This document shows positions 1 through 64,000 of a DNA stretch of 64,000 nt, in pieces. The DNA lies in contig DVEF01000060.1 in assembly GCA_015295805.1 (NCBI GenBank), positions 1 to 64,000 on the forward strand, in the 5' to 3' direction. The DNA comes from Geminocystis sp. M7585_C2015_104 (GTDB lineage Bacteria; Cyanobacteriota; Cyanobacteriia; Cyanobacteriales; Cyanobacteriaceae). The translations under genes and the position numbers were made by a program. Within the stretch, counting starts at the first letter, position 1. Every line of letters begins with the position of its first letter. Below the pieces are notes generated by a model. It saw nothing but the letters and a program-made list of their open reading frames with translations. It had not been told where the DNA came from and searched no databases.

Positions 1-314
1 AAAGGGAGGGAGTGTCAAGGGAAAAAAGGAATAAAAGAAGGGAAGGGGGAAAAAATAAGCAAGGAGGAGAATAAGAAAGGCGCCATTAAGCTTTTAGAGG
101 ATTATAGGGAGATAAGATGGGTGTTAGTGACACTAATGCTGCCATACCCCAAAAACCAAAAATAATGACCATCGGCAGGGGTGACCGAGCCTAACTAAAA
201 TGATAATCACTTGAGTAATTGCAACGAGCTGTTGAAAAATAATAGCAATATGAGAGAAAAATGTAGGGCTGCCTTAGGAATGTGGGGGTGGAAGGTGTAA
301 GAGGGATTGGGAAA
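1..314. other. Intergenic, no gene seen
   Basis: The first 60 bases are almost pure purine on the plus strand. A 28-codon minus-strand frame (about 80-166) encodes a short hydrophobic peptide, but I recognise no family and see no clear ribosome site, so I do not call it. No tRNA or hairpin of note. Confidence 0.5.
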
Positions 315-1499
315 TCAAATAATATTCAGTTGGATTTCTTGTTTGTTGAAGGGTAAATCCTCATTGATAGCCTTGATTTCCTCCATGGTAGCCGCGTTAA
401 TTTTGTCAATGTAGTGGTTTAAAATTGCCTGCATCCTGGGGTGATAGAAACGGTGGAAACTGTAGTTGGGGGTTGCCGGGAAGCCGCGACGGCGTTTATG
501 ACTCCCCCCGGCCCCAGGGTCATACATTTGTATTCCATTTTCTATTGCCCACTCTATGGGTTTATAATAGCATGTTTCAAAGTGAAGACAGTTATACTCT
601 TGAGTTGCCCCCCAATAACGCCCATATAGATTTTCCCCTTTGCGAATACAAAAAGACATGCCCACTGGATGGTGTAAGTCTTCTTGACGGTATGCCACCA
701 TTAACAACACCCGGTGGGAATAATTGGGATATAGTTGCTCAAAAAATCTCTTGGTTAGATATTTGCTTCCCCAATAGAATTTGTCACAAGTGCTACTATA
801 AAAACTATAGATTTCCGGGTACAAAAAATGAGGTATTTCTTCCCCCATCAACGGTTTTAAAATAAGGCCGGTTTTTTCGACAATTCTCCTTTCCCTTTTT
901 ATATTTTTTCTCTGATCTGAACTAAAAATCCGCAAAAAATCGTCAAAGGATTGGAAGTTTTGGTTAGACCAGATATAACTATAATGTAACCAGCCACAGA
1001 AACCAAATTGAGAAATAATTTCCCCCCATTCTGGGTCAACAAAAAGGAAATTGCAACCGGATAGTTTATTATTAATGCAAAAACGGTCAATGGCGGCAAC
1101 CATCATCTCGGTAATTTGCCACTCATCCTCGTCACTAGCTATCAAAAAACGATAACCCACTGCGGGGGTAAAGGGGGTCATCCCCACTAATTTGGGAAAA
1201 TAGCGTATACCTAAACGATAAGCTAAATCGGCCCACTGGTGGTCAAATACAAACTCCCCGTAATTGTGTGTCTTAATATATAAAGGGGCAGCGGCCACCA
1301 GTTGATTACCCTTCCATACCGTGAGATGACAGGGTTGCCAGCCTACACTGCCTTTTACACTCCCGGAAGTCTCCAAATTGTTTAACCATTCCCACTCCAA
1401 AAAGGGAGTCTTTAACGGTAATGCCATCTCATCCCAGGCTGATTGGGGTATCTCGCTGATTTTCTCATGCCATCTTAGGCTATAGCCGCTATTCTTCAT
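315..1499 (-). CDS. FemAB/GNAT-like acyltransferase (DUF482 / peptidoglycan-biosynthesis-like family)
   Basis: A 394-residue protein resembling the DUF482 (PF04339) family, which has a GNAT/FemAB-type fold. These are predicted amino-acyl or acyl transferases; the substrate is unknown. The conserved C-terminal pattern with YDPGAGGSHKRRRGF is present, followed by a short helical tail. The frame is open to a start at 1532, but I chose the ATG at 1499 because a strong purine site (AAGGGAGG) lies about seven bases upstream of it and the extra eleven residues look unlike the family. It stands alone and is divergent from argG, so the 170-base gap between them must hold both promoters. The family assignment is firm; the reaction is inference. 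Confidence 0.8.
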   Translation of the reverse strand: MKNSGYSLRWHEKISEIPQSAWDEMALPLKTPFLEWEWLNNLETSGSVKGSVGWQPCHLTVWKGNQLVAAAPLYIKTHNYGEFVFDHQWADLAYRLGIRYFPKLVGMTPFTPAVGYRFLIASDEDEWQITEMMVAAIDRFCINNKLSGCNFLFVDPEWGEIISQFGFCGWLHYSYIWSNQNFQSFDDFLRIFSSDQRKNIKRERRIVEKTGLILKPLMGEEIPHFLYPEIYSFYSSTCDKFYWGSKYLTKRFFEQLYPNYSHRVLLMVAYRQEDLHHPVGMSFCIRKGENLYGRYWGATQEYNCLHFETCYYKPIEWAIENGIQMYDPGAGGSHKRRRGFPATPNYSFHRFYHPRMQAILNHYIDKINAATMEEIKAINEDLPFNKQEIQLNII

Positions 1500-1672
1500 C
1501 ACACCCTCCCTTAACGCCGCGTTATGGGCCATTATAGCTAAACCACTTAATGTTTCTTTACATCAACTGTAATTGTCATAAGATGTCGTCACACTGGATA
1601 CAAATCCATGGGATTGGGAAACAATACACTTCTTGTTAAAATAAGCAGGTATTTGAGGAGATTTAAGGGATC

Positions 1673-2881
1673 ATGAGTCGTGCCAACAAGGTAGTATTAG
1701 CTTATTCCGGCGGTGTAGACACTTCTGTGTGTATACCCTACCTAAAACATGAATGGGGGGTAAAAGAGGTAATTACCCTGGCAGTGGACCTAGGACAGGG
1801 GGATGAATTACAGTCTATTCAACAGAAGGCGTTAAAATGTGGGGCGGATGAGTCTTTGGTAATAGACGCTAAAGAGGAATTCGTCACCCAGTATGCCTAT
1901 CGCGCCATTAAAGCCAACGCCCTGTATGAAAACCGTTATCCCCTCTCCACCGCCTTGGCTCGTCCTCTAATTGCTAAACTGTTGGTAGAAACGGCAGAAA
2001 AGTATGGCGCGGATGCCGTAGCCCATGGTTGTACAGGCAAAGGCAATGATCAGGTAAGATTTGACTTGGGTATTGCCACCTTAAACCCCTCCCTAAAAAT
2101 CCTAGCACCCGCTAGGGAATGGGGCATGAGTAGGGAAGAGACTATCGCCTATGGGGAGAAATATGGGATTGAATTTCCTGTTAAAAAATCCTCTCCTTAT
2201 AGTATAGATCGTAACCTTTTGGGACGTAGTATCGAAGCTGGGCCTCTAGAAAATCCCATGAACGAGCCTCCTGAGGAAATATACCTATTGACAAAGTCCA
2301 TCCAAGATGCACCCAATGAGCCTCAGTATGTGGAAATCACCTTTGAAAAGGGAATACCTGTGGCTTTAGATGGCGAAACCCTCCCCCCCGTGGAACTAAT
2401 AGGTAGGCTAAATGAAATCGCGGGTAATCATGGAGTTGGGAGAATCGATATGATAGAAAACAGGGTGGTGGGGATAAAATCTAGAGAAATCTATGAAACC
2501 CCTGCCCTGTTAGTGTTGATAAAGGCACATGAGGATTTAGAAAGTCTTACTCTTACTAGTGATGTCACCCATTATAAGCGAGCTCAGGTAGATTTGACCT
2601 ATAGCCGTCTGGTTTATGAGGGGTTGTGGTATAGTCCCCTAAAAGAGGCTTTGGATGTCTTCATCGATAAGACTCAGGAAAGGGTGAGTGGGGTAGTAAG
2701 AGTGAAATTCCATAAGGGTAATGCCATAATTGTGGGGAGACAATCAGACAACTCCCTATACACCCCCTCCCTGGCTACCTACGGTGAAGACGACAAGTTT
2801 GACCACAGGGCGGCAGAGGGGTTTATCTACATTTGGGGTTTGTCTTCCCGCATTTGGGCCTCTAAGACCCGTTCTTTTTAA
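1673..2881 (+). CDS. argG: Argininosuccinate synthase
   Basis: Cytosolic enzyme joining citrulline and aspartate with ATP, the penultimate step of arginine synthesis. It is 402 residues, the usual length. The N-terminal PP-loop AYSGGVDTS (residues about 10-18) binds [16 protein letters not shown] forms the citrulline/aspartate site, and the C-terminal block [17 protein letters not shown] is typical. A TAAGGGA ribosome site precedes the ATG by a few bases. The stop lies eight bases from the convergent cobQ stop with no evident terminator hairpin, so the two transcripts probably overlap. Confidence 0.97.
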
Positions 2882-2889
2882 CCAACGTG

Positions 2890-4374
2890 TTATCCTATAA
2901 TTGGGGTCAGGTCTAAATTCTCTGCTACCAAGTCGGCTAAGGTGTCGAGAATCCTCTCTCGCTGTTGTCGGAAATTGGGGATTCCCGTAGGCAAACAGGG
3001 TAATCCTCGTTTCTTCCTTAAAATATTCAACCATGCCCGACGCCAAGGCCCATTGTCAAATATACCATGAAGATAACACCCCCATACCAGCTGATTTTCT
3101 GTCACCATCCCCAGACTGGAATCCTGGAATAACTGTTGGCATTTCAGTTTCCACTCCTTTGCTAGAGACGGAATTATTTCCGTATAGCCTTGATGTATTT
3201 CGTAACCGTCTATGGGTAAACCCTCATGGGGTTGTAAGGCAGTGGTTTCCCGTTGACGGGTGATTTTCTCTGGCCTTAAAACTGTACGAAGGGGCAATAA
3301 GTTCAACCCTTGACATTTCTCCGTCAATCCCTCAATATGGTTTGGGTCTAACACTTCATGCCCCAACATCTGAAAGCCACCACAAATGCCAAAAACAGTG
3401 CCTCCCGCCGCCACATACTCTTGAATTTGTCTTGCAGTTCCACTACTATGTAATAATTCCAAGTCAGAAATAGTATTTTTACTACCAGGAAGGATTACCG
3501 CATCCGGATGGCCCAATGGCTTCCCGGGTTCAAGATATTCTACCAAAACACTGTCTTCTGTTTCTAGGGGATCAAAGTCGGTAAAATTAGAAATATGGGG
3601 CAACCTGATAATTACTATTCTTAACTGATATTTTGTCTTCTTGTTACTACGCTCCAACAAACTTAAAGAATCCTCTGCAGGTATATGGCAGTCAAACCAG
3701 GGTATAACACCCAACACTGGAATCTTGGTGTAATCCCGTAACCATTTTATCCCCGGCTGGAGTATAGACATGTCCCCCCTGAATTTGTTTATGACTATCC
3801 CCTTGACTAAAGCCCGCTCTTCTGGTTCCAATAATTGTAATGTCCCCACAATGTGGGCAAAAACGCCCCCCTTTTCTATATCCCCTACTAGGATCGTGTC
3901 CGCCTTTAAGTATTTCGCCACCCGCATGTTGGTTAAGTCTCTATGTTTCAGATTCACCTCCACCGGACTTCCCGCCCCCTCTGCTATAATCATGTTATAT
4001 TCTTCAGATAGTACAGAAATAGATTCGGTAATGGCCTGCCAGCCAAGGTCAAAATAGTTTTGGTAGTAGTCTTTGGCATTAGTCACCCCCACTGGTTTCC
4101 CTTTTATAATCACCTGGGAAGTCATATGGCCCTGGGGTTTGAGGAGAATGGGATTCATTTCCACCCTGGGGATAGTTTTAGCCGCCCAAGCCTGTAAAGC
4201 CTGTGCGTATCCGATTTCGCCGCCACTGGGGGTAACATAGGCATTCAAGGCCATATTTTGCCCTTTAAAAGGCGTTACCAACCACCCCTGTCGCCACATT
4301 ATTCGACACAAGGCTGTCACCAGGGATGATTTACCTGTATGGGAAGCTGTCCCCACTACCATTATTGCTTTCAT
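2890..4374 (-). CDS. cobQ: Cobyric acid synthase, glutamine-hydrolysing
   Basis: Amidates adenosylcobyrinic acid a,c-diamide at four carboxyls in cobalamin (pseudocobalamin in cyanobacteria) synthesis. At 494 residues it has the normal two-domain form: an N-terminal dethiobiotin-synthetase-like ATPase with GTASHTGKSS (residues 8-17), and a C-terminal triad glutamine amidotransferase with the nucleophile Cys331 in FGICGGFQMLG and a late catalytic-type histidine in YLHGIFDN. It starts eight bases after the stop of the upstream P-loop kinase gene, so the two are probably cotranscribed. No cobalamin riboswitch was seen upstream. Confidence 0.95.
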   Translation of the reverse strand: MKAIMVVGTASHTGKSSLVTALCRIMWRQGWLVTPFKGQNMALNAYVTPSGGEIGYAQALQAWAAKTIPRVEMNPILLKPQGHMTSQVIIKGKPVGVTNAKDYYQNYFDLGWQAITESISVLSEEYNMIIAEGAGSPVEVNLKHRDLTNMRVAKYLKADTILVGDIEKGGVFAHIVGTLQLLEPEERALVKGIVINKFRGDMSILQPGIKWLRDYTKIPVLGVIPWFDCHIPAEDSLSLLERSNKKTKYQLRIVIIRLPHISNFTDFDPLETEDSVLVEYLEPGKPLGHPDAVILPGSKNTISDLELLHSSGTARQIQEYVAAGGTVFGICGGFQMLGHEVLDPNHIEGLTEKCQGLNLLPLRTVLRPEKITRQRETTALQPHEGLPIDGYEIHQGYTEIIPSLAKEWKLKCQQLFQDSSLGMVTENQLVWGCYLHGIFDNGPWRRAWLNILRKKRGLPCLPTGIPNFRQQRERILDTLADLVAENLDLTPIIG

Positions 4375-4382
4375 TGTCTCTT

Positions 4383-4964
4383 TTAGCCACTATTTGTTCC
4401 TAAGGATAATTTAACCCCTATTTCCATGTCCGTTGCCCCTTTGGCTAAATTCTCTAGAATATTATCTATTTTTGAAATTGCTAAGTTTCCCTCCAAAAAG
4501 GGTACTTCATAGACTTCAAAAAAACCCTCTTCCCTTTTAGGGGGGGAATTTTCTAATGACAAAAACATTGCTGTGATTACCTCGTCTGGCACTTGTCTTT
4601 TTCGTTTCCTATTCCACTCTAAACACACCTGGAGAGGAGTTTTTAAATACCAGCCTATCCAGTTTATTTTCTCGTACTTTTTTAGATGCATCAACAATTC
4701 AATTCGCCAGGATGGCTTTGCATTTGTGGCATCATAAATAACCCCCCTCCCATTCTTAATCAGCTCGTGGATTTGTTGGTATGCTTCTTTGGCAATTGTT
4801 GGCCAGTCTCCTTGGATGTTTTCGTCGCCGAATAACTTTTTTCTTATTTCATCTGTAGCCACAATTTCACAGCTACTCTGTTTCTTTTTTAAGTATTGAG
4901 CCAGAGTAGACTTGCCGCTCGCAGGACAACCAATTAAAATGTGGGAGAAAGAAGGATTCGCCAT
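4383..4964 (-). CDS. Small P-loop kinase / AAA-type ATPase, function unknown
   Basis: A 193-residue P-loop NTPase of the polynucleotide-kinase/zeta-toxin-like kinase group found in cyanobacteria. Visible features are the Walker A motif GCPASGKST near residue 13, a DEIRKKLFGD segment typical of these kinases, and DATNAKPSWR with the acidic strand that follows. The substrate is unknown. It lies eight bases upstream of cobQ and about 90 bases downstream of xthA on the same strand, so it may sit in the middle of a short operon. There is no antitoxin-like partner, which argues against a zeta toxin. The family is clear, the role is not. Confidence 0.75.
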   Translation of the reverse strand: MANPSFSHILIGCPASGKSTLAQYLKKKQSSCEIVATDEIRKKLFGDENIQGDWPTIAKEAYQQIHELIKNGRGVIYDATNAKPSWRIELLMHLKKYEKINWIGWYLKTPLQVCLEWNRKRKRQVPDEVITAMFLSLENSPPKREEGFFEVYEVPFLEGNLAISKIDNILENLAKGATDMEIGVKLSLGTNSG

Positions 4965-5055
4965 GTAATTGTAGGAATAACTTTACAAAAGTGGCGGTTA
5001 AAATTTACCTCCAATATAATACCATATCTCTTCTAAATTGTACAAAAAACTGCAT

Positions 5056-5076
5056 ATTACAAATTACAAATTACAG
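5056..5076. repeat. Tandem heptamer repeat ATTACAA, about three units
   Basis: Two exact copies of ATTACAA and a third copy with its last base changed run head to tail across the stop codon of xthA. Short heptameric tandem repeats are common in cyanobacterial intergenic DNA. Here the repeat supplies the stop codon and the last codon. Confidence 0.7.
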
Positions 5077-5842
5077 GGGCGTGATCACTTGGTTTTTCCA
5101 GTTTCCTGGGGTAAATGTCAATATGACAGTCTAAGACTTCTTCTTCCAGGGCCGAAGTAACATAAATGTGGTCAATCCGCCAGCCGCGATTTCTTACAAA
5201 ACCATTCTGTCGGTAATCCCACCAGGTAAAATTGTTCCCCTCCTTTCTGAATTTTCTGAAAATGTCGATGAAACCTAAGTCTAGTATTCTCTTTAGGGCC
5301 TTTCTCTCTTTTTCCGAAGCCATTATGTGATTTTCTTTTCCCTGAGGGTTGTAGATGTCAATGTCCTCTGGGGCAATGTTAAAATCTCCACACATTATGA
5401 TTTTATCCCCATGTTTCTCCTTCAAAACTTCTAAATATCTTCGCAAATTAGCTAGCCAGTTTAACTTATAATGGTACTTTTCAGAATCCACAGAGTTTCC
5501 GTTGGGCACATAAACGTTGACGATTATAATTTCCCCTATCTTGGCTGCCATTAATCTTCTTTGTTTGTCTAGAATACTGCTGTTTTCCCCAGGAATTACA
5601 CCGGAAAAACCGTATAGGCATTCCAGGCTACTTCGACTTAAAATAGCTACTCCGTTATAGGACTTTTGGCCATAAAAATAACATTTATACCCCGTTTCTT
5701 CAAAGTAATCTTTTGGGAATTCTTCGTCGGTAACTTTTGTTTCTTGCACACACAATATGTCAACGTCCTGTTGAGACAACCAATCCCTCACCTGTTGTTT
5801 GCGAGTCCGGATTGAATTGACATTCCAGGTGGCAATTTTCAT
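5057..5842 (-). CDS. xthA: Exodeoxyribonuclease III / AP endonuclease
   Basis: Base-excision repair enzyme that cuts DNA 5' to abasic sites and removes 3' blocks. It is 261 residues, the usual single endonuclease/exonuclease/phosphatase domain. All metal and catalytic motifs are visible: the N-terminal MKIATWNVNSIR, the QETKV glutamate near residue 34, GDFNIAP in the middle and the C-terminal SDHAPV histidine. The stop codon falls inside a tandem heptamer repeat (see 5056-5076). Confidence 0.95.
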   Translation of the reverse strand: MKIATWNVNSIRTRKQQVRDWLSQQDVDILCVQETKVTDEEFPKDYFEETGYKCYFYGQKSYNGVAILSRSSLECLYGFSGVIPGENSSILDKQRRLMAAKIGEIIIVNVYVPNGNSVDSEKYHYKLNWLANLRRYLEVLKEKHGDKIIMCGDFNIAPEDIDIYNPQGKENHIMASEKERKALKRILDLGFIDIFRKFRKEGNNFTWWDYRQNGFVRNRGWRIDHIYVTSALEEEVLDCHIDIYPRKLEKPSDHAPVICNL

Positions 5843-6002
5843 ATTCTTGGCCTCATAAAACTATATTATATTGTAACAAAATAGGCTGAATATTTTCAGA
5901 AAATTTTAAGGGCACGAGTAAAAAAAGAAAGAGGAAAATAGCTCCAAAAATAAAATATGTGTTATAATCTGAACCTTGAAGATGGCAGTGAGGGGAAGAG
6001 TC

Positions 6003-7226
6003 TTGGCAAGGGTAAAAATAGAGAATCTTTATAAAACCTATAGTGAACAAAAGATAAACAGCCCAGACAACCCAGAATTGTCACAGAATAGCAGCTGGGT
6101 GTTGAAGGGTATTAATCTAGACATCCAGGATGGGGAATTTATGGTGTTAGTGGGGCCCTCTGGATGTGGTAAAAGTACTCTATTGCGTCTAATAGCTGGC
6201 TTAGAGTCGGTGACGGCAGGAAAAATATGGATAGACGAGGTGTGTGTTAACGACTTGCCACCAAAGGCGAGAAATGTTGCCATGGTTTTCCAGAATTATG
6301 CCCTTTACCCTCACATGAGGGTGTATGACAACATTGCCTTTGGCTTGAGGAGGATGAATAAGGAAAAACTCCCTCCGGAATCCTGGCAAGACAAATTCCT
6401 TTCCCTTATTACCTCTTTCTTGCCTAGCCAGTGGCGTTATGTGTCTGCGAAGGAAAAAGCTATTTCCGCCCGGGTGATGGAAGTAGCTAAAATGTTACAA
6501 ATAGAACACCTGTTAGATAGAATGCCAAAACAACTGTCTGGTGGACAAAAACAGAGAGTGGCTTTAGGAAGGGCAATTGCAAGAAATCCCAAGGTATTCC
6601 TCATGGATGAACCATTATCCAACCTGGATGCCAAATTGAGGACAGAAACACGATTACAAATTCTACAATTGCAAAGACAGTTAGGGGTCACTACCATTTA
6701 TGTTACACACGATCAGACGGAAGCCATGACGATGGGGGATAGGATTGCGGTTATAAACAAGGGGGAAATTCAACAAATAGCCACACCTATGTCTGTATAC
6801 CGACAACCGGTTAATACTTTTGTTGCCCAATTTATTGGCAGTCCTCCTATGAATTTGTTAGAGCTAAAATATGAAAGGCCTAATCTTCTAATTCATCCCT
6901 GTTTCAAGATAGAATTAACTCCCCAATGGCAGCAGGTTTTAGCCAACTACAACTATGAGAAAATATGGCTAGGAATCAGGCCAGAATCTTTCTATTTGTC
7001 CCAGAATTCCGAAGGAGCTATTCCTGTTATAATCCGACTCATTGAGCCTCTGGGGGCAGAGGTAATTTTAACTGTTACCGTCGCCGAGGATTCTGACATG
7101 CTCCTGCAGGTAAAATTGTTTGAGGATTACTCTTTTAGGATAGGAGATAAACTCAATTTAGGCATTAGAATGGAACAGATAAGTCTCTTTGATTACTACC
7201 AGAAAAAGAATGTAGAGTTGATGTAG
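6003..7226 (+). CDS. ABC transporter ATP-binding protein, sugar (MalK/UgpC)-like
   Basis: Cytoplasmic ATPase subunit of the CUT1 sugar-type importers. Numbered from the TTG at 6003: Walker A GPSGCGKST at 51-59, Q-loop Gln97 in VFQNYALYPHM, signature LSGGQKQR at 178-185, Walker B VFLMDEP at 198-204, H-loop in YVTHDQTEAM, then a C-terminal OB/TOBE region. I prefer the TTG at 6003 because AGGGGA lies six bases upstream and MARVKIENLYKTY matches the family start; ATG 5982 is the alternative. About 38 residues (119-156) are inserted between Q-loop and signature, which is unusual. No permease gene is adjacent. Confidence 0.85.
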   Translation: MARVKIENLYKTYSEQKINSPDNPELSQNSSWVLKGINLDIQDGEFMVLVGPSGCGKSTLLRLIAGLESVTAGKIWIDEVCVNDLPPKARNVAMVFQNYALYPHMRVYDNIAFGLRRMNKEKLPPESWQDKFLSLITSFLPSQWRYVSAKEKAISARVMEVAKMLQIEHLLDRMPKQLSGGQKQRVALGRAIARNPKVFLMDEPLSNLDAKLRTETRLQILQLQRQLGVTTIYVTHDQTEAMTMGDRIAVINKGEIQQIATPMSVYRQPVNTFVAQFIGSPPMNLLELKYERPNLLIHPCFKIELTPQWQQVLANYNYEKIWLGIRPESFYLSQNSEGAIPVIIRLIEPLGAEVILTVTVAEDSDMLLQVKLFEDYSFRIGDKLNLGIRMEQISLFDYYQKKNVELM

Positions 7227-8774
7227 TTGCGGCTCCGAGAAATGAATGTTAGAAGTTATTTGAATGAGCCCTTGGACAGGGTGTGTTTTGCCACAATTTT
7301 CACCTTGACCATTGCCATAGTGCTTCTGTTAAATGGGAACAGGATATGTGACGAGACAAAATGTATATTTAACCACAGGCCCAGGGTAAAAGAATTTAGC
7401 TGGCATAACAAAAAAGTGGGGGCGATGGATCAGGCTTTTTACTTAGAATTTGACAGGCCAATGTCACAGGAAGATGTGGAGGAAAATTTAAAAATAGAAC
7501 CCCCACTAGATGGTAAAATAAGTTGGTCTGGTAGACGTTTGGTTTACACCTTAAATCAGGTAATACCCTATGGCAGAAATTATCGCCTATCCCTGAAAAA
7601 TGCCAGAGAGAAATTCAGGGCTCAAAAATTGGGGTTAGAGATGGAACCATTTGTGGCAGAATTTCAGAGTAGGGATAGAGCCTTTGCCTATATCGGTATT
7701 CAGGGAGAGGAGAGTGGTAGACTTGTTCTAACCAATTTGACTAAACAAAATAAGACAATACTAACCCCAGAAAACCTGACAGTACTGGATTTTAAATTTA
7801 CCGACGACAGTGAGAAAATAGTCTTCTCTGCCATCAATGAGGATAACAAAGATCCCAATTACAAACAGATAGACATATACGAGGTGACCACGGGATTATC
7901 CAAGGACTTTGAAACAAAAATACCGGGTCAATTAAGATTACTGTTAGACGGAAAAGAGTATCAAAACAACAGGTTTGATTTAGCGGGAGAGAATCAAGAA
8001 ATACTGCTAGTACAGAGAATAAAAATAGATGATCCAAGGGATTTCGGACTGTGGAAAATTGAGGGGAATAAGTCACCGGAAAAGATAGACAGTGAGGGGG
8101 GAGATTTTTTAGTTACTCCCGATAGAAAAGCGGTAGCAATTGCAAGAGGGCAAGGAATCGCCATAATCCCTATCACGGGGGATAAACAGAACAAAATAGT
8201 CAATTTCCTTCCAAGATACGGACAGGTTTTAACCTTTAGTAAAGATGGAAGCAGTGCGGCGATGATCAACTTCAATCAAGACAATTCCAATCTTCTTTAC
8301 ACTCGTTCATTATACTATGTGAATAATCTGGGATTGGAAAAGAAACTTTTAGACACAAATGGCTCTATTATTGACTGTAAATTTAATCATTACGGGACAC
8401 AACTTTTTTGTCTTCTGACTGAGGCAAAAACCAAGGAAACGGAAATAGTAGAAAAACCCTATTTTGTAGCTATAGACATAAAATCAGGAAAAATTATACC
8501 TCTACTGGCACTCCCTAAATATCAAGACATAAAAATAAGCATGGCTCCAGATGGATTGGGATTGTTGTTCGACCAGATAATAACAGAAAACGACCTGCCA
8601 AAAAAGGCATGGAAGAGTTTAGATGCAGAAACCAACGAAGACTTGGTAACCGACTCGGCAGAATTGATAGTAAGTAGCCGGTTGTGGTTGCTAAAATTGC
8701 CTACAGCCGCCTCTCCCTCCCCTTCCTTGGAAGAATTGCCGATTGCCGGATTAAAACCCCAATGGAGTCCATGA
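7227..8774 (+). CDS. Membrane-anchored Ig-like/beta-propeller protein of unknown function
   Basis: A 515-residue protein that begins with a TTG directly after the stop of the ABC ATPase gene; ATG 7242 is the alternative start. Residues about 18-36 form one hydrophobic segment, likely a signal anchor. This is followed by a bacterial Ig-like (Big_5/SbsA-like) segment with YLEFDRPMSQEDVEENL, then repeated blocks such as LDFKFTDDSEKIVFSAIN that resemble WD40/TolB-type propeller blades. It is probably extracytoplasmic. Zero spacing to the ATPase gene implies cotranscription and possibly a shared role, but no binding function can be read from the sequence. Confidence 0.65.
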   Translation: MRLREMNVRSYLNEPLDRVCFATIFTLTIAIVLLLNGNRICDETKCIFNHRPRVKEFSWHNKKVGAMDQAFYLEFDRPMSQEDVEENLKIEPPLDGKISWSGRRLVYTLNQVIPYGRNYRLSLKNAREKFRAQKLGLEMEPFVAEFQSRDRAFAYIGIQGEESGRLVLTNLTKQNKTILTPENLTVLDFKFTDDSEKIVFSAINEDNKDPNYKQIDIYEVTTGLSKDFETKIPGQLRLLLDGKEYQNNRFDLAGENQEILLVQRIKIDDPRDFGLWKIEGNKSPEKIDSEGGDFLVTPDRKAVAIARGQGIAIIPITGDKQNKIVNFLPRYGQVLTFSKDGSSAAMINFNQDNSNLLYTRSLYYVNNLGLEKKLLDTNGSIIDCKFNHYGTQLFCLLTEAKTKETEIVEKPYFVAIDIKSGKIIPLLALPKYQDIKISMAPDGLGLLFDQIITENDLPKKAWKSLDAETNEDLVTDSAELIVSSRLWLLKLPTAASPSPSLEELPIAGLKPQWSP

Positions 8775-8780
8775 TTATAA

Positions 8781-9206
8781 TCATTTCACGGGCTGTAGAA
8801 GGGTAACCTTGAGCTGAAAACTGCCAATGCCGGTAATGCCAAAGGCCCTCACTCTGATGATATACTTGCCGGTGTGGGGTATACGAGTGAATAGTAGTGC
8901 GTTAGTACTACCATCAGGGGCGTCGTCATTTTCAGCTAGGGTACTACCGTCTTCTGACATAAGAATTACCAAGGGGTCAAACTCTTCAGAAATAACATCT
9001 ATGGCAATCTGTTGCCCCTTTTGCAACTGTAGCACATAATCCTTGGCAAAACCCCCATCCCCGGTGGGAATATCCTCCAGGGTGAGTTGATCAGTAATAG
9101 TCTGATTGGGGGAAAGAGGGATGGGATGATAAACTCGAGACTGGGCAAGTATAGGATGGCAGGAAAAGAGAAAAAGAAAGGGGAACACTAAAATCCTAGA
9201 AATCAT
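8781..9206 (-). CDS. Secreted PPC-domain protein
   Basis: 141 residues. An N-terminal signal peptide (MISRILVFPFLFLFSCHPILAQS) ends near residue 22. The rest is a bacterial pre-peptidase C-terminal (PPC, PF04151) beta-sandwich with the typical DYVLQLQKGQQIAIDV, FDPLVILMSEDGSTLAENDDA and GKYIIRVRAF strands. PPC domains usually flank exported proteases; here the domain stands alone, so it is a structural or binding protein rather than an enzyme. It is last in a minus-strand series after dxs and the LapA-like gene, 18 bases from the latter. Confidence 0.8.
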   Translation of the reverse strand: MISRILVFPFLFLFSCHPILAQSRVYHPIPLSPNQTITDQLTLEDIPTGDGGFAKDYVLQLQKGQQIAIDVISEEFDPLVILMSEDGSTLAENDDAPDGSTNALLFTRIPHTGKYIIRVRAFGITGIGSFQLKVTLLQPVK

Positions 9207-9224
9207 CGAGACACTGGCTGCTAC

Positions 9225-9911
9225 CTAAAAATCCCAATCATCATCATCCTCGTCCATGGGAGGCTCGTCAAGGGGGGGGGAAATAAGACGATATGGGGCA
9301 TCATAAATATCGGGGGAGTCTTTGGCAGACTTGGGGGAATCAGAAGGCTTAACGCGGATTACAGTCTTCTCCCGGGGTGTATAGGAATAGGTTGCTGCTG
9401 GCCTAGGTTTTAGCCACTGCTCCTCATCTTTGTTAATTTCCCCTTCTACCGCCCTCTCCAGGGGTTTTTCTTCATCTTCGTGGTGGGGGGTCATGTCTGT
9501 CTCTCTTTGGCTTTGTCCCACTGAATCTCCCGGTAACTCTTCTGTGTAATTATTGTAGTATGAAAGGGGCACCTCTTCTGGGGCTGTGGTGGCCTTCCGT
9601 TGGTTTTGTGGGGAGGGATATGCCTCCCTGTCAGGCTTGGAGGAGGGTATGTCTTCCATTTCCCGTGGTGGAGGGGGAGAAGGGGGAGAAATAGGACTGG
9701 TTTTGGGAAAAAGGGGGGGACTATAACTAAGAAGGCTAATAAGCCAACTGGAGATAAACCCAGCGGCAAAGGCTGATATTACCCAGAGGGATAGAGGCAG
9801 AGTGGGAAGGTTAAAACCTAAGAAAACAAGGGCTAATGGCGTCAGGTTTTGCACATAGAACAAACCCAAAGCACAAAGCAGTACAATCAGTATTAGCCCT
9901 TGAGCACCCAT
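9225..9911 (-). CDS. LapA-domain (DUF1049) membrane protein with long acidic tail
   Basis: 228 residues. The first about 70 residues contain two transmembrane helices in the LapA/DUF1049 (PF06305) arrangement, LILIVLLCALGLFYVQN and LSLWVISAFAAGFISSW. After this comes about 150 residues of proline-, serine- and acid-rich low-complexity sequence ending in the conserved-looking acidic DEDDDDWDF. In proteobacteria LapA proteins help lipopolysaccharide assembly; in cyanobacteria the role is unknown. It sits 50 bases downstream of dxs and 18 bases upstream of the PPC gene. Confidence 0.75.
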   Translation of the reverse strand: MGAQGLILIVLLCALGLFYVQNLTPLALVFLGFNLPTLPLSLWVISAFAAGFISSWLISLLSYSPPLFPKTSPISPPSPPPPREMEDIPSSKPDREAYPSPQNQRKATTAPEEVPLSYYNNYTEELPGDSVGQSQRETDMTPHHEDEEKPLERAVEGEINKDEEQWLKPRPAATYSYTPREKTVIRVKPSDSPKSAKDSPDIYDAPYRLISPPLDEPPMDEDDDDWDF

Positions 9912-9961
9912 CCCCTGGACTAGATAGAGTATATTCCCATGATAACAAACCCCATGGGCCT

Positions 9962-11878
9962 CTAGACTACATTAACAGTGGGCTTAGGCGCAAACCAAGA
10001 AGAGAGAATTTTCTCGGCAATCTGGGGCGCAGTCAGGCCCAAGTCGGCAAGGGATTCCTCTGGTTTGGCATGTTCCACCAAAACATCTGGTACTCCAAAC
10101 CGTTTTACTTTGACCATGATTTCCGCATCGGCCAAGGCTTCCAATACGGCTGAGCCAAAACCGCCCATTAGACAACCCTCTTCCAGGGTTACCACCCTGC
10201 CGATTTTTTCGGCCAAGGGGAGAATCAACTCGGTGTCTAGGGGTTTGACAAAACGGGCATTGACGACAGTGGAACTAATACCATGTTCTCCCAGAAGCTC
10301 GGCTACTTGTAGGGCAGTATAGACCATGGTACCATAACCCAGCAACAACAAATCATCTCCGTGACGGAGTACTTCTGCCTTGCCTATTTCCAGCGGCTGC
10401 CAACCGTCTTCTGCTAAAGGCACACCTACGCCACTGCCACGGGGGTAACGCATGGCTATGGGACCCTCTGTGTAATTCACCCCAGTTACAATCATCCGCT
10501 GCATTTCCGCCTCATCCTTAGGCGCCATGACGACAATATTGGGGATGCAACGGAGATAGGCAATGTCGTACATGCCTTGGTGGGTTGGGCCATCTGCCCC
10601 CACAATGCCCGCACGGTCCATGCAGAAGAATACAGGCAGCTTCTGAATGCATACATCGTGGATTACCTGGTCATAGGCCCTTTGCAGGAAGGTGGAATAA
10701 ATGGCCACTACCGGGCGCATCCCCTCACAGGCCAATCCCGCGGCCAACGTCACTGCATGTTGTTCAGCAATGCCCACATCTATGTATTGGTTTGGTAGTT
10801 TTTCTTGTAGTTTATCTAAGCCGGTGCCGGTGGCCATGGCGGCGGTGATACCGACAATACGAGGATTGCGGGAGGCAAGGGTGGTGAGGGTGTGGCCAAA
10901 CCCCTTGGAGTAGCTGGGGGGTTGTGGCTTGCTGGGGGGAAGGGGTTTGCCGGTGGTTATGTTGAAGGGATTTTGGGCATGATACCCCACTTTGTCTTTC
11001 TCGGCGGGGGCGTATCCTTTACCCTTGATGGTGGCCACATGGACAAACACTGGCCCCTTTACTCGATGTGCTTTTTCAAAGGTGTCTATCAACTCACTGA
11101 GGTTATGGCCATCCACAGGGCCAAAATAGGTGAAGCCTAACTCTTCAATAACTGCCCCCACCTTGGGCATGGCAAGGCGTTTTAGGGCCTCTTTCAGGTT
11201 TTTCATCTCCACGGATAAATTCTCCCCATCCCCAAACAGAGGCAGGTGTTTAAATTGTTCTTCTAGATTCCCAGCAATGAACTGTATGGGCTCCGACAAA
11301 CGTACTTTGTTTAGGTAACGGGAAATGGCCCCCACGTTGGGAGAAATGGACATCTCGTTGTCATTTAACACCACCATGAGGTTAGTATTAGGCAAATGCC
11401 CCGCATGGTTGATAGCCTCTAGGGCCATACCCCCAGTTAAAGCCCCATCGCCAATAATGGCCACCACCTTGAAGTTTTCTCCCTTCATGTCTCTGGCGAT
11501 GGCCATGCCCAAAGCCGCAGAGATGCTGGTAGAGGCATGTCCAGCACCAAAATGGTCGAATCGGCTCTCGCTACGTCTGAGGTATCCTGCAATTCCATTT
11601 TTTTGTCGGAGGGTGTGGAAATTGTGATAGCGCCCCGTTAACATTTTATGGGCATAAGCTTGGTGCCCCACATCCCAGATGACTTTATCCCGATCTAAAT
11701 CTAGAGTTTTATACAAAGCCAAGGTCAATTCCACCACTCCTAAACCCGGCCCTAGATGTCCGCCAGTGGCTGCCACCGTTTGTATGTGCTTTTCCCTGAT
11801 TTGTTTGGCTAAATCCTCTAACTCCCTTATGGACAATTTGTGTAGCTGATTGGGGTGGGTTATCTCGCTGATGTGCAT
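9962..11878 (-). CDS. dxs: 1-deoxy-D-xylulose-5-phosphate synthase
   Basis: First enzyme of the MEP isoprenoid pathway, condensing pyruvate and glyceraldehyde 3-phosphate with thiamine diphosphate; it feeds carotenoid, phytol and quinone synthesis. At 638 residues it is the normal length. Motifs: [11 protein letters not shown] near residue 41, GHQAYAHK at 71, thiamine-binding GDGALTGG at 143-150, and the catalytic glutamate in [11 protein letters not shown] in the transketolase pyrimidine domain. A purine-rich AGGGGAGATAG ribosome site and a TATTAT -10-like box lie just upstream in the 222-base gap shared with the divergent glycosyltransferase. Confidence 0.97.
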
Positions 11879-12100
11879 TATTCTATCTCCCCTATAATAT
11901 CCATTGGTTATTTTTTATCTATTCCCGGGGTCTTTTAGACTCCCCTTCTTTATTTTGTCTTAATTTCTCCCTTTCTGCTCCCCTTGTCCAGAAGACCAAC
12001 TTAGATTATTTATTTATGTTAAGACAAAAAGAAATATTCCGTTTGGACTGCCCAAAGATACATTTAAAATAAGTTAACCGTCGTTAGAAACTAAAACCGG

Positions 12101-13264
12101 ATGCATATTGCCTGGTTAGGAAAAAAAACACCCTTTTGTGGCAACGTCACCTATAGCAGAGAAATCACCAACTCCCTGATAGAAAGAGGCCATCAGGTCA
12201 CTTTTCTCCATTTTACTCAGGAGAGTGAAGAGAATGACAATGAGTTTTGTAGCTTTAAGGGCTACAGTCATACTAAGGAAGTGCCCCTGCCATGTATTTA
12301 CAAGTCGCAAATATACACAATACCGGCGCCCAAGTCTAGCAAAATCCTCCATCAATCCCTACAACAGCTAAAACCAGACCTGGTACATGCCTCTCTGACA
12401 CTATCCCCCCTGGACTTTAGCCTACCAGAAATTTGTCAAAAACTCAATATACCCCTAGTGGCAACTTTCCATCCCCCCTTCCATCGTCGTCTACGTAATC
12501 TTACCTCTAGTACTCAATATCTCACCTATCAGCTGTATGCGCCCTTTTTGGCCAAGTATGACAAAACTATTGTCTTTTCAGAGTCACAACGGGATTTATT
12601 GGTAAAACTGGGAGTGCCACCGGAAAGATTGGCTATAATACCTAATGGAGTTGATACCCAAAAGTATAGCCCTGGAAAGTCCCTCTTTAAACAACAATAC
12701 CCCGATCACCTCCTCTTTCTCTATCAAGGTAGAATCGCCGCAGAGAAAAATGTTGAGTCTCTCCTAAAAGCCTGGAAGCAGAAGAATTTGGCCAGTCGTC
12801 AGGCAAAATTATTCCTAGTAGGCGATGGCCCCCTTGCATCCACGCTGAAATTGCTGTACAATGAGGGAGATGGCATTCACTGGCTGGGCGCCATTGCCGA
12901 AGAGGAGAAAAGAATCGACATCCTCCGTGGTGTTGACGTATTCGTTTTGCCTTCCCTGGTGGAGGGTTTGTCTCTGTCCCTTCTGGAGGCTATGGCGTGC
13001 GGTTTGGCCTGTGTTGCCACCGATGCCGGCGCCGACGGGGAAGTACTAGCTGGGGCTGGCATAGTCATTTCCACTCAGGGGGTTGCCAGTCAACTTAAAA
13101 CCATTTTGCCTATTTTCTGCGACCATCCTGAAATGACTCAGATATTGGGGAGAAAGGCACGCAATAGGGTGGTGGAAAAATATACTCTGAGTAATAATGT
13201 TTCGCAACTAGAGAGGTTGTACTCCCAACTGCTTTCATCTCGCCTGCCAGTTATGCCAGGATAG
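12101..13264 (+). CDS. Glycosyltransferase family 4
   Basis: 387 residues with the GT-B fold of retaining GT4 enzymes. The N-terminal acceptor domain begins MHIAWLGKKTPFCGNVTYSR, and the C-terminal donor domain carries IIPNGVDTQKYSP, LYQGRIAAEKNVESLL and the EX7E motif in LPSLVEGLSLSLLEAMACG. Donor and acceptor cannot be told; a role in envelope polysaccharide or glycolipid synthesis is likely. It leads a plus-strand run with rsmB, TerB-like and DUF3038, with small gaps that suggest one transcript. Confidence 0.85.
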   Translation: MHIAWLGKKTPFCGNVTYSREITNSLIERGHQVTFLHFTQESEENDNEFCSFKGYSHTKEVPLPCIYKSQIYTIPAPKSSKILHQSLQQLKPDLVHASLTLSPLDFSLPEICQKLNIPLVATFHPPFHRRLRNLTSSTQYLTYQLYAPFLAKYDKTIVFSESQRDLLVKLGVPPERLAIIPNGVDTQKYSPGKSLFKQQYPDHLLFLYQGRIAAEKNVESLLKAWKQKNLASRQAKLFLVGDGPLASTLKLLYNEGDGIHWLGAIAEEEKRIDILRGVDVFVLPSLVEGLSLSLLEAMACGLACVATDAGADGEVLAGAGIVISTQGVASQLKTILPIFCDHPEMTQILGRKARNRVVEKYTLSNNVSQLERLYSQLLSSRLPVMPG

Positions 13265-13303
13265 GTTTTGTTTTTATGGCCAACACAAGGAGATACAGCC
13301 TTG

Positions 13304-14665
13304 ATGACTAGTAATCCTCGTCAAGTGGCTTTTCTGGCCCTACAGGAGTTTTACCAACACCATGCCTACGGGGATGTGGCGTTGGAAAGGATTTTGCAAA
13401 ATTACCCCACTGAGGCTAAAGACAGACATCTGGCATCTGAACTGGTATATGGTATTTTGAGAAGAAAACGCACCCTAGACAGTCTGATCAATCAACTGGG
13501 AACAAAAAAGGCATCCTCTCAACCTTTGCCCCTGAGAATTATACTGCAAATAGGTTTATATCAGTTACGTTACCTGGAGAAAATACCCCCTTTTGCCGCC
13601 GTCGACACCAGTGTGGAATTGGCTAAGGCAAATGGTTTGGGCAAATTAGCACCAGTGGTCAATGCTATCTTGAGAAACTATATTCGCAAGTCTAGCACAC
13701 AAGAGCCCTTGGTACTGCCCACGGACAGGATAGCCCATCTGGGAGTAAAATATAGTTTCCCAGACTGGATAGTAAGTCTTTTCCAAAAACAATTTGGTGG
13801 CTCACTGACTGAAGAGCTTTTACAATGGTTCAATCAAACCCCTACCATCGATATTAGAGTTAATATCCTTTTGACTACTAGAGAAAAACTACAGGAAACG
13901 CTACAGGAGGAGGGGATAGAAACAGAAACAATCCCATATCTACCCCAAGCCTTAAGAATAAAATCCCCAGCAGGTAATCTGGCAGAGACTTCCCTCTTCA
14001 AAAGTGGTTGGTTTACTATACAAGACGGAAGTGCACAACTGGTAACACATTTTCTCAATCCTCAACCGGGGGAAATAGTTATTGACGCCTGTGCCGCGCC
14101 AGGTGGTAAAACTACTCATATGGCTGAGTTGATGGGGGATAGGGGCAAAATTATAGCTGTGGAATATCACCCCCAACGCCTTGCCAAAATCCAAGAAAAT
14201 GTCCAACGGTTGGGTTTAACTTCTGTGGAAATCCATCAGGGAGATAGTCGCCATCTTAACCAGTGGGAAGGGATGGCTGATAGGGTGTTAATAGATGTAC
14301 CTTGTTCAGGATTGGGTATACTACACAGAAACCCGGACATTCGTTGGCTTCGTAAACCCCAACAAATTCAACATTTGACGGAATTACAAGGGCAATTGTT
14401 GGAAAATTGCAGTAAATGGGTGAAAAAAGGGGGAATTTTAGTGTACTCAACCTGCACCCTCAATCAGGCAGAAAATGAGGCGATAATCCTTCGCTTTTTG
14501 CAGTCTCACCCCCAGTGGCAGTGGGAAACAAAAAATGATGAACTTTGTCAGATTTCTTGGCTACTATCAGAGAAAAAGGGTAGAACCGAGTCTATGGTTA
14601 CTATACTACCCCCTCTTCACCATCTGGATGGCTTCTTTATGGCAAAATTGAGAAAGGGAGATTAG
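13304..14665 (+). CDS. rsmB: 16S rRNA (cytosine-967-C5)-methyltransferase RsmB
   Basis: Methylates C967 of 16S rRNA using S-adenosylmethionine. The N-terminal NusB-like RNA-binding domain (RQVAFLALQEFYQH onward) and the C-terminal Rossmann methyltransferase are both present, with VIDACAAPGGKTTHMAELM, the DVPCSG loop and the catalytic-Cys segment YSTCTL. The frame is open back to 13268, but AAGGAG at 13288-13293 points to the ATG at 13304 (or the adjacent TTG at 13301), giving about 453 residues. It follows the glycosyltransferase by under 40 bases and precedes the TerB-like gene by three. Confidence 0.93.
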   Translation: MTSNPRQVAFLALQEFYQHHAYGDVALERILQNYPTEAKDRHLASELVYGILRRKRTLDSLINQLGTKKASSQPLPLRIILQIGLYQLRYLEKIPPFAAVDTSVELAKANGLGKLAPVVNAILRNYIRKSSTQEPLVLPTDRIAHLGVKYSFPDWIVSLFQKQFGGSLTEELLQWFNQTPTIDIRVNILLTTREKLQETLQEEGIETETIPYLPQALRIKSPAGNLAETSLFKSGWFTIQDGSAQLVTHFLNPQPGEIVIDACAAPGGKTTHMAELMGDRGKIIAVEYHPQRLAKIQENVQRLGLTSVEIHQGDSRHLNQWEGMADRVLIDVPCSGLGILHRNPDIRWLRKPQQIQHLTELQGQLLENCSKWVKKGGILVYSTCTLNQAENEAIILRFLQSHPQWQWETKNDELCQISWLLSEKKGRTESMVTILPPLHHLDGFFMAKLRKGD

Positions 14666-14668
14666 CAC

Positions 14669-15088
14669 ATGAAAAACAATGAAAAGACAAGGCTACTAGT
14701 AAAAATCTTAATAGGTGTTGCCTGGATTGATGGCGTTATCCAACCTCAGGAAAGAGAATACCTGAAAAAAGTGGTGGCAAAACATCAGTTGGGAGATGAT
14801 GGGGAAATCAAATCATTACTCTCGGGAATAAAGGCTATTAACCCCCAACAGTGTTACCAGTGGTTGGATGAGTATCTTGGAGATAATCCCAGCCAGGCGG
14901 ATTTTCAACACCTTCTGGAGTCAATTAGTGCCATAGTTTACAGCGATGACGACATCCACACCCAAGAGGCTAAACTTTTAACCCATCTCCAAGAATGGGA
15001 GACTAATGGTAATAACAACATTCCTTTTCTCCAAAAGGCACTCAATGCCATACGCAAATTATATCGTCAAGCCGTAGAGGGGCAGTAA
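14669..15088 (+). CDS. TerB-like (tellurite-resistance-type) helical protein
   Basis: 139 residues, all-helical, with the TerB-type start LLVKILIGVAWIDGVIQPQEREYLKKVV and a second similar helical half containing ISAIVYSDDDIHTQEAKLL. The acidic D-G/D-D pairs resemble the metal-binding pattern of TerB/DjlA-N domains. Function in cyanobacteria is unknown; tellurite resistance should not be assumed since no other ter gene is present. It starts three bases after rsmB and so is surely cotranscribed with it. Confidence 0.7.
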   Translation: MKNNEKTRLLVKILIGVAWIDGVIQPQEREYLKKVVAKHQLGDDGEIKSLLSGIKAINPQQCYQWLDEYLGDNPSQADFQHLLESISAIVYSDDDIHTQEAKLLTHLQEWETNGNNNIPFLQKALNAIRKLYRQAVEGQ

Positions 15089-15157
15089 AGGCTAGTCATT
15101 TGCCAACTGGCCAGTGTTTCTCTAAAATTATCTTTGAATAATTCAATCTGTATTTTA

Positions 15158-15781
15158 ATGACTGACTCCCACGCCAATCTTGTTACTAGCCAATCCCAAT
15201 TTCCTCCCGCCGCAAACCTCGCACCAATCCCCAATTTTAGTCTACCCCCCGCCAATGGGATGATGCGAGTACAACAACACCTAGATTTACTCCTGTTGGC
15301 ACTGGAGGCTTTACAAATAGGTGGAGGAGAGGAAATGTTGGCAATAGCTAGGGAGTTGGGATTGAATCACATTATCAAAAATCGAATTTCCCTCTGGCGT
15401 CTTCGTTGCAGTAACCCCTGGCGAAAATGTTATACCAGGGAAATCCTCACCCTCCCTCAACTCAAAGCCCTAATTCTCCTTGTTGTCAGATGCGCCCAAA
15501 AATTTGTTGTCCCCCTCCGCCAACTACTTATTTACTCCCAACAGATGGAAGACAAGGGCTTACCCCCCGAAAATCACTTCCGCCTTTGGGATTACTTCTC
15601 CCGCTTTCAATCCTACTTCCTCCGCCGCATGAATCCACTACGCGCCAAGGTCTCTATTTATGCCTCCCATCCTGAGAAATTAAATCAACTAGCCCTCTCC
15701 CTCCTCCAGGAATTGTTATTCTACACCGGCGCCCGGGGCGAGGAAAGACTTTGGATTCGTCTCTTCGACGGCGAGCTCTAG
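15158..15781 (+). CDS. DUF3038 protein, cyanobacteria-specific
   Basis: About 207 residues from the ATG at 15158; an upstream TTG at 15134 is possible but less likely. The core, HLDLLLLALEALQIGGGEEMLAIARELGL followed by RISLWRLRCSNPWRK, matches the DUF3038 family found across cyanobacteria. It is predicted soluble and helical with no catalytic motif visible. It is last in the run starting with the glycosyltransferase, 70 bases after the TerB-like gene. Role unknown. Confidence 0.75.
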   Translation: MTDSHANLVTSQSQFPPAANLAPIPNFSLPPANGMMRVQQHLDLLLLALEALQIGGGEEMLAIARELGLNHIIKNRISLWRLRCSNPWRKCYTREILTLPQLKALILLVVRCAQKFVVPLRQLLIYSQQMEDKGLPPENHFRLWDYFSRFQSYFLRRMNPLRAKVSIYASHPEKLNQLALSLLQELLFYTGARGEERLWIRLFDGEL

Positions 15782-16332
15782 TCCCCCTCTCTTCCCCCTC
15801 TTCCTTCCTTTATTTTTGATATCTATTGTCATTAATATTTGGGACAGCCCCAGTTTCTCGGTAGTCCCTCCGCCTACCTCCTACAACCACCATCCTAACA
15901 CAGCCCCCTCTCTTTTGTCAAGGAAAAATTGGGAAATAGGGATTAGGTTGCAGTGGCAATAAGTCAGTGGGGAAAGAGGAAAAAAAAGGTTATAGAAATG
16001 GGGGAAAGAAGAAGACTGGCTTTTTCCAGCATAAGAAAATATATATAATACAAGGGGAAAAATATAACTAAATATATCCTAAATGTTTGGGAAAGGAAGA
16101 AGCTTGCTATGGTAGGGTGAGGCGGGGTAATGGTTGGGGAGAGGATGGCTGAAAAAAACTGGGATTGGGAGGATGGGGAAAGGCGGGTTACTATTGTTAT
16201 TGTTAAGCCAATAATAATTACCAGCCAATGGGAGAAGGGAATAATTTGTGGATTGAGTTGGTAAAACACTGGGATGGTTTTAATGGTACGTTGGCAGGAG
16301 ATAGGGGCTGAAATGGGGCAATAGTGGTAAGA
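15782..16332. other. 551-base stretch without a supported gene
   Basis: Pyrimidine-rich just after DUF3038 (15782-15820), then markedly purine-rich on the plus strand from about 15960 to 16320. A 101-codon minus-strand frame exists (15964-16269) but it begins with GTG, lacks a ribosome site and has skewed composition, so I do not call it. No hairpin terminator or RNA gene was recognised. Confidence 0.5.
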
Positions 16333-16800
16333 TTAAAAGCTGGGAGTAACCCTAGCAGTAAAGCCGGTGGCTTTGAATTGTTGTAATCTGAGAGGGGTGG
16401 GCTGATTTGATGGTACACTAATACGTATCTCAAAATCACTAACGCCCGGTGGCACTTCTGCTATCGAACCTAGTCTACCACGATTTTGTAGAATGGGCTC
16501 ATTGTTGGCATCATATACTCTCCCAAAAACATCAGCATCATATAGGGTTTTCCCAGAATTGTTATGGGCTTTGCCAGTGATAAGATAACATGTAGCAGGC
16601 ATAGTATTTCCCCCACTGGTAACACTCCCCTCCCCCACCCCCGGTGGACATTCTTTGTAAGATACGTCTGTAATCTTTATAGGTACAGCGGCTATAGCAG
16701 GGGGCATGACAATTATACTAGTCAGTATACTAGTCAGGAGGAGGAAAAGAGAAAGAAAGAAGGAAAAAGGAAAAATTGGTAGGCGAAAAGGCTTCAACAT
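16333..16800 (-). CDS. Secreted conserved hypothetical protein (FxLYD-like)
   Basis: 155 residues. A long hydrophobic signal peptide of about 38 residues ends at AIAA. The mature part contains TCYLITGKAHNNSGKTLYDADVFGRVYDANNEPI and a PPGVSDFEIRI strand, the pattern of small FxLYD-type beta domains in exported proteins. Two cysteines (in KECPPG and ATCYL) could form a disulfide. An AAGGGGA ribosome site precedes the ATG. Function unknown. Confidence 0.65.
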   Translation of the reverse strand: MLKPFRLPIFPFSFFLSLFLLLTSILTSIIVMPPAIAAVPIKITDVSYKECPPGVGEGSVTSGGNTMPATCYLITGKAHNNSGKTLYDADVFGRVYDANNEPILQNRGRLGSIAEVPPGVSDFEIRISVPSNQPTPLRLQQFKATGFTARVTPSF

Positions 16801-16926
16801 ATTAATCCCCTTTAAGAATACTAATAGTCTGGATTCATTGCCAGAGGAGGAAATACTGGGGAAACTGCCATCATTGATATCAATTTCTATGTATCAGTGA
16901 TGGCTAAGGTTATGAGTTGATTATGA

Positions 16927-17313
16927 TTATTTTTTCCCCAGTTGAGATGCCATATTCTTAAAAGGTGCTAAACTAGGGCCTGGACGACGACGAGACAAAG
17001 GTATACTATTGCTGATATACTTGCCGGCAAAGAGGGATTCCTCCTTGTTTTTGTCACTGGGGGTGGAGTAATTCTTAATGGCTTTTACCCACTCTGGTGG
17101 CTCATAACTTACTTCTATATTAGCGGGGACTGGAGTAACTGGAGCAGTGACAACAGTGGCAGAATCTGCCGGCTTCTCACTAGCCGCAGCCGCCGTGTTT
17201 TCCTTCTTTTCAGCGGCGACAGTAGCAACTTTTGTTTCCCCCTCTTCTGGTTTTTTAAATTCTAAAAAGTATTCTTCCTTTTTTTTGCCGAAGCCAAACA
17301 GTTTATTTAACAC
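16927..17313 (-). CDS. Conserved cyanobacterial hypothetical with RRRPGPSL tail
   Basis: 128 residues starting with GTG; GGGAG lies about nine bases upstream. It has a short conserved head (LNKLFGFGKKKEEYF), an alanine- and lysine-rich linker, and a conserved tail with RRRPGPSLAPFKNMASQ. I recall similar head-and-tail arrangements in small cyanobacterial proteins of unknown function. No membrane segment or catalytic motif. It lies 202 bases downstream of tmk on the same strand. Confidence 0.6.
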   Translation of the reverse strand: MLNKLFGFGKKKEEYFLEFKKPEEGETKVATVAAEKKENTAAAASEKPADSATVVTAPVTPVPANIEVSYEPPEWVKAIKNYSTPSDKNKEESLFAGKYISNSIPLSRRRPGPSLAPFKNMASQLGKK

Positions 17314-17385
17314 CTTTTCTTCTCCCTTGTCTATAACTAGGTTTATTCACAAATCCTCTAAAAGTAATTATGACTACACGGATTC

Positions 17386-17402
17386 GAGAGTTTTAATCTC
17401 TC
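17386..17402 (-). other. Small hairpin upstream of the conserved hypothetical gene
   Basis: GAGAG and CTCTC face each other across a seven-base AT-rich loop in the 202-base gap between tmk and the gene starting at 17313. It could be a weak attenuator or 5' UTR structure. There is no U-run, so a terminator is not supported. Confidence 0.3.
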
Positions 17403-17515
17403 CTGTGTTGACGGCCAGAGACGCACTCTCCTTTTCGTATCCGTCTCCAACCATAATCGAATATATCAGATCTTTGCTTCTTTCTCCAATAGGGACATTT
17501 CCTATTGCCATTTCT

Positions 17516-18166
17516 TTACAATACTTTACCAAAAGCAATTGTTTCTAGATAAGAAACTATCTGTTGGTGTATCTCCAGCTTACTCTTGGTGGCATCTACT
17601 CGGAGGTGGGGGTAAGGATAGTTGCTGAGGATTTTCTCAAAGTTTTCCCTAACTAATAGCAGTTTTTTCCTGTTTTCATACACTTCTTTCCTGTGGCGGT
17701 TTTCTATCCTTGCCAAAGCCACATCCACGGGAATATCCAAATAGATGAGAAAATCTGGTGGTGGAAAATTTCTGTTTAAAAGAGAGACAAACTCGTATTG
17801 TTGAGGGTTACTGGCATTGTAGGCAAGGGAGGAAAAATAATAACGAGTAGCGATCACATGAATATTATCTTCTACCATTTTTTTGACACCATCTGTGGTA
17901 TTATAGAGGTGATAGTGCCTATCGGCGGAGAAAAGATAGGCCATTTGTTGTTCAAACAACTCCTCACTGGCAAAGGCTGGTGGGATTGAGAGGAATTCTC
18001 TAATTAGTTTTCCTATTTTACTGTGGGTGGGCTCGGGGCTTATCACTGATTTTTGCTGACAGCGACTGAAGTATTCTTGCAACATTAATGCCTGGGTAGA
18101 ACTGCCCGCACCATCTATCCCCTCAAACACTATAAAATAGCCCCGTTTTTTCTTATTACTAATCAT
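17516..18166 (-). CDS. tmk: Thymidylate kinase
   Basis: Phosphorylates dTMP to dTDP. 216 residues from ATG 18166. Motifs: P-loop FEGIDGAGSSTQ (SS in place of the common KS/KT-type lysine-serine), TRYYFSSLAYN in the DRY-like position, and a DFLIYLDIPVDVALARIENR lid-proximal helix. The start is fixed by a four-base ATGA overlap with the upstream flavoprotein-like gene, which signals translational coupling. The P-loop lacks the usual Lys before Ser/Thr, a real oddity, so either it is a divergent dTMP kinase or the activity is altered. The tmk family call itself is good. Confidence 0.8.
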   Translation of the reverse strand: MISNKKKRGYFIVFEGIDGAGSSTQALMLQEYFSRCQQKSVISPEPTHSKIGKLIREFLSIPPAFASEELFEQQMAYLFSADRHYHLYNTTDGVKKMVEDNIHVIATRYYFSSLAYNASNPQQYEFVSLLNRNFPPPDFLIYLDIPVDVALARIENRHRKEVYENRKKLLLVRENFEKILSNYPYPHLRVDATKSKLEIHQQIVSYLETIAFGKVL

Positions 18167-19458
18167 AGCAAAGTGCGTTTCCACAGAAAGAAATTCTGAC
18201 AGGTATCCATTATAATTTTCCGGCGTTTTTTTGCGTGTTGCAACCACTCTTCTTTCAAGGTTTCTACTATCTTATAGCTGCGGATGTCGGCAAAAGTAGC
18301 GGAGAATAGACTTGAAATTTTCTCTCTCCTTAGCTTTATTGCGTTTACTATATTTAGAATTTCCTCCAACCCATCTCCCAAGGAGTGAAAACCCAATATA
18401 TCGCCGTCATTGCTGATAACAAATTTCACAAATAAATCTAACTCGTCAAGGTGAAACTTTAAGATTCTTAGGTTATTTCCAAACAAAACCATTGCTTCGT
18501 ATTCTGAGTAGCCGATTCTTGTAATTTTGGGGGAAGTATTTAGACAATAGCCAAGGTTGTTATAGTCAATCCTTTGCCAAGGGAGAAAAAGACTATTGTT
18601 AACCGCAACTCTAGCCTCATGGTAGGATAAGTTGTCTAAATCATAGCCACCTAATATCTCGCCACATGCAAATACTTTCGGGTTGTGGGTTTGTAGTCTT
18701 TCATTCACCAAGATGCGATTATCATCCCAGCATATACCAAGGTTTTCATACAATTCAGTTGCCTGGTTGTTTTTCTGTTTTAACCTTGTTATGATCAATT
18801 TATCTCCATTTACCTCTAGTTGTTCTCCTATTTCTGATTCCAGCCTTATATCAACACCTTGGGATTCTAGGTGTAACTGGTACTGCCAAGATATGTCTTC
18901 GTCTTCACTTGGAAGCAGGCATTTGTTTTGGGTAATCAAAGTTACTTTATTGCCAAAATTAGAGAGATTTTGTGCCAGGATAATAGCCTCAATATCGTCA
19001 CCAAATATTACAAATTTAGCGGCAGCTTTTGCCAGTTTATTGATTTCTCCAATAGAATGATTAATAAGAAGATTGTATTGGGGATATAGCCACTCGCAAC
19101 AGGGGTAAGCTGCTAGGATAATGCCAGAGGATTTAATCAGGAGGCCCTCAAGAGATAGTAGGATTTTTTTGCCGTTTATTACCCTAAAGCTACCTCTGTA
19201 TATATCAACTCCAACTGAATGCAGATTATTCAATTTTTCCAGAAATATGAGCTGTTTAAATTCGCAAAAATGCTCCCAAGTAGTATGATGATAGTTCTGC
19301 CAATACTCATTTAACATCCTAATAGTGACTAGAGGATTATTATAGGATTTATTGTCTAAAAAAAGTGCCACCTTGGCGTCGAACTGTAAGGCATACTCCA
19401 CCGCGAAAATTGCTGCCTTGGTGTCGCCAATGACAATCAAATCATAGTCTATTTTCAT
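18163..19458 (-). CDS. Degenerate FAD/NAD(P)-disulfide-oxidoreductase-like protein
   Basis: 431 residues with the outline of the mercuric reductase/dihydrolipoamide dehydrogenase family: MKIDYDLIVIG at the N-terminus, a second Rossmann segment (FVIFGDDIEAIILAQNL), a VFACGEILGGYDL block matching the FAD-binding GD motif position, and a C-terminal dimerisation-like domain. Key features are altered: the first glycine motif reads IGDTKAA, not GxGxxG, and the CxxxxC redox pair near residue 45 is absent. It overlaps tmk by four bases. It may be non-enzymatic or use an altered cofactor. Confidence 0.65.
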   Translation of the reverse strand: MKIDYDLIVIGDTKAAIFAVEYALQFDAKVALFLDNKSYNNPLVTIRMLNEYWQNYHHTTWEHFCEFKQLIFLEKLNNLHSVGVDIYRGSFRVINGKKILLSLEGLLIKSSGIILAAYPCCEWLYPQYNLLINHSIGEINKLAKAAAKFVIFGDDIEAIILAQNLSNFGNKVTLITQNKCLLPSEDEDISWQYQLHLESQGVDIRLESEIGEQLEVNGDKLIITRLKQKNNQATELYENLGICWDDNRILVNERLQTHNPKVFACGEILGGYDLDNLSYHEARVAVNNSLFLPWQRIDYNNLGYCLNTSPKITRIGYSEYEAMVLFGNNLRILKFHLDELDLFVKFVISNDGDILGFHSLGDGLEEILNIVNAIKLRREKISSLFSATFADIRSYKIVETLKEEWLQHAKKRRKIIMDTCQNFFLWKRTLL

Positions 19459-19594
19459 CCTCTTTGTTTGACCAGTATTTTCCTAATTGCCAGCCATCTA
19501 GAAGTGGACAATAGGAACAATTGCTCAAAATTCCCCTTTAGGTTTAAAATACTCTAAGACTTAGTAAAGATTAGTAAAGAAATTTTAAGGAATC

Positions 19595-20302
19595 TTGAGA
19601 AATCAGAGTTTGTTGCCCCAAATAACCACAATAACACTTAGGCTGCCACTTTTGTGGTGGTGGCAAAGACATCTTAAGTGGAGAATATTACTGACGGGGG
19701 GATTATTGGTGTCTATCCCTGTATTTTTCCAGGCACCTTTAGTTAGAATACTACCCTGGGTGAGTCTATTACTAACCCCGCTTTGGGGGATTGTCAGTTT
19801 TAGGTGGCGTAAGAGTCATCCCCTGTGGAGTGATTTACTATGGGGTTTTAGTCTGACCTGGTTTTGTGGTTCAATTTACTGGGGATGGTTTCGTTACTAT
19901 CCCGCCATTCATCTTCCTCTGGAAGGCATCGCCCTACCTATTGCCATTTGGGGGATTCTTCGCCGCTGGAATCTCACTGGTAATTATTTCTATCTTGGCT
20001 CATTGTTGGGCACTACTGCCACTGATTTATACTTCTACATCACTGGTTTAATCCCTTATTGGCGTGTGCTGATGGTGAACGATTCCAACCCAGCGGCCCC
20101 CATTCTACACCATTGTCTGGCTCGAGTGCAAACCCCATGGGGTATTAGTTGGGCAATAGTTTTAGCCAATCTCCTTTTGGCTGTCAGTGTATGGGGGTTG
20201 GCAAAACGAGAAACCCACTACTTTGTATTTTCCGGTGCCACTATTGGCACTATTTTCACCGATGCTCTTTTTCTCCTAGGTATTTATTTCAAATTGACAT
20301 AA
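19595..20302 (+). CDS. DUF3120 integral membrane protein
   Basis: 235 residues, about six hydrophobic helices, matching the cyanobacterial/plastid DUF3120 family (LLTGGLLVSIPVFFQAPLVR; LGSLLGTTATDLYFY). The TTG start at 19595 has AAGGAA four to five bases upstream. Function unknown; likely an inner- or thylakoid-membrane protein. It stands between divergent minus-strand genes and the small zinc-ribbon gene. Confidence 0.75.
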   Translation: MRNQSLLPQITTITLRLPLLWWWQRHLKWRILLTGGLLVSIPVFFQAPLVRILPWVSLLLTPLWGIVSFRWRKSHPLWSDLLWGFSLTWFCGSIYWGWFRYYPAIHLPLEGIALPIAIWGILRRWNLTGNYFYLGSLLGTTATDLYFYITGLIPYWRVLMVNDSNPAAPILHHCLARVQTPWGISWAIVLANLLLAVSVWGLAKRETHYFVFSGATIGTIFTDALFLLGIYFKLT

Positions 20303-20304
20303 CA

Positions 20305-20330
20305 ATTTTGCTCATCTTGGGCGGCAAAAT
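20305..20330 (+). terminator. Inverted repeat after DUF3120
   Basis: ATTTTGC and GCAAAAT form a 7-bp stem with a 12-base loop just after the stop codon, followed by a T-rich stretch. A weak terminator is possible. Confidence 0.3.
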
Positions 20331-20362
20331 GGTGTGGTTTTATTCTGGTTTTTAAGGCTTTT

Positions 20363-20384
20363 ATAATCTTCTCGAAAAGATTAT
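20363..20384. other. Perfect 8-bp AT-rich hairpin
   Basis: ATAATCTT and AAGATTAT flank CTCGAA. It lies between DUF3120 and the zinc-ribbon gene. There is no clean U-run on either strand, so it may be a regulatory palindrome or an operator rather than a terminator. Confidence 0.35.
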
Positions 20385-20480
20385 TAAAAAACACTGTTAA
20401 AAGCAGTGAAGTGGGTCATAATTTCTCATGGCAATATAATTTCCACCTACCATGATATAGAAAGGGAAATTGAAGGAAAA

Positions 20481-20675
20481 ATGTGTATGGCAATACAATT
20501 TTGTCTTAGGTGCAAGAATACTGGCATTATACTAGAAAAAAGGCCATCAGAATATCCTGGTTCCTATGACTATTATCCTGTACCCTGCCCCTATTGTGAG
20601 AAGGGGAAAACAATAGCAAGGGAAAGGGAAAAAAAAAGTAGACGTGAAAAAAAACCCCCCTTATCCCACCTATAG
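20481..20675 (+). CDS. Small two-CxxC zinc-ribbon protein
   Basis: 64 residues from ATG 20481, which is preceded by AAGGA; a longer GTG start at 20406 is possible. Two CxxC knuckles (CLRCKNTG and CPYCEKGK), about 30 residues apart, resemble half of a DnaJ-type zinc centre and predict one bound zinc. A lysine/arginine-rich tail follows and may contact nucleic acid. Short and unnamed, but the pattern is coherent. Confidence 0.55.
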   Translation: MCMAIQFCLRCKNTGIILEKRPSEYPGSYDYYPVPCPYCEKGKTIAREREKKSRREKKPPLSHL

Positions 20676-20766
20676 ACTCCCAGTTGTCTTCTTACCTAAT
20701 AAGATAGCCAATCATACGGGGACAAAATAACAGCTATATGTTAGCAGGAATCCACCAACAGAGCTC

Positions 20767-23640
20767 CTACTGGGGTATATCTCCAAACGGGCGAATGATG
20801 GTGGATTCGTCTGTCACGCCGCCGCCAAAGATTATGTCTAAAGCCTTCTGAAGGCTGCTTGCCATTACTATCTGGTTGTCATAAGCGACAATTACTCTCG
20901 CCAGGGTTGGTACACTATTTCTGTCAGCTTCCAGATATACGGGCTCCACATACAAGAGGGACTGTTCGATGGGTATAATAAGAAGATGACCTTGTATAGC
21001 TTTTGCCCCTTGACGATTCCAAAGGGATATTTGTCCAGAAATGACTGGATCTTGATTAATTAAAGCCTCTATCTGATTAGGGCCATAGACCAGTCTTTCT
21101 TTAGGGAACTGGTACAATAGTAGTTTACCATAATAGTCGCCATCGGAACGAGCCGCTAACCAAGCAATAAGATTGGCACGGGAAATGGGAGTATAGGGGT
21201 GTAGGAGGATAAATTCCTCTTCTTTACCTATAGGTAGTTTCATGATAAGATAGTATGGTTCTATGGCTAATGGCTCATTGCCGTAACTTTCTTCTGGTAT
21301 TTGCCACTGGTCCTCTCTGTTGTAAAATACCTGAGGGTCAGTCACATGATAGGTGAGTAGTCTTTCTGATTGAGTGTTGAAATAGTCAGTGGGATAACGA
21401 AGATGCCGTCTAAGACTGTCAGGCATTGAGGCAAGAGGTTTGAACAATTGGGGGAAGATTTTCTGCCATACTCTGATAATAGGATCTTCCTCATCGCTGA
21501 TATAAAAATTAGTTTCCCCATTCTCGGCGTTGATGACCACCTTCACAGAGTTGCGAATATAATTGAATTTGTTGTCACCGCCGTCGGAATAGGGGTAATA
21601 GGCAGAAATGGTATAACCGTCTATTATCCAGTAGAGGTTATTGCTGTCACCGGGATTTTTTTGGGCTACTACCAAGTAGGGATCCCTATCATAGTATAAA
21701 AAGGGGGCGATAGCCTTGAGCCTTTCTGTAAGACTGCGACGGAATAGGATGCGGGTTTGAGGAGTGAGGTTAGGGGTGAGAAGTAAACGCCAATCCCTTA
21801 GATAGAGGGAAAACACTAAACGACGCCAAAAATTACCTATCTCAATACCTCCCTTGCCGTCATAGGTGTAATAGGCATTGCCTTCTCCACTAGGGAAATC
21901 AAATTCCTTGACTTTTGTTTTCACCAACACGTAGTCATTAGTCGCCTCCCCGTAGTAAATACGAGGGTTGAAGGGAGGGAGACTTCGACGGATATTTTCA
22001 CTGGTAAAATGTAAAGCACCTGGGTCCTCTACCGTGCCAATGTCTTTGATAAAATAATAGGGCAACCCTCCCTCTGCCACTCGGTTTACCGGTGACATGG
22101 TTAAACCATAACCATGGGTGTAAACTAGGTGTTGGTTTACCCAGGTTTGCGCCTGTGATGGTAATAGTTTTGTGTCCAACTCCCTTGCGGCTACGATTAC
22201 TTGTGTATTTTCTGGTACTTGGTTATCATTTTTGATGGTGTAGCGGTCGATGTCAGCACCAGCGAATACATAATAGGGGCGAATTTGTTGTAATTGGCGG
22301 TTAGCCTGTAGAATAGGACGAGTATCCCACAGGCGGATGTTATCAATGGTTAGGTGGTTTTTCTTGATGTCTTCTAGTGTTAGTTTTCCCTGGGGCTCAA
22401 AAATTCGCACTTCTATTTTGTCTAAATTAAATGCGGCCCTTGTTGCCTTAATATTATTAGTGATGTAGGGTTTCTCCAGTGACAATTCGTCTGGTTGTAC
22501 GATGGTTTTCTGCACCAAAAATGCTAAAAATAGTCCCAGGGAGTATAACACTGCATAAACCAGAAAGGGAAGTGGGGAAAAAGAGATAACTCCCTTACCT
22601 TTTTTCTTTTTTCTCAGGGAATAATAGGTGGTGTTTTCTCCTTTATCTATTGCCTTATATGATAGCCATATCCCCACAATAAAAGTGTAGATGCTGGCAA
22701 GAGTCTCCCTTGGTAAATTTACATGAATGTCAGTATATCCCGCACCATACACCACCCCTTCCGACGAGAATAAAAGTAAGTAGCGGTTGAGCCAATGTCC
22801 TCCCGACAATATAAACATTAAAAGGGACACTAAGCCATAAATATGACGGAGTTGGCTGCGGGAAAAACCCCTAAATCTTCCCTCAGAAATACTGTCGTTT
22901 GATAAGAGATATAACAGCACTACCTTTGATATTGTCAGTATGTTTAGAACCAAAACCCAAATATAAATTATCTGTAATACAGGCACTTTAAACAGGTAAA
23001 AGCTGATGTCTAGGCCGAATATGGGATCCTTTTCCCCATAAGCTATACTATTAAAGAATTGCAGGAACCTCTCCCAATAGCGGGAGACTATTATAGCTAT
23101 TAAAACGCTTATAAATATGCTTACCAATTCAAGGGCAATTTCCGTTTTTAGTATAATGAAAATACCGACTAAAAACAGGGAAAGTATCGAAGTAATTTGA
23201 GTGGGAAAGTTATCAAGTATATCCTCAATAATCTTCAACTGGAAGGGGATAGATGAAGTGCTAAAATTGGGCAGAAAAAGATTATTCCTATAAATGGTCA
23301 GTAAGAATTCAGTAAAGAAGTAAATAACCAAGATAATGATAACAGAAAAGAAAAGTCCAAGGGGAAGAAGAAGATATAGTTTTATTTCAGGGGATTGAGG
23401 CAACTCTTTGGGGTATTCTTCCCTGAGACGAAGGGCTAATTTGAGATTCGACCACAAGAAGGCAAAAGAGATAAGAAAGGCAGTTATCTCTAGTATTCTC
23501 CGGCTAATAAGTATCTTCAAAAAGGTGTTTAAATAACCTACTTCTTGATACCAAAGGATATTGACAACTAGGAAAATGAAAAGCCAGAGAGTGAGGGGAA
23601 GTATTGCCAGGAAAAAAATTAGTCTTTTTTTAATAAACAT
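20767..23640 (-). CDS. UPF0182 family large membrane protein
   Basis: 957 residues. The first about 400 residues hold seven or so transmembrane helices; the rest is a large, probably extracytoplasmic domain with the conserved blocks NIRLWDTRPILQANRQLQQ, YVFAGADIDRY and the C-terminal GGGVTDES. This is the UPF0182 (PF03699) family, found in cyanobacteria, actinobacteria and others; function unknown. Length and domain order are normal. It is divergent from the phosphoribosyltransferase gene with an 84-base gap. Confidence 0.9.
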   Translation of the reverse strand: MFIKKRLIFFLAILPLTLWLFIFLVVNILWYQEVGYLNTFLKILISRRILEITAFLISFAFLWSNLKLALRLREEYPKELPQSPEIKLYLLLPLGLFFSVIIILVIYFFTEFLLTIYRNNLFLPNFSTSSIPFQLKIIEDILDNFPTQITSILSLFLVGIFIILKTEIALELVSIFISVLIAIIVSRYWERFLQFFNSIAYGEKDPIFGLDISFYLFKVPVLQIIYIWVLVLNILTISKVVLLYLLSNDSISEGRFRGFSRSQLRHIYGLVSLLMFILSGGHWLNRYLLLFSSEGVVYGAGYTDIHVNLPRETLASIYTFIVGIWLSYKAIDKGENTTYYSLRKKKKGKGVISFSPLPFLVYAVLYSLGLFLAFLVQKTIVQPDELSLEKPYITNNIKATRAAFNLDKIEVRIFEPQGKLTLEDIKKNHLTIDNIRLWDTRPILQANRQLQQIRPYYVFAGADIDRYTIKNDNQVPENTQVIVAARELDTKLLPSQAQTWVNQHLVYTHGYGLTMSPVNRVAEGGLPYYFIKDIGTVEDPGALHFTSENIRRSLPPFNPRIYYGEATNDYVLVKTKVKEFDFPSGEGNAYYTYDGKGGIEIGNFWRRLVFSLYLRDWRLLLTPNLTPQTRILFRRSLTERLKAIAPFLYYDRDPYLVVAQKNPGDSNNLYWIIDGYTISAYYPYSDGGDNKFNYIRNSVKVVINAENGETNFYISDEEDPIIRVWQKIFPQLFKPLASMPDSLRRHLRYPTDYFNTQSERLLTYHVTDPQVFYNREDQWQIPEESYGNEPLAIEPYYLIMKLPIGKEEEFILLHPYTPISRANLIAWLAARSDGDYYGKLLLYQFPKERLVYGPNQIEALINQDPVISGQISLWNRQGAKAIQGHLLIIPIEQSLLYVEPVYLEADRNSVPTLARVIVAYDNQIVMASSLQKALDIIFGGGVTDESTIIRPFGDIPQ

Positions 23641-23724
23641 GGCGGGGATTACTGATAAAATTATCGAAAGAGGGTAGGCAACTTAGCTGGTTATTTCAAG
23701 AAATACTATGAGCCCTTTCCGAAT

Positions 23725-24186
23725 ATGAGACACAATAATAAAGAGTTAATTTGTGGTTGGGATGAGTACTGGCAATATTGTAATATTGTTACCGGACAAA
23801 TCCTATCTAGTAACAAACAATACTCCCAGATAATATGTATCCTTAGAGGGGGGTTTTATCTAGGAGACTATATCTCCCGTCGCTTGAAAATACCTATCTC
23901 GGCCATGGTGGTACAAAGTTATAATCAAAACAACCAACAGGAGAATATTCAAGTAGGCAGTCTATCCTATATTACTCCCCCTAAGGGCAAAATACTCCTA
24001 GTAGACGACCTGTTGGATACTGGAGTTACAATGAAAGTTATTAAGGGAAAGCTGGAAGAGGAATGGGATGTAGAAGTAGACACAGCTGTTATCTGGCAAA
24101 AATATCATAGCCAGTTTAAGGCAACTTATTTCTATTCTCTAGCACCAAGTGACCGTTGGATAGTACAACCATTTGAAAGACAGTAA
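23725..24186 (+). CDS. Phosphoribosyltransferase-domain protein
   Basis: 153 residues with a type I PRTase fold. The PRPP-binding motif KILLVDDLLDTGVTM is intact, preceded by the ILRGGFYLGDYISRRL loop. It most resembles the xanthine/hypoxanthine-like PRTases also annotated as hypoxanthine phosphoribosyltransferase-like; the hood that sets base specificity is too short to judge. It is 20 bases upstream of nurA, likely cotranscribed. Confidence 0.8.
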   Translation: MRHNNKELICGWDEYWQYCNIVTGQILSSNKQYSQIICILRGGFYLGDYISRRLKIPISAMVVQSYNQNNQQENIQVGSLSYITPPKGKILLVDDLLDTGVTMKVIKGKLEEEWDVEVDTAVIWQKYHSQFKATYFYSLAPSDRWIVQPFERQ

Positions 24187-24206
24187 CCATTAATTGTAAC
24201 AAGAAA

Positions 24207-25394
24207 ATGTTGAACCTGGGAAAAATAGCGAAAGAAATACCCGCAATTCGGGAAGAAATCCAAAAGGAAATATGGAGGAGTCATCAGAGACTGGGAGAAG
24301 CCTTTTTCCTCCTACAAGAGGCGGCAAAAAAACAAGATACCTTCATAGCTTATCAGCAACAATGGCAAAATGGCCTCATATTCACAGCAGCCACACCAGT
24401 AGAAGCTATCGACACCAAAGTGGAAATAATCCCAGCATCAATGCCCCATAGTGTATTTTCCACCGATGGGTCACAAATTGCACCCTCGCACCATGAGGTT
24501 GCCTATTGCTACCTGATTAATATTGGTCGTGTTATGCTACACTACCACCAAAACCTTCACCCTCTCTTAGACAGCATCCCCCAGGTGTATTATAAATCAG
24601 AAGAACTACAGGAGTCGCGGCAATGGGGAATTCGCACAGAAGAATGGCTGGTATACAAGAGAAACATTGCAGAAGCGCAGATTTTAAGTGAGATGGCCTG
24701 CAAGTGGGTAAAAAGACACGCCGAAACCCCAAAACTGGCAATAATGGACGGGTCGTTGATATACTGGTACTTAGAAAATTTACCTTCCCTTGCCCGGGAG
24801 GAAGTGTTGAATCCCATTTTAGCCGCATGGCGACAACTGGAAGAAAACAATATCCCCCTAGTAGGTTATGTGAGTGCTTCCCGAAGCAGCGAAGCCATCA
24901 ACTTTCTCCGTTTTCCAGCTTGCCCCTATGCTCAACCTGATTGTCTATCATACTGTGCCGAGGAAGAAGAGGAAACCCCCTGTCAAAAGATTGAACCATT
25001 ACGGGATGTAACCTTCTGGAAACACATCCTCCCGCCGCGCCATAGGAGTGCCATATTTCGCAGCAACTCTCGTATTCTTGACTATTATGGCCCTTCGCAA
25101 CAGATTTACTTTTGTTATCTTAACGTAGGCTCGGAGATTGCCAGGATTGAATTTCCTGCGTGGGTAGCCGGAAACTTCCCCCTACTTCAACAAGCTTTAA
25201 GTATCACCCTCACCCAGGTAGACAAAGGTTTTGGCTATCCCGTCATTCTCGCTGAGGCCCACAACATGGCCGTAGTCAAAGGTAGCGACAGAACCCGTTT
25301 TTTTGCCCTTTTGCAGGAGGAGATGATTAAAGCCGGACTAACCAATGTCGCGCCATCCTACAAAGAGATGCGCAAACGTACCACTATAGTTTAG
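24207..25394 (+). CDS. nurA: NurA-domain nuclease
   Basis: 395 residues. NurA is a 5'-3' nuclease that works with the HerA helicase in DNA end resection in archaea and some bacteria. The metal-binding aspartates appear in STDGSQIAP (Asp87) and LAIMDGSLI (mid-protein), with HSVFSTDG matching the family. A cysteine-rich insert around residues 237-258 has four Cys within about 22 residues and could hold a metal. No herA gene is seen in the window. It lies directly downstream of the PRTase gene; a foldable element begins just after the stop. Confidence 0.85.
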   Translation: MLNLGKIAKEIPAIREEIQKEIWRSHQRLGEAFFLLQEAAKKQDTFIAYQQQWQNGLIFTAATPVEAIDTKVEIIPASMPHSVFSTDGSQIAPSHHEVAYCYLINIGRVMLHYHQNLHPLLDSIPQVYYKSEELQESRQWGIRTEEWLVYKRNIAEAQILSEMACKWVKRHAETPKLAIMDGSLIYWYLENLPSLAREEVLNPILAAWRQLEENNIPLVGYVSASRSSEAINFLRFPACPYAQPDCLSYCAEEEEETPCQKIEPLRDVTFWKHILPPRHRSAIFRSNSRILDYYGPSQQIYFCYLNVGSEIARIEFPAWVAGNFPLLQQALSITLTQVDKGFGYPVILAEAHNMAVVKGSDRTRFFALLQEEMIKAGLTNVAPSYKEMRKRTTIV

Positions 25395-25402
25395 GGAGTA
25401 GG

Positions 25403-25500
25403 GTATGGGGTGGAGGGGGTTACGATTACAGGCCGGTACGGATTTACTTTGTACCTGCCCCGGGTTCTATGTTTAAAAAACAGGGGCCCACACTCCATAC
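25403..25500 (+). repeat. Foldable element with nested inverted repeats, three-way-junction-like
   Basis: A 10-bp outer stem pairs 25403-25412 (GTATGGGGTG) with 25491-25500 (CACTCCATAC), with one G-U pair. Inside it sit two shorter stems: GGTAC/GTACC (25435-25439 with 25451-25455) and GCCCC/GGGGC (25457-25461 with 25483-25487). The layout could be a structured 3' UTR of nurA or a miniature palindromic repeat. Whether other copies exist in the genome is unknown. Confidence 0.4.
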
Positions 25501-25789
25501 TATACCATAGATAGGATTTTTGTCAATGATTCGGGTGGGGGTATTCAAATTACAGTTGTTTGAAGTAGCTAGGATGAGGAGTTTTTAGTATCTTGTATCG
25601 GAGCCAGAATTTTTCTAGACGAGTTGTCGGAAAAAGAATCAAAGCATGAATATACCCTAGTTGAAATTGGCTAGAGCGAGTGTCATGGTTTCAATTTGTT
25701 AGACTATGCTTAGGGCGATTTATACCTATTTGCTGACAGCACAAGTGCCGATTTAAAGGGGATTATTCGCTGTTTTTACTAGGAAGAGG

Positions 25790-26790
25790 GTAGTGATTTA
25801 TTGTGGCAATGTGTGGGTGATTATAGTCTTTCTCCTAATCATTGAGCGTATGTGGATTATGTGGAAATATACCCAGAATATAGGAGGCACGATTATGATT
25901 TACATTCCCTAGCCTTGCTATTGGATTATACCGCCAGACGACAACTAGTTGCCTTTCATCCTGTGCCGAAGAATATAAAGGGGGAAAATACCACTATGAG
26001 AGAAGATTTTTACTTACCCGATATTGGGCAAAATTGGGCCCAGATGTCTATTACAGATAACACAGCCGGAGTTGATTATAAGAAGACTATCTACTCATCT
26101 GTATATGGCAAACCAATTGAGGAAAAAAGGAGAAGCCCAACGGCTGGCAACGGCACAATTATGTTGTCAAAGGGGATAAGGATACCGTCAAAAGAAACCA
26201 GAAAAACCAGGATATATACAAATATTTTTGGGAATATATAGACATTTTGGCTGAGAATATTACCATCTTGATAGACGGTTTTCCAGGATAATTTTTAAGT
26301 TGATAAAAGCATACCCTCAGCATGAGATCATGGCAAGCATACAGGGTTTGTCTAGAAGGATTGACGAGAATCCTTTGGGGTAAATATGTGACTATATTGG
26401 GGTAATTACCAAGTATTTTGATAGTGAAATAGCAGGGAGTGGCTTGGCTATAAAGACAACCAAGTATTTAACCAGAAGGCCGTTGAGGAAAGGTTTTACA
26501 TTTTGTTTGTTATGCGCCGAGGGAGGAATTCGCCCTCAGTAAAGACACCAAAAAAAGAGTAAAATAAAGACTATCACAATGAACTGTTTGATTTAAAGCC
26601 AAAAACCATACTAGAAAATTGCCCCCGCCATCAGTATTTCAAACTGGCAAGGGCTCAAGGGGAATTTTACATGGATTGTATAACAAGTGAGGCCTGAAAA
26701 CAACTGACCAAAAGACATTCTCGGTTTAGACAGAAGGAAGAAGATGAGTGGTGCCCATTATGGAATTACGAACTTTTGGAAGAATAAAAA
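25790..26790 (+). pseudogene. Decayed coding stretch, original family uncertain
   Basis: Translated pieces look protein-like but are broken by stops and frame changes. One piece (about 25796-26240, with an in-frame TGA at 25843) contains YVEIYPEYRRHDYDLHSL, faintly like a GNAT acetyl-CoA-binding helix with its glycine lost. A later piece (about 26570-26790) reads ELFDLKPKTILENC, then a TGA, and ends DEWCPLWNYELLEE before a TAA. It may be one gene or two. The family is not firmly identified. Confidence 0.4.
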
Positions 26791-27295
26791 TCCCCTCATA
26801 GTGGCAGCTAACTGTACAATTGCCTACGAGAGGGGAGGGTGGGGAAACCTATGATTTATCCCGTCAGACTAAAAGGGTTAAAAAGGAGTGGGTGGGGGGA
26901 GGAAGGGTGGTGTCAACAATTCCAGAAAGAAATTGAGTGAAAACCGAGTCGGAACTGGACTAAACAGAGACGAATGGGTATGATAATATAAGAAAAAGGA
27001 ATGGAAAGTAGTGACACTGTCTGACATTGTCACCTAACCAACAGGTAAATGGCCAAGACAAAAACAGTGGTTGTGGAAAAATGAAATTCCCTGTTATCTA
27101 CTGCCACAGTAACAGTCAATGAGCATAATAGCTTCAATACACCAACTAAAAAACTCGGACATCAACAATGATAGAGTTAGTTGCACCGCAAGGGGGGCTA
27201 GCTCATTTATTGTGAATATTAAGAGTTCATTTGTGGTATTGTATCATTTTTGCGGATAACAGTAAGTAGACTTATAACAAATGGAGGAGAAGTAA

Positions 27296-27925
27296 ATGTC
27301 TGTACGTCTTTATCTTAAACTACCAAAGGCGGAACTGGATAAAGAAATTCTACTTAAGATGTTCAGTGATTTTCAAACCCCCTTTACCGCCAAACTCATC
27401 AAGGAGAGAAGGAAGAAAGAATGCCGGGGATTCGGTTTCGTGACTGTGCCTACAGAGGAAGCTGCGGAGGAATTCATAAGTAGATACAACCAAAAACCTC
27501 TCATTTACAATGGGGAGGTGTATAAAGATGAGAATGGGAATGATTTTCTTTTAGTCATCGAAAGGGCATTACCCCGGAAGAAGAAAACAAAACCCCAGCA
27601 AGCCTCTGAATCTCAAGGGGAAACTCAGGGCGAGTCTTCCCCTGCTTCCAATAATACAGAGCAAACTAGTACTACAGAAACCCCCACGGGGGCTGAAGTA
27701 CAGAAAAATACAGAAAGAACGACGGCGGTAGAGGAAGGGGAGAAAGAAAAGAAAGCAGTAGACAAGCCTCAGCGTCGCAAGAAGAAAAAATCCCGCAGGA
27801 AATCGCCCGCCAAAATCAAGGCGCAAAAACCCACCTCCGTCTCCGAGTCAGTTCAGCCCGACCCACGTTGGGCCAACGAGTTAGCTAAACTAAAAGAGAT
27901 GTTGGCTGCTCAGACTTCCAACTAG
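27296..27925 (+). CDS. RRM-domain RNA-binding protein with basic low-complexity tail
   Basis: 209 residues. One RNA-recognition motif spans about residues 2-88, with RNP2-like VRLYLKLP and a clear RNP1, CRGFGFVTV. Residues about 95-180 are glutamine-, serine-, threonine- and lysine-rich with a cluster of Arg/Lys (RRKKKKSRRKS). The C-terminal end, DPRWANELAKLKEMLAAQ, looks like a conserved helix. It is longer than the usual glycine-rich cyanobacterial Rbp proteins (about 100 residues). A GGAGGAG site precedes the ATG. Likely binds RNA in post-transcriptional control. Confidence 0.85.
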   Translation: MSVRLYLKLPKAELDKEILLKMFSDFQTPFTAKLIKERRKKECRGFGFVTVPTEEAAEEFISRYNQKPLIYNGEVYKDENGNDFLLVIERALPRKKKTKPQQASESQGETQGESSPASNNTEQTSTTETPTGAEVQKNTERTTAVEEGEKEKKAVDKPQRRKKKKSRRKSPAKIKAQKPTSVSESVQPDPRWANELAKLKEMLAAQTSN

Positions 27926-27957
27926 CCCAGTCTACGGCCACCACTATTATACCATCC

Positions 27958-28000
27958 GGGGGCTTTGCCTTTGGGGGGCAAGGCTTCTCTTTTTTTAAAT
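27958..28000 (+). terminator. Rho-independent terminator of the RRM gene
   Basis: GGCTTTGCC (27961-27969) pairs with GGCAAGGCT (27977-27985), a 9-bp stem with G-U pairs, followed at once by CTCT and a run of T. A good intrinsic terminator. Confidence 0.8.
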
Positions 28001-28034
28001 TTTTTTTAGTTTTTTTTAAATTTTTTTTTAAAAA
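27990..28034. other. Four helically phased T-tracts (likely bent DNA)
   Basis: T runs of 7, 8, 8 and 9 begin at 27990, 28000, 28010 and 28021, so they repeat every 10-11 bases, close to one helical turn. Phased A/T-tracts of this kind cause intrinsic DNA curvature. The tract lies between two convergent genes and overlaps the last codons of the minus-strand gene. Confidence 0.7.
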
Positions 28035-28312
28035 GGGGTGAAGGTGCGAAACATGTGTAACAGTTGCAACAGAAATATCTTTTCCCTTAGCCGTGGTGAA
28101 ATAGTGGGGGGGTAGACTCCTTCCTTCTCCTTTTCCCTCATCATGGCATATTCCCCAGCTTCCAGGGGTTTCCCTTCATTATCGCGCCCTTGGAGTAAAA
28201 TTTCTGTAGCCAAAATCTCCTCTGGTATATCTGTAGGCGGGGGGAGTGCGGCTGCGAGGGGCAATGAGGGCAGGAAGAAAAGACAACTTAAAGACAAGGC
28301 CATCAATCCCAT
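28028..28312 (-). CDS. Small secreted conserved cyanobacterial protein
   Basis: 94 residues: a signal peptide (MGLMALSLSCLFFLPSLPLAAA) then a short mature part with DIPEEILATEILLQGRDNEG, GKPLEAGEYAMM and the tail PPTISPRLREKIFLLQLLHM ending in FTPF. The DIPEE...TEI, GKPL..EYA and terminal hydrophobic-PF pattern recurs in small exported proteins of many cyanobacteria, as I recall. Function unknown. Its stop codon lies within the phased T-tract region. Confidence 0.7.
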   Translation of the reverse strand: MGLMALSLSCLFFLPSLPLAAALPPPTDIPEEILATEILLQGRDNEGKPLEAGEYAMMREKEKEGVYPPTISPRLREKIFLLQLLHMFRTFTPF

Positions 28313-28443
28313 ATATCATGTAGAAATTTTGCTTTCTTTTCTCTTTTAATTTGACCAAAATCCTCCCCTATATTATACTATTATCCTAACGCCAATAAAC
28401 AACCAAAAAACAGGCACAGCCAAAGGAGATTTCTCTGAAAGCA

Positions 28444-28851
28444 GTGCCGAAAGCAGAGATAATCACTAGTGAAAATAAGGAGGTCACTCTGAACGAACAA
28501 CTGAATTTGACGGTGAGTCTGAGGGGGACTCGCGAAATCAAGAATAATTGTCAAATCTTCCACCTGTTGGGGCAATTAGACGCTTTTTCTGAGCCCACTT
28601 TCCAAAGGGTTATTTTGGGATACATCAACGAAAAGGCCAACAAAATTGTCTTGGATTTGTCCCAGATTGATTTCATAGATAGCTCAGGTTTGGGCGCCCT
28701 AGTGCGCATTGCCAAACAGGTAGAAAGTGTAAAAGGGAAAATGGCAATTGTGTCTAATGCCAGGGTGACACAAACCGTAAAAATGGTAAGACTAGAAAAG
28801 TTCTTAAAACTATATAATTCTCTTGACGAGGCTTTGAAAGGGATTGAATGA
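28444..28851 (+). CDS. STAS-domain anti-sigma-factor antagonist
   Basis: 135 residues. The STAS (SpoIIAA/RsbV-type) fold is clear: HLLGQLDAFSEPTFQ, NKIVLDLSQIDFIDSSGLGALVRIAKQ with the phosphorylatable serine pair in DSSGLG, and TQTVKMVRLEKFLKLYNS. Such proteins sequester an anti-sigma kinase when unphosphorylated. The GTG at 28444 is 14 bases from GGAGA; a CTG at 28435 has better spacing, so the true start is uncertain. It overlaps the Mini-III gene by an ATGA. Confidence 0.88.
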   Translation: MPKAEIITSENKEVTLNEQLNLTVSLRGTREIKNNCQIFHLLGQLDAFSEPTFQRVILGYINEKANKIVLDLSQIDFIDSSGLGALVRIAKQVESVKGKMAIVSNARVTQTVKMVRLEKFLKLYNSLDEALKGIE

Positions 28852-29321
28852 GTCTGGGAGTAGTTAGATTTTTCCGTTGTTTAACAAATAACCAAAACCT
28901 ACCGGAAAATAGTGACCATTGCCCCAGTTTACCCCAAAAGGAGGTGGAATCCCCTCCCCCCCTCCTCTCTCAACTATCCCCCACCTCCCTGGCTTATCTA
29001 GGGGATGCCGTGTACGAGCTGTATATACGCTGTTATTACCTGTGGCCCCCAAGGAAAATCTCCCACTACCACAGCCTAGTAGTGGAAAAAGTACGTGCGG
29101 AATATCAAGCACAACAGCTATTGACCATTTACCCTCTGCTTAATGAGAAAGAGAAGGAATGGGTGAAAAGAGGACGTAATGCGGTAAACCGTTCACCTCG
29201 TGGCAGTCTACCATTAAAAGTGTACCAGGCCGCCAGTGCCTTTGAAACCCTATTGGGGTACTTGTATCTGTGTGACCAAAACCGTCTGCACTACATCCTA
29301 TCACAGTTGGAACTGAAATGA
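28848..29321 (+). CDS. mrnC: Mini-ribonuclease III
   Basis: 157 residues, a RNase III catalytic domain with no double-stranded RNA-binding domain, as in Mini-III, which matures 23S rRNA ends. The signature SLAYLGDAVYELYIR is present with its catalytic aspartate/glutamate, plus EKVRAEYQAQ and WVKRGRNAVNRSP and the late AFETLLGYLYL. It starts within the last codon of the STAS gene (ATGA overlap), implying coupled translation. Confidence 0.9.
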   Translation: MSLGVVRFFRCLTNNQNLPENSDHCPSLPQKEVESPPPLLSQLSPTSLAYLGDAVYELYIRCYYLWPPRKISHYHSLVVEKVRAEYQAQQLLTIYPLLNEKEKEWVKRGRNAVNRSPRGSLPLKVYQAASAFETLLGYLYLCDQNRLHYILSQLELK

Positions 29322-29377
29322 AACGGGGCACAATTGCCTGTCCTGACCAAAGGGTGTTATAGTACTTCAGAAGAATA

Positions 29378-30799
29378 TTGGCTAAAAGTCCCGTTAATAT
29401 GCAGTCTGCCGACTATTCTCCAGTCTCCTCATCTCCCTGGCTATCTTGGCGTAAACACAGTTGGATTGGGAAACTGGTAGGCATATTATCCCCCTGGCGG
29501 GAAGACAGTTATCTGCTAGCCTACAGTGAGCCCATCGCCACAGTCCTGGTATGCTTAGTAATAATTGCCTCCCCCTTTGCGGAAAACAGTTTGGTGGGAG
29601 TCTTTTTAGTGGCAGCCGGGGGGTTTTGGCTACTGCTAACCCTGGCAGAAACAAAAAACAATCAAATAACCGCCATTCATCTGTGGGTTTTTGCCTATTT
29701 TCTGATTTCCGTGGTGGCTACCGCCTTCTCTCCCCTAAAACTGGCGGCACTGGTGGGGTTAGTCAAATTCACCCTGTATCTTCTTTTTTTCTGCCTATGT
29801 GCTAGAATTTTAGCCTCTCCTCGTTATGGTTGGTGGATAATAACTGTATACCTCCTAGTAGCCCTTATTGTGGGTGCATATGGCATAAGACAAAAACTAA
29901 TTGGTGTCAAACCCCTAGCTACCTGGAACGATCCTACTTCACCGTTGGCAGAACAGACAAGAGTATACAGTTTTCTGGGTAACCCCAATCTTTTAGCAGG
30001 CTATCTAATCCCTGCCGTAGCCTTTTCTGTTTTGGCTTTGGTTGTCTGGAAAACCGGCGCCCAAAAATTCCTAGCCGCCTTCTGTTTGCTGATTAGTGTC
30101 AGTTGTATATACTACACCGGTAGCCGAGGTGGCTGGCTAGGATTAGTGGCCACAGCCATTGTCTTTCTGTTAGGATTTAAATTCTGGTGGTCCCGCTACT
30201 TGTCACCTTTTTGGCGTAAATGGTTAATACCAATAGCCCTGGCTGGCTTTTTAGCCTTGGTGGGAATGGGAATAATTCTCAGTGAGCCCCTAAGACTAAG
30301 AATATTCAGTCTTTTTGCCTGGAGGGAGGATAGCAGTAATAACTTCCGGATAAACGTGTGGATGGCAGCAATACAAATGTTTAAAGACTATTTCTGGCTG
30401 GGTATAGGGTTAGGCAACAAGGTATTCAACCAAATATACCCCCTGTACATGCAGACAAAATACACTGCCCTAAGTACCTATTGTATCTTCCTAGAGGTGG
30501 CAATAGAAACGGGTATAATCGGTTTTGTTGCCTTCATGGGAATTATAGTGTCTACTGTTAAAAGAGGGATAGGGTTATTACAACAAATGAAACCCAAACA
30601 GGATTTGCAGGGGGTATGGGTAATTGCCGCCTTGGCAGCCATGGCAGGATTGGCCACCCAGGGGTTATTTGATACCGTCTGGTATCGCCCACAGGTAAAT
30701 ACATTATGGTGGTTAGCCGTGGCAGTCATTGCTAGATTATACTCCTATAACCCATCATCTGCCCCCCCTCAACAAAGTCATGTTAGCCAGCATTTATAG
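29378..30799 (+). CDS. ictB: IctB-type putative bicarbonate transporter (O-antigen ligase-like)
   Basis: 473 residues with about ten to eleven transmembrane helices. It matches cyanobacterial IctB, linked by mutant phenotype to inorganic-carbon accumulation, though the family (Wzy/O-antigen ligase, PF04932) suggests a glycan role. Characteristic segments are VYSFLGNPNLLAGYLIPAVA, YYTGSRGGWLGLVAT and FRINVWMAAIQMFKDY. The TTG at 29378 has AGAAGA upstream; ATG 29399 is the alternative. The gene end overlaps the next gene by 20 bases. Confidence 0.87.
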   Translation: MAKSPVNMQSADYSPVSSSPWLSWRKHSWIGKLVGILSPWREDSYLLAYSEPIATVLVCLVIIASPFAENSLVGVFLVAAGGFWLLLTLAETKNNQITAIHLWVFAYFLISVVATAFSPLKLAALVGLVKFTLYLLFFCLCARILASPRYGWWIITVYLLVALIVGAYGIRQKLIGVKPLATWNDPTSPLAEQTRVYSFLGNPNLLAGYLIPAVAFSVLALVVWKTGAQKFLAAFCLLISVSCIYYTGSRGGWLGLVATAIVFLLGFKFWWSRYLSPFWRKWLIPIALAGFLALVGMGIILSEPLRLRIFSLFAWREDSSNNFRINVWMAAIQMFKDYFWLGIGLGNKVFNQIYPLYMQTKYTALSTYCIFLEVAIETGIIGFVAFMGIIVSTVKRGIGLLQQMKPKQDLQGVWVIAALAAMAGLATQGLFDTVWYRPQVNTLWWLAVAVIARLYSYNPSSAPPQQSHVSQHL

Positions 30800-31469
30800 T
30801 CAAACCCCGGCTCTTTTGATTATATTCTCATATCTGGGCTGCCTATTAATCCTAGCAGAATTACTCAACCGTCACCTCAAGACCGATGCTGAGTTGACTC
30901 GTAAAATAGTTCATATAGGTAGTGGCAATGTTATCCTACTGGCGTGGTGGTTGAATATCACTGCTGACATTATCCTCTTGGCTGCCCTGGTGGCTAGTAC
31001 AATAGCAGTAATGTCCTATTATGTGCCCATCCTACCCAGTGTTAACAGCGTCGGCAGGAGGAGTTTAGGCACCTTGTTTTATGCCATCAGTATAGGTATT
31101 CTTACTCTTTTGTTTTGGCGAGAAGACACTAAACTGTTTACTATCCTAGGCATCCTAATTATGAGTTATGGTGACGGCTTAGCGGCTTTAATTGGCCAAA
31201 AATGGGGTAGACATCCTTATATACTCTGGGGGAATAAGAAAAGCTGGGAGGGATCTTTGACCATGTTTTTTGTTAGCATGATTATCACCCTCCTCCTTCT
31301 CCCCCTCACCGGCGATGGTTGGTACAACTATCCCCTCATCTCTGCCACGGTGGCTATAACGGCTACCTTTTTGGAAATTTTCTCCTTCATAGGTATTGAC
31401 AATTTAACCGTGCCTGTTTTTACCAGTGTCCTTGCCTATTGTCTTCAGCAACTTGCTCAACCCCTGTAA
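30780..31469 (+). CDS. Phytol/polyprenol (dolichol) kinase family protein
   Basis: 229 residues from ATG 30780, inside the end of ictB (20-base overlap). About seven transmembrane helices with the family core ELTRKIVHIGSGNVILLAWW, DGLAALIGQKWG, and NKKSWEGSLTMFFVSM. It resembles cyanobacterial and plant VTE5/FOLK-type kinases that phosphorylate phytol released from chlorophyll for tocopherol or chlorophyll salvage. Substrate is inference; the membrane kinase family is clear. Confidence 0.83.
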   Translation: MLASIYSQTPALLIIFSYLGCLLILAELLNRHLKTDAELTRKIVHIGSGNVILLAWWLNITADIILLAALVASTIAVMSYYVPILPSVNSVGRRSLGTLFYAISIGILTLLFWREDTKLFTILGILIMSYGDGLAALIGQKWGRHPYILWGNKKSWEGSLTMFFVSMIITLLLLPLTGDGWYNYPLISATVAITATFLEIFSFIGIDNLTVPVFTSVLAYCLQQLAQPL

Positions 31470-32128
31470 GGGTTTATTCCCATAAGATGCGGCTCTTTAA
31501 ATATAAAAAAAACAAACGAAATACAAAATTTCAGGACCCACTGCCGGCAAGATTCTATGATTGTATGCCCCTTACAATCCCCCTTTTTCCAATACCAACA
31601 TCCACTGTTGGCCATTAGAATTTTTTGTTGAAAAAAATTATACTGAAATAGCTACAAAATTTAGTGCCTCCTCTACCCTGCTGTTCAAAATTATGGCCGA
31701 AGCGATAGGATGGTTTAGCTATTGTACACCAGATTTGATTGATTTGATCTCGGCTGTCATGTGCCTTTCACTTTTCATCAGACCATGTTATCATCTTAGC
31801 CCTGAACAGTGGCCCTTGAATTTTTGGACACTGTTTATCCATCCCCTCTCCCCATAGAATCTACAATTTCAGGTTAGTAAATAATACCCCCAGTGGGATT
31901 AAAATCCACCCTACCTAAGGCTGTTCATAGAAACTCGTACTGGGGTAATAATACCAGATTTCGGCTTCATGGGGTGGGAAGTTGGCCAGTCGCCCCAGCC
32001 GTCTGTAAAGCATGTATAATAGGTTTAGCTGGAAAATAGGGAACAGGTAGTTCTTTCTAAAGGCCAGTGGCCGGGAAGAGGGATGTGGAGGTGGACTTTC
32101 CTAGACGGGGCCAAAAAATCATGAAACT
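31470..32128. other. 659-base gap with one minus-strand gene fragment
   Basis: 31470-31900 holds no convincing gene; a 98-codon plus-strand frame at 31561-31857 lacks a ribosome site and family resemblance. The minus strand at 31915-32100 carries a protein-like open stretch, listed separately. Upstream of pgpH (32040-32128) no clear promoter was picked out. Confidence 0.5.
31915..32100 (-). pseudogene. Protein-like 61-codon minus-strand fragment without normal start
   Basis: Between an in-frame TAG at 32101-32103 and a stop at 31915-31917, the minus strand encodes 61 residues including PLAFRKNYLFPIFQLNLLYM and LYRRLGRLANFPPHEAEIWY, ending TSFYEQP. Composition is protein-like and unlike the surrounding noise. 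There is no ATG, GTG or TTG before the internal Met30. It is probably the tail of a gene whose head is gone, or a short gene with a rare start. Confidence 0.4.
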
Positions 32129-34534
32129 ATGAACATAGGGTTTATTGGTAATGCCTTTGAGAGGTGGCAGAGAATGTTTCATCCCCAAAACAGTGGTAGT
32201 GGAAAAAAAAGTAGCAAAAATGGAAAGAATGGCGATGTAGAAGACAATGAGGGGGGGTGGCGTTGGCTAAATAAAGTACAATCTCCCATAATGATTATCG
32301 TTTCCGTTTCCGCCCTCACCTCTATTACTAGTTATCGCTTTTATAACCAACCAGAATTGGCAGTTGGCACTACCTCCCCTGTTACCATCATCTCCCCTAG
32401 AGATGGCACTTTTGTAGATCATAAAACCACAGAAGAACTTAGAAGAAAAATTAAACAGGGCATTCTGCCTGTACTGAGTAGAGACTACGAGGTAACGGCA
32501 AGTCTGCAAAGGGAGTTGGAAAATACTCTTGAGCAAATAGAAAATCTCCGCAGACGTGGGCAAGCTTTAAATGGTATTTCTCTCACCTCTGTGGTCGAAT
32601 TGTACAGCATGCCGGAGGATAGGTGGCACTTTCTAAAAGAAAAACTGTTATCCCCATCAAAAACCCCGCCGGCAGGAGAAAAAGATAGGGCCCTATCAGA
32701 GTTGTGGCAGTATAGCAACAGGGTGGATGCCAAAACTCTTCAGGCTTTTATTGCTAGTCTGGAGTTGGCAAGAAGAGATTATGAATCCCTTCGCAAACTG
32801 AAGCAATCTAACAGTATGCCTTGGAGTAGGGAGGAAATAAATTCCCTGCTAACCCTGGATGAGGCGAGTTGGCAACAACTAAAACAGGGGGTTTTGAAAA
32901 TACAACGATTGATGTTACTCCAAGGAATCCCCACGGGTTTGCCAGACTACATCAAACGAGATGCTATCCTCCTGCATTTAGAAAATTCCCACCCCACCAC
33001 TCAACAGTTGGCGATTAAATTGCTTCTGCCCCACCTGACTCCTAATTTAACCATAGACAGGGAAAAAACAATATCGAGGGCAGAAAAAGCGGCAGAAGAA
33101 GTGGAAACGGTGGTGGTGTCTGTCAGAAAAGGAGACATAATCGTAGCCGCCGGTGAGAAAATCACCCAGACAGACTTTGTCATCCTCGACAATTTGGGAT
33201 TGAGTCGTAGGGGGGTTAACTGGCATGGGATTACTGTTAGCAGTCTCCTCGTTTCTGCCTCTGTCATCGTTTTCGGTGCTGTTACCGCAAAAATACAAAA
33301 GAAACTACGGCGTAGGGACCAGATTTTATTTTTGTTGTTAAGCCTTTGTGTCTTATCCAGTTCCATTTTTGATGCCCAATACAACCCCCTCCCAGCAGTA
33401 GGCTTTTTGAGTAGCACCTTCTATGGCACTACTCTAGCCTTAACCCAGGTTAGCCTCATTACAGGATTAACCCTTTTCCAAACAGAAGCCTCCCAATGGC
33501 CATATTTGGTATCCTCCTTCGCTGGTGCAGTAGTAGCTAGCATCGTAGCCAGTCGTCTCTATTCCCGGGAAGAATTGGCCCTCTTGGGAGTGGGAGTGGG
33601 CACAACCCAGGGCACGGTCCATTTTATCATATCCCTCGTCCAAGGAGCTTCTGGCGGCCCCATCTGGTATACCCTTTTACCCATCTCCTCCTGGCATGGC
33701 CTGGTAGGTCTTGCCTACACTATTGTAGCTCTTGGTGTTTCACCTTATCTGGAACGCTTTTTTGACTTAATCACACCCATCAGACTGGCAGAATTGTCCA
33801 ATCCCAATCGCCCCCTTTTAAAAAGACTGGCCATAGAAGCCCCGGGTACTTTCCAGCATACCCTATTTGTAGCAAGTCTAGCAGAGGCCGCCGCCCGTCG
33901 TCTCCACTGTAATGTTGAATTGGTAAGAGCCGGCACCCTTTATCATGATATAGGAAAAATGCATGATCCTCTTGCCTTTATCGAAAATCAGATGGGAGGT
34001 GTTAACAAACACGATATTATAAATGACCCTTGGAAAAGTGCAGAAATCATCAAAAAACATGTAACTGAAGGCCTGATAATGGCCAAAAAAGCTGGCCTCC
34101 CCAAGGCTATAAGAGATTTTATTCCAGAACATCAGGGCACTCTTCTTATTTCTTATTTCTATTACCAAGCTAAAAATCTTCAAAAGGAAAACCCCGATTT
34201 AATTGTAGATGAAGCCGATTTCCGTTATGATGGCCCTATTCCCCAATCCAGAGAAACTGCCATAGTTATGTTAGCCGACAGTTGTGAAGCAGCTCTTCGC
34301 TCCCTCAAAAATGCTACACCTGAACAGGCTAGGACAATGATACATAAAATATTTCAGGCTCGTTGGCGCGATCATCAGTTAGATGACAGCGGTATTAAAT
34401 ATGAAGAATTACCTGTAATTGCCGAGGTTTTCGTCGAAGTCTGGCAACAATTCAACCATCAAAGAATTCCCTATCCGCCAGCCATATTAGAAGCACAATC
34501 CTCCCCAAAATCCACCGCCCATATTTCTTCCTAA
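32129..34534 (+). CDS. 7TM-HD phosphohydrolase (PgpH-like cyclic-di-AMP phosphodiesterase family)
   Basis: 801 residues in the 7TMR-HDED/7TM/HD order: an N-terminal anchor (IMIIVSVSALTSITSYRFY), an extracytoplasmic domain to about residue 375, seven helices to about 545, then a cytosolic HD domain with HTLFVASLAEAAARR, YHDIGKMHDP and EHQGT motifs. Listeria PgpH of this architecture degrades c-di-AMP; many cyanobacteria also make this second messenger, so that activity is likely though not proven. No diadenylate cyclase is in the window. Confidence 0.9.
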   Translation: MNIGFIGNAFERWQRMFHPQNSGSGKKSSKNGKNGDVEDNEGGWRWLNKVQSPIMIIVSVSALTSITSYRFYNQPELAVGTTSPVTIISPRDGTFVDHKTTEELRRKIKQGILPVLSRDYEVTASLQRELENTLEQIENLRRRGQALNGISLTSVVELYSMPEDRWHFLKEKLLSPSKTPPAGEKDRALSELWQYSNRVDAKTLQAFIASLELARRDYESLRKLKQSNSMPWSREEINSLLTLDEASWQQLKQGVLKIQRLMLLQGIPTGLPDYIKRDAILLHLENSHPTTQQLAIKLLLPHLTPNLTIDREKTISRAEKAAEEVETVVVSVRKGDIIVAAGEKITQTDFVILDNLGLSRRGVNWHGITVSSLLVSASVIVFGAVTAKIQKKLRRRDQILFLLLSLCVLSSSIFDAQYNPLPAVGFLSSTFYGTTLALTQVSLITGLTLFQTEASQWPYLVSSFAGAVVASIVASRLYSREELALLGVGVGTTQGTVHFIISLVQGASGGPIWYTLLPISSWHGLVGLAYTIVALGVSPYLERFFDLITPIRLAELSNPNRPLLKRLAIEAPGTFQHTLFVASLAEAAARRLHCNVELVRAGTLYHDIGKMHDPLAFIENQMGGVNKHDIINDPWKSAEIIKKHVTEGLIMAKKAGLPKAIRDFIPEHQGTLLISYFYYQAKNLQKENPDLIVDEADFRYDGPIPQSRETAIVMLADSCEAALRSLKNATPEQARTMIHKIFQARWRDHQLDDSGIKYEELPVIAEVFVEVWQQFNHQRIPYPPAILEAQSSPKSTAHISS

Positions 34535-34567
34535 ACAAGCCATGATTTCCTTCTCAACTTAGCCACT

Positions 34568-36352
34568 ATGAAAGACTTTTTAAAACATACATTTGCTAGT
34601 TTTATAGGCACCGTGTCCGGCCTATTTTTTGTTGTCTTCACCTCAGGAGGTGCCCTTGTTCTTTTGACCTCTTATCTGTCGTCTATTCCTCCTACCATAG
34701 AAGACAAATCCGTACTGGTTTTTGAGCTAAAAAATACAGTGCGTGACTACAATAATTCCTCCGTTTTTGGTGAAATTACTGGGGACAATTACATCGGACT
34801 AAATGATATAATATATGCTGTTAATAAGGCGGCAGAGGACCCACGGATTTATGCATTGTATATTGACGGGAGTAAGGGCAATATTTCCACCGGTTATGCT
34901 TCCATCTCGGAAATTAGAAAAGCCCTGGAAAAATTCAAAAAAAGCGGGAAAAAAATAATAGCATATCTAAACTCTGCTCAGGAGTCTGATTATCTTTTAG
35001 CATCAGTAGCCGATGAAATTGTAATCAACCCCCTGGGGGGCATAGAAATAAATGGATTAGCCACTTCTCAATTGTTTTTCGCCTCGGCATTGAAAAGATA
35101 TGGCATAGGTGTTCAGGTAATAAGGGCGGGTAAATATAAGTCGGCAGTTGAGCCTTTTACCATGGACAAATTCAGTGAAGAAAACCGGAGCCAAACCAAA
35201 GAAATACTATCAGATATATGGGTTAACTTAAGGAGGAGTGTATCCAAATCTCGCAATTTAAACGAAAGTATTATAGACGATATAGCTAACAATAAAGGCA
35301 TATTATTATCTCACGAGGCGGAAAAAATTAAACTGGTTGATAAGGTAAAATACCCAGATGAAGTTACTGAAGAGATTAAACAGATAACTAATAGCAAAGA
35401 GGAAGAAGACTTTCCTCAAATAACTATTAGTGACTATGTGGCAGCTAAATCAACCACCAAGGCAAAAAATAGAATTGCCATCCTCTATCTGGAAGGCACT
35501 ATTGTGGATGGAAGGGGGAAAGTAGGAGAAGTAGGAAGTGAAGACTTTGTGAAAGAAATCAGAAAAATACGCCAGGATGATAACATAAAGGGTGTAGTCC
35601 TGAGGATAAATAGTCCAGGGGGTAGTGCCCCTGCTTCTGATAGTATTTGGCGTCAGCTACAACTCCTGGCAAAGGAAAAACCCCTGGTGGTGTCTATGGG
35701 GGATGTAGCCGCCTCTGGGGGTTACTGGGTGGCCACAGCAGGAGAGAGGATTTTTGCTGACCATAATACTATAACTGGCTCCATTGGCGTTTTTGGTTTA
35801 ATTTTTAATTTTCAGAATTTAGCCCGTAACAATGGCATAAACAATGATGTAATCAAAACCAACGATTTGGCAGATTTAAATAATAGTTTTTCCCAAAAAG
35901 ACGAGAGGGAATTGGCAATCTTTCAAAAAGGGGTGGACAGGGTGTACGAGCTATTCTTGCAACGAGTCTCCCAGTCAAGAAAAATGCCCGTTAATAGGGT
36001 AATTCAGATAGCAGAGGGAAGAATTTGGTCAGGGGAAAGGGCAAAAGAAATTGGATTGGTGGACGAGTTAGGGGGTTTGGAGGAGGCCATATCCTACCTG
36101 AGTGAGAAACTGCAACTGAACGACAATTATCAGATAGTTACCTACCCAGAAAGCCAACACTTTATATTCGATTTACTCCAAAATTTTGGTGGCATTGAAA
36201 CGATTAGTAAGAGAGAGGAAATAACCAGAAATATTTCAGGTTTTTGCTGCTGGCCAGGGGAGAGGAGCATTAGGAGAATAATCGCAGATGCCCTGTCTTC
36301 AGATGGGTTTAAAATTTACAGCATTCTCCCCTATGAACTGGAGATAAAATGA
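34568..36352 (+). CDS. sppA: Signal peptide peptidase SppA, 67-kDa type
   Basis: 594 residues, two tandem S49 domains plus an N-terminal membrane anchor (FASFIGTVSGLFFVVFTSGG). The catalytic Ser is in SMGDVAASGGYWVATA in the second half; the general-base Lys is in VIRAGKYKSAVEPF in the first half, the arrangement of long SppA where the halves share the site. It degrades cleaved signal peptides; in cyanobacteria SppA1 has been linked to light-harvesting acclimation. It follows pgpH by 33 bases. Confidence 0.93.
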   Translation: MKDFLKHTFASFIGTVSGLFFVVFTSGGALVLLTSYLSSIPPTIEDKSVLVFELKNTVRDYNNSSVFGEITGDNYIGLNDIIYAVNKAAEDPRIYALYIDGSKGNISTGYASISEIRKALEKFKKSGKKIIAYLNSAQESDYLLASVADEIVINPLGGIEINGLATSQLFFASALKRYGIGVQVIRAGKYKSAVEPFTMDKFSEENRSQTKEILSDIWVNLRRSVSKSRNLNESIIDDIANNKGILLSHEAEKIKLVDKVKYPDEVTEEIKQITNSKEEEDFPQITISDYVAAKSTTKAKNRIAILYLEGTIVDGRGKVGEVGSEDFVKEIRKIRQDDNIKGVVLRINSPGGSAPASDSIWRQLQLLAKEKPLVVSMGDVAASGGYWVATAGERIFADHNTITGSIGVFGLIFNFQNLARNNGINNDVIKTNDLADLNNSFSQKDERELAIFQKGVDRVYELFLQRVSQSRKMPVNRVIQIAEGRIWSGERAKEIGLVDELGGLEEAISYLSEKLQLNDNYQIVTYPESQHFIFDLLQNFGGIETISKREEITRNISGFCCWPGERSIRRIIADALSSDGFKIYSILPYELEIK

Positions 36353-36468
36353 AAGAACACAAAAAACAAGGAAAAAGAAAGGAAGAAGAAATGGGAAACC
36401 CAAAGAAAAAGGAAAAAATGTTATTCTCTTAAATAGAAACTGGTGCGGAAAACAAGAAGAAACAGATT

Positions 36469-37131
36469 ATGAGCATTAAAACCCTAAGCCTAACACCCCA
36501 GCTGTATGATTATTTTCTATCCATTTCCCTTAGAGAGTCGCCTATACTAAAAGAAATTCGCCAACGAGGCTACTCCCACCCTATGGGAAGAATGCAAATA
36601 GCCCCAGAACAAGCACAGTTTCTCTCTTTCCTGCTAAAATCCATGGGGGCAAAAAAAGTACTAGAAATAGGTGTTTTCCTAGGTTACAGTTCCACTGCAA
36701 TGGCTTTGGCCCTGCCGCCAGATGGAAAACTAATCGCCTGTGATAACAATCCCCAATTCGCAGAAATGGCCCGCACTAACTGGCAAAAAGCTAAAGTGGA
36801 ATCTAAAATAACCCTTAAATTGGCCCCCGCTATCAATACCCTGGAAGAATTGTTACAAGAGGGAGAGGGCGGTACTTTTGACTTTGTATTTATAGATGCT
36901 GACAAGGAGAATCAAGAACAGTATTATGAGTATTCCCTACAACTGGTAAGAAAAGGGGGAATAATTGCCGTAGACAATGTATTATGGTATGGTAGGGTAG
37001 CACAACCGGAAGTAGACGACGAAACAACGAAAAAAATCAGAGAATTTAACCAGAAACTGTTAAGAGACGAAAGAATAGACTTAACCGTGTTACCCATAGG
37101 AGATGGACTAACCCTGGCTCTAAAAAGATAG
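36469..37131 (+). CDS. Class I SAM-dependent O-methyltransferase (caffeoyl-CoA type)
   Basis: 220 residues of the caffeoyl-CoA/catechol O-methyltransferase (PF01596) family. Motif I is KKVLEIGVFLGYSSTAMAL, the metal/substrate aspartate lies in FDFVFIDADKENQ, and VDNVLWYGRV follows. Such enzymes methylate small hydroxylated aromatics with a divalent metal; the natural substrate in cyanobacteria is not settled. It stands alone after an A-rich gap of 116 bases behind sppA. Confidence 0.88.
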   Translation: MSIKTLSLTPQLYDYFLSISLRESPILKEIRQRGYSHPMGRMQIAPEQAQFLSFLLKSMGAKKVLEIGVFLGYSSTAMALALPPDGKLIACDNNPQFAEMARTNWQKAKVESKITLKLAPAINTLEELLQEGEGGTFDFVFIDADKENQEQYYEYSLQLVRKGGIIAVDNVLWYGRVAQPEVDDETTKKIREFNQKLLRDERIDLTVLPIGDGLTLALKR

Positions 37132-37207
37132 AAGAGACAGGATATTGGGTTAAAATGTGAGGGGGAGATTGTATTTGTTTTTGAAACACAAGTAGTCTCT
37201 ACTTATA

Positions 37208-37675
37208 ATGAGTCATACTTTTTTGTTAGAAAGTGGCGCCTGGGTTTTAGAAGGGAGTTGGCTTGATAAAGCCCAAGTCTCAGTGCCTTGCAAGGGTGCG
37301 ATAATTATTGGTTGGGAAGAACAAAGTTGGTTTTCCCTACAAATGAAACTAGTCTTCCCCCAGAGTATGCCCCGCTATGGCAATTTTAACAAAAACCCCC
37401 ATATCACCTTCCATTATAAGGGAAATATAGCCACGGGAAGACCACAGTATGCTTTTGTTTTAAAACGAAGTGACGTGGAAAAAATAGAAGGAGAAGGGTG
37501 GATAACTGATTACTCCATCATCCAACGCTATTGGGTATTGGGGAGTAACATGCGTCTCCACGGTGTGGAAACCTTCTACCATTTGGAGGAAAACACCTAC
37601 CACCTCACTAGCATCATGATGACGGGAAATAATCTGCTATACACCCTAGAAGCAATTTTACAACGACACCGTTAA
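37208..37675 (+). CDS. Conserved cyanobacterial hypothetical protein
   Basis: 155 residues, predicted beta-rich (HTFLLESGAWVLEGSWL; GRPQYAFVLKRSDVEKIEGEGWI; SIIQRYWVLG; TSIMMTGNNLLYTLEAIL). The EGEGWI...QRYWVLG pattern is one I recall in similar-length proteins from other cyanobacteria. It looks like a lipocalin-type barrel, but that is speculation. No signal peptide or cofactor motif. Confidence 0.6.
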   Translation: MSHTFLLESGAWVLEGSWLDKAQVSVPCKGAIIIGWEEQSWFSLQMKLVFPQSMPRYGNFNKNPHITFHYKGNIATGRPQYAFVLKRSDVEKIEGEGWITDYSIIQRYWVLGSNMRLHGVETFYHLEENTYHLTSIMMTGNNLLYTLEAILQRHR

Positions 37676-37762
37676 AACAAGGGTATTAACAAAACAAAAA
37701 AAAGAAAGTTAATCCATCAGTGAAAATAAAGATAAACTAGGAAATAGGAAGGGACTGGCAAT

Positions 37763-39349
37763 ATGAACTCAGACAAGAAAAGGGAAGATAGGATACTTGC
37801 AGGGCGCTACCATCTGGTAGAATTGGTGGGCTCGGGGGCAATGGGGCAGGTTTATCGAGCCGAGGATAAGGTGTTGGGAGGTGTCACCGTGGCCGTGAAA
37901 TTCCTCTCCCATACCCTCCTCAATGATAAAATGAGACAGCGGTTTGAACGAGAGGCCACCATCAGCGCCCTGTTGGGAGAAAAAAGCCTCCACATCGTCA
38001 AAGTGCGGGATTACGGGGTGGATGAGAATGATGTGCCCTTCTACGTCATGGAGTTTTTGGAAGGACAAAGTTTAAGCGACATCATCAAGTTCCAACCCCT
38101 TGAACTAAAGCGCTTTTTACGCCTCACCCGCCAAATATGCGTTGGCCTTGAAGCTGCCCATACGGGTATCATGCTACACGGAGAACTATGCCAGGTTGTC
38201 CACCGGGATATAAAACCGAGTAATATACTGGTAACAAAAGAGCCTACACTGGGAGAGCTGATCAAAATCCTGGACTTTGGTATTGCAAGGTTAGTACAGG
38301 CCAATGCAACTCAAACCCATTCATTCATGGGGACTTTGGCCTATTGCTCACCGGAACAGATGGAGGGGAAAAAACTAGACAACCGTTCGGATATTTACAG
38401 TCTAGGGGTGATGATGTATGAGATGTTAACCCTAGAAATGCCCATCCTGCCGGACTCCTCCTCCTTTGGCGCCTGGTATAAAGCCCATCATGAGTACGAA
38501 CCGCGGCCCTTTGACCCCCGTTTAAACATCCCCTCAGAGTTAAAGAGTATCATATTGAAGTGCATGGCCAAATCCCGGGAGGATCGTCCTCAGACAGTAG
38601 GGGAAATCATTAAGGTAATTGACAATATCGAAAAGGGAATCCAGGAATCAGCCACTAACGAAAGAACTTACTTTTCCGGCCACCCTACTATAGCTTCTGA
38701 TGTAAACAAAGAAGTCATAAGAGGAGACGATACCCCAACCATTGCAGTCCAAACCCCCAGACAGAAAAACAGAATAGATACTAGTCCCACCGAAGTTGTT
38801 ACCCAAGTATCCGCCGGTAGTACCCTCAGCAAACTAACTTGGCCCAAAAACAAGCCTCTGCAAAAAATCGTCTTCCCCCGTATCGTTACCACCGAAACCG
38901 AGACCTTTGCCAGTCTCTGGGTAATGTTGGATAAACAAGACATTATCAATCGACTCGTCAGTGTGCGCTACAATCAGTTTCTCTTTCTCCAAACCCCCCA
39001 TCCCATGATTCTTTGGATTACAGTTATATACAATCCCACTCATGGCCCCAGATGGCTACCCTGTTATTTAGACCTAAAAAGTGAATCCTCCCGACAAGTA
39101 GTTTCTCTCCTGGCAGACACTGGCAGTTACCGCATTCTCTTTTTTGCCATAGAAGAACCAGACCACTGTCAACATAGTATGATGTCTACTATTGCCGCTA
39201 ATCAGTGTAAAATCATGAAAGAATGGCTCAGAATCACCGCCACCATAAAAACCAGTGGTGAGCCGGCCGTCAGCAAGAGGAGACTAAAAGAAGAATTTGA
39301 GCGTCTTAAACCCAAAATCCTGGCTAAGCTGGCGGAAAGCTACAAGTAA
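37763..39349 (+). CDS. Hanks-type serine/threonine protein kinase
   Basis: 528 residues. Kinase domain about 15-290: glycine loop GSGAMGQV at 23-30, Lys46 in VAVKFL, catalytic HRDIKPSN at 147-154 and DFG at 171-173, APE-type YCSPEQMEG. A linker follows, then a separate C-terminal domain (about 360-528) with RIVTTETETFASLWVMLDKQ and a long HPMILWITVIYNPTHGPRW stretch. There is no transmembrane helix, so it is soluble. The C-terminal domain is not one I recognise and likely senses or recruits a partner. Confidence 0.92.
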   Translation: MNSDKKREDRILAGRYHLVELVGSGAMGQVYRAEDKVLGGVTVAVKFLSHTLLNDKMRQRFEREATISALLGEKSLHIVKVRDYGVDENDVPFYVMEFLEGQSLSDIIKFQPLELKRFLRLTRQICVGLEAAHTGIMLHGELCQVVHRDIKPSNILVTKEPTLGELIKILDFGIARLVQANATQTHSFMGTLAYCSPEQMEGKKLDNRSDIYSLGVMMYEMLTLEMPILPDSSSFGAWYKAHHEYEPRPFDPRLNIPSELKSIILKCMAKSREDRPQTVGEIIKVIDNIEKGIQESATNERTYFSGHPTIASDVNKEVIRGDDTPTIAVQTPRQKNRIDTSPTEVVTQVSAGSTLSKLTWPKNKPLQKIVFPRIVTTETETFASLWVMLDKQDIINRLVSVRYNQFLFLQTPHPMILWITVIYNPTHGPRWLPCYLDLKSESSRQVVSLLADTGSYRILFFAIEEPDHCQHSMMSTIAANQCKIMKEWLRITATIKTSGEPAVSKRRLKEEFERLKPKILAKLAESYK

Positions 39350-39452
39350 AAACGTCTATGGCCAATGGGGGCTAAGGGTGTTTGTTGCCGCTACTAGCAG
39401 GACTTCGTCAAGATATAACTATATTGTCGTAGTGGATTAGTAAGTGGCATAG

Positions 39453-40625
39453 ATGCTTTATCGTAGGTTTGGCAGGACGGAATTACAAATGCCCGTATTC
39501 TCCTGCGGCGGCATGCGTTATCAGTATAAATGGCAGGACGTCTCTTGGCAAGAAATACCCCCCGACAACCAAGCCAATCTGGAAGCCACCATCCGTCGCA
39601 GTGTGGAATTGGGAATCAATCACATCGAAACTGCCCGTTATTATGGCACCTCCGAGATGCAGTTGGGCAGAATTCTTCCCCATATTCCTAGAGATAGTAT
39701 AATAGTCCAAACCAAGGTGCCCCCCCAAGAAGACGGTAAGAAGTTTAGGCAGATCTTTGAGCAATCCCTCGCCAACCTGCGTCTGGAATATGTAGACTTG
39801 TTATCCTTCCATGGAATCAACACCCCCCAACTTTTAGAATACAGCCTTAGGTGTCTGGAAGAGGCCAGAAAATTACAACAAGAGGGGAAGGTGCGTTTCC
39901 TCGGCTTTTCTACCCATGGGGCAACGAATTTGATTATCCAAACCATTGAAACTAACCAGTTTGACTATGTTAACCTCCACTGGTATTGGATTTTTCAAGA
40001 TAACTGGAAGGCTATAGAAACTGCCCACAAGTACGACATGGGGGTGTTTATCATTAGTCCATCAGATAAGGGGGGAATGTTATATAAGCCTCCCAAAAAA
40101 CTAGTACAACTGTGTCAGCCACTAAGCCCCATGGTATTTAATGATTTATTTTGTCTTTCCCACCCCCAGGTGCACACCCTCAGCATTGGTGCTGCCAAAC
40201 CCACCGACTTTGACGAACATTTGAAAACTATACCTCTCCTCCCCCATGCCCACCAAATCCTACCCCCTATTATTGAACGTCTGGAAAACGAAGCCAAAAG
40301 GGTATTAGGAGAAGAATGGTGGTATAGCTGGCGGGTTGGCTTGCCTAGTTACGAAGAAACCCCCGGTAATATAAACATCCCCGTGATTCTCTGGTTGCGC
40401 AATTTGGCCTTGGCCTATGACCTAGTGGAGTTTGCTAAAAACCGTTATAATCTGTTGGGCAATGGCAGCCACTGGTTTCCCGGCGAAAAGGCAAATAGGG
40501 TGGCGGAATTCGACTTGTCTGAATGTCTCAAAAATAGCCCCCACCGACACGTCATCCCCCGACTTTTGGCAGAAACAGACGCCATGCTGGGGGGAGAAGC
40601 CGTCAAACGTCTGTCTCAAACCTAA
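39453..40625 (+). CDS. Aldo/keto reductase family protein
   Basis: 390 residues, TIM-barrel NADPH oxidoreductase. Catalytic-position motifs: HIETARYYGTSE (Tyr kept, but Glu where Asp is usual), IIVQTKVPP (Lys) and DLLSFHGIN (His). The C-terminal about 100 residues go beyond the barrel and hold a conserved WYSWRVGLPSYEETPGNINI block; related proteins often carry an Fe-S domain there, but no cysteine cluster is present here. Substrate unknown. It lies between the kinase gene and the CBM20-SGNH gene. Confidence 0.85.
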   Translation: MLYRRFGRTELQMPVFSCGGMRYQYKWQDVSWQEIPPDNQANLEATIRRSVELGINHIETARYYGTSEMQLGRILPHIPRDSIIVQTKVPPQEDGKKFRQIFEQSLANLRLEYVDLLSFHGINTPQLLEYSLRCLEEARKLQQEGKVRFLGFSTHGATNLIIQTIETNQFDYVNLHWYWIFQDNWKAIETAHKYDMGVFIISPSDKGGMLYKPPKKLVQLCQPLSPMVFNDLFCLSHPQVHTLSIGAAKPTDFDEHLKTIPLLPHAHQILPPIIERLENEAKRVLGEEWWYSWRVGLPSYEETPGNINIPVILWLRNLALAYDLVEFAKNRYNLLGNGSHWFPGEKANRVAEFDLSECLKNSPHRHVIPRLLAETDAMLGGEAVKRLSQT

Positions 40626-40678
40626 GTCTAAATATGATAAAAATTTAAGCATGGCTTTTACGCGGGTGGGCAATTCCT

Positions 40679-42868
40679 ATGTATCGCTTTCAGGTTACGG
40701 CACACACACAATTGGGGGAGTCTATCGCTATTGTCGGCTCAGTATCCCAATTAGGTCAATGGGATGTATCTAAATCCCTTCCCCTTTACACTGACACTCA
40801 CACCTATCCCCTCTGGTGGGTGGAGGTGGACCTTCCTGGAGACGGCCAAAAAGTAGAATACAAATACCTGAAAAAGAAGAAAGATGGCACTTTTGAGTGG
40901 GAATGCCTTGGTGACAACCGTTGGATTATCCTTGACGCCTCCGCGGAAAAATACACCATCGTCGTGGAGGATTTACAATTTGGGAAAGTCAATCCATATC
41001 CGTACGGCTATTGGGAAAAACCTATACCAACGCCCCCAATCCCCCCAAAAGAAAACGGCAAGAGAATTGTAGTTATAGGTAGTTCGGTAGCTCTGGGCTG
41101 TAGTGCCTGGTTATTACGAGGGTGGGCTCAGTTATTGAAAGAAACCCTTGAAGAGAAATACGGCCACCAGTTAATTAACGTTTCAGAAATAGGCGCCAAT
41201 GTTACCACAACTATTAAACGCTTCCCCCAGGTGGTAACCCCCTACAATCCCGATGTGGTAATTATCTCCCTTTCTCTGGGTAATGAGGGATTCGCCTACT
41301 GTCCACCCCATCAACGGCGGGCATTGCAACAACGATTTGAAAGTGGCTTACAGGAATTAATCCGCATGACAAGGGAGATTGGGGCCATTCCCATTCTGGG
41401 GTCACTATACCCCCATTCTCATTATACACCAGAACATAACTGGTTGTTGTACGACAGTCATGACCGCATGTTGAGTTGGGGTGTGCCGGTATTAGATTGG
41501 CTGACAGTGCTAAACGATGGCCATGGAAGGTTCGCCCCCGGTTTAGAATTCGATGCTGCCCATCCCAACAGTGAGGGACACCGTCGCATGTTTTCTGTTA
41601 TTGATATCACCCTCTTTTCCCCTGAGAGGCTAACTGGTACGGCAGCCGAGACAAAAAAAAAATCTGCTTCTCCAGTAAAGCTGTATAGTCGTCAGGGGCT
41701 AACTGTAAGTTATAACCCCACCTACGGTAGTCTTTTCTTCAGCAACACTAGTAACCTCCCCTTCACCATCAATGTAAATGTCATTCCCTCACAATGGCTA
41801 CAATCCCACTTCTATCTCCTAAAACAGCCATGTAAGCTGGCTTGTTTCTCTTTCACCCCTAAAGATAACCCTACCTTAAATATACCCCCCTCCACCCGGT
41901 TAGAATACTTCCCTCTATCCTTCTTCTTTTCCCCTACCCAAACCCAAGTCTTATTTTATGACGGCAATCTTGCTATTCTGCAACGAGACAGTAAAAGTGT
42001 CTATCTCATTAATCTCTCCCCCCATGAGTATAATGTGCATCCCATGTGGCAGGAGGTGTCTGATTCCTTAAAATCCCTCCCCCAGGGTTTCTACGAAGAC
42101 AGCCTCAATCCCGACACCCCCTTCCGTACCATGATTATAGGCCAATATGGCTTAGAAAGTCGAGTTAAAGTGCCCCCCCGCCAAGCCCTTTTCTTCACCC
42201 ACACCTGTAGCCTCTCAGAGAGAAAACGAATTGCTATCCTACCCCTGGGAGACAGATGTGCTGTTAGAATGTTATTACATAAGATGGAATATGATGGCCC
42301 GGCCTATCCCTTTGATTTAACCCGCACCACCAATCTCAGTGATGTCGCCCATATAATAGAAACGGGGTTTGATGACATGTGGAATCCTGCCTATTTGCAT
42401 TATAACCCCGAACATGGCAGGATCTATCATACCAAGTGGACGGGATTGTCTTTCGCCCATGAGGTGGAAGAGGGGGAAAATCCCCTAGAAAACATGTATC
42501 CCATCCTCCAGCGCATGAGAAAACGTTATCAGGCTAGGGCAAAACGATTCTGGTTTACTATCCAAAATAGCGATGAAATCCTCTTTATCCGCACTGGTTA
42601 TGCCACCAGGGGACAGGTGGAAGATTTAATGGCTAAACTTAAGAGTAAATGTCAGGGCAAACCATTTCGTCTTTTGATTTTATCAGAACAGTCCTCTCAA
42701 GAATTTGCTGGTTTGGAAAATGTATTTCATGAAAACCGTTATTTCAATCCTGATCACATGTATAACAACCTGGACTATTGGTTACAATGCACAGAAATAA
42801 TGCGTCAAATTCTTAATTCTTTTGGCATTTCTACTAAGAATCTTTTCTGGTGTCCTCCTAATATATAG
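40679..42868 (+). CDS. Three-module protein: CBM20-like, SGNH hydrolase-like, DUF1796-like
   Basis: 729 residues. Residues 1-97 resemble a starch-binding CBM20 (FQVTAHTQLGESIAIVGSV, LGQWDV, VEYKYLKKK). Residues 128-312 look like a SGNH/GDSL hydrolase: VIGSSVALG (Ser136 in block I), SLGNEG (Asn202, block III-like) and DAAHPNSEGH (Asp292, His295 in block V). Residues about 340-515 are beta-rich. Residues about 518-725 match DUF1796, a putative papain-like peptidase domain, with ILPLGDRCAVR (Cys528) and YPFDLTR. No signal peptide is seen, so it is probably cytosolic, acting on glycogen or a similar glucan. This combination is unusual; the function is inference. Confidence 0.7.
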   Translation: MYRFQVTAHTQLGESIAIVGSVSQLGQWDVSKSLPLYTDTHTYPLWWVEVDLPGDGQKVEYKYLKKKKDGTFEWECLGDNRWIILDASAEKYTIVVEDLQFGKVNPYPYGYWEKPIPTPPIPPKENGKRIVVIGSSVALGCSAWLLRGWAQLLKETLEEKYGHQLINVSEIGANVTTTIKRFPQVVTPYNPDVVIISLSLGNEGFAYCPPHQRRALQQRFESGLQELIRMTREIGAIPILGSLYPHSHYTPEHNWLLYDSHDRMLSWGVPVLDWLTVLNDGHGRFAPGLEFDAAHPNSEGHRRMFSVIDITLFSPERLTGTAAETKKKSASPVKLYSRQGLTVSYNPTYGSLFFSNTSNLPFTINVNVIPSQWLQSHFYLLKQPCKLACFSFTPKDNPTLNIPPSTRLEYFPLSFFFSPTQTQVLFYDGNLAILQRDSKSVYLINLSPHEYNVHPMWQEVSDSLKSLPQGFYEDSLNPDTPFRTMIIGQYGLESRVKVPPRQALFFTHTCSLSERKRIAILPLGDRCAVRMLLHKMEYDGPAYPFDLTRTTNLSDVAHIIETGFDDMWNPAYLHYNPEHGRIYHTKWTGLSFAHEVEEGENPLENMYPILQRMRKRYQARAKRFWFTIQNSDEILFIRTGYATRGQVEDLMAKLKSKCQGKPFRLLILSEQSSQEFAGLENVFHENRYFNPDHMYNNLDYWLQCTEIMRQILNSFGISTKNLFWCPPNI

Positions 42869-42874
42869 GCTTCA

Positions 42875-42910
42875 GTGGGAGTTGAATTGTTTTTCCCTTT
42901 CAACCCCCAC
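42875..42910. terminator. Bidirectional-type hairpin between convergent genes
   Basis: GTGGG-A-GTTGAA (42875-42886) pairs with TTCAAC-C-CCCAC (42899-42910), an 11-bp stem with one A-C mismatch, around a loop that holds TTTTT. It separates the plus-strand CBM20-SGNH gene from the minus-strand dynamin-like gene. Confidence 0.55.
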
Positions 42911-42926
42911 CAATTCCCTCTTGGTT

Positions 42927-45290
42927 TTAATATTTAATTATCAAGGGCAAGTAGCCATAGATTTGCCAGCTTTCTAAGCAATTATTAATCTGATTTACTG
43001 CCTCGTTATATATGTCAATTTCCTGACGCAATTGTTCCAACCTCTTCTGGTTTTCTTCCAGTTTTTTCTTAGCCTTTTCCTCCAGATCACGTGTTATTTC
43101 ATGGAGATATTCCTCGTATCTATCCAGGATGACATCTGCTATTTTCTCCCTGAGAGGGATAAAGATTTTCTTGATATTTTGCTTGACAGATTGTGGGAAA
43201 GTGCTATAGATGGTTCTATTGACTTTTTGCTCAAAGTCTTGCTTTAACAAATTGCGGATTTGGCCCTCAGCATCTAAAATAGAAGATACGTCGTATGTCT
43301 GGGATGTTTTCTTAAAAATTTCCTCTAGATTAACACAAGAATTCCAATTAAATCCTGTTTCCCTCACATAGCGATCACATTCTGCTGTTGCCAGGCTTTG
43401 GAAAGCGGCAGACAGCGTCTTGGTTTGGGACAATAAAATATCAACAATTCCCGCATCATTACCCAAAATATGACATAATTCTCCATAAAAACTCTTGCGT
43501 CTTATATCCTCAATTAAATCCCCCACAAAACCATAAGCAAGACGCTCACATTCCTTGGTTAAAACATCTTCTAAAGAGTTGGCGATGTAATAAAAGGCTT
43601 CCACTAATACAGCCAAAAACGGGGCAGTCTGATTACGAGGGTGTCTCTTCAAAGCTAAACCATAGGCGTCAGTGACAGAAAAGGTTTGTAGAAGTTCTTG
43701 TAGACTGGAAACAAAGGCATATTCTATTTGTTTCATCCGTTGATTAAAGCTAGTATTCTTTCCGTTGACATAACTGTTAATTTTTTCCTCAAGGTAGGCA
43801 GAAAACTCGTCGCCGATTTCCTTGAGTCTGGTTTTGATTTTACTCAATTCTGTCCGCTTCATTTCCTGGATGTCTTTGGGCTGACTTTCTAATTCCAGTT
43901 GGGTGTCTTGATAATACCTCCTCATAGCCAGGCATATTTTTTGTAATTCGTCAGCCAAGTTTCTGAATAATTCAGGATGTTTTTCTTCTCTAAGATAACT
44001 GGTTATTTCATCTTTAAAATTCTCCCCCCCACTGTCTTCAATAAGTTTGTCAATTAGGGACATGCCACACTCTTTTAAAATCCGCACATAGTTTTGATTA
44101 GGGGTTTCATAACTGTTAACAGAAATCCGAAAGGCGGTGGTAGTTAATTTGCCAGAAGAGGCACAATAATTGTTAAATTCACTGACAAATTTAGGAGTAT
44201 CTTCAATCCCATCCTCACCCTTGACTTCCTCTGCAAAAATACTGTCCAACCCAAACCTGTCTTCGGCAGAGGTGTATTTCTTCACCTGAGTGCCATAAAA
44301 GCCTAACAAGCCGCTGGTTTTATATACCCTTTTGGTATGACTAAACTCCGACTTGATAAGGTTATCTAGTCTCTTCCTCAAATCACTGTTATACCAAGTT
44401 TCATCCACCCTATTAAACACATAAAATACCCTGTTGCCAATGGCAGGATTGGATTTGATAGCCTCCAATAATTCTGTTTCCCTTTGGGTTAAATCCCCGG
44501 CAGAAGCACTTTTTAAAACACAAACCACAAGGGAGGTGTCGGGATTAGTAATCTTCTCAAAAGAGAGAAGGGCATCTTTTTCCACCGGGGCGTCAATTCC
44601 CGGTAAGTCTACTAAAACATTACCGTCTTCTAAGAGGGGACGGTGACAAAAATAATCAATGCGTTTCAAGACAGCAGAATTCCTACCCCTTCTGGCATAA
44701 CTTGCCGCCTCTGCCAGGGTGCTAAAATTAAACTGTTCCATGGAATAAGTGGCATTTTCCGTAGCTTTAATCTTATCCTTGTTTTCCTCAAACCCCTCCA
44801 ACAGCAACAGCAAAGCGTTAGCCCGTTTTGCCAATTCGGATTTGTTGACTCCTCCCTCGGTTTCAATAATTTGACGACACTTATTTTTAATATCCTCTAT
44901 AAAAGTGGTACTTTCAAGGGGGATTTCATTAAGATTTATGTTGAGCAGTTGACAAAGGGCTCTAATTTGTTCCACAATCTCCTGTCGGCTGAGGAAGGTT
45001 AATACTACTCTTTCCTGATGAGCCGGTGCGTATTCTATGTAACACTCAGTACCGGTGGCGTGTCCTTCTGCACTGTATAATAGTTCTCTGCCCAAAAGGG
45101 CATTGATTAACATGGATTTACCCGCACTGAAGGCTCCAGCGAAGACAATTTCAAAACGGGGGGATATTGCCTTTCTCAACGCCAGTTGTACTCCGGAGGG
45201 GTCGATTTTTTGAAGTTCTTTGTGTTTTTTAAGTAGCTCAAGGATGGCATCAACAGTCTCGGCAATATTCTGACATGGGCCAGGGATCAT
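42927..45290 (-). CDS. Bacterial dynamin-like GTPase
   Basis: 787 residues. The N-terminal GTPase domain has P-loop GAFSAGKS (residues 52-59), switch G3 in VLVDLPGIDAPVEKD and G4 NRVD, with a dynamin-type insertion between G1 and G3. A long helical stalk follows, ending in a charged coiled coil (EEKAKKKLEENQKRLEQL) near the C-terminus. Such proteins act on membranes (remodelling, repair, thylakoid biogenesis); cyanobacterial SynDLP is an example of the class, but direct orthology was not tested. It lies 44 bases after the AI-2E-type gene on the same strand. Confidence 0.83.
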   Translation of the reverse strand: MIPGPCQNIAETVDAILELLKKHKELQKIDPSGVQLALRKAISPRFEIVFAGAFSAGKSMLINALLGRELLYSAEGHATGTECYIEYAPAHQERVVLTFLSRQEIVEQIRALCQLLNINLNEIPLESTTFIEDIKNKCRQIIETEGGVNKSELAKRANALLLLLEGFEENKDKIKATENATYSMEQFNFSTLAEAASYARRGRNSAVLKRIDYFCHRPLLEDGNVLVDLPGIDAPVEKDALLSFEKITNPDTSLVVCVLKSASAGDLTQRETELLEAIKSNPAIGNRVFYVFNRVDETWYNSDLRKRLDNLIKSEFSHTKRVYKTSGLLGFYGTQVKKYTSAEDRFGLDSIFAEEVKGEDGIEDTPKFVSEFNNYCASSGKLTTTAFRISVNSYETPNQNYVRILKECGMSLIDKLIEDSGGENFKDEITSYLREEKHPELFRNLADELQKICLAMRRYYQDTQLELESQPKDIQEMKRTELSKIKTRLKEIGDEFSAYLEEKINSYVNGKNTSFNQRMKQIEYAFVSSLQELLQTFSVTDAYGLALKRHPRNQTAPFLAVLVEAFYYIANSLEDVLTKECERLAYGFVGDLIEDIRRKSFYGELCHILGNDAGIVDILLSQTKTLSAAFQSLATAECDRYVRETGFNWNSCVNLEEIFKKTSQTYDVSSILDAEGQIRNLLKQDFEQKVNRTIYSTFPQSVKQNIKKIFIPLREKIADVILDRYEEYLHEITRDLEEKAKKKLEENQKRLEQLRQEIDIYNEAVNQINNCLESWQIYGYLPLIIKY

Positions 45291-45334
45291 AGCCTGATAA
45301 ACTCCTTTGATGTGCTCTCATACACTCCATTGGT

Positions 45335-46420
45335 TTATCCATCATTATCGCCAGATTTATGCAGTGGGGAGATTAATTTTTGTTTGCCGGGGTGTTTGTC
45401 TAGTTGCCATTGGTCTAGAATGTCATGAAAGAGGATTTCTTCAATCCAGGTTTTAGCTACTACTGTTAAGGGTAGTGCCAATATTAAACCCAAGGCGCCA
45501 AAAATGGTAGCAAAAAAGATTTGGCAAAAGAGAGTTATGGCAGGCAAAAGAGAGACTTTGTCAGCCATTACCCTGGGGGTTAGCCAATAACTCTCGATAT
45601 GTTGGACGATAAAATACCAAACGACAATTGGTATAATCTTCCAGGGCTCATCTACTAGGGCAGTGGTGACGGGAAAGACTACACTCAAGGTGGGGCCAAT
45701 ATTAGGTATAAAATTGAGCAATCCAGCCAACAATCCATGTACTAAAACCAATTTTACCTGTAGAATCCACAAGCCAATGGCACTTAAAATTCCGATGAAA
45801 ATACAATTAATGGTTACCCCTGCCAGCCAGTTGCAGATGGAGTCCTCAGTTTTGTCTAGAATTTCCGATATACGCTGACGATAAAAGGCAGGAAACATTT
45901 TTACTACACGGCCACGGTATTGTTGAGGATTAAGAAGGAATACAAAAGTCAAAACAATGACGAATATTACCTGGAATACTATACTTAGGACATTGGAAAA
46001 CAAGGCTAAAAAGTTGTTGTATATTCTGGTGGGCAAGAGCTCGTTTTGCTTCCAATAACTGTTAATTTGTTGGAAGAGGAATTGATATAATTCGGCATTG
46101 TAAAACTGACTTTTTTTAAGGAGTTCTTCGATTTTATTGGGCGCCTTGGGTAACAATTTGAGGAGAAGTGTAAATTCGGAAATAAATGGAGGTAAAACTA
46201 GGAAAATAATAAGGGAAAGGACGAAAAGCAAACAGAAAAAGACAACCACAGTAGCCTGAAAACGAGTTAAACCATAAAGTTGTATTTTTTTTACGAGACG
46301 GTTGAGGGGAATGGCAAAGACAACAGCAGAGAAAATCAGCAACAGCAAATAACGAATTTCCCAAAGAATATAAAGGGAAATAAGAAAGGCAAGGAATCCT
46401 AAAGACTGACTAAAATTCAT
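45335..46420 (-). CDS. AI-2E family transporter
   Basis: 361 residues, about seven transmembrane helices in the PF01594 layout, with the conserved re-entrant segment VHGLLAGLLNFIPNIGPTLSVVFPVTTAL and ESYWLTPRVMADKVSLLPAITL. Members export AI-2 or exchange Na+/H+; the substrate here cannot be told. It is upstream of the dynamin-like gene (44 bases), possibly cotranscribed. Its start is divergent from yqeK. Confidence 0.88.
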   Translation of the reverse strand: MNFSQSLGFLAFLISLYILWEIRYLLLLIFSAVVFAIPLNRLVKKIQLYGLTRFQATVVVFFCLLFVLSLIIFLVLPPFISEFTLLLKLLPKAPNKIEELLKKSQFYNAELYQFLFQQINSYWKQNELLPTRIYNNFLALFSNVLSIVFQVIFVIVLTFVFLLNPQQYRGRVVKMFPAFYRQRISEILDKTEDSICNWLAGVTINCIFIGILSAIGLWILQVKLVLVHGLLAGLLNFIPNIGPTLSVVFPVTTALVDEPWKIIPIVVWYFIVQHIESYWLTPRVMADKVSLLPAITLFCQIFFATIFGALGLILALPLTVVAKTWIEEILFHDILDQWQLDKHPGKQKLISPLHKSGDNDG

Positions 46421-46492
46421 GTCTAAGTCCTCTTGGCGGGCGGATGGGGATCATGCTAAGCTATAGCATAACAAAAACCGTCTTGGGGGAAT

Positions 46493-47056
46493 ATGCGGCA
46501 GCGGGTGATAGACTGGTTAAATCAAAACATGCCACCGGAAAGGGTGAAACACATTCTGGGGGTGGAAGAAATGTGTATCCAGCTTGCCAAACGTCATGGA
46601 GTGGATGTTTACCAAGCCGCCACTGCTGGTTTATTACACGATTTAGCCAAGTTTTTCCCACCCCAGCGACTGTTACAGATGGCAAGGGAAAATGGGATAG
46701 AATTGGATGAGATAACCAGTAGTCACCCCCATTTACTCCATGCAGAAGTGAGTGCCATTGTGGCAAAACAGGAATTTGGGGTAGACAATGAGGAGATTCT
46801 AGAGGCTATCGGCAATCATACCCTAGGACGTCCCCAGATGAGCAAGTTGAGTTGTATTGTTTTCATTGCCGACAAATTGGAAAAGTCGAGGGGAGACACC
46901 CCCCAACTAAATCACATGCGTCAAGTGAGTTACGAGGATTTAATGAGGGGGTTGAGGATGGTGTGTGATTATTCTATTTGCGATTTACTGCAAAGATGTA
47001 AAGTCATCCACCCCCGCACCATTTTAACCCGTAATTGGACATTATCTCACCACTAG
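46493..47056 (+). CDS. yqeK: HD-domain hydrolase YqeK (symmetrical Ap4A hydrolase family)
   Basis: 187 residues, a single HD domain with H-HD-D residues in RVKHILGVEEMC, GLLHDLAKF, SHPHLLHAEVSA and VFIADKLEKSR. Characterised YqeK enzymes split diadenosine tetraphosphate symmetrically. In many bacteria it is followed by rsfS, which is absent here: the next gene is the convergent manC. A GGGGGA ribosome site lies two bases before the ATG. Confidence 0.88.
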   Translation: MRQRVIDWLNQNMPPERVKHILGVEEMCIQLAKRHGVDVYQAATAGLLHDLAKFFPPQRLLQMARENGIELDEITSSHPHLLHAEVSAIVAKQEFGVDNEEILEAIGNHTLGRPQMSKLSCIVFIADKLEKSRGDTPQLNHMRQVSYEDLMRGLRMVCDYSICDLLQRCKVIHPRTILTRNWTLSHH

Positions 47057-47110
47057 TTTTGTCCAGTCAGTTTGTCAAGGGAATATTTTGCCCGTCAAAG
47101 AATCGGTTTG

Positions 47111-48181
47111 TCAGAGAAAAAGATGACTGTTTCCCCCTTGCTGGAGTAATTGTAGCGCCTTTTTGATATTCTGAGTTTCAGATTTAGGCACAATCAAAGT
47201 GGCATTTTCTACCCTCACCACTACTAAATCCCTGACACCAATGGCCACCACAATCTCCTCTGGTTGATGATTGTAGAGGATACAGTTTTCCGTATTGGTG
47301 ACTAAACAATTGCCCACCACTACATTGCCATCCTGTTTTTGCAAGAGTCTCTCCAAAGCATTCCAGTCACCCAAATCATCCCAACCAAAGTTAGCGGGAA
47401 TAACGTAAGCCAGAGAAGTCTTCTCCATCAAGGCATAGTCAATGCTAATTTTGGGTAACTGGGGATAGGCAGATTTTCCCCCCTCCAGCAGCGGTAAGAG
47501 TATGTCAGGGGAGTGTTTTTCTAATTCCGCCAATACCACTGCCACGGGGAAAATAAACATGCCACTATTCCAACTATACCTCCCTGTGGCGATAAACTGT
47601 TTGGCAGTGTCTTGGTTTGGTTTTTCCGTGAATCTGGCCACTTTGTAAAGAATTATGTCATCTTCTTGACATTGGAGCTCTCCTTGTTCTATGTAGCCGT
47701 AACCAGTGGCGGGATAGTTGGGTTGGATGCCAAGAGTGATAATACCCTGTTTCTCGGCGGCAAAATGGATGGCCCTATGGAGGATTCTGGCAAACTCGGC
47801 AGTATTGCCGATATGATGGTCAGCAGGGAAAAAGCCCACAATGAGATTGGGCTCATCCCCATAGCGGCGTTTAACTTCTAGACTTGCCCATGCCACTGCT
47901 GGGGCGGTGTCTTTCCCCATGGGTTCTACTAGTATGTTATCCTGAGGCAGGTGAGGCAGTTGCTGTCTTACCCCCTCTGCCAACACCTCGGAGGTGATTA
48001 CCATTAGCCCCTCCCAACCACCGGCTAGAGACAATAAACGTTGGGCGGTGTTTTGCAGGAGGGTATTGCCACTGCCATCCAGACTTAAAAACTGTTTTGG
48101 ACGATTCAAGCGGCTAAGGGGCCAAAATCTTTCTCCCTTCCCACCCGCCAGAATAATGGGAATAAACTTAATTTCAGTCAT
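47111..48181 (-). CDS. manC: Mannose-1-phosphate guanylyltransferase
   Basis: 356 residues, single nucleotidyltransferase domain (no C-terminal isomerase). Motifs: pyrophosphorylase signature AGGKGERFWPLSR near residue 13, VEPMGKDTAPAVAWA, FFPADHHI and FTEKPNQ. It makes GDP-mannose for polysaccharides and GDP-fucose. It is third in a minus-strand series with uxs and ugd (gaps of 39 and 23 bases), so the operon provides three activated sugars. Confidence 0.92.
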   Translation of the reverse strand: MTEIKFIPIILAGGKGERFWPLSRLNRPKQFLSLDGSGNTLLQNTAQRLLSLAGGWEGLMVITSEVLAEGVRQQLPHLPQDNILVEPMGKDTAPAVAWASLEVKRRYGDEPNLIVGFFPADHHIGNTAEFARILHRAIHFAAEKQGIITLGIQPNYPATGYGYIEQGELQCQEDDIILYKVARFTEKPNQDTAKQFIATGRYSWNSGMFIFPVAVVLAELEKHSPDILLPLLEGGKSAYPQLPKISIDYALMEKTSLAYVIPANFGWDDLGDWNALERLLQKQDGNVVVGNCLVTNTENCILYNHQPEEIVVAIGVRDLVVVRVENATLIVPKSETQNIKKALQLLQQGGNSHLFL

Positions 48182-48204
48182 AGTTCAGGCCAGTATAATA
48201 CCCA

Positions 48205-49554
48205 TCAGCGACCAACACCAATATAACGGAAACCGAGTGCCTCTAATGCCTTTTTGTCGAGGAAATTACGCCCATCGATGACAATAGGTTGTTTGAGACG
48301 CAGACGGATTTTCTCCCAGTCTAGGCGGAGGAATTCTTGCCACTCGGTGACCAATACAAGGGCATCACAACCGTCGGCCAACATCTCCACACTGGTTTCA
48401 ATGGTAACACTGGAAAGGCCATGACTGAGGCCACTCTGGGATACAATGGGGTCATAGGCTTTGATAAAGGCCCCCAAACGATTCAACTCCTTGATAATGT
48501 CCAAAGAGGGGGCATCTCGCATGTCGTCGGTGTCTGGTTTGAAGGTCAAACCCAATAGGCCAATTACCTTTCCCTTAAGGATTTTTAGTTCGTGTTGTAA
48601 CTTTTCGATTACAACCATTCTTTGACGCCTGTTGACGTTGACGGTAGCCATTAAAAGTTCTGCAGTATAGCCGTAGTCTTGAGCAGTATGAATCAAAGCA
48701 GCAACATCTTTGGGGAAGCATGATCCCCCCCAGCCAATGCCAGCCTGAAGAAATTTAGGGCCTATGCGGGAGTCCAAGCCTATTCCCAGGGCTACCTGAG
48801 TCACATCTGCCCCCACCCGATCGCATATATTGGCGATTTCATTAATAAAGCTGATTTTGGTAGCCAGGAAGGCATTGGCCGCATATTTAATCATCTCCGC
48901 CGAACTCAAGTCTGTGACTACCAGGGGCACGGGGGGCAGGTGGGGATTTTCGCTGAATTGCCTTTTAATTATAGGGTGATACAATTCTTTCATCATGGCA
49001 ATAGCCTTTTCGCTGTTGCCTCCCAAAACGATGCGATCGGGGTTAAAGGTGTCATAGACGGCACTGCCTTCCCGCAGAAACTCAGGATTGCTAACTACAT
49101 CGAAAAGGGGCTCACCGCCATTAGGATTTTTTTCCCTATAGCCCTCCAAAACCAGTAGCCGCACCCAATCTCCCGAGCCTATGGGCACTGTGGATTTGTT
49201 TACCACCACCTTGTAGTCCTGTTGAAGGTGATAACCAATACCACGAGCTACTGCTTCCACATAACGGGTATCGGTTTCTCCTGTGGGTAAAGCGGGGGTG
49301 CCCACCGCGATGAAAATAATCTCCCCATGACTGACTCCCACTCCCAAATCGGTGGAGAAGTCTAGTCTTCCCTTGGCCATGGTTTCTTGCATTAACTCCG
49401 ACAACCCGGGCTCATAAATAGGGGATTGCCCTTGTTTCATCAGTTTGACCTTTTCCTCGTTGTTGTCGATGCAGATGACATCATGGCCGATGTGTGCCAA
49501 ACAAACTCCTGTTACCAGTCCTACATATCCTGTGCCCACTACTGATACTCGCAT
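48205..49554 (-). CDS. ugd: UDP-glucose 6-dehydrogenase
   Basis: Oxidises UDP-glucose to UDP-glucuronate with two NAD+. 449 residues. Motifs: NAD-binding VVGTGYVGLVTGVCLA at the N-terminus, the mid-protein Lys in AANAFLATKISFINEIANIC, and the catalytic Cys in GIGWGGSCFPKDVAAL. A C-terminal NAD/UDP domain with GLTFKPDTDDMRDAPS completes it. It supplies the substrate of the next enzyme in the operon, Uxs. Confidence 0.96.
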   Translation of the reverse strand: MRVSVVGTGYVGLVTGVCLAHIGHDVICIDNNEEKVKLMKQGQSPIYEPGLSELMQETMAKGRLDFSTDLGVGVSHGEIIFIAVGTPALPTGETDTRYVEAVARGIGYHLQQDYKVVVNKSTVPIGSGDWVRLLVLEGYREKNPNGGEPLFDVVSNPEFLREGSAVYDTFNPDRIVLGGNSEKAIAMMKELYHPIIKRQFSENPHLPPVPLVVTDLSSAEMIKYAANAFLATKISFINEIANICDRVGADVTQVALGIGLDSRIGPKFLQAGIGWGGSCFPKDVAALIHTAQDYGYTAELLMATVNVNRRQRMVVIEKLQHELKILKGKVIGLLGLTFKPDTDDMRDAPSLDIIKELNRLGAFIKAYDPIVSQSGLSHGLSSVTIETSVEMLADGCDALVLVTEWQEFLRLDWEKIRLRLKQPIVIDGRNFLDKKALEALGFRYIGVGR

Positions 49555-49593
49555 ACTTCAAATACCTACACTTTTCATGGTGTTATGACACTG

Positions 49594-50523
49594 TTACAGG
49601 GAAAGACGACGACGGAAGTCTTCTATAGTCCTCTGCAAACCTTCCAGGAGGGGGACTTTTGGTTGCCAGTGAAGATAGGTTTTCGCCTTGGTGATGTCGG
49701 GTTGTCGTTGTTTTGGGTCATCTTCTGGGAGGGGTTTAAAGACTATTTCCACTCCCGGGTTAACGAGATTTTGGATAGTCTTAGCCAGTTGTAGGATTGT
49801 ATACTCCTCCGGGTTGCCCAAATTCACAGGGCCAGTGTAATCGCTATTCATCAGTTTTATTAACCCATCTACCAAGTCAGACACATAACAAAAACTGCGG
49901 GTTTGACTGCCATCGCCGTAAACCGTGAGGGGCATTCCCCTTAAAGCCTGGACGATGAAATTACTCACCACCCGCCCGTCATTTTCTAACATCCTAGGGC
50001 CATAGGTGTTAAAGATCCGTGCTATTCTGACTTCTATTTTGTGTTCTCTGTAATAGTCAAAGGTGAGGGTTTCTGCAATTCTCTTACCCTCATCATAACA
50101 GGCACGGACACCGATGCAGTTGACATTACCCCTGTATTCCTCTGGTTGAGGGTGCACAAGGGGATCTCCATATACCTCGGAGGTGGAAGCCAGGAGGAAT
50201 CTAGCCTTAACCCTCTTGGCCAACCCCAACATGTGGAGAGTGCCCATAAAACTCACCTTTGTAGTTTTGATAGGATTATACTGATAGTGGACAGGGGAGG
50301 CGGGGCAGGCGAGATGGTAAATTTGATCCACTTCTAGACGTATTGGTTCGGTAATATCATGGCGGATTAATTCAAAGCGGGGGTGCCCCAACCACTGTTG
50401 AATATTTGCCTTGGTGCCCGTATAAAAGTTGTCCAAACATAATACCTCATGCCCCTCTTCCATTAGGCGATCTACCAGATGTGAACCAATAAAACCGGCA
50501 CCCCCGGTGACTAGGATTCTCAT
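49594..50523 (-). CDS. uxs: UDP-glucuronate decarboxylase (UDP-xylose synthase)
   Basis: 309 residues, extended SDR. NAD motif [25 protein letters not shown] (a Uxs signature segment), Ser/Tyr/Lys centre at STSEVYGDP and [11 protein letters not shown], and [15 protein letters not shown]. It converts UDP-glucuronate to UDP-xylose. It is first in the uxs-ugd-manC operon. A 7-bp inverted repeat lies just upstream. Confidence 0.93.
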
Positions 50524-50533
50524 ACCAGACAGT

Positions 50534-50574
50534 GTTACCCTTTCCTTGGACTAAAAATCCATTTTCAGGGTAAC
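50534..50574. other. Inverted repeat GTTACCC/GGGTAAC between uxs and the DUF2330 gene
   Basis: Seven-base arms at 50534-50540 and 50568-50574, separated by 27 bases, lie in the gap between the uxs start and the upstream DUF2330 gene stop. It could be an operator or a weak terminator for the upstream pair; no U-run is present. Confidence 0.3.
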
Positions 50575-50602
50575 CGATAAGGTACACCCAGGGCAAATCT
50601 TG

Positions 50603-51934
50603 TTATCGGTTTCTCTCTGGCCAAAGTCTGCGCCACCAGGGAGTTTCTTCGATTTTCACATGGACGTTTACGAAGTCGATTTGCCGTCTGATTTTGTTTA
50701 TGTCCCAACCAGTGAGAATTGCTAGGGTTTGGGCTTCTTTTTCTTGTCGCTGCCGAGTTTTACGGAGATAGTCTTTGCCCGCCTCACAGGAGATGGGGCC
50801 TCGGAAGGGGTGGCGGATGACATAACGGCCTTGGAATAGTTCCTGATTTGGGGTGTTTTGAAATCTCAGATCCTCTGGGAAATGAGCTCTTTCGTATCTT
50901 ACATGTAATCTCGTTATAAATACATCACTGGGGCGATTAGGGTCATACCAGAAGACGCCGGCTTGTCTCAACTCGTCAGGGGTGAGGGGCTCGGCGGCAC
51001 AGGGGTCACACCATCCCATGTTCCAAGCATATTCCAAAAAGGCTACTCTCTTCCCTTCCCGCTCATAACTACGGGTAAACATGGCCTTATAGAAATCCCC
51101 AAACTGTTTTTCCACGAATTCCGGCACATCTACATTAGAGGGGATTTTGACAGTGCGATAGTTGGTTAATTCCGTTTGCCCGGTGTCTGAGAGGAGGTAG
51201 ATGATCAAATCCTGTTCTTTTTTGCTGTTAATCATCCCCAGGCGGATAGGTAGCATGAATTTGGGGTATTCATAGGCTACCTGTAGGGGGCGCAGGTTAA
51301 CATAGCCGCCTTTTTCATATTCCTCTAGATTTACCCTAGCCACAAAGAATTTCATTTTCTGACGGATATAGGGGGCTAACAATTCCTTGGCGCCTCTAGG
51401 GATTTTATAGCCGTTTTGGATAAGCCAGGTTTCTAATCCCTGGGATTCTTTGGCGCTGAGGACAACTATGTCGTATTCTCCCACAGTGAACTTACTTTCT
51501 ACTGTAACACCAAGGGCCTGGTCACTCATTGCCCCTCTTCTTCCCCCTCCTGCCACATTTGGGGCTTCTTGTTGTGTTCTATATATTGGCAATGGGGGGG
51601 CACAGGGGTCATAGTCGTAGTATTCTACCAATCTGGGGGCACTAAAGGCGTCCAGTCTTTCTAGGATTTTGGGATTGCCCACATTGACTTGATCTTTGGT
51701 TACAGAGACTGGTATTGGTACTACCACGGCAAAGTCTTTGACATCTCCCTGGTAGTCATTGGCCATGGTTAAAACTGTGCGATCGCCTTTGCGGGCAATA
51801 ATTACCTGAGAGGCTTGGTTGTATAGTTTAGTATCAGCTTTTGCTACGTAGAAACCACAAAAGGCCCATACCTGTTGGGGGAAACTAAGACAAACTGCTA
51901 GTAATATTGCCACTGTTAATAGAATTTTTTTCAT
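50603..51934 (-). CDS. DUF2330 exported protein
   Basis: 443 residues: signal peptide MKKILLTVAILLAVCLSFPQ ending at VWA, then a DUF2330 (PF10092) domain beginning FCGFYVAKADTKLYNQASQV and containing DFAVVVPIPVSVTKDQV and a WCDPCAAEPL segment with paired cysteines. The C-terminus is charged. It is likely periplasmic. Its start overlaps the stop of the RnfD-like gene by ATGA, so they are translationally coupled. Role unknown. Confidence 0.85.
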   Translation of the reverse strand: MKKILLTVAILLAVCLSFPQQVWAFCGFYVAKADTKLYNQASQVIIARKGDRTVLTMANDYQGDVKDFAVVVPIPVSVTKDQVNVGNPKILERLDAFSAPRLVEYYDYDPCAPPLPIYRTQQEAPNVAGGGRRGAMSDQALGVTVESKFTVGEYDIVVLSAKESQGLETWLIQNGYKIPRGAKELLAPYIRQKMKFFVARVNLEEYEKGGYVNLRPLQVAYEYPKFMLPIRLGMINSKKEQDLIIYLLSDTGQTELTNYRTVKIPSNVDVPEFVEKQFGDFYKAMFTRSYEREGKRVAFLEYAWNMGWCDPCAAEPLTPDELRQAGVFWYDPNRPSDVFITRLHVRYERAHFPEDLRFQNTPNQELFQGRYVIRHPFRGPISCEAGKDYLRKTRQRQEKEAQTLAILTGWDINKIRRQIDFVNVHVKIEETPWWRRLWPERNR

Positions 51935-52848
51935 GCCTGGCCTCCATTTGCAACACTCAATTTATGTTCTGACTGTACTTGGGGAATAGGCCAGTAAAAT
52001 CGTTGACCTTCCCAGATTTTGTCTAACAAAACAGTAAGGGGAGACAGGACAAATAGGGATATGAAAATGGCATTGTAAACATAGAAGAGACTTCCCAGGA
52101 CAAATGCTAGGGTGGCCACGAGAATTGACCAGATTGTCCTTCCTATTTTACTGTCGGGAATTGAGCGGGGATCACTAATCATAAAGAAGGCAAAAACCAG
52201 TAGACTTCCTGTGCCTAGTTGATGCCAAACCACATCCCATTCCCATCCCAAATAACAGTTATACATACAGGACAAGAGGATGTAGGTTATCAGGAAAGCA
52301 CCGGTAGTTTCCCAGCGCCCTACCTTGTTTAGAACCAAGGCGCCAGTGCATATAAACAGGGCTAAATAAAACCACTCGTGCCCCCACTGTCCAGGTGATA
52401 CCCAAGCGTTATGGGTAAGAGCCAAGGCGGAAATAATCCCAAAATTGCCAGGATTAAAAAAGTGCTTCTTGCCCACAGAAAAAATGAATTTTGATGCTAT
52501 AGCAGTCACCCCTGCAACTACCAGGGGAAAAACCCCATTTGACCTTATTAAAAGTGACAGACCTAGGCTGGTTGTCAGGGCACTTTTTAATCCCGTTATT
52601 TTCCAATTAAAATCTTGGTTGTAATGGCAAATTTTCAAAGAAAAAAAGCTAAATATTTCTCTTATATTGGCTATATTTTCCGCTATAAATTGCGTCAATA
52701 AACAGGAGAGTATAATAGAAATAAAATGAGAACAAGAGAGATGCCAATCCCGGTTGAATATACCCAGTAAAAGAAAGAGGATGAGAAAACAAATTTGATA
52801 GTCTCGAGGGTCGACAAACAGTTTTAACTTCATAGGGAAGAGTATCAT
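51931..52848 (-). CDS. RnfD/NqrB-like integral membrane protein
   Basis: 305 residues with about nine to ten transmembrane helices. Similar to RnfD/NqrB subunits of ion-translocating electron-transfer complexes: KKHFFNPGNFGIISALAL corresponds to the FNP motif, and GTGSLLVFAFFMISDPRSIPDS to the late conserved loop. I see no SGAT-type threonine motif that carries covalent FMN in those subunits. No other rnf or nqr gene is nearby. A start five codons further in (52833) is possible. It is paired with the DUF2330 gene. Confidence 0.75.
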   Translation of the reverse strand: MILFPMKLKLFVDPRDYQICFLILFLLLGIFNRDWHLSCSHFISIILSCLLTQFIAENIANIREIFSFFSLKICHYNQDFNWKITGLKSALTTSLGLSLLIRSNGVFPLVVAGVTAIASKFIFSVGKKHFFNPGNFGIISALALTHNAWVSPGQWGHEWFYLALFICTGALVLNKVGRWETTGAFLITYILLSCMYNCYLGWEWDVVWHQLGTGSLLVFAFFMISDPRSIPDSKIGRTIWSILVATLAFVLGSLFYVYNAIFISLFVLSPLTVLLDKIWEGQRFYWPIPQVQSEHKLSVANGGQA

Positions 52849-53055
52849 AATAAAGTGTCATTAGCTGTTTTTTTACAGACAGGACTATGGACAGGAAAAC
52901 CATGTAGAAGTTCCTTTTTTGCCTTGATTGTGGAGGAAAATAAGAGTCTTAGGGAACGGATGTAACAAATCTTTACGTTTATTAAGGTGAGAGCCCCTTG
53001 TGGATTATCCTTATTTAAGGGAAGAACATGAGAATACAAGTACGGAGGTCAAACC

Positions 53056-53811
53056 TTGGCTATTCCTCTATTAGAATATGCACCCCGCACCCAGAATAGC
53101 CGTGTGCCTGGGTATGAGGTGGGCGGAGACGAGCAGCCCAGAATTTACAACGCGGAGAACATATACAGCCCCTCTGAGTGGGATGAGTTGATAGAGGCGG
53201 CCTATCGTCAGATTTTCTTCCACGCCTTCAAATGGGATCGTGAGCCCTTCTTAGAATCCCAGTTGCGCAACAGACAAATCACTGTGCGTGATTTTATCCG
53301 TGGCCTACTATTATCAAAAACCTTTAAGAATAGCTTTTACGACAAAAATAGCAACTATCGTTTTGTAGAACAGTGTATTCAAAGGGTTTTGGGGCGTGAT
53401 CCCTACAGCGAAAGGGAGAAAATTGCCTGGTCTATTGTGGTGGCCACCAAGGGGATTAAGGGCTTTGTGGACGAATTGCTCAACAGCGACGAGTATCTAG
53501 AAAACTTCGGCTACGATACCGTCCCCTATCAACGTCGTCGGGTACTACCTGGGCGTGACAGGGGTGAGATTCCCTTTAACATCAAGTCCCCTCGTTACGA
53601 TGCCTACTATCGTGCCATTTTGGGCTTCCCACAAATCATCTGGCAAAACGAAGTCCGTCGTTATACACCCCAAGACAGAAAACCCAGGGCTGGCGACCCT
53701 GCACTATACTTGAACATGGCACGTAGTATCAATCCTAAACCAGCCCCTATACCCCGTGTCTCTGCCCAAAATATCAGTCTAGACAAAGTGCCCTATCGCG
53801 GCAAAAAATAA
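53056..53811 (+). CDS. cpcG: Phycobilisome rod-core linker polypeptide CpcG
   Basis: 251 residues. It attaches phycocyanin rods to the allophycocyanin core. The PBS linker domain (PF00427) spans about residues 15-180, with [48 protein letters not shown] and [20 protein letters not shown]. It starts with TTG, giving the usual LPLLEYAP-like head ([13 protein letters not shown]), with GGAGG about eight bases upstream. It stands alone, away from the cpc operon, as is common for cpcG. The gap upstream holds GTA-N9-TAC, one base too long for an NtcA site. Confidence 0.95.
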
Positions 53812-53852
53812 TTGTTAATTGTTGGCCATAGCGGGCTCTTGTCACATGTCAT

Positions 53853-53876
53853 CCCCCTGAGGGGGGGTTTTATTAT
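53853..53876 (+). terminator. Intrinsic terminator of cpcG
   Basis: CCCCC, TGA, GGGGG then GGTTTTATT: a short GC stem with T-run about 40 bases after the cpcG stop. It overlaps the last codons of the convergent desulfurase gene. Confidence 0.7.
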
Positions 53877-55090
53877 TGGTGGGGAGCTATTTTTTGTCGT
53901 CGGAGGATTTTGATGGTTTCCAGGACAAACTCGGCGGCTTCTTCGATTTCTTCCTGGGTGGTAAAACGGCCGAGGCCAAAACGCAGAGAAGCCTTGGCCA
54001 ACTGGTCAGAGTGCCCTAATGCCTTCAACACATGGGAGGGTTTGGGGTTACCGGAGGAACAGGCGGCGCCGGAAGAGATAGCTATTTTGGAGTTTAGGGC
54101 CAGCAGTAAAGCTGGGCCATTTACTCCCTCTATGCTCACATTCAAGTTGCCGGGGAGTCGTTGCTGGAGATCACCATTGAGGCGGATACCGTCCAGTTGA
54201 CTGAGTTTGTGCCACAGATAGTCTCGTAATTGCCGTTGACGCTCATTTTCCCGGGGCATCTCCTGGAGGGCAATTCTAATAGTTTCCCCAAAGCTAACGA
54301 TTAGGGGGGGAGACAGGGTACCAGAGCGTAAACCCCTTTCTTGCCCCCCACCATGGATTTGGGGAGCCAGCTTTACCCGGGGATTACGGGAGCGTACATA
54401 CAGTGCCCCTATTCCTTTGATGCCGTGAATCTTGTGGGCAGTGAGAGACATCAAGTCTATATTCATCTTCTCTACATCCAGGGGGACTTTGCCTATTGCC
54501 TGGGCGGCATCGGTGTGGAAAATGACCCCCCTTTCTCTACAGATGGCCCCTATTTTCTCTATGTCCTGGATGACACCTATCTCATTATTAGCTGTCATCA
54601 CGGAGACCAGGATGGTGTCAGTACGGATACTATCTGCCAATAAATCCAAGTCTAACAGGCCATTTTTCTTGACGGGGAGATAGGTCACCTCGAACCCCAG
54701 TTTTTGGAGGTATTGACAGGGCTCCAGGACGGCATTATGCTCAGTGGAGACGGTGACGATATGTCGGCCTTTTTGAAAATAGGCTTCCGCCACTCCCTTT
54801 ATGGCCAAATTGTTGGCTTCCGTGGCGCCACTGGTGAAGATAATTTCCTCCTCCTGGGCATTGATGGCTTGGGCAATAATCTGACGCGCCTTTTTAACGC
54901 CGGCTTCTGCTTCCCAGCCGTAAAGATGCCCCACACTGGCGGGATTGCCAAAATAGTCCGTCAAAAAGGGCAAAGTGGCTTCAATTACCCGTGGATCAGG
55001 TTTAGTGGTAGCATGATTGTCTAGATATATTGGCTTTTTCACCGTCATAGGGGGAGAAAAGAAGGGGCGGATACGGGCAATTGTCCCCAT
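53873..55090 (-). CDS. Cysteine desulfurase (NifS/IscS family)
   Basis: PLP enzyme that supplies sulfur for Fe-S clusters and thio-cofactors. About 405 residues. IYLDNHATT head, PLP-Lys in LTAHKIHGIKGIGALY, and the catalytic Cys loop SSGAACSSGNPKPSHVL typical of the NifS/IscS group. The start is uncertain: ATG 55090 lies in a tandem 11-mer repeat and has GAGA upstream; ATG 55048 matches the usual family start but has no ribosome site. It lies 43 bases downstream of ho1 on the same strand. Confidence 0.92.
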   Translation of the reverse strand: MGTIARIRPFFSPPMTVKKPIYLDNHATTKPDPRVIEATLPFLTDYFGNPASVGHLYGWEAEAGVKKARQIIAQAINAQEEEIIFTSGATEANNLAIKGVAEAYFQKGRHIVTVSTEHNAVLEPCQYLQKLGFEVTYLPVKKNGLLDLDLLADSIRTDTILVSVMTANNEIGVIQDIEKIGAICRERGVIFHTDAAQAIGKVPLDVEKMNIDLMSLTAHKIHGIKGIGALYVRSRNPRVKLAPQIHGGGQERGLRSGTLSPPLIVSFGETIRIALQEMPRENERQRQLRDYLWHKLSQLDGIRLNGDLQQRLPGNLNVSIEGVNGPALLLALNSKIAISSGAACSSGNPKPSHVLKALGHSDQLAKASLRFGLGRFTTQEEIEEAAEFVLETIKILRRQKIAPHQ

Positions 55091-55110
55091 TGTATCTCAA
55101 TTGTATCTCA
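55089..55110. repeat. Two tandem copies of an 11-mer
   Basis: ATTGTATCTCA occurs twice, back to back, and overlaps the first possible start codon of the desulfurase gene. On the minus strand each copy reads TGAGATACAAT, so the unit itself supplies a GAGA-type ribosome site and part of the ATG. Confidence 0.65.
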
Positions 55111-55133
55111 TCCCCTCCTGTTTTCCAGCAGTC

Positions 55134-55862
55134 CTATTCGGCAGTAGCTAATTCCCCCTCTTTGGTTTCTGTGCTGCCACGACTGCGACGGGAAGTAAGG
55201 GTGTTAAACAACATTTTGCCAATGGCAAGGATGAGATTCCCCTCTAATTCTTTGAACATGTCCATGTTGAGTTTGAAGGCATAGTTAGCCTCGTCTACAA
55301 TCCTCTGGGCGGTGGCCAAGTCTACGGGCAATTGGTTGAGGGCTTGACGATATTTGTTTTTAAAGGCCTTCTCATCACTAATTTGCTCGAATTCGTAAAA
55401 AGCAGTGCCCTGGCCATTCAAATTCATGGCTTTTTGGGCAATGGTTTTAAGGATTTGACCTCCAGATAAGTCCCCCAGATAACGAGTGTAAGAGTGGGCC
55501 ACAAACAATTCTGGGCTGTGGGCGGCAATTTCCCGAATCCGGTTTACATAATTTTGTCCTGCCGGGCTTAGTTGGATTTCGTTTTTCCAATTACTGCCGT
55601 AGTAGTATTGTAGGTCTTTAGCCAAACTGGGTTGTCGATTCAATTCGGGGAAGTATATTTTGCCTACTATAGGGTGGTTTTGTAGTTTTTCCATTTCCTC
55701 TTCCATTGCCCCGTAGACAAAGTATAAATTAGCTACCAGCTTGCGATAGGAATTTTTTTCAACAACCCCCTTAAGAAAGCATTTAATAAACCCCATATTC
55801 TCGGCCATAGTATGGGATTTCTTGGTCCCTTCCCTCAACATCGTGGCTAGATTCACGCTCAT
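55134..55862 (-). CDS. ho1: Heme oxygenase (biliverdin-forming)
   Basis: 242 residues, all-helical HO fold. Proximal His17 in KKSHTMAENM, distal-helix glycines in RYLGDLSGGQILKTIAQKAM, and the HO-1-type sequence IREIAAHSPELFVAHSYTRY. It opens heme to biliverdin IX-alpha with ferredoxin electrons, the entry to phycocyanobilin. GAGGAAAT precedes the ATG. With cpcG close by, this stretch supports phycobilisome supply. Confidence 0.96.
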   Translation of the reverse strand: MSVNLATMLREGTKKSHTMAENMGFIKCFLKGVVEKNSYRKLVANLYFVYGAMEEEMEKLQNHPIVGKIYFPELNRQPSLAKDLQYYYGSNWKNEIQLSPAGQNYVNRIREIAAHSPELFVAHSYTRYLGDLSGGQILKTIAQKAMNLNGQGTAFYEFEQISDEKAFKNKYRQALNQLPVDLATAQRIVDEANYAFKLNMDMFKELEGNLILAIGKMLFNTLTSRRSRGSTETKEGELATAE

Positions 55863-55966
55863 GGTTGTTTTATTTCCTCGTCCTGCTTAAATTTCGTTTA
55901 TAAAACTTAACAAAACAGCGATAATTACTAATCCTTAACCATAAACCGAATCAGACCCGATTTATA

Positions 55967-56584
55967 TTAAGATTTTTTAAGTTGCTGGAGGACAAAATCA
56001 TGGACTAAATCGGCCTCAGCGGGGATGATTTCATGGCCGATGTCAAATTCATGGTATTGGACGGAAACTCCCACCCTTTCTAGATTCTCCTTGGCCACCC
56101 GGGCAGCGGAGATAGGCACGATGTTGTCGAGGGTGCCATGGCAGATTAGGACAGGGGGGAAGGGATGACGATCACTGGTAGGCTGGAAGTGGAGGTAACC
56201 GCTGAGACAGACAACGCCGGCTAGGGGCAACTGCAGGCCCACGTCCAAACTCATAGCTCCTCCCTGGGAGAATCCCCCTAAAAAAGTTTTGCTCAAGGGC
56301 ACCCCGGTAGTATCTTCCAGGGACAACAGCCAGCGGTAAAGGGTTTGGGCACTTTCTTCTAATCCCTGATTGTCGTTTTCCAGGGCATACCAGGCCCTGC
56401 CGCTGGGCACATGGGGGTGGGGGAAGGGGGCATTGGGGAAGAGGAAAAGACAGGAGGGGAGATTGAGCATGGGGGTAAGGGCCATTAAGTCACGGTAATT
56501 GGCGCCCCAACCATGTAGCAAGACGAAAACCAACTCCGGCGGTTGTCCACTACTGGGCTGAGAGGAGAGGAATTCCAGTTCCAT
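55967..56584 (-). CDS. Alpha/beta-hydrolase, carboxylesterase/phospholipase family (YpfH-like)
   Basis: 205 residues. Catalytic triad positions are visible: Ser in GFSQGGAMSL, Asp in CHGTLDNIVPISAA, and His in DIGHEIIP. An oxyanion-type VLLHGWGANYRD is near the N-terminus. I chose ATG 56584 because GAGGAAT lies directly upstream and the kaiC stop is one base before it; a TTG at 56596 would overlap kaiC. It is therefore tightly linked to kaiC. Substrate unknown. Confidence 0.85.
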   Translation of the reverse strand: MELEFLSSQPSSGQPPELVFVLLHGWGANYRDLMALTPMLNLPSCLFLFPNAPFPHPHVPSGRAWYALENDNQGLEESAQTLYRWLLSLEDTTGVPLSKTFLGGFSQGGAMSLDVGLQLPLAGVVCLSGYLHFQPTSDRHPFPPVLICHGTLDNIVPISAARVAKENLERVGVSVQYHEFDIGHEIIPAEADLVHDFVLQQLKKS

Positions 56585-56585
56585 G

Positions 56586-58106
56586 TTATTCCTCAAATAG
56601 ACTGCTCAAACGTTCCACCTCGGACTGGGTAGCATATACAGGGGTGCCAGAGAGAATCCCCGTCACATTGCGGAAGGGAGCCCCTATATGCATGCCCTTG
56701 TTGTCAATGGTAAATTCGCGGATATCCTTGTCGTGCATTGACCCGCGCATCTTTAGGACGGTTATGCCGCGACGCATTTCCCCATACATCTCCACGTAAC
56801 GGAGGAGGATAATAGAGTCGGTGATGGTAGAGATGTGGGCTTCGGTGATGGAAGTGCCCCCTAGGAGGGTGGGGGTGGTAGCCGTAAACAGGCCGCCGAT
56901 TTCTTTTTGTTTTATGAAAGAGGTCAAACCGATTATAAACTCCCGGAAGCCTTTGAGGGTAGAAACCCTTTCCAAAGCGGAGAGACTGTCCACTGCCACC
57001 CGGTTGGGTTTGAATTCCTCGATAATTTCCTTCATATTGATGAGGTGGTTTTCCAAGCCGGTTGCCTCGGGGTAACGACAAACCACCTTCAATTTGCCTT
57101 CTTTTTCCATTTGTTCAAAGTCTACTCCCCAACCGATGGCATTGCGGAAGAGTTGTTCCCTGCTTTCCTCGAAGGCAAAAATGAGACAACGTTCGTTGTT
57201 GCGCACCCCCCCGGCCATAAATTCTGTCACCATTAGGGTTTTGCCAGTGCCGGTTGCCCCTGACACCAGGATGATGGAGTCGCGGAAGAAGCCCCCACCG
57301 CACATCCGATCCAATTCCTTGTTGCCCGAGGTGATGCGGATATTGGAGGATCTTTGTTCTAATTCTATGGCCGACAGAGGTATAATAACAATCCCCTTGC
57401 CCTTAACGATGGTGAAGGGATATTCTCCCTTTTGGTGGTCTGTCCCTCTATACTTCAGTATTTCAATCGTCCGACGACGTTTCTCATCACTGAGTACGTT
57501 GCGGAGGATAACCACATTGTCGGCTACAAATTCCTCCACGCCGTAACGGCTGATTTCCCCGTATTCTTCGGTTCTTTCAGCAGTCATTACGGCAGTGACG
57601 CCCAACTCCCTCAAAGCAGAGGCCAGACGGAATAAGTCACTCCGCACCTGGGCACTGTCGTTGAGGTGGGTAAAAATGGCACCCAAGGAGTCAAGGGAGA
57701 TTCGTTTAGCAGAATGTTTGCGGATAGCATACTCAATACGGGCAATTAGGGCCCCCAGGTCATATTTACCGCTCACCATGGGAGCCTCTCCCGGTTGGGG
57801 AGAAGCATCCACAAAAGCCCATTGGCCTTTCTCTTCCCATTCTCTGATGTTCCAGCCAAACCCCTTCATGTTGCTGCGGATGGCCTTGGGGGATTCTTCA
57901 AAGGTGACAAAAACTCCATTTTCTCCCCTTTTAATACCCTCTACTAAGAACTGACAAGCAAAAACCGTCTTAGCACTGCCAGCTGTACCTGAAACGAGTG
58001 TAGCGCGGCCTTTTGGCAGTCCACCCTCTGCCAGAAAATCAAATCCCGGTATTCCTGTTTCTAGTTTCTCAATGGCGTCTATATCGCGTTCTGCTTCTGG
58101 ACTCAT
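56586..58106 (-). CDS. kaiC: KaiC circadian clock ATPase/kinase, possibly KaiC3-type
   Basis: 506 residues, two RecA-like domains. CI: P-loop SGTAGSAKT (residues 39-47, Ala replacing the glycine before Lys) and catalytic Glu70/Glu71. CII: SGATGTGKT (282-290) and FEES at 312-315. The autophosphorylation block SITEAHISTITD keeps Thr421, Ser426 and Thr427, matching T426/S431/T432 of the S. elongatus protein. The C-terminal tail after the CII domain is short and unlike the KaiA-binding tail. No kaiA or kaiB is nearby. A GAAGGTGA site precedes the ATG. The subtype is inference. Confidence 0.93.
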   Translation of the reverse strand: MSPEAERDIDAIEKLETGIPGFDFLAEGGLPKGRATLVSGTAGSAKTVFACQFLVEGIKRGENGVFVTFEESPKAIRSNMKGFGWNIREWEEKGQWAFVDASPQPGEAPMVSGKYDLGALIARIEYAIRKHSAKRISLDSLGAIFTHLNDSAQVRSDLFRLASALRELGVTAVMTAERTEEYGEISRYGVEEFVADNVVILRNVLSDEKRRRTIEILKYRGTDHQKGEYPFTIVKGKGIVIIPLSAIELEQRSSNIRITSGNKELDRMCGGGFFRDSIILVSGATGTGKTLMVTEFMAGGVRNNERCLIFAFEESREQLFRNAIGWGVDFEQMEKEGKLKVVCRYPEATGLENHLINMKEIIEEFKPNRVAVDSLSALERVSTLKGFREFIIGLTSFIKQKEIGGLFTATTPTLLGGTSITEAHISTITDSIILLRYVEMYGEMRRGITVLKMRGSMHDKDIREFTIDNKGMHIGAPFRNVTGILSGTPVYATQSEVERLSSLFEE

Positions 58107-58214
58107 TCACCTTCTCTGTGTGTCTCGTTAATAGTAAATCATAATATATTATTTATTCACTTTCCCTGGTTAAAATGCAAGTGTTAACAAAGGTTGCGAG
58201 AAGGCAAAAGCACA

Positions 58215-58243
58215 TTTTCCCCGTAAAAGGGGGTAGGGGAAAA
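58215..58243. promoter_or_regulatory. Inverted repeat TTTTCCCC/GGGGAAAA in the kaiC-M20 divergent region
   Basis: Eight-base perfect arms (58215-58222 and 58236-58243) around a 13-base spacer, in the 186-base gap between divergent kaiC and the M20 peptidase gene. Followed by an AT-rich run. Could be an operator serving either gene. Confidence 0.35.
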
Positions 58244-58292
58244 ATAAAATTATTGTAAAATTGAAAAGGGCTCCCTGCTATCTTACCAAGAT

Positions 58293-59504
58293 ATGACTCA
58301 GACTATACCTAAACCAGTTCATTTTAAAGTGCGCCCCGCCATTGCCCAACTACAACCGGAACTAGTACAATGGCGTCGCTATCTGCACCAGTATCCCGAG
58401 TTAGGATTTAGGGAGGTGGGTACTGCCAGGTTTATAAGTGAGAAACTTTCTAGTTGGGGGATAAGGCATCAAACAGGGATTGCTACCACCGGCATAGTTG
58501 CCCTCGTTGAGAGTACACCCCCCCCAGAAACAGATAAGGTGTTAGCCATTCGTGCCGACATGGATGCCCTCCCTCTGGAGGAAGAGAATATGGTGTGCTA
58601 CCGCTCTAAGCACAGGGGTATTATGCACGCCTGTGGTCATGACGGCCATACGGCCATAGCCCTAGGAATAGCCCGTTATTTAGCCGAAAACCGGGACCAG
58701 TGGAGTGGAAGGGTAAAAATAATTTTTCAGCCGGCAGAAGAGGGACCAGGGGGCGCTAAACCCATGATTGAAGAGGGGGTGCTATCAAATCCACCTGTTT
58801 CTGCCATTATCGGTCTACACCTGTGGAATAACCTACCAGTGGGCACCATTGGCGTGAGGGAAGGGGCGTTGATGGCGGCGGTGGAATGCTTTGACTGTAC
58901 CATTTTCGGCAGAGGTGGCCATGGGGCGATGCCAGAACAAACCATTGATGCAGTGGTGGTAGGAGCCCAGATAGTCAATGCCCTGCAGACAATTGTGGCC
59001 AGAAATGTCTCTCCCTTGGACAGCGTGGTGGTGACGGCAGGGGAGTTTCATGCCGGCAGTGCCCGTAATATTATTGCTGATACTGCTACCATAAGAGGTA
59101 CTGTTCGTTATTTCAACCCCCAAATGGAAGGGTTTGTGCGGAGAAGGATTGAGGAAGTGGTAGCAGGGGTATGTCACAGTCAGGGGGCAAAATATAAGTT
59201 GGACTACTGGCAATTGTACCCCCCTGTTATCAACCATCCGGAAATTACCCGGTTGGTGAAGGAAGTGGCAGAGGCGGTGGTGGAGACGCCATTGGGGATT
59301 GTGCCAGAATGTCAAACCATGGGAGGGGAAGACATGTCCTTTTTCTTACAACAAGTACCAGGTTGTTATTTCTTCTTGGGTGCGGCTAATCCCAAGAAAG
59401 GTTTGAATTATCCCCACCACCATCCCCGGTTTGACTTTGACGAGACGGTGTTATCGGTGGGGGTGGAAATCTTCGCCCGTTGTGTGGAAAAATTCTTCTC
59501 TTGA
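58293..59504 (+). CDS. M20 family amidohydrolase / metallopeptidase
   Basis: 403 residues in the IAA-amino-acid hydrolase/hippurate hydrolase (M20D) group. Metal ligands sit in HACGHDGHTAIAL, IRADMDALPL and QPAEEGPGGA, with a late MGGEDMSFFLQQVPG. It cleaves N-acyl amino acids; the true substrate is unknown. It is transcribed away from kaiC. aroC follows 79 bases later on the same strand. Confidence 0.9.
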   Translation: MTQTIPKPVHFKVRPAIAQLQPELVQWRRYLHQYPELGFREVGTARFISEKLSSWGIRHQTGIATTGIVALVESTPPPETDKVLAIRADMDALPLEEENMVCYRSKHRGIMHACGHDGHTAIALGIARYLAENRDQWSGRVKIIFQPAEEGPGGAKPMIEEGVLSNPPVSAIIGLHLWNNLPVGTIGVREGALMAAVECFDCTIFGRGGHGAMPEQTIDAVVVGAQIVNALQTIVARNVSPLDSVVVTAGEFHAGSARNIIADTATIRGTVRYFNPQMEGFVRRRIEEVVAGVCHSQGAKYKLDYWQLYPPVINHPEITRLVKEVAEAVVETPLGIVPECQTMGGEDMSFFLQQVPGCYFFLGAANPKKGLNYPHHHPRFDFDETVLSVGVEIFARCVEKFFS

Positions 59505-59583
59505 ATTGGAACTGGCAAAGGGGTTATATTAGACGGCAACCTTCCCCTACAAGTAGGAGACATCAGTAACAAGATAGTAACAA

Positions 59584-60672
59584 ATGGGTAGTATATTCGG
59601 CAAGTTATTTACCATTTCCACCTTTGGCGAGTCTCATGGAGGGGGGATTGGTGTGGTAATCGATGGTTGTCCTCCCCGCATTGAAATCTCTGCGGAGGAA
59701 ATCCAGTTTGAGTTGAACAGACGGAAACCAGGACAAAGCAAGATTACTACTCCCCGCCAGGAAGAAGACTTGTGTGAAATCCTCTCCGGAGTATTTGAGG
59801 GGAAAACCCTGGGCACTCCTATTGCCATTCTAGTACGCAACAGGGACATCCGCCCCCAAGACTATGAGGAAATGGCCGTAAAATATCGCCCTTCCCATGC
59901 AGATGCCACTTATGAAGCCAAATACGGGATTCGCAACTGGCAAGGGGGAGGACGTGCTTCCGCTAGGGAAACCATTGGGAGAGTGGCTGCCGGGGCCATT
60001 GCCAAAAAAATTCTCCGTCAGCTGGCTGGGGGGGAAATAGTAGCCTATGTGAAAAGCATCAAACACATCACCGCCCATGTGAATCCTGACACCGTCACCC
60101 TTGAACAGGTGGAAAGCAATATAGTCAGATGCCCAGACAGTGAAGCCGCCGAGAAGATGGTTCAACTTATCGATGAGATTCGTAGACAGAAGGACTCCCT
60201 AGGAGGCGTAGTAGAGTGCGTAGTACGCAATGTTCCAAAAGGTTTAGGAGAACCAGTATTCGACAAGTTGGAAGCAGACTTGGCCAAGGCGATTATGTCA
60301 TTGCCAGCGACTAAGGGATTTGAAATTGGCTCAGGTTTTGCAGGTACTTTGATGACAGGCAGTGAACACAACGACGAGTTTTATGTGGATGAGGGGGGAA
60401 ATATCCGCACCCGCACTAACAATTCAGGGGGGATTCAGGGAGGCATCAGCAATGGGGAGAATATCATACTGCGGGCGGCCTTCAAACCTACTGCTACCAT
60501 AGGAAAGGAACAAAAAACCGTCACAACAGAAGGACAGGAGACTGTGTTAGCCGCCAAGGGGAGACATGACCCCTGTGTACTACCGAGAGCAGTCCCCATG
60601 GTAGAGGCCATGGTGGCACTGGTATTGTGCGATCACCTTCTCCGTCATCAGGCTCAATGTAATTGGCTGTAA
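59584..60672 (+). CDS. aroC: Chorismate synthase
   Basis: 362 residues. Makes chorismate from EPSP with reduced FMN, the last step of the shikimate pathway. N-terminal [23 protein letters not shown] is the family signature with the catalytic His; [22 protein letters not shown] and [17 protein letters not shown] are the other conserved blocks. The protein is full length. Confidence 0.97.
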
Positions 60673-60686
60673 CATAAAGCTTTACA

Positions 60687-60709
60687 GGGGCTTAAAGTCA
60701 AATAGCCCC
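60687..60709. terminator. Short hairpin between convergent aroC and gatB
   Basis: GGGGCT and AGCCCC form a 6-bp stem with an 11-base loop, 15 bases after the aroC stop. There is no U-run, so the terminator call is weak, but the position between convergent genes fits. Confidence 0.35.
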
Positions 60710-60721
60710 CACAGTTGTCTG

Positions 60722-62206
60722 TTATCCCTCTAGTTTCTCATTGAGGATTTGGTTGGTGAGTTTTGGATCGGCCCTGCCACCAGTGGCTTTCATGATTTGA
60801 CCCACAAAGAAGCCTTGTAGTTTCTTCTTGCCAGCCTTGTATTGTGCCACCTTGTCGGCATTTTCTGCCAATACCCTGTCAATAATGGCACTCAACTCCT
60901 CTGGGTTGGAGATAGTCACCATGCCCCGACTTTCCACCAGTTGTTTGGGAGAGCCTCCTTTTTCCAACAATTCTGGCAGTATTTCCTTAGCAATCTTGCC
61001 ACTGATAGTCCCCTCCTCAATCAGGCTAATTAATTCCGCCAACATGGGGGGTTTGAGAGGAAGGTCGTTAATGGTTAAATTGGGTTGGCTGTTGAGATAG
61101 GCGGCAATGTCTTGAGTTACCCAGTTGGCCGCACTTTTTGGGTTGGCGCCTGCTGCCACCACTGCCTCAAAGTATAGGGCAACATCTTTGTCGTCGGTTA
61201 GTACTCTGGCGTCGTAGATAGACAACCCCAATTCCTCTTGATAGCGCGCCCGTTTTTCCGCCGGCAATTCTGGCAAGGTCCTGGCCAATTCCTCTAACAG
61301 GCTATCATTGACTATAATCGGAGGTAAGTCTGGTTCGGGGAAATAACGGTAGTCACTGGATTCCTCTTTACTCCTCATGCTGATGGTACGTTGACTGCCC
61401 TCTTCCCATAGTCTAGTTTCTTGAATAATCTCCTGTCCCCTTTCCAGTGCCTCTATTTGTCTTTGGATTTCATAGTCAATGGCCTTTTGGATGGCACTAA
61501 AGGAGTTCATGTTTTTGATTTCCACCTTCACCCCGAACTCTTTTTGTCCCACCGGGCGCACAGATATGTTAACATCACAACGGAGGGAGCCTTCTTGCAT
61601 GTTGCCATCACTAATGCCCAAATAACGCACCAAACGACGTAATTCCTGGGCATATTCTGCCGCTTCTAAACCACTGCGTAAGTCTGGTGCCGAGACTATT
61701 TCTAGCAGGGGCACTCCTGCTCTGTTAAAATCTACTAGAGAATGGGTAGATCCTGCCAGTCTATCACTGCCAGCATGGACTAATTTACCGGCATCCTCCT
61801 CCATGTGAAGTCTCGTAATTCTTATTGTCTTTTTGTATACCTCTTTGGTTTTCGGGTCAAAGACTTCAATTTCTAGTTGTCCATCTCGAACAATAGGTAA
61901 GTCATATTGGGATATTTGGTAATTTTTGGGCAAATCTGGGTAAAAATACTGTTTGCGGTCGAACTTGCTGTATCTGGCGATTTTCCCCTTCAATGCCAAA
62001 CCCATTTTAATGGCTGCATTCAATACTTCCTGATTTAAAACTGGCAATACTCCCGGATGCCCAAGACAAACCGGACACACATTTGTATTAGGGGGGCTGT
62101 TAAAATCTGTAGAACAATTACAGAAGATTTTACTCCTGGTATTCAGCTGACAGTGAGTCTCCAAGCCGATAATTGCCTCATACTTAGTTTTCACCGCTGT
62201 AGTCAT
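60722..62206 (-). CDS. gatB: Aspartyl/glutamyl-tRNA(Asn/Gln) amidotransferase subunit B
   Basis: 494 residues. Subunit B of GatCAB, which converts Glu-tRNA(Gln) to Gln-tRNA(Gln). The start YEAIIGLETHCQLNTRSKIFC holds the first Zn-ligand Cys, with CVCP-like VCPVCLGHPGVLP completing the site. The kinase-like cradle and C-terminal YqeY-type tail (about residues 340-494) are full length. gatA and gatC are elsewhere. gatB is preceded by a long AT-rich gap. Confidence 0.96.
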   Translation of the reverse strand: MTTAVKTKYEAIIGLETHCQLNTRSKIFCNCSTDFNSPPNTNVCPVCLGHPGVLPVLNQEVLNAAIKMGLALKGKIARYSKFDRKQYFYPDLPKNYQISQYDLPIVRDGQLEIEVFDPKTKEVYKKTIRITRLHMEEDAGKLVHAGSDRLAGSTHSLVDFNRAGVPLLEIVSAPDLRSGLEAAEYAQELRRLVRYLGISDGNMQEGSLRCDVNISVRPVGQKEFGVKVEIKNMNSFSAIQKAIDYEIQRQIEALERGQEIIQETRLWEEGSQRTISMRSKEESSDYRYFPEPDLPPIIVNDSLLEELARTLPELPAEKRARYQEELGLSIYDARVLTDDKDVALYFEAVVAAGANPKSAANWVTQDIAAYLNSQPNLTINDLPLKPPMLAELISLIEEGTISGKIAKEILPELLEKGGSPKQLVESRGMVTISNPEELSAIIDRVLAENADKVAQYKAGKKKLQGFFVGQIMKATGGRADPKLTNQILNEKLEG

Positions 62207-64000
62207 ATACGGACTAGATATATACCCTTATGCATATTCTCTCTGGTTTATTCTAACCTGGATGAGTCAATTACAGCCCCTTTTACAATGGTTCCCACTG
62301 TTTTAAGACACTGTCTGTCTCCTATAAACATTTTTATAAATTTCTTTCCAAATCCTAGATGTTGGAATCTCCTTTTTCTGGCTCACAAGCCATACAGATA
62401 GCCCTTAAGTTGCTACATTTAAACACGAGATGGGGATAACGGGCTTTGTTTATTTTATGAGCTAGGGTTACACATTGGGGATAGTAGTATTATTCTCCTT
62501 GTTTAATCTCAGATGATTTGTCCTCTCCATTGTAGTATTTAAGGCTGGACAGTCTATAAACCGTGATTTTTCCAGAAAAGGAACAGGGTTTGCCCGCCTA
62601 ATTTTTGTGTAATTTTGATGGGCTTATTCACCTATTTTATATATTTTTTATTAGAGTTTATCTTTGATTTATATTACCCACTTTTCCTTCCGCTTTGCAG
62701 CACTTATTTTGTCAAAATAAGTCTAAATTTGCTGTTTTTCATTGGGATGATTATGATTGTTTTTCGGTTTCACTTACTTGGAATTCAGGGGGTTTTGTAT
62801 CTCCCGGGTTTTCCCCCATCCTCTCCATTTCTTAATTTCATCCAGGGTAATTTTTACCATTAATGCCCGGGACATAATTAGTGGTTCAATTGTCTTGGCT
62901 AAGTCTTCTTTTTCTAAGCATGTATCTAAAATAGCCGATAATTTATTGGACATTCCACTATTATTTCCTCCCAAAACAAGTGTTGGATTTAATTGTCTAA
63001 AATTGAGGGGGTTTGTGTCCCGCGATTGTTTATAAATAATGCCTTCCACTCTCCTTATATCCCTTAGAGTTTACTATTCCTTTTTCCATCATTTGTCCTG
63101 TTGTTAATCTGAGTATTTGTTTTTATATAATTCTTCCTCAATTTCACCCATTATTCCCGGCCTTCTCGATGAAATATTTTATAGTGTCGTAAATTTCATT
63201 TCTGAAATGGTCATCATCCCCGGGCAAATTCTGTTTGTTTTTGGATTTTGCCTCCTAATTTTTCAATAGTATCTCTCAGCACATTTACTCCCTTATTCAT
63301 TATAGTTATCCCTGTGAACCAAATTCTTTTCCAGCAGTGTCATTATCCTTACTTCTCCCCCTCTAAAGCAGAGGATATGCGGCATGTCAGTCAATAGGTT
63401 TCTGAATCTTTCCCATGTGCAACGTCACTTCTTGTTTTTCCTTTTTTGGCCTTATATTCTCCGCGCGAATGCAGTTAATTTCCTTGTTGCTTAGTCTAGG
63501 AGAATTTATCATTTGTTTTGACTATTGATTTTCGGCTGTTAGCCTCCCCTTTTCTCGCCGTAAACTATCTTTTATCCGAACCTACTTTTGATGCCCTTCC
63601 TGAAAACTGTCTCTGGTGGCAAAATGCAATTTTTTAAACGCCTGGTATACCTGCTAATATAACTCATGGTAAACGGGCGTATTATACCTTTTTATAATTC
63701 TATAAATGGTTATTTTTATAATAAAATATTGCTGATTATAGCTAGGGCATTGGCAAAAAAATACAAAGGAATTGCCAAGATGACAATATGGTCATTAACC
63801 GCTAGAACTTATTCTTGAGAAATACCTTCGTTAATTTAAATTTTATTTTCGGCCAATAACCAACATGAATTTATTATAAAAAAAACGATTACAGCGGGTT
63901 TAAATTCATTTTCAAGGGGGATAAATAGATCATTTTGAGAATATTAAGCGATGAGATTCTATAGCGTTTTTAAATATCAAAATGGCGGATGTTGTTGCCT
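62207..64000. other. 1.8-kb AT-rich stretch with no intact gene
   Basis: 62207-62610 probably holds the gatB promoter but shows no gene. 62770-63450 carries a decayed minus-strand frame, listed separately. 63640-63950 is very AT-rich. At 63951 an ATG opens a frame (MRFYSVFKYQNGGCCC) that runs off the window end; it may be the start of a real gene, but 16 codons cannot prove it. Confidence 0.5.
62774..63450 (-). pseudogene. Decayed minus-strand coding stretch, family unknown
   Basis: Reading the minus strand downward from 63450, protein-like pieces follow one another in changing frames: LEKNLVHRDNYN, then KGVNVLRDTIEKLGGKIQKQ, then NEIYDTIKYFIEKAG, then LTTGQMMEKGIVNSKGY, then GIIYKQSRDTNPLNFRQL and VLGGNNSGMSNKLSAILDTC up to the stop at 62774. 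At least three to four frame changes are needed to join them. The last 91 codons remain open. I do not recognise the parent gene. Confidence 0.4.

Follow-up and report, generated by a model that had tools for sequence, protein, structure and literature searches.

Laforin provides an example of a CBM20 domain bringing a modifying enzyme to glycogen; it removes phosphate, and its catalytic domain is unrelated to that of the protein examined here. TesA (thioesterase I/protease I/lysophospholipase L1) has GDS, GNDG and DxxHPN motifs that line up with our SGNH domain, but it is a single-domain enzyme that lacks a glucan module. SGNH catalytic domains joined to carbohydrate-binding modules are also known, namely CE2, the CE17 enzyme RiCE17 with its CBM35, and AlgX (PMC9487903), although these act on xylan, mannan and alginate and none of them carries CBM20 or DUF1796. 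By analogy, the nearest precedent is OctT (Rv2418c) of mycobacteria, a characterized acyl-CoA:glucosylglycerate acyltransferase of the SGNH type whose GDSL motif is incomplete (PMC4555173). The comparison is one of mechanism: OctT works in the cytosol and uses acyl-CoA as donor for the acylation of an alpha-glucosyl compound. In contrast to the protein described below, it has no CBM20, beta modules or DUF1796, and its acceptor is (di)glucosylglycerate. The union of an SGNH domain with a carbohydrate module is not new, whereas a cytosolic protein of the order CBM20-SGNH-beta modules-DUF1796, associated with an acyl-CoA ligase, was not found described in the literature that we searched. That search, which left most subscription journals outside its reach, also returned no paper that names DUF1796 or couples CBM20 with SGNH, and none on acylated cyanobacterial glycogen.

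In the window, which is the whole 64,000-nucleotide stretch of Geminocystis sp. M7585_C2015_104 that we analyzed, positions 40679-42868 of the plus strand form a single open reading frame of 729 codons with an ATG start. Its features are as follows.

40679..42868, plus strand: whole gene, 729 amino acids, CBM20 - SGNH - two beta modules - DUF1796, from Pfam and orthologues
40685..40951, plus strand: CBM20, residues 3-91, from Pfam; the equivalents of site 1 (W28, K62, W74, N80) are kept, those of site 2 are not
41060..41632, plus strand: SGNH/GDSL domain, residues 128-318, from Pfam; closest solved fold PbeAcXE (7tog)
41084..41086, plus strand: Ser136, putative block I nucleophile (GSS), aligned to the Ser of TesA GDS; invariant
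41192..41194, plus strand: Gly172, block II, aligned to the Gly of TesA ASISGDT; invariant
41282..41284, plus strand: Asn202, block III (LGNEG), aligned to the Asn of TesA GNDG; invariant
41552..41563, plus strand: Asp292-x-x-His295, block V (DAAHPN), aligned to TesA DGIHPN; invariant
41666..41932, plus strand: beta module copy 1, residues 330-418, tandem duplication by hhalign against copy 2
41933..42214, plus strand: beta module copy 2, residues 419-512, tandem duplication by hhalign; family-specific
42221..42865, plus strand: DUF1796, residues 515-729, from Pfam, alignments and the model; Cys527, Asp546 and His594 are kept in stand-alone DUF1796
42257..42259, plus strand: Cys527, invariant, position checked

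The initial annotation had read this stretch as one gene joining CBM20, SGNH and DUF1796 domains, and Pfam recovered all three above their cut-offs: CBM_20 at residues 3-91 (E 4e-23, 81.4 bits vs a cut-off of 23.3), Lipase_GDSL_2 (PF13472) at residues 132-303 (E 9e-15, 56 bits vs 32.9) and DUF1796 (PF08795) at residues 521-666 (E 4e-11, 43.5 bits vs 23). The AlphaFold2 model of the protein is confident (mean pLDDT 89, pTM 0.81). Searches of NCBIfam and PHROGs gave weak esterase matches to the SGNH part only, and a plasmid search gave generic SGNH matches only. The gene is present in one copy in its own genome. The survey of other genomes that the initial annotation had proposed covered 386 sampled cyanobacterial genomes, about 25 of which have the domain order at full length; six named contigs, five from MAGs and one from Amazonocrinis, have it too. 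The orthologues are full length and 50-90% identical, and 26 of them were aligned. Comparison with a 90% identical sister gave a dN/dS of 0.09 for the whole gene, 0.03 for the SGNH domain and 0.07 for DUF1796, showing that the protein is under purifying selection. Because full-length orthologues exist and dN/dS is low, the gene is confirmed to be real rather than a chance reading frame. In one genome (G154, L054:6816-9097), a change of reading frame within the beta modules splits the gene into CBM20-SGNH and DUF1796 halves.

We also considered the upstream aldo/keto reductase and protein kinase genes of the window as operon partners and rejected them; they are conserved in the sister genome only, barring loose similarity of the kinase, so no linkage with either is claimed. 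The kinase, of the Ser/Thr type, lies two genes upstream (37763-39349), and a similar kinase is found just upstream of the orthologue in another genome (G294). Across the loci compared, no neighbor of the gene other than an acyl-CoA ligase is conserved.

Alignment of the N-terminal domain to the starch-binding domain of Aspergillus niger glucoamylase (1ac0) places W28, K62, W74 and N80 on W543, K578, W590 and N595, which we take to be glucan-binding site 1, whereas Y527 and Y556, presumably site 2, are replaced by L12 and T40. Within the 26 orthologues W28 and W74 are invariant, and K62 and N80 nearly so. Many CBM20 domains keep one binding site alone, and the protein likely binds alpha-glucan through this single site. 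An invariant Met-Tyr opens all 26 aligned orthologues directly at the start of CBM20, leaving no room for a leader or signal peptide, as the initial annotation had supposed. The protein is therefore likely intracellular, and the CBM20 match and retained site 1 residues are in keeping with its further suggestion that an alpha-glucan, glycogen, is the probable target. Other cyanobacterial CBM20 proteins, an alpha-amylase or a GH15 glucoamylase (L057:2914-4842 and L058:963-3503), carry the domain C-terminally; here it is N-terminal.

The strict GDS signature is absent from the SGNH domain, with GSS found in 26/26 orthologues, and the imperfect GSS and GNEG motifs had led the initial annotation to doubt its activity. 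In profile comparison, the closest solved relative is TesA, with GSS falling on GDS, LGNEG on GGNDG and DAAHPN on DGIHPN, and Ser136, Gly172, Asn202, Asp292 and His295 are invariant in every one of the 26 orthologues. This correspondence, together with the invariance of the catalytic residues, largely answers the doubt, and because OctT likewise departs from GDSL, GSS would be no bar to activity. In the model, the best fold match of the SGNH part is the carbohydrate esterase PbeAcXE (7tog; Z 22.8, 2.2 A over 200 residues), and many single-domain GDSL hydrolases match with Z of about 20. To judge from these alignments the site looks intact, but fold and residues do not separate a transferase from an esterase.

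Residues 330-512, initially described as a beta-rich linker, are indeed rich in beta structure, but are not a plain linker: they form a tandem duplication of a beta module of about 90 residues (hhalign probability 97.4%, E 4e-11, copy vs copy), and controls with reversed sequences and other domains gave nothing. In a search of 117 genomes the module was confined to this protein family, and no relative was found in the PDB.

The conserved DUF1796 cysteine noticed in the initial annotation is invariant, but its number is 527 rather than 528. Along with Asp546 and His594, it is conserved even in stand-alone DUF1796 proteins of about 20-26% identity. Pfam labels DUF1796 as papain-like, and a peptidase had been offered as one possible role. 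However, the confident model of the domain (pLDDT 92) found no match under E 0.06 in a Foldseek search for a papain fold, the best VIA-align hit reached only Z 7.5 (2g6t), and neither these two methods nor profile comparison revealed a solved structure, papain-like or other, that matches convincingly, although a papain-like fold may have escaped these searches. Among the sampled cyanobacteria, DUF1796 occurs outside a family of small genomes (f31) only within the CBM20-SGNH-DUF1796 protein. In f31 its neighbors at several loci, though not all, are genes for glycosyltransferase, sugar aminotransferase, polysaccharide pyruvyltransferase or mannosidase, and in one picocyanobacterial genome (L064:7227-8702) it is fused behind a family 2 glycosyltransferase. 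Because the domain is fused to, or located beside, glycan genes in f31, we favor glycan modification over proteolysis as its probable role; nothing supports a papain-like peptidase.

What the initial annotation missed is that an AMP-binding acyl-CoA ligase of about 500 residues, the same in each case, lies near the gene at several loci. Within one family of 192 genomes, the gene and the ligase are each found in 54; 52 genomes have both, two the gene only, two the ligase only, and 136 neither (phi 0.95). Two control genes scored in the same 192 genomes, a GST-like gene and a CBM20 alpha-amylase, gave phi values of 0.05 and 0.17. Double-positive and double-negative genomes coexist within eight genera. 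As for the exceptions, one gene-only genome (G492) has a frameshift-broken ligase right beside the gene and the other (G515) has the gene as a fragment only, while both ligase-only genomes (G422 and G450) carry a more distant ligase copy, 68-70% identical. In these last two (L090 and L091), the ligase is followed by genes for a sigma-70 region 4 protein, DUF1822 and CHAT-CHASE2. Short gene remnants were seen in genomes that lack the ligase (G515:C5:9626-10159, G176:C3:6269090-6269302 and G130:C100:24499-24597), as if both were decaying together.

The two genes are within 10 kb of each other in 42/52 genomes (40 convergent, two co-directional). The co-directional pairs (G406 and G435) are operon-like, their members 33 and 163 bp apart, as is the pair in G154, from another family, where the ligase is directly upstream of the split gene on the same strand. 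The remaining ten pairs are unlinked, so shared position alone is insufficient to account for the pairing. Phylum-wide, the ligase (at least 63% identity) was detected in 19 of 386 genomes, and all 19 also have the gene. In the genome studied here, the ligase is encoded outside the window (G000:C41:98863-100353), unlinked to the gene, as it is in relatives. An orthologous ligase is absent from gene-positive genomes of other orders (f27, f28 and f29) and from G142; thus the gene does not need the ligase in every genome.

The ligase from this genome has malonyl-CoA synthetases, or a chimera of one, as its five closest solved relatives, with E values of about 1e-73 to 1e-77; the MatB-type enzymes 4fuq and 3nyq are among them. 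Of the NCBIfam models, malonyl-CoA synthase comes nearest, but the ligase scores below its curated cut-off (374 vs 558 bits). At the two positions that we take to be the basic residues binding the distal carboxylate of malonate, the Arg of ERYGMTE is conserved, whereas the second position carries Lys in place of Arg. Judged by its sequence, the partner is malonyl-CoA-synthetase-like.

From the observed domains, the invariant residues and the ligase co-occurrence, we infer a cytosolic, glycogen-docked enzyme that makes or cleaves an acyl ester on the glucan at its SGNH site and works with a dedicated acyl-CoA ligase; we put the probability of this reading at roughly 40%. CBM20 would dock the protein on glycogen and the malonyl-CoA-synthetase-like ligase would supply acyl-CoA, from which the acyl group could pass to Ser136 and on to a glucan hydroxyl by way of the SGNH Ser-His-Asp site, while Cys, His and Asp of DUF1796 may form a second glycan-modifying or acyl-relay site. 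The co-occurrence of the ligase favors acyl transfer no less than deacylation, and by analogy with OctT acylation seems the more likely direction. The fully specified version, in which cyanobacterial glycogen is acylated, perhaps malonylated, by a two-gene system of ligase and glycogen-bound SGNH/DUF1796 acyltransferase, we advance only as a tentative proposal.

In the opposite direction, the protein would be a glycogen deacylase within a salvage route: its SGNH site would strip off acyl groups that obstruct the degradation of glycogen, and the ligase would convert the released acid back into its CoA ester. The closest fold is that of an acetyl-xylan esterase, esterases are frequent among SGNH enzymes that carry a carbohydrate-binding module (PMC9487903), and an esterase with a ligase next to it would suit salvage; yet a separate glucan acyltransferase that would make the substrate was not found, the ligase being the sole conserved neighbor, and we consider this reading somewhat doubtful. 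A protein tethered to granules through CBM20 merely for location, with SGNH and DUF1796 acting on lipid, a small acyl-CoA or a granule-surface protein, would suit both the sequence proximity of the SGNH domain to a thioesterase/lysophospholipase and the papain-like label of DUF1796. The occurrence of DUF1796 in or beside glycan genes at several other loci makes such a substrate unlikely, and no papain-like fold was matched in the searches above.

CBM20 might instead bind another alpha-glucoside or a secondary ligand, with the pair of genes belonging to an unrelated acyl-sugar pathway. Loss of site 2 is consistent with this, as is the fact that the actual substrates of OctT are small soluble acyl-glucosides, but site 1 is so well kept across the 26 orthologues that we regard it as improbable. 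Finally, the association of gene and ligase could reflect shared ancestry or joint transfer with no shared function, since presence clusters by lineage and most of the pairs are adjacent. Against this stand the eight mixed genera, the ten unlinked pairs within one family, the separation of the two genes in this genome and its relatives, and the low phi of the control genes from the same genomes, which together render it very improbable.

An ester-forming or ester-breaking enzyme docked on glycogen thus remains our preferred reading, and through the ligase link an unusual domain fusion becomes a two-gene prediction open to direct test in Nostoc-type laboratory strains. If correct, this reading would offer a lead to the function of DUF1796 and assign one to an acyl-CoA ligase whose sole visible correlate so far is the CBM20-SGNH-DUF1796 protein. 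The pairing suggests that the carbon store of the cell is chemically modified in a way that has not been described before. Glycogen acylation, if true, would be a covalent decoration of a bacterial storage polysaccharide not recognized before, and if acyl groups on glycogen are edited, cyanobacteria would exert chemical control over their main carbon reserve, akin to that of phosphate on plant starch and animal glycogen.
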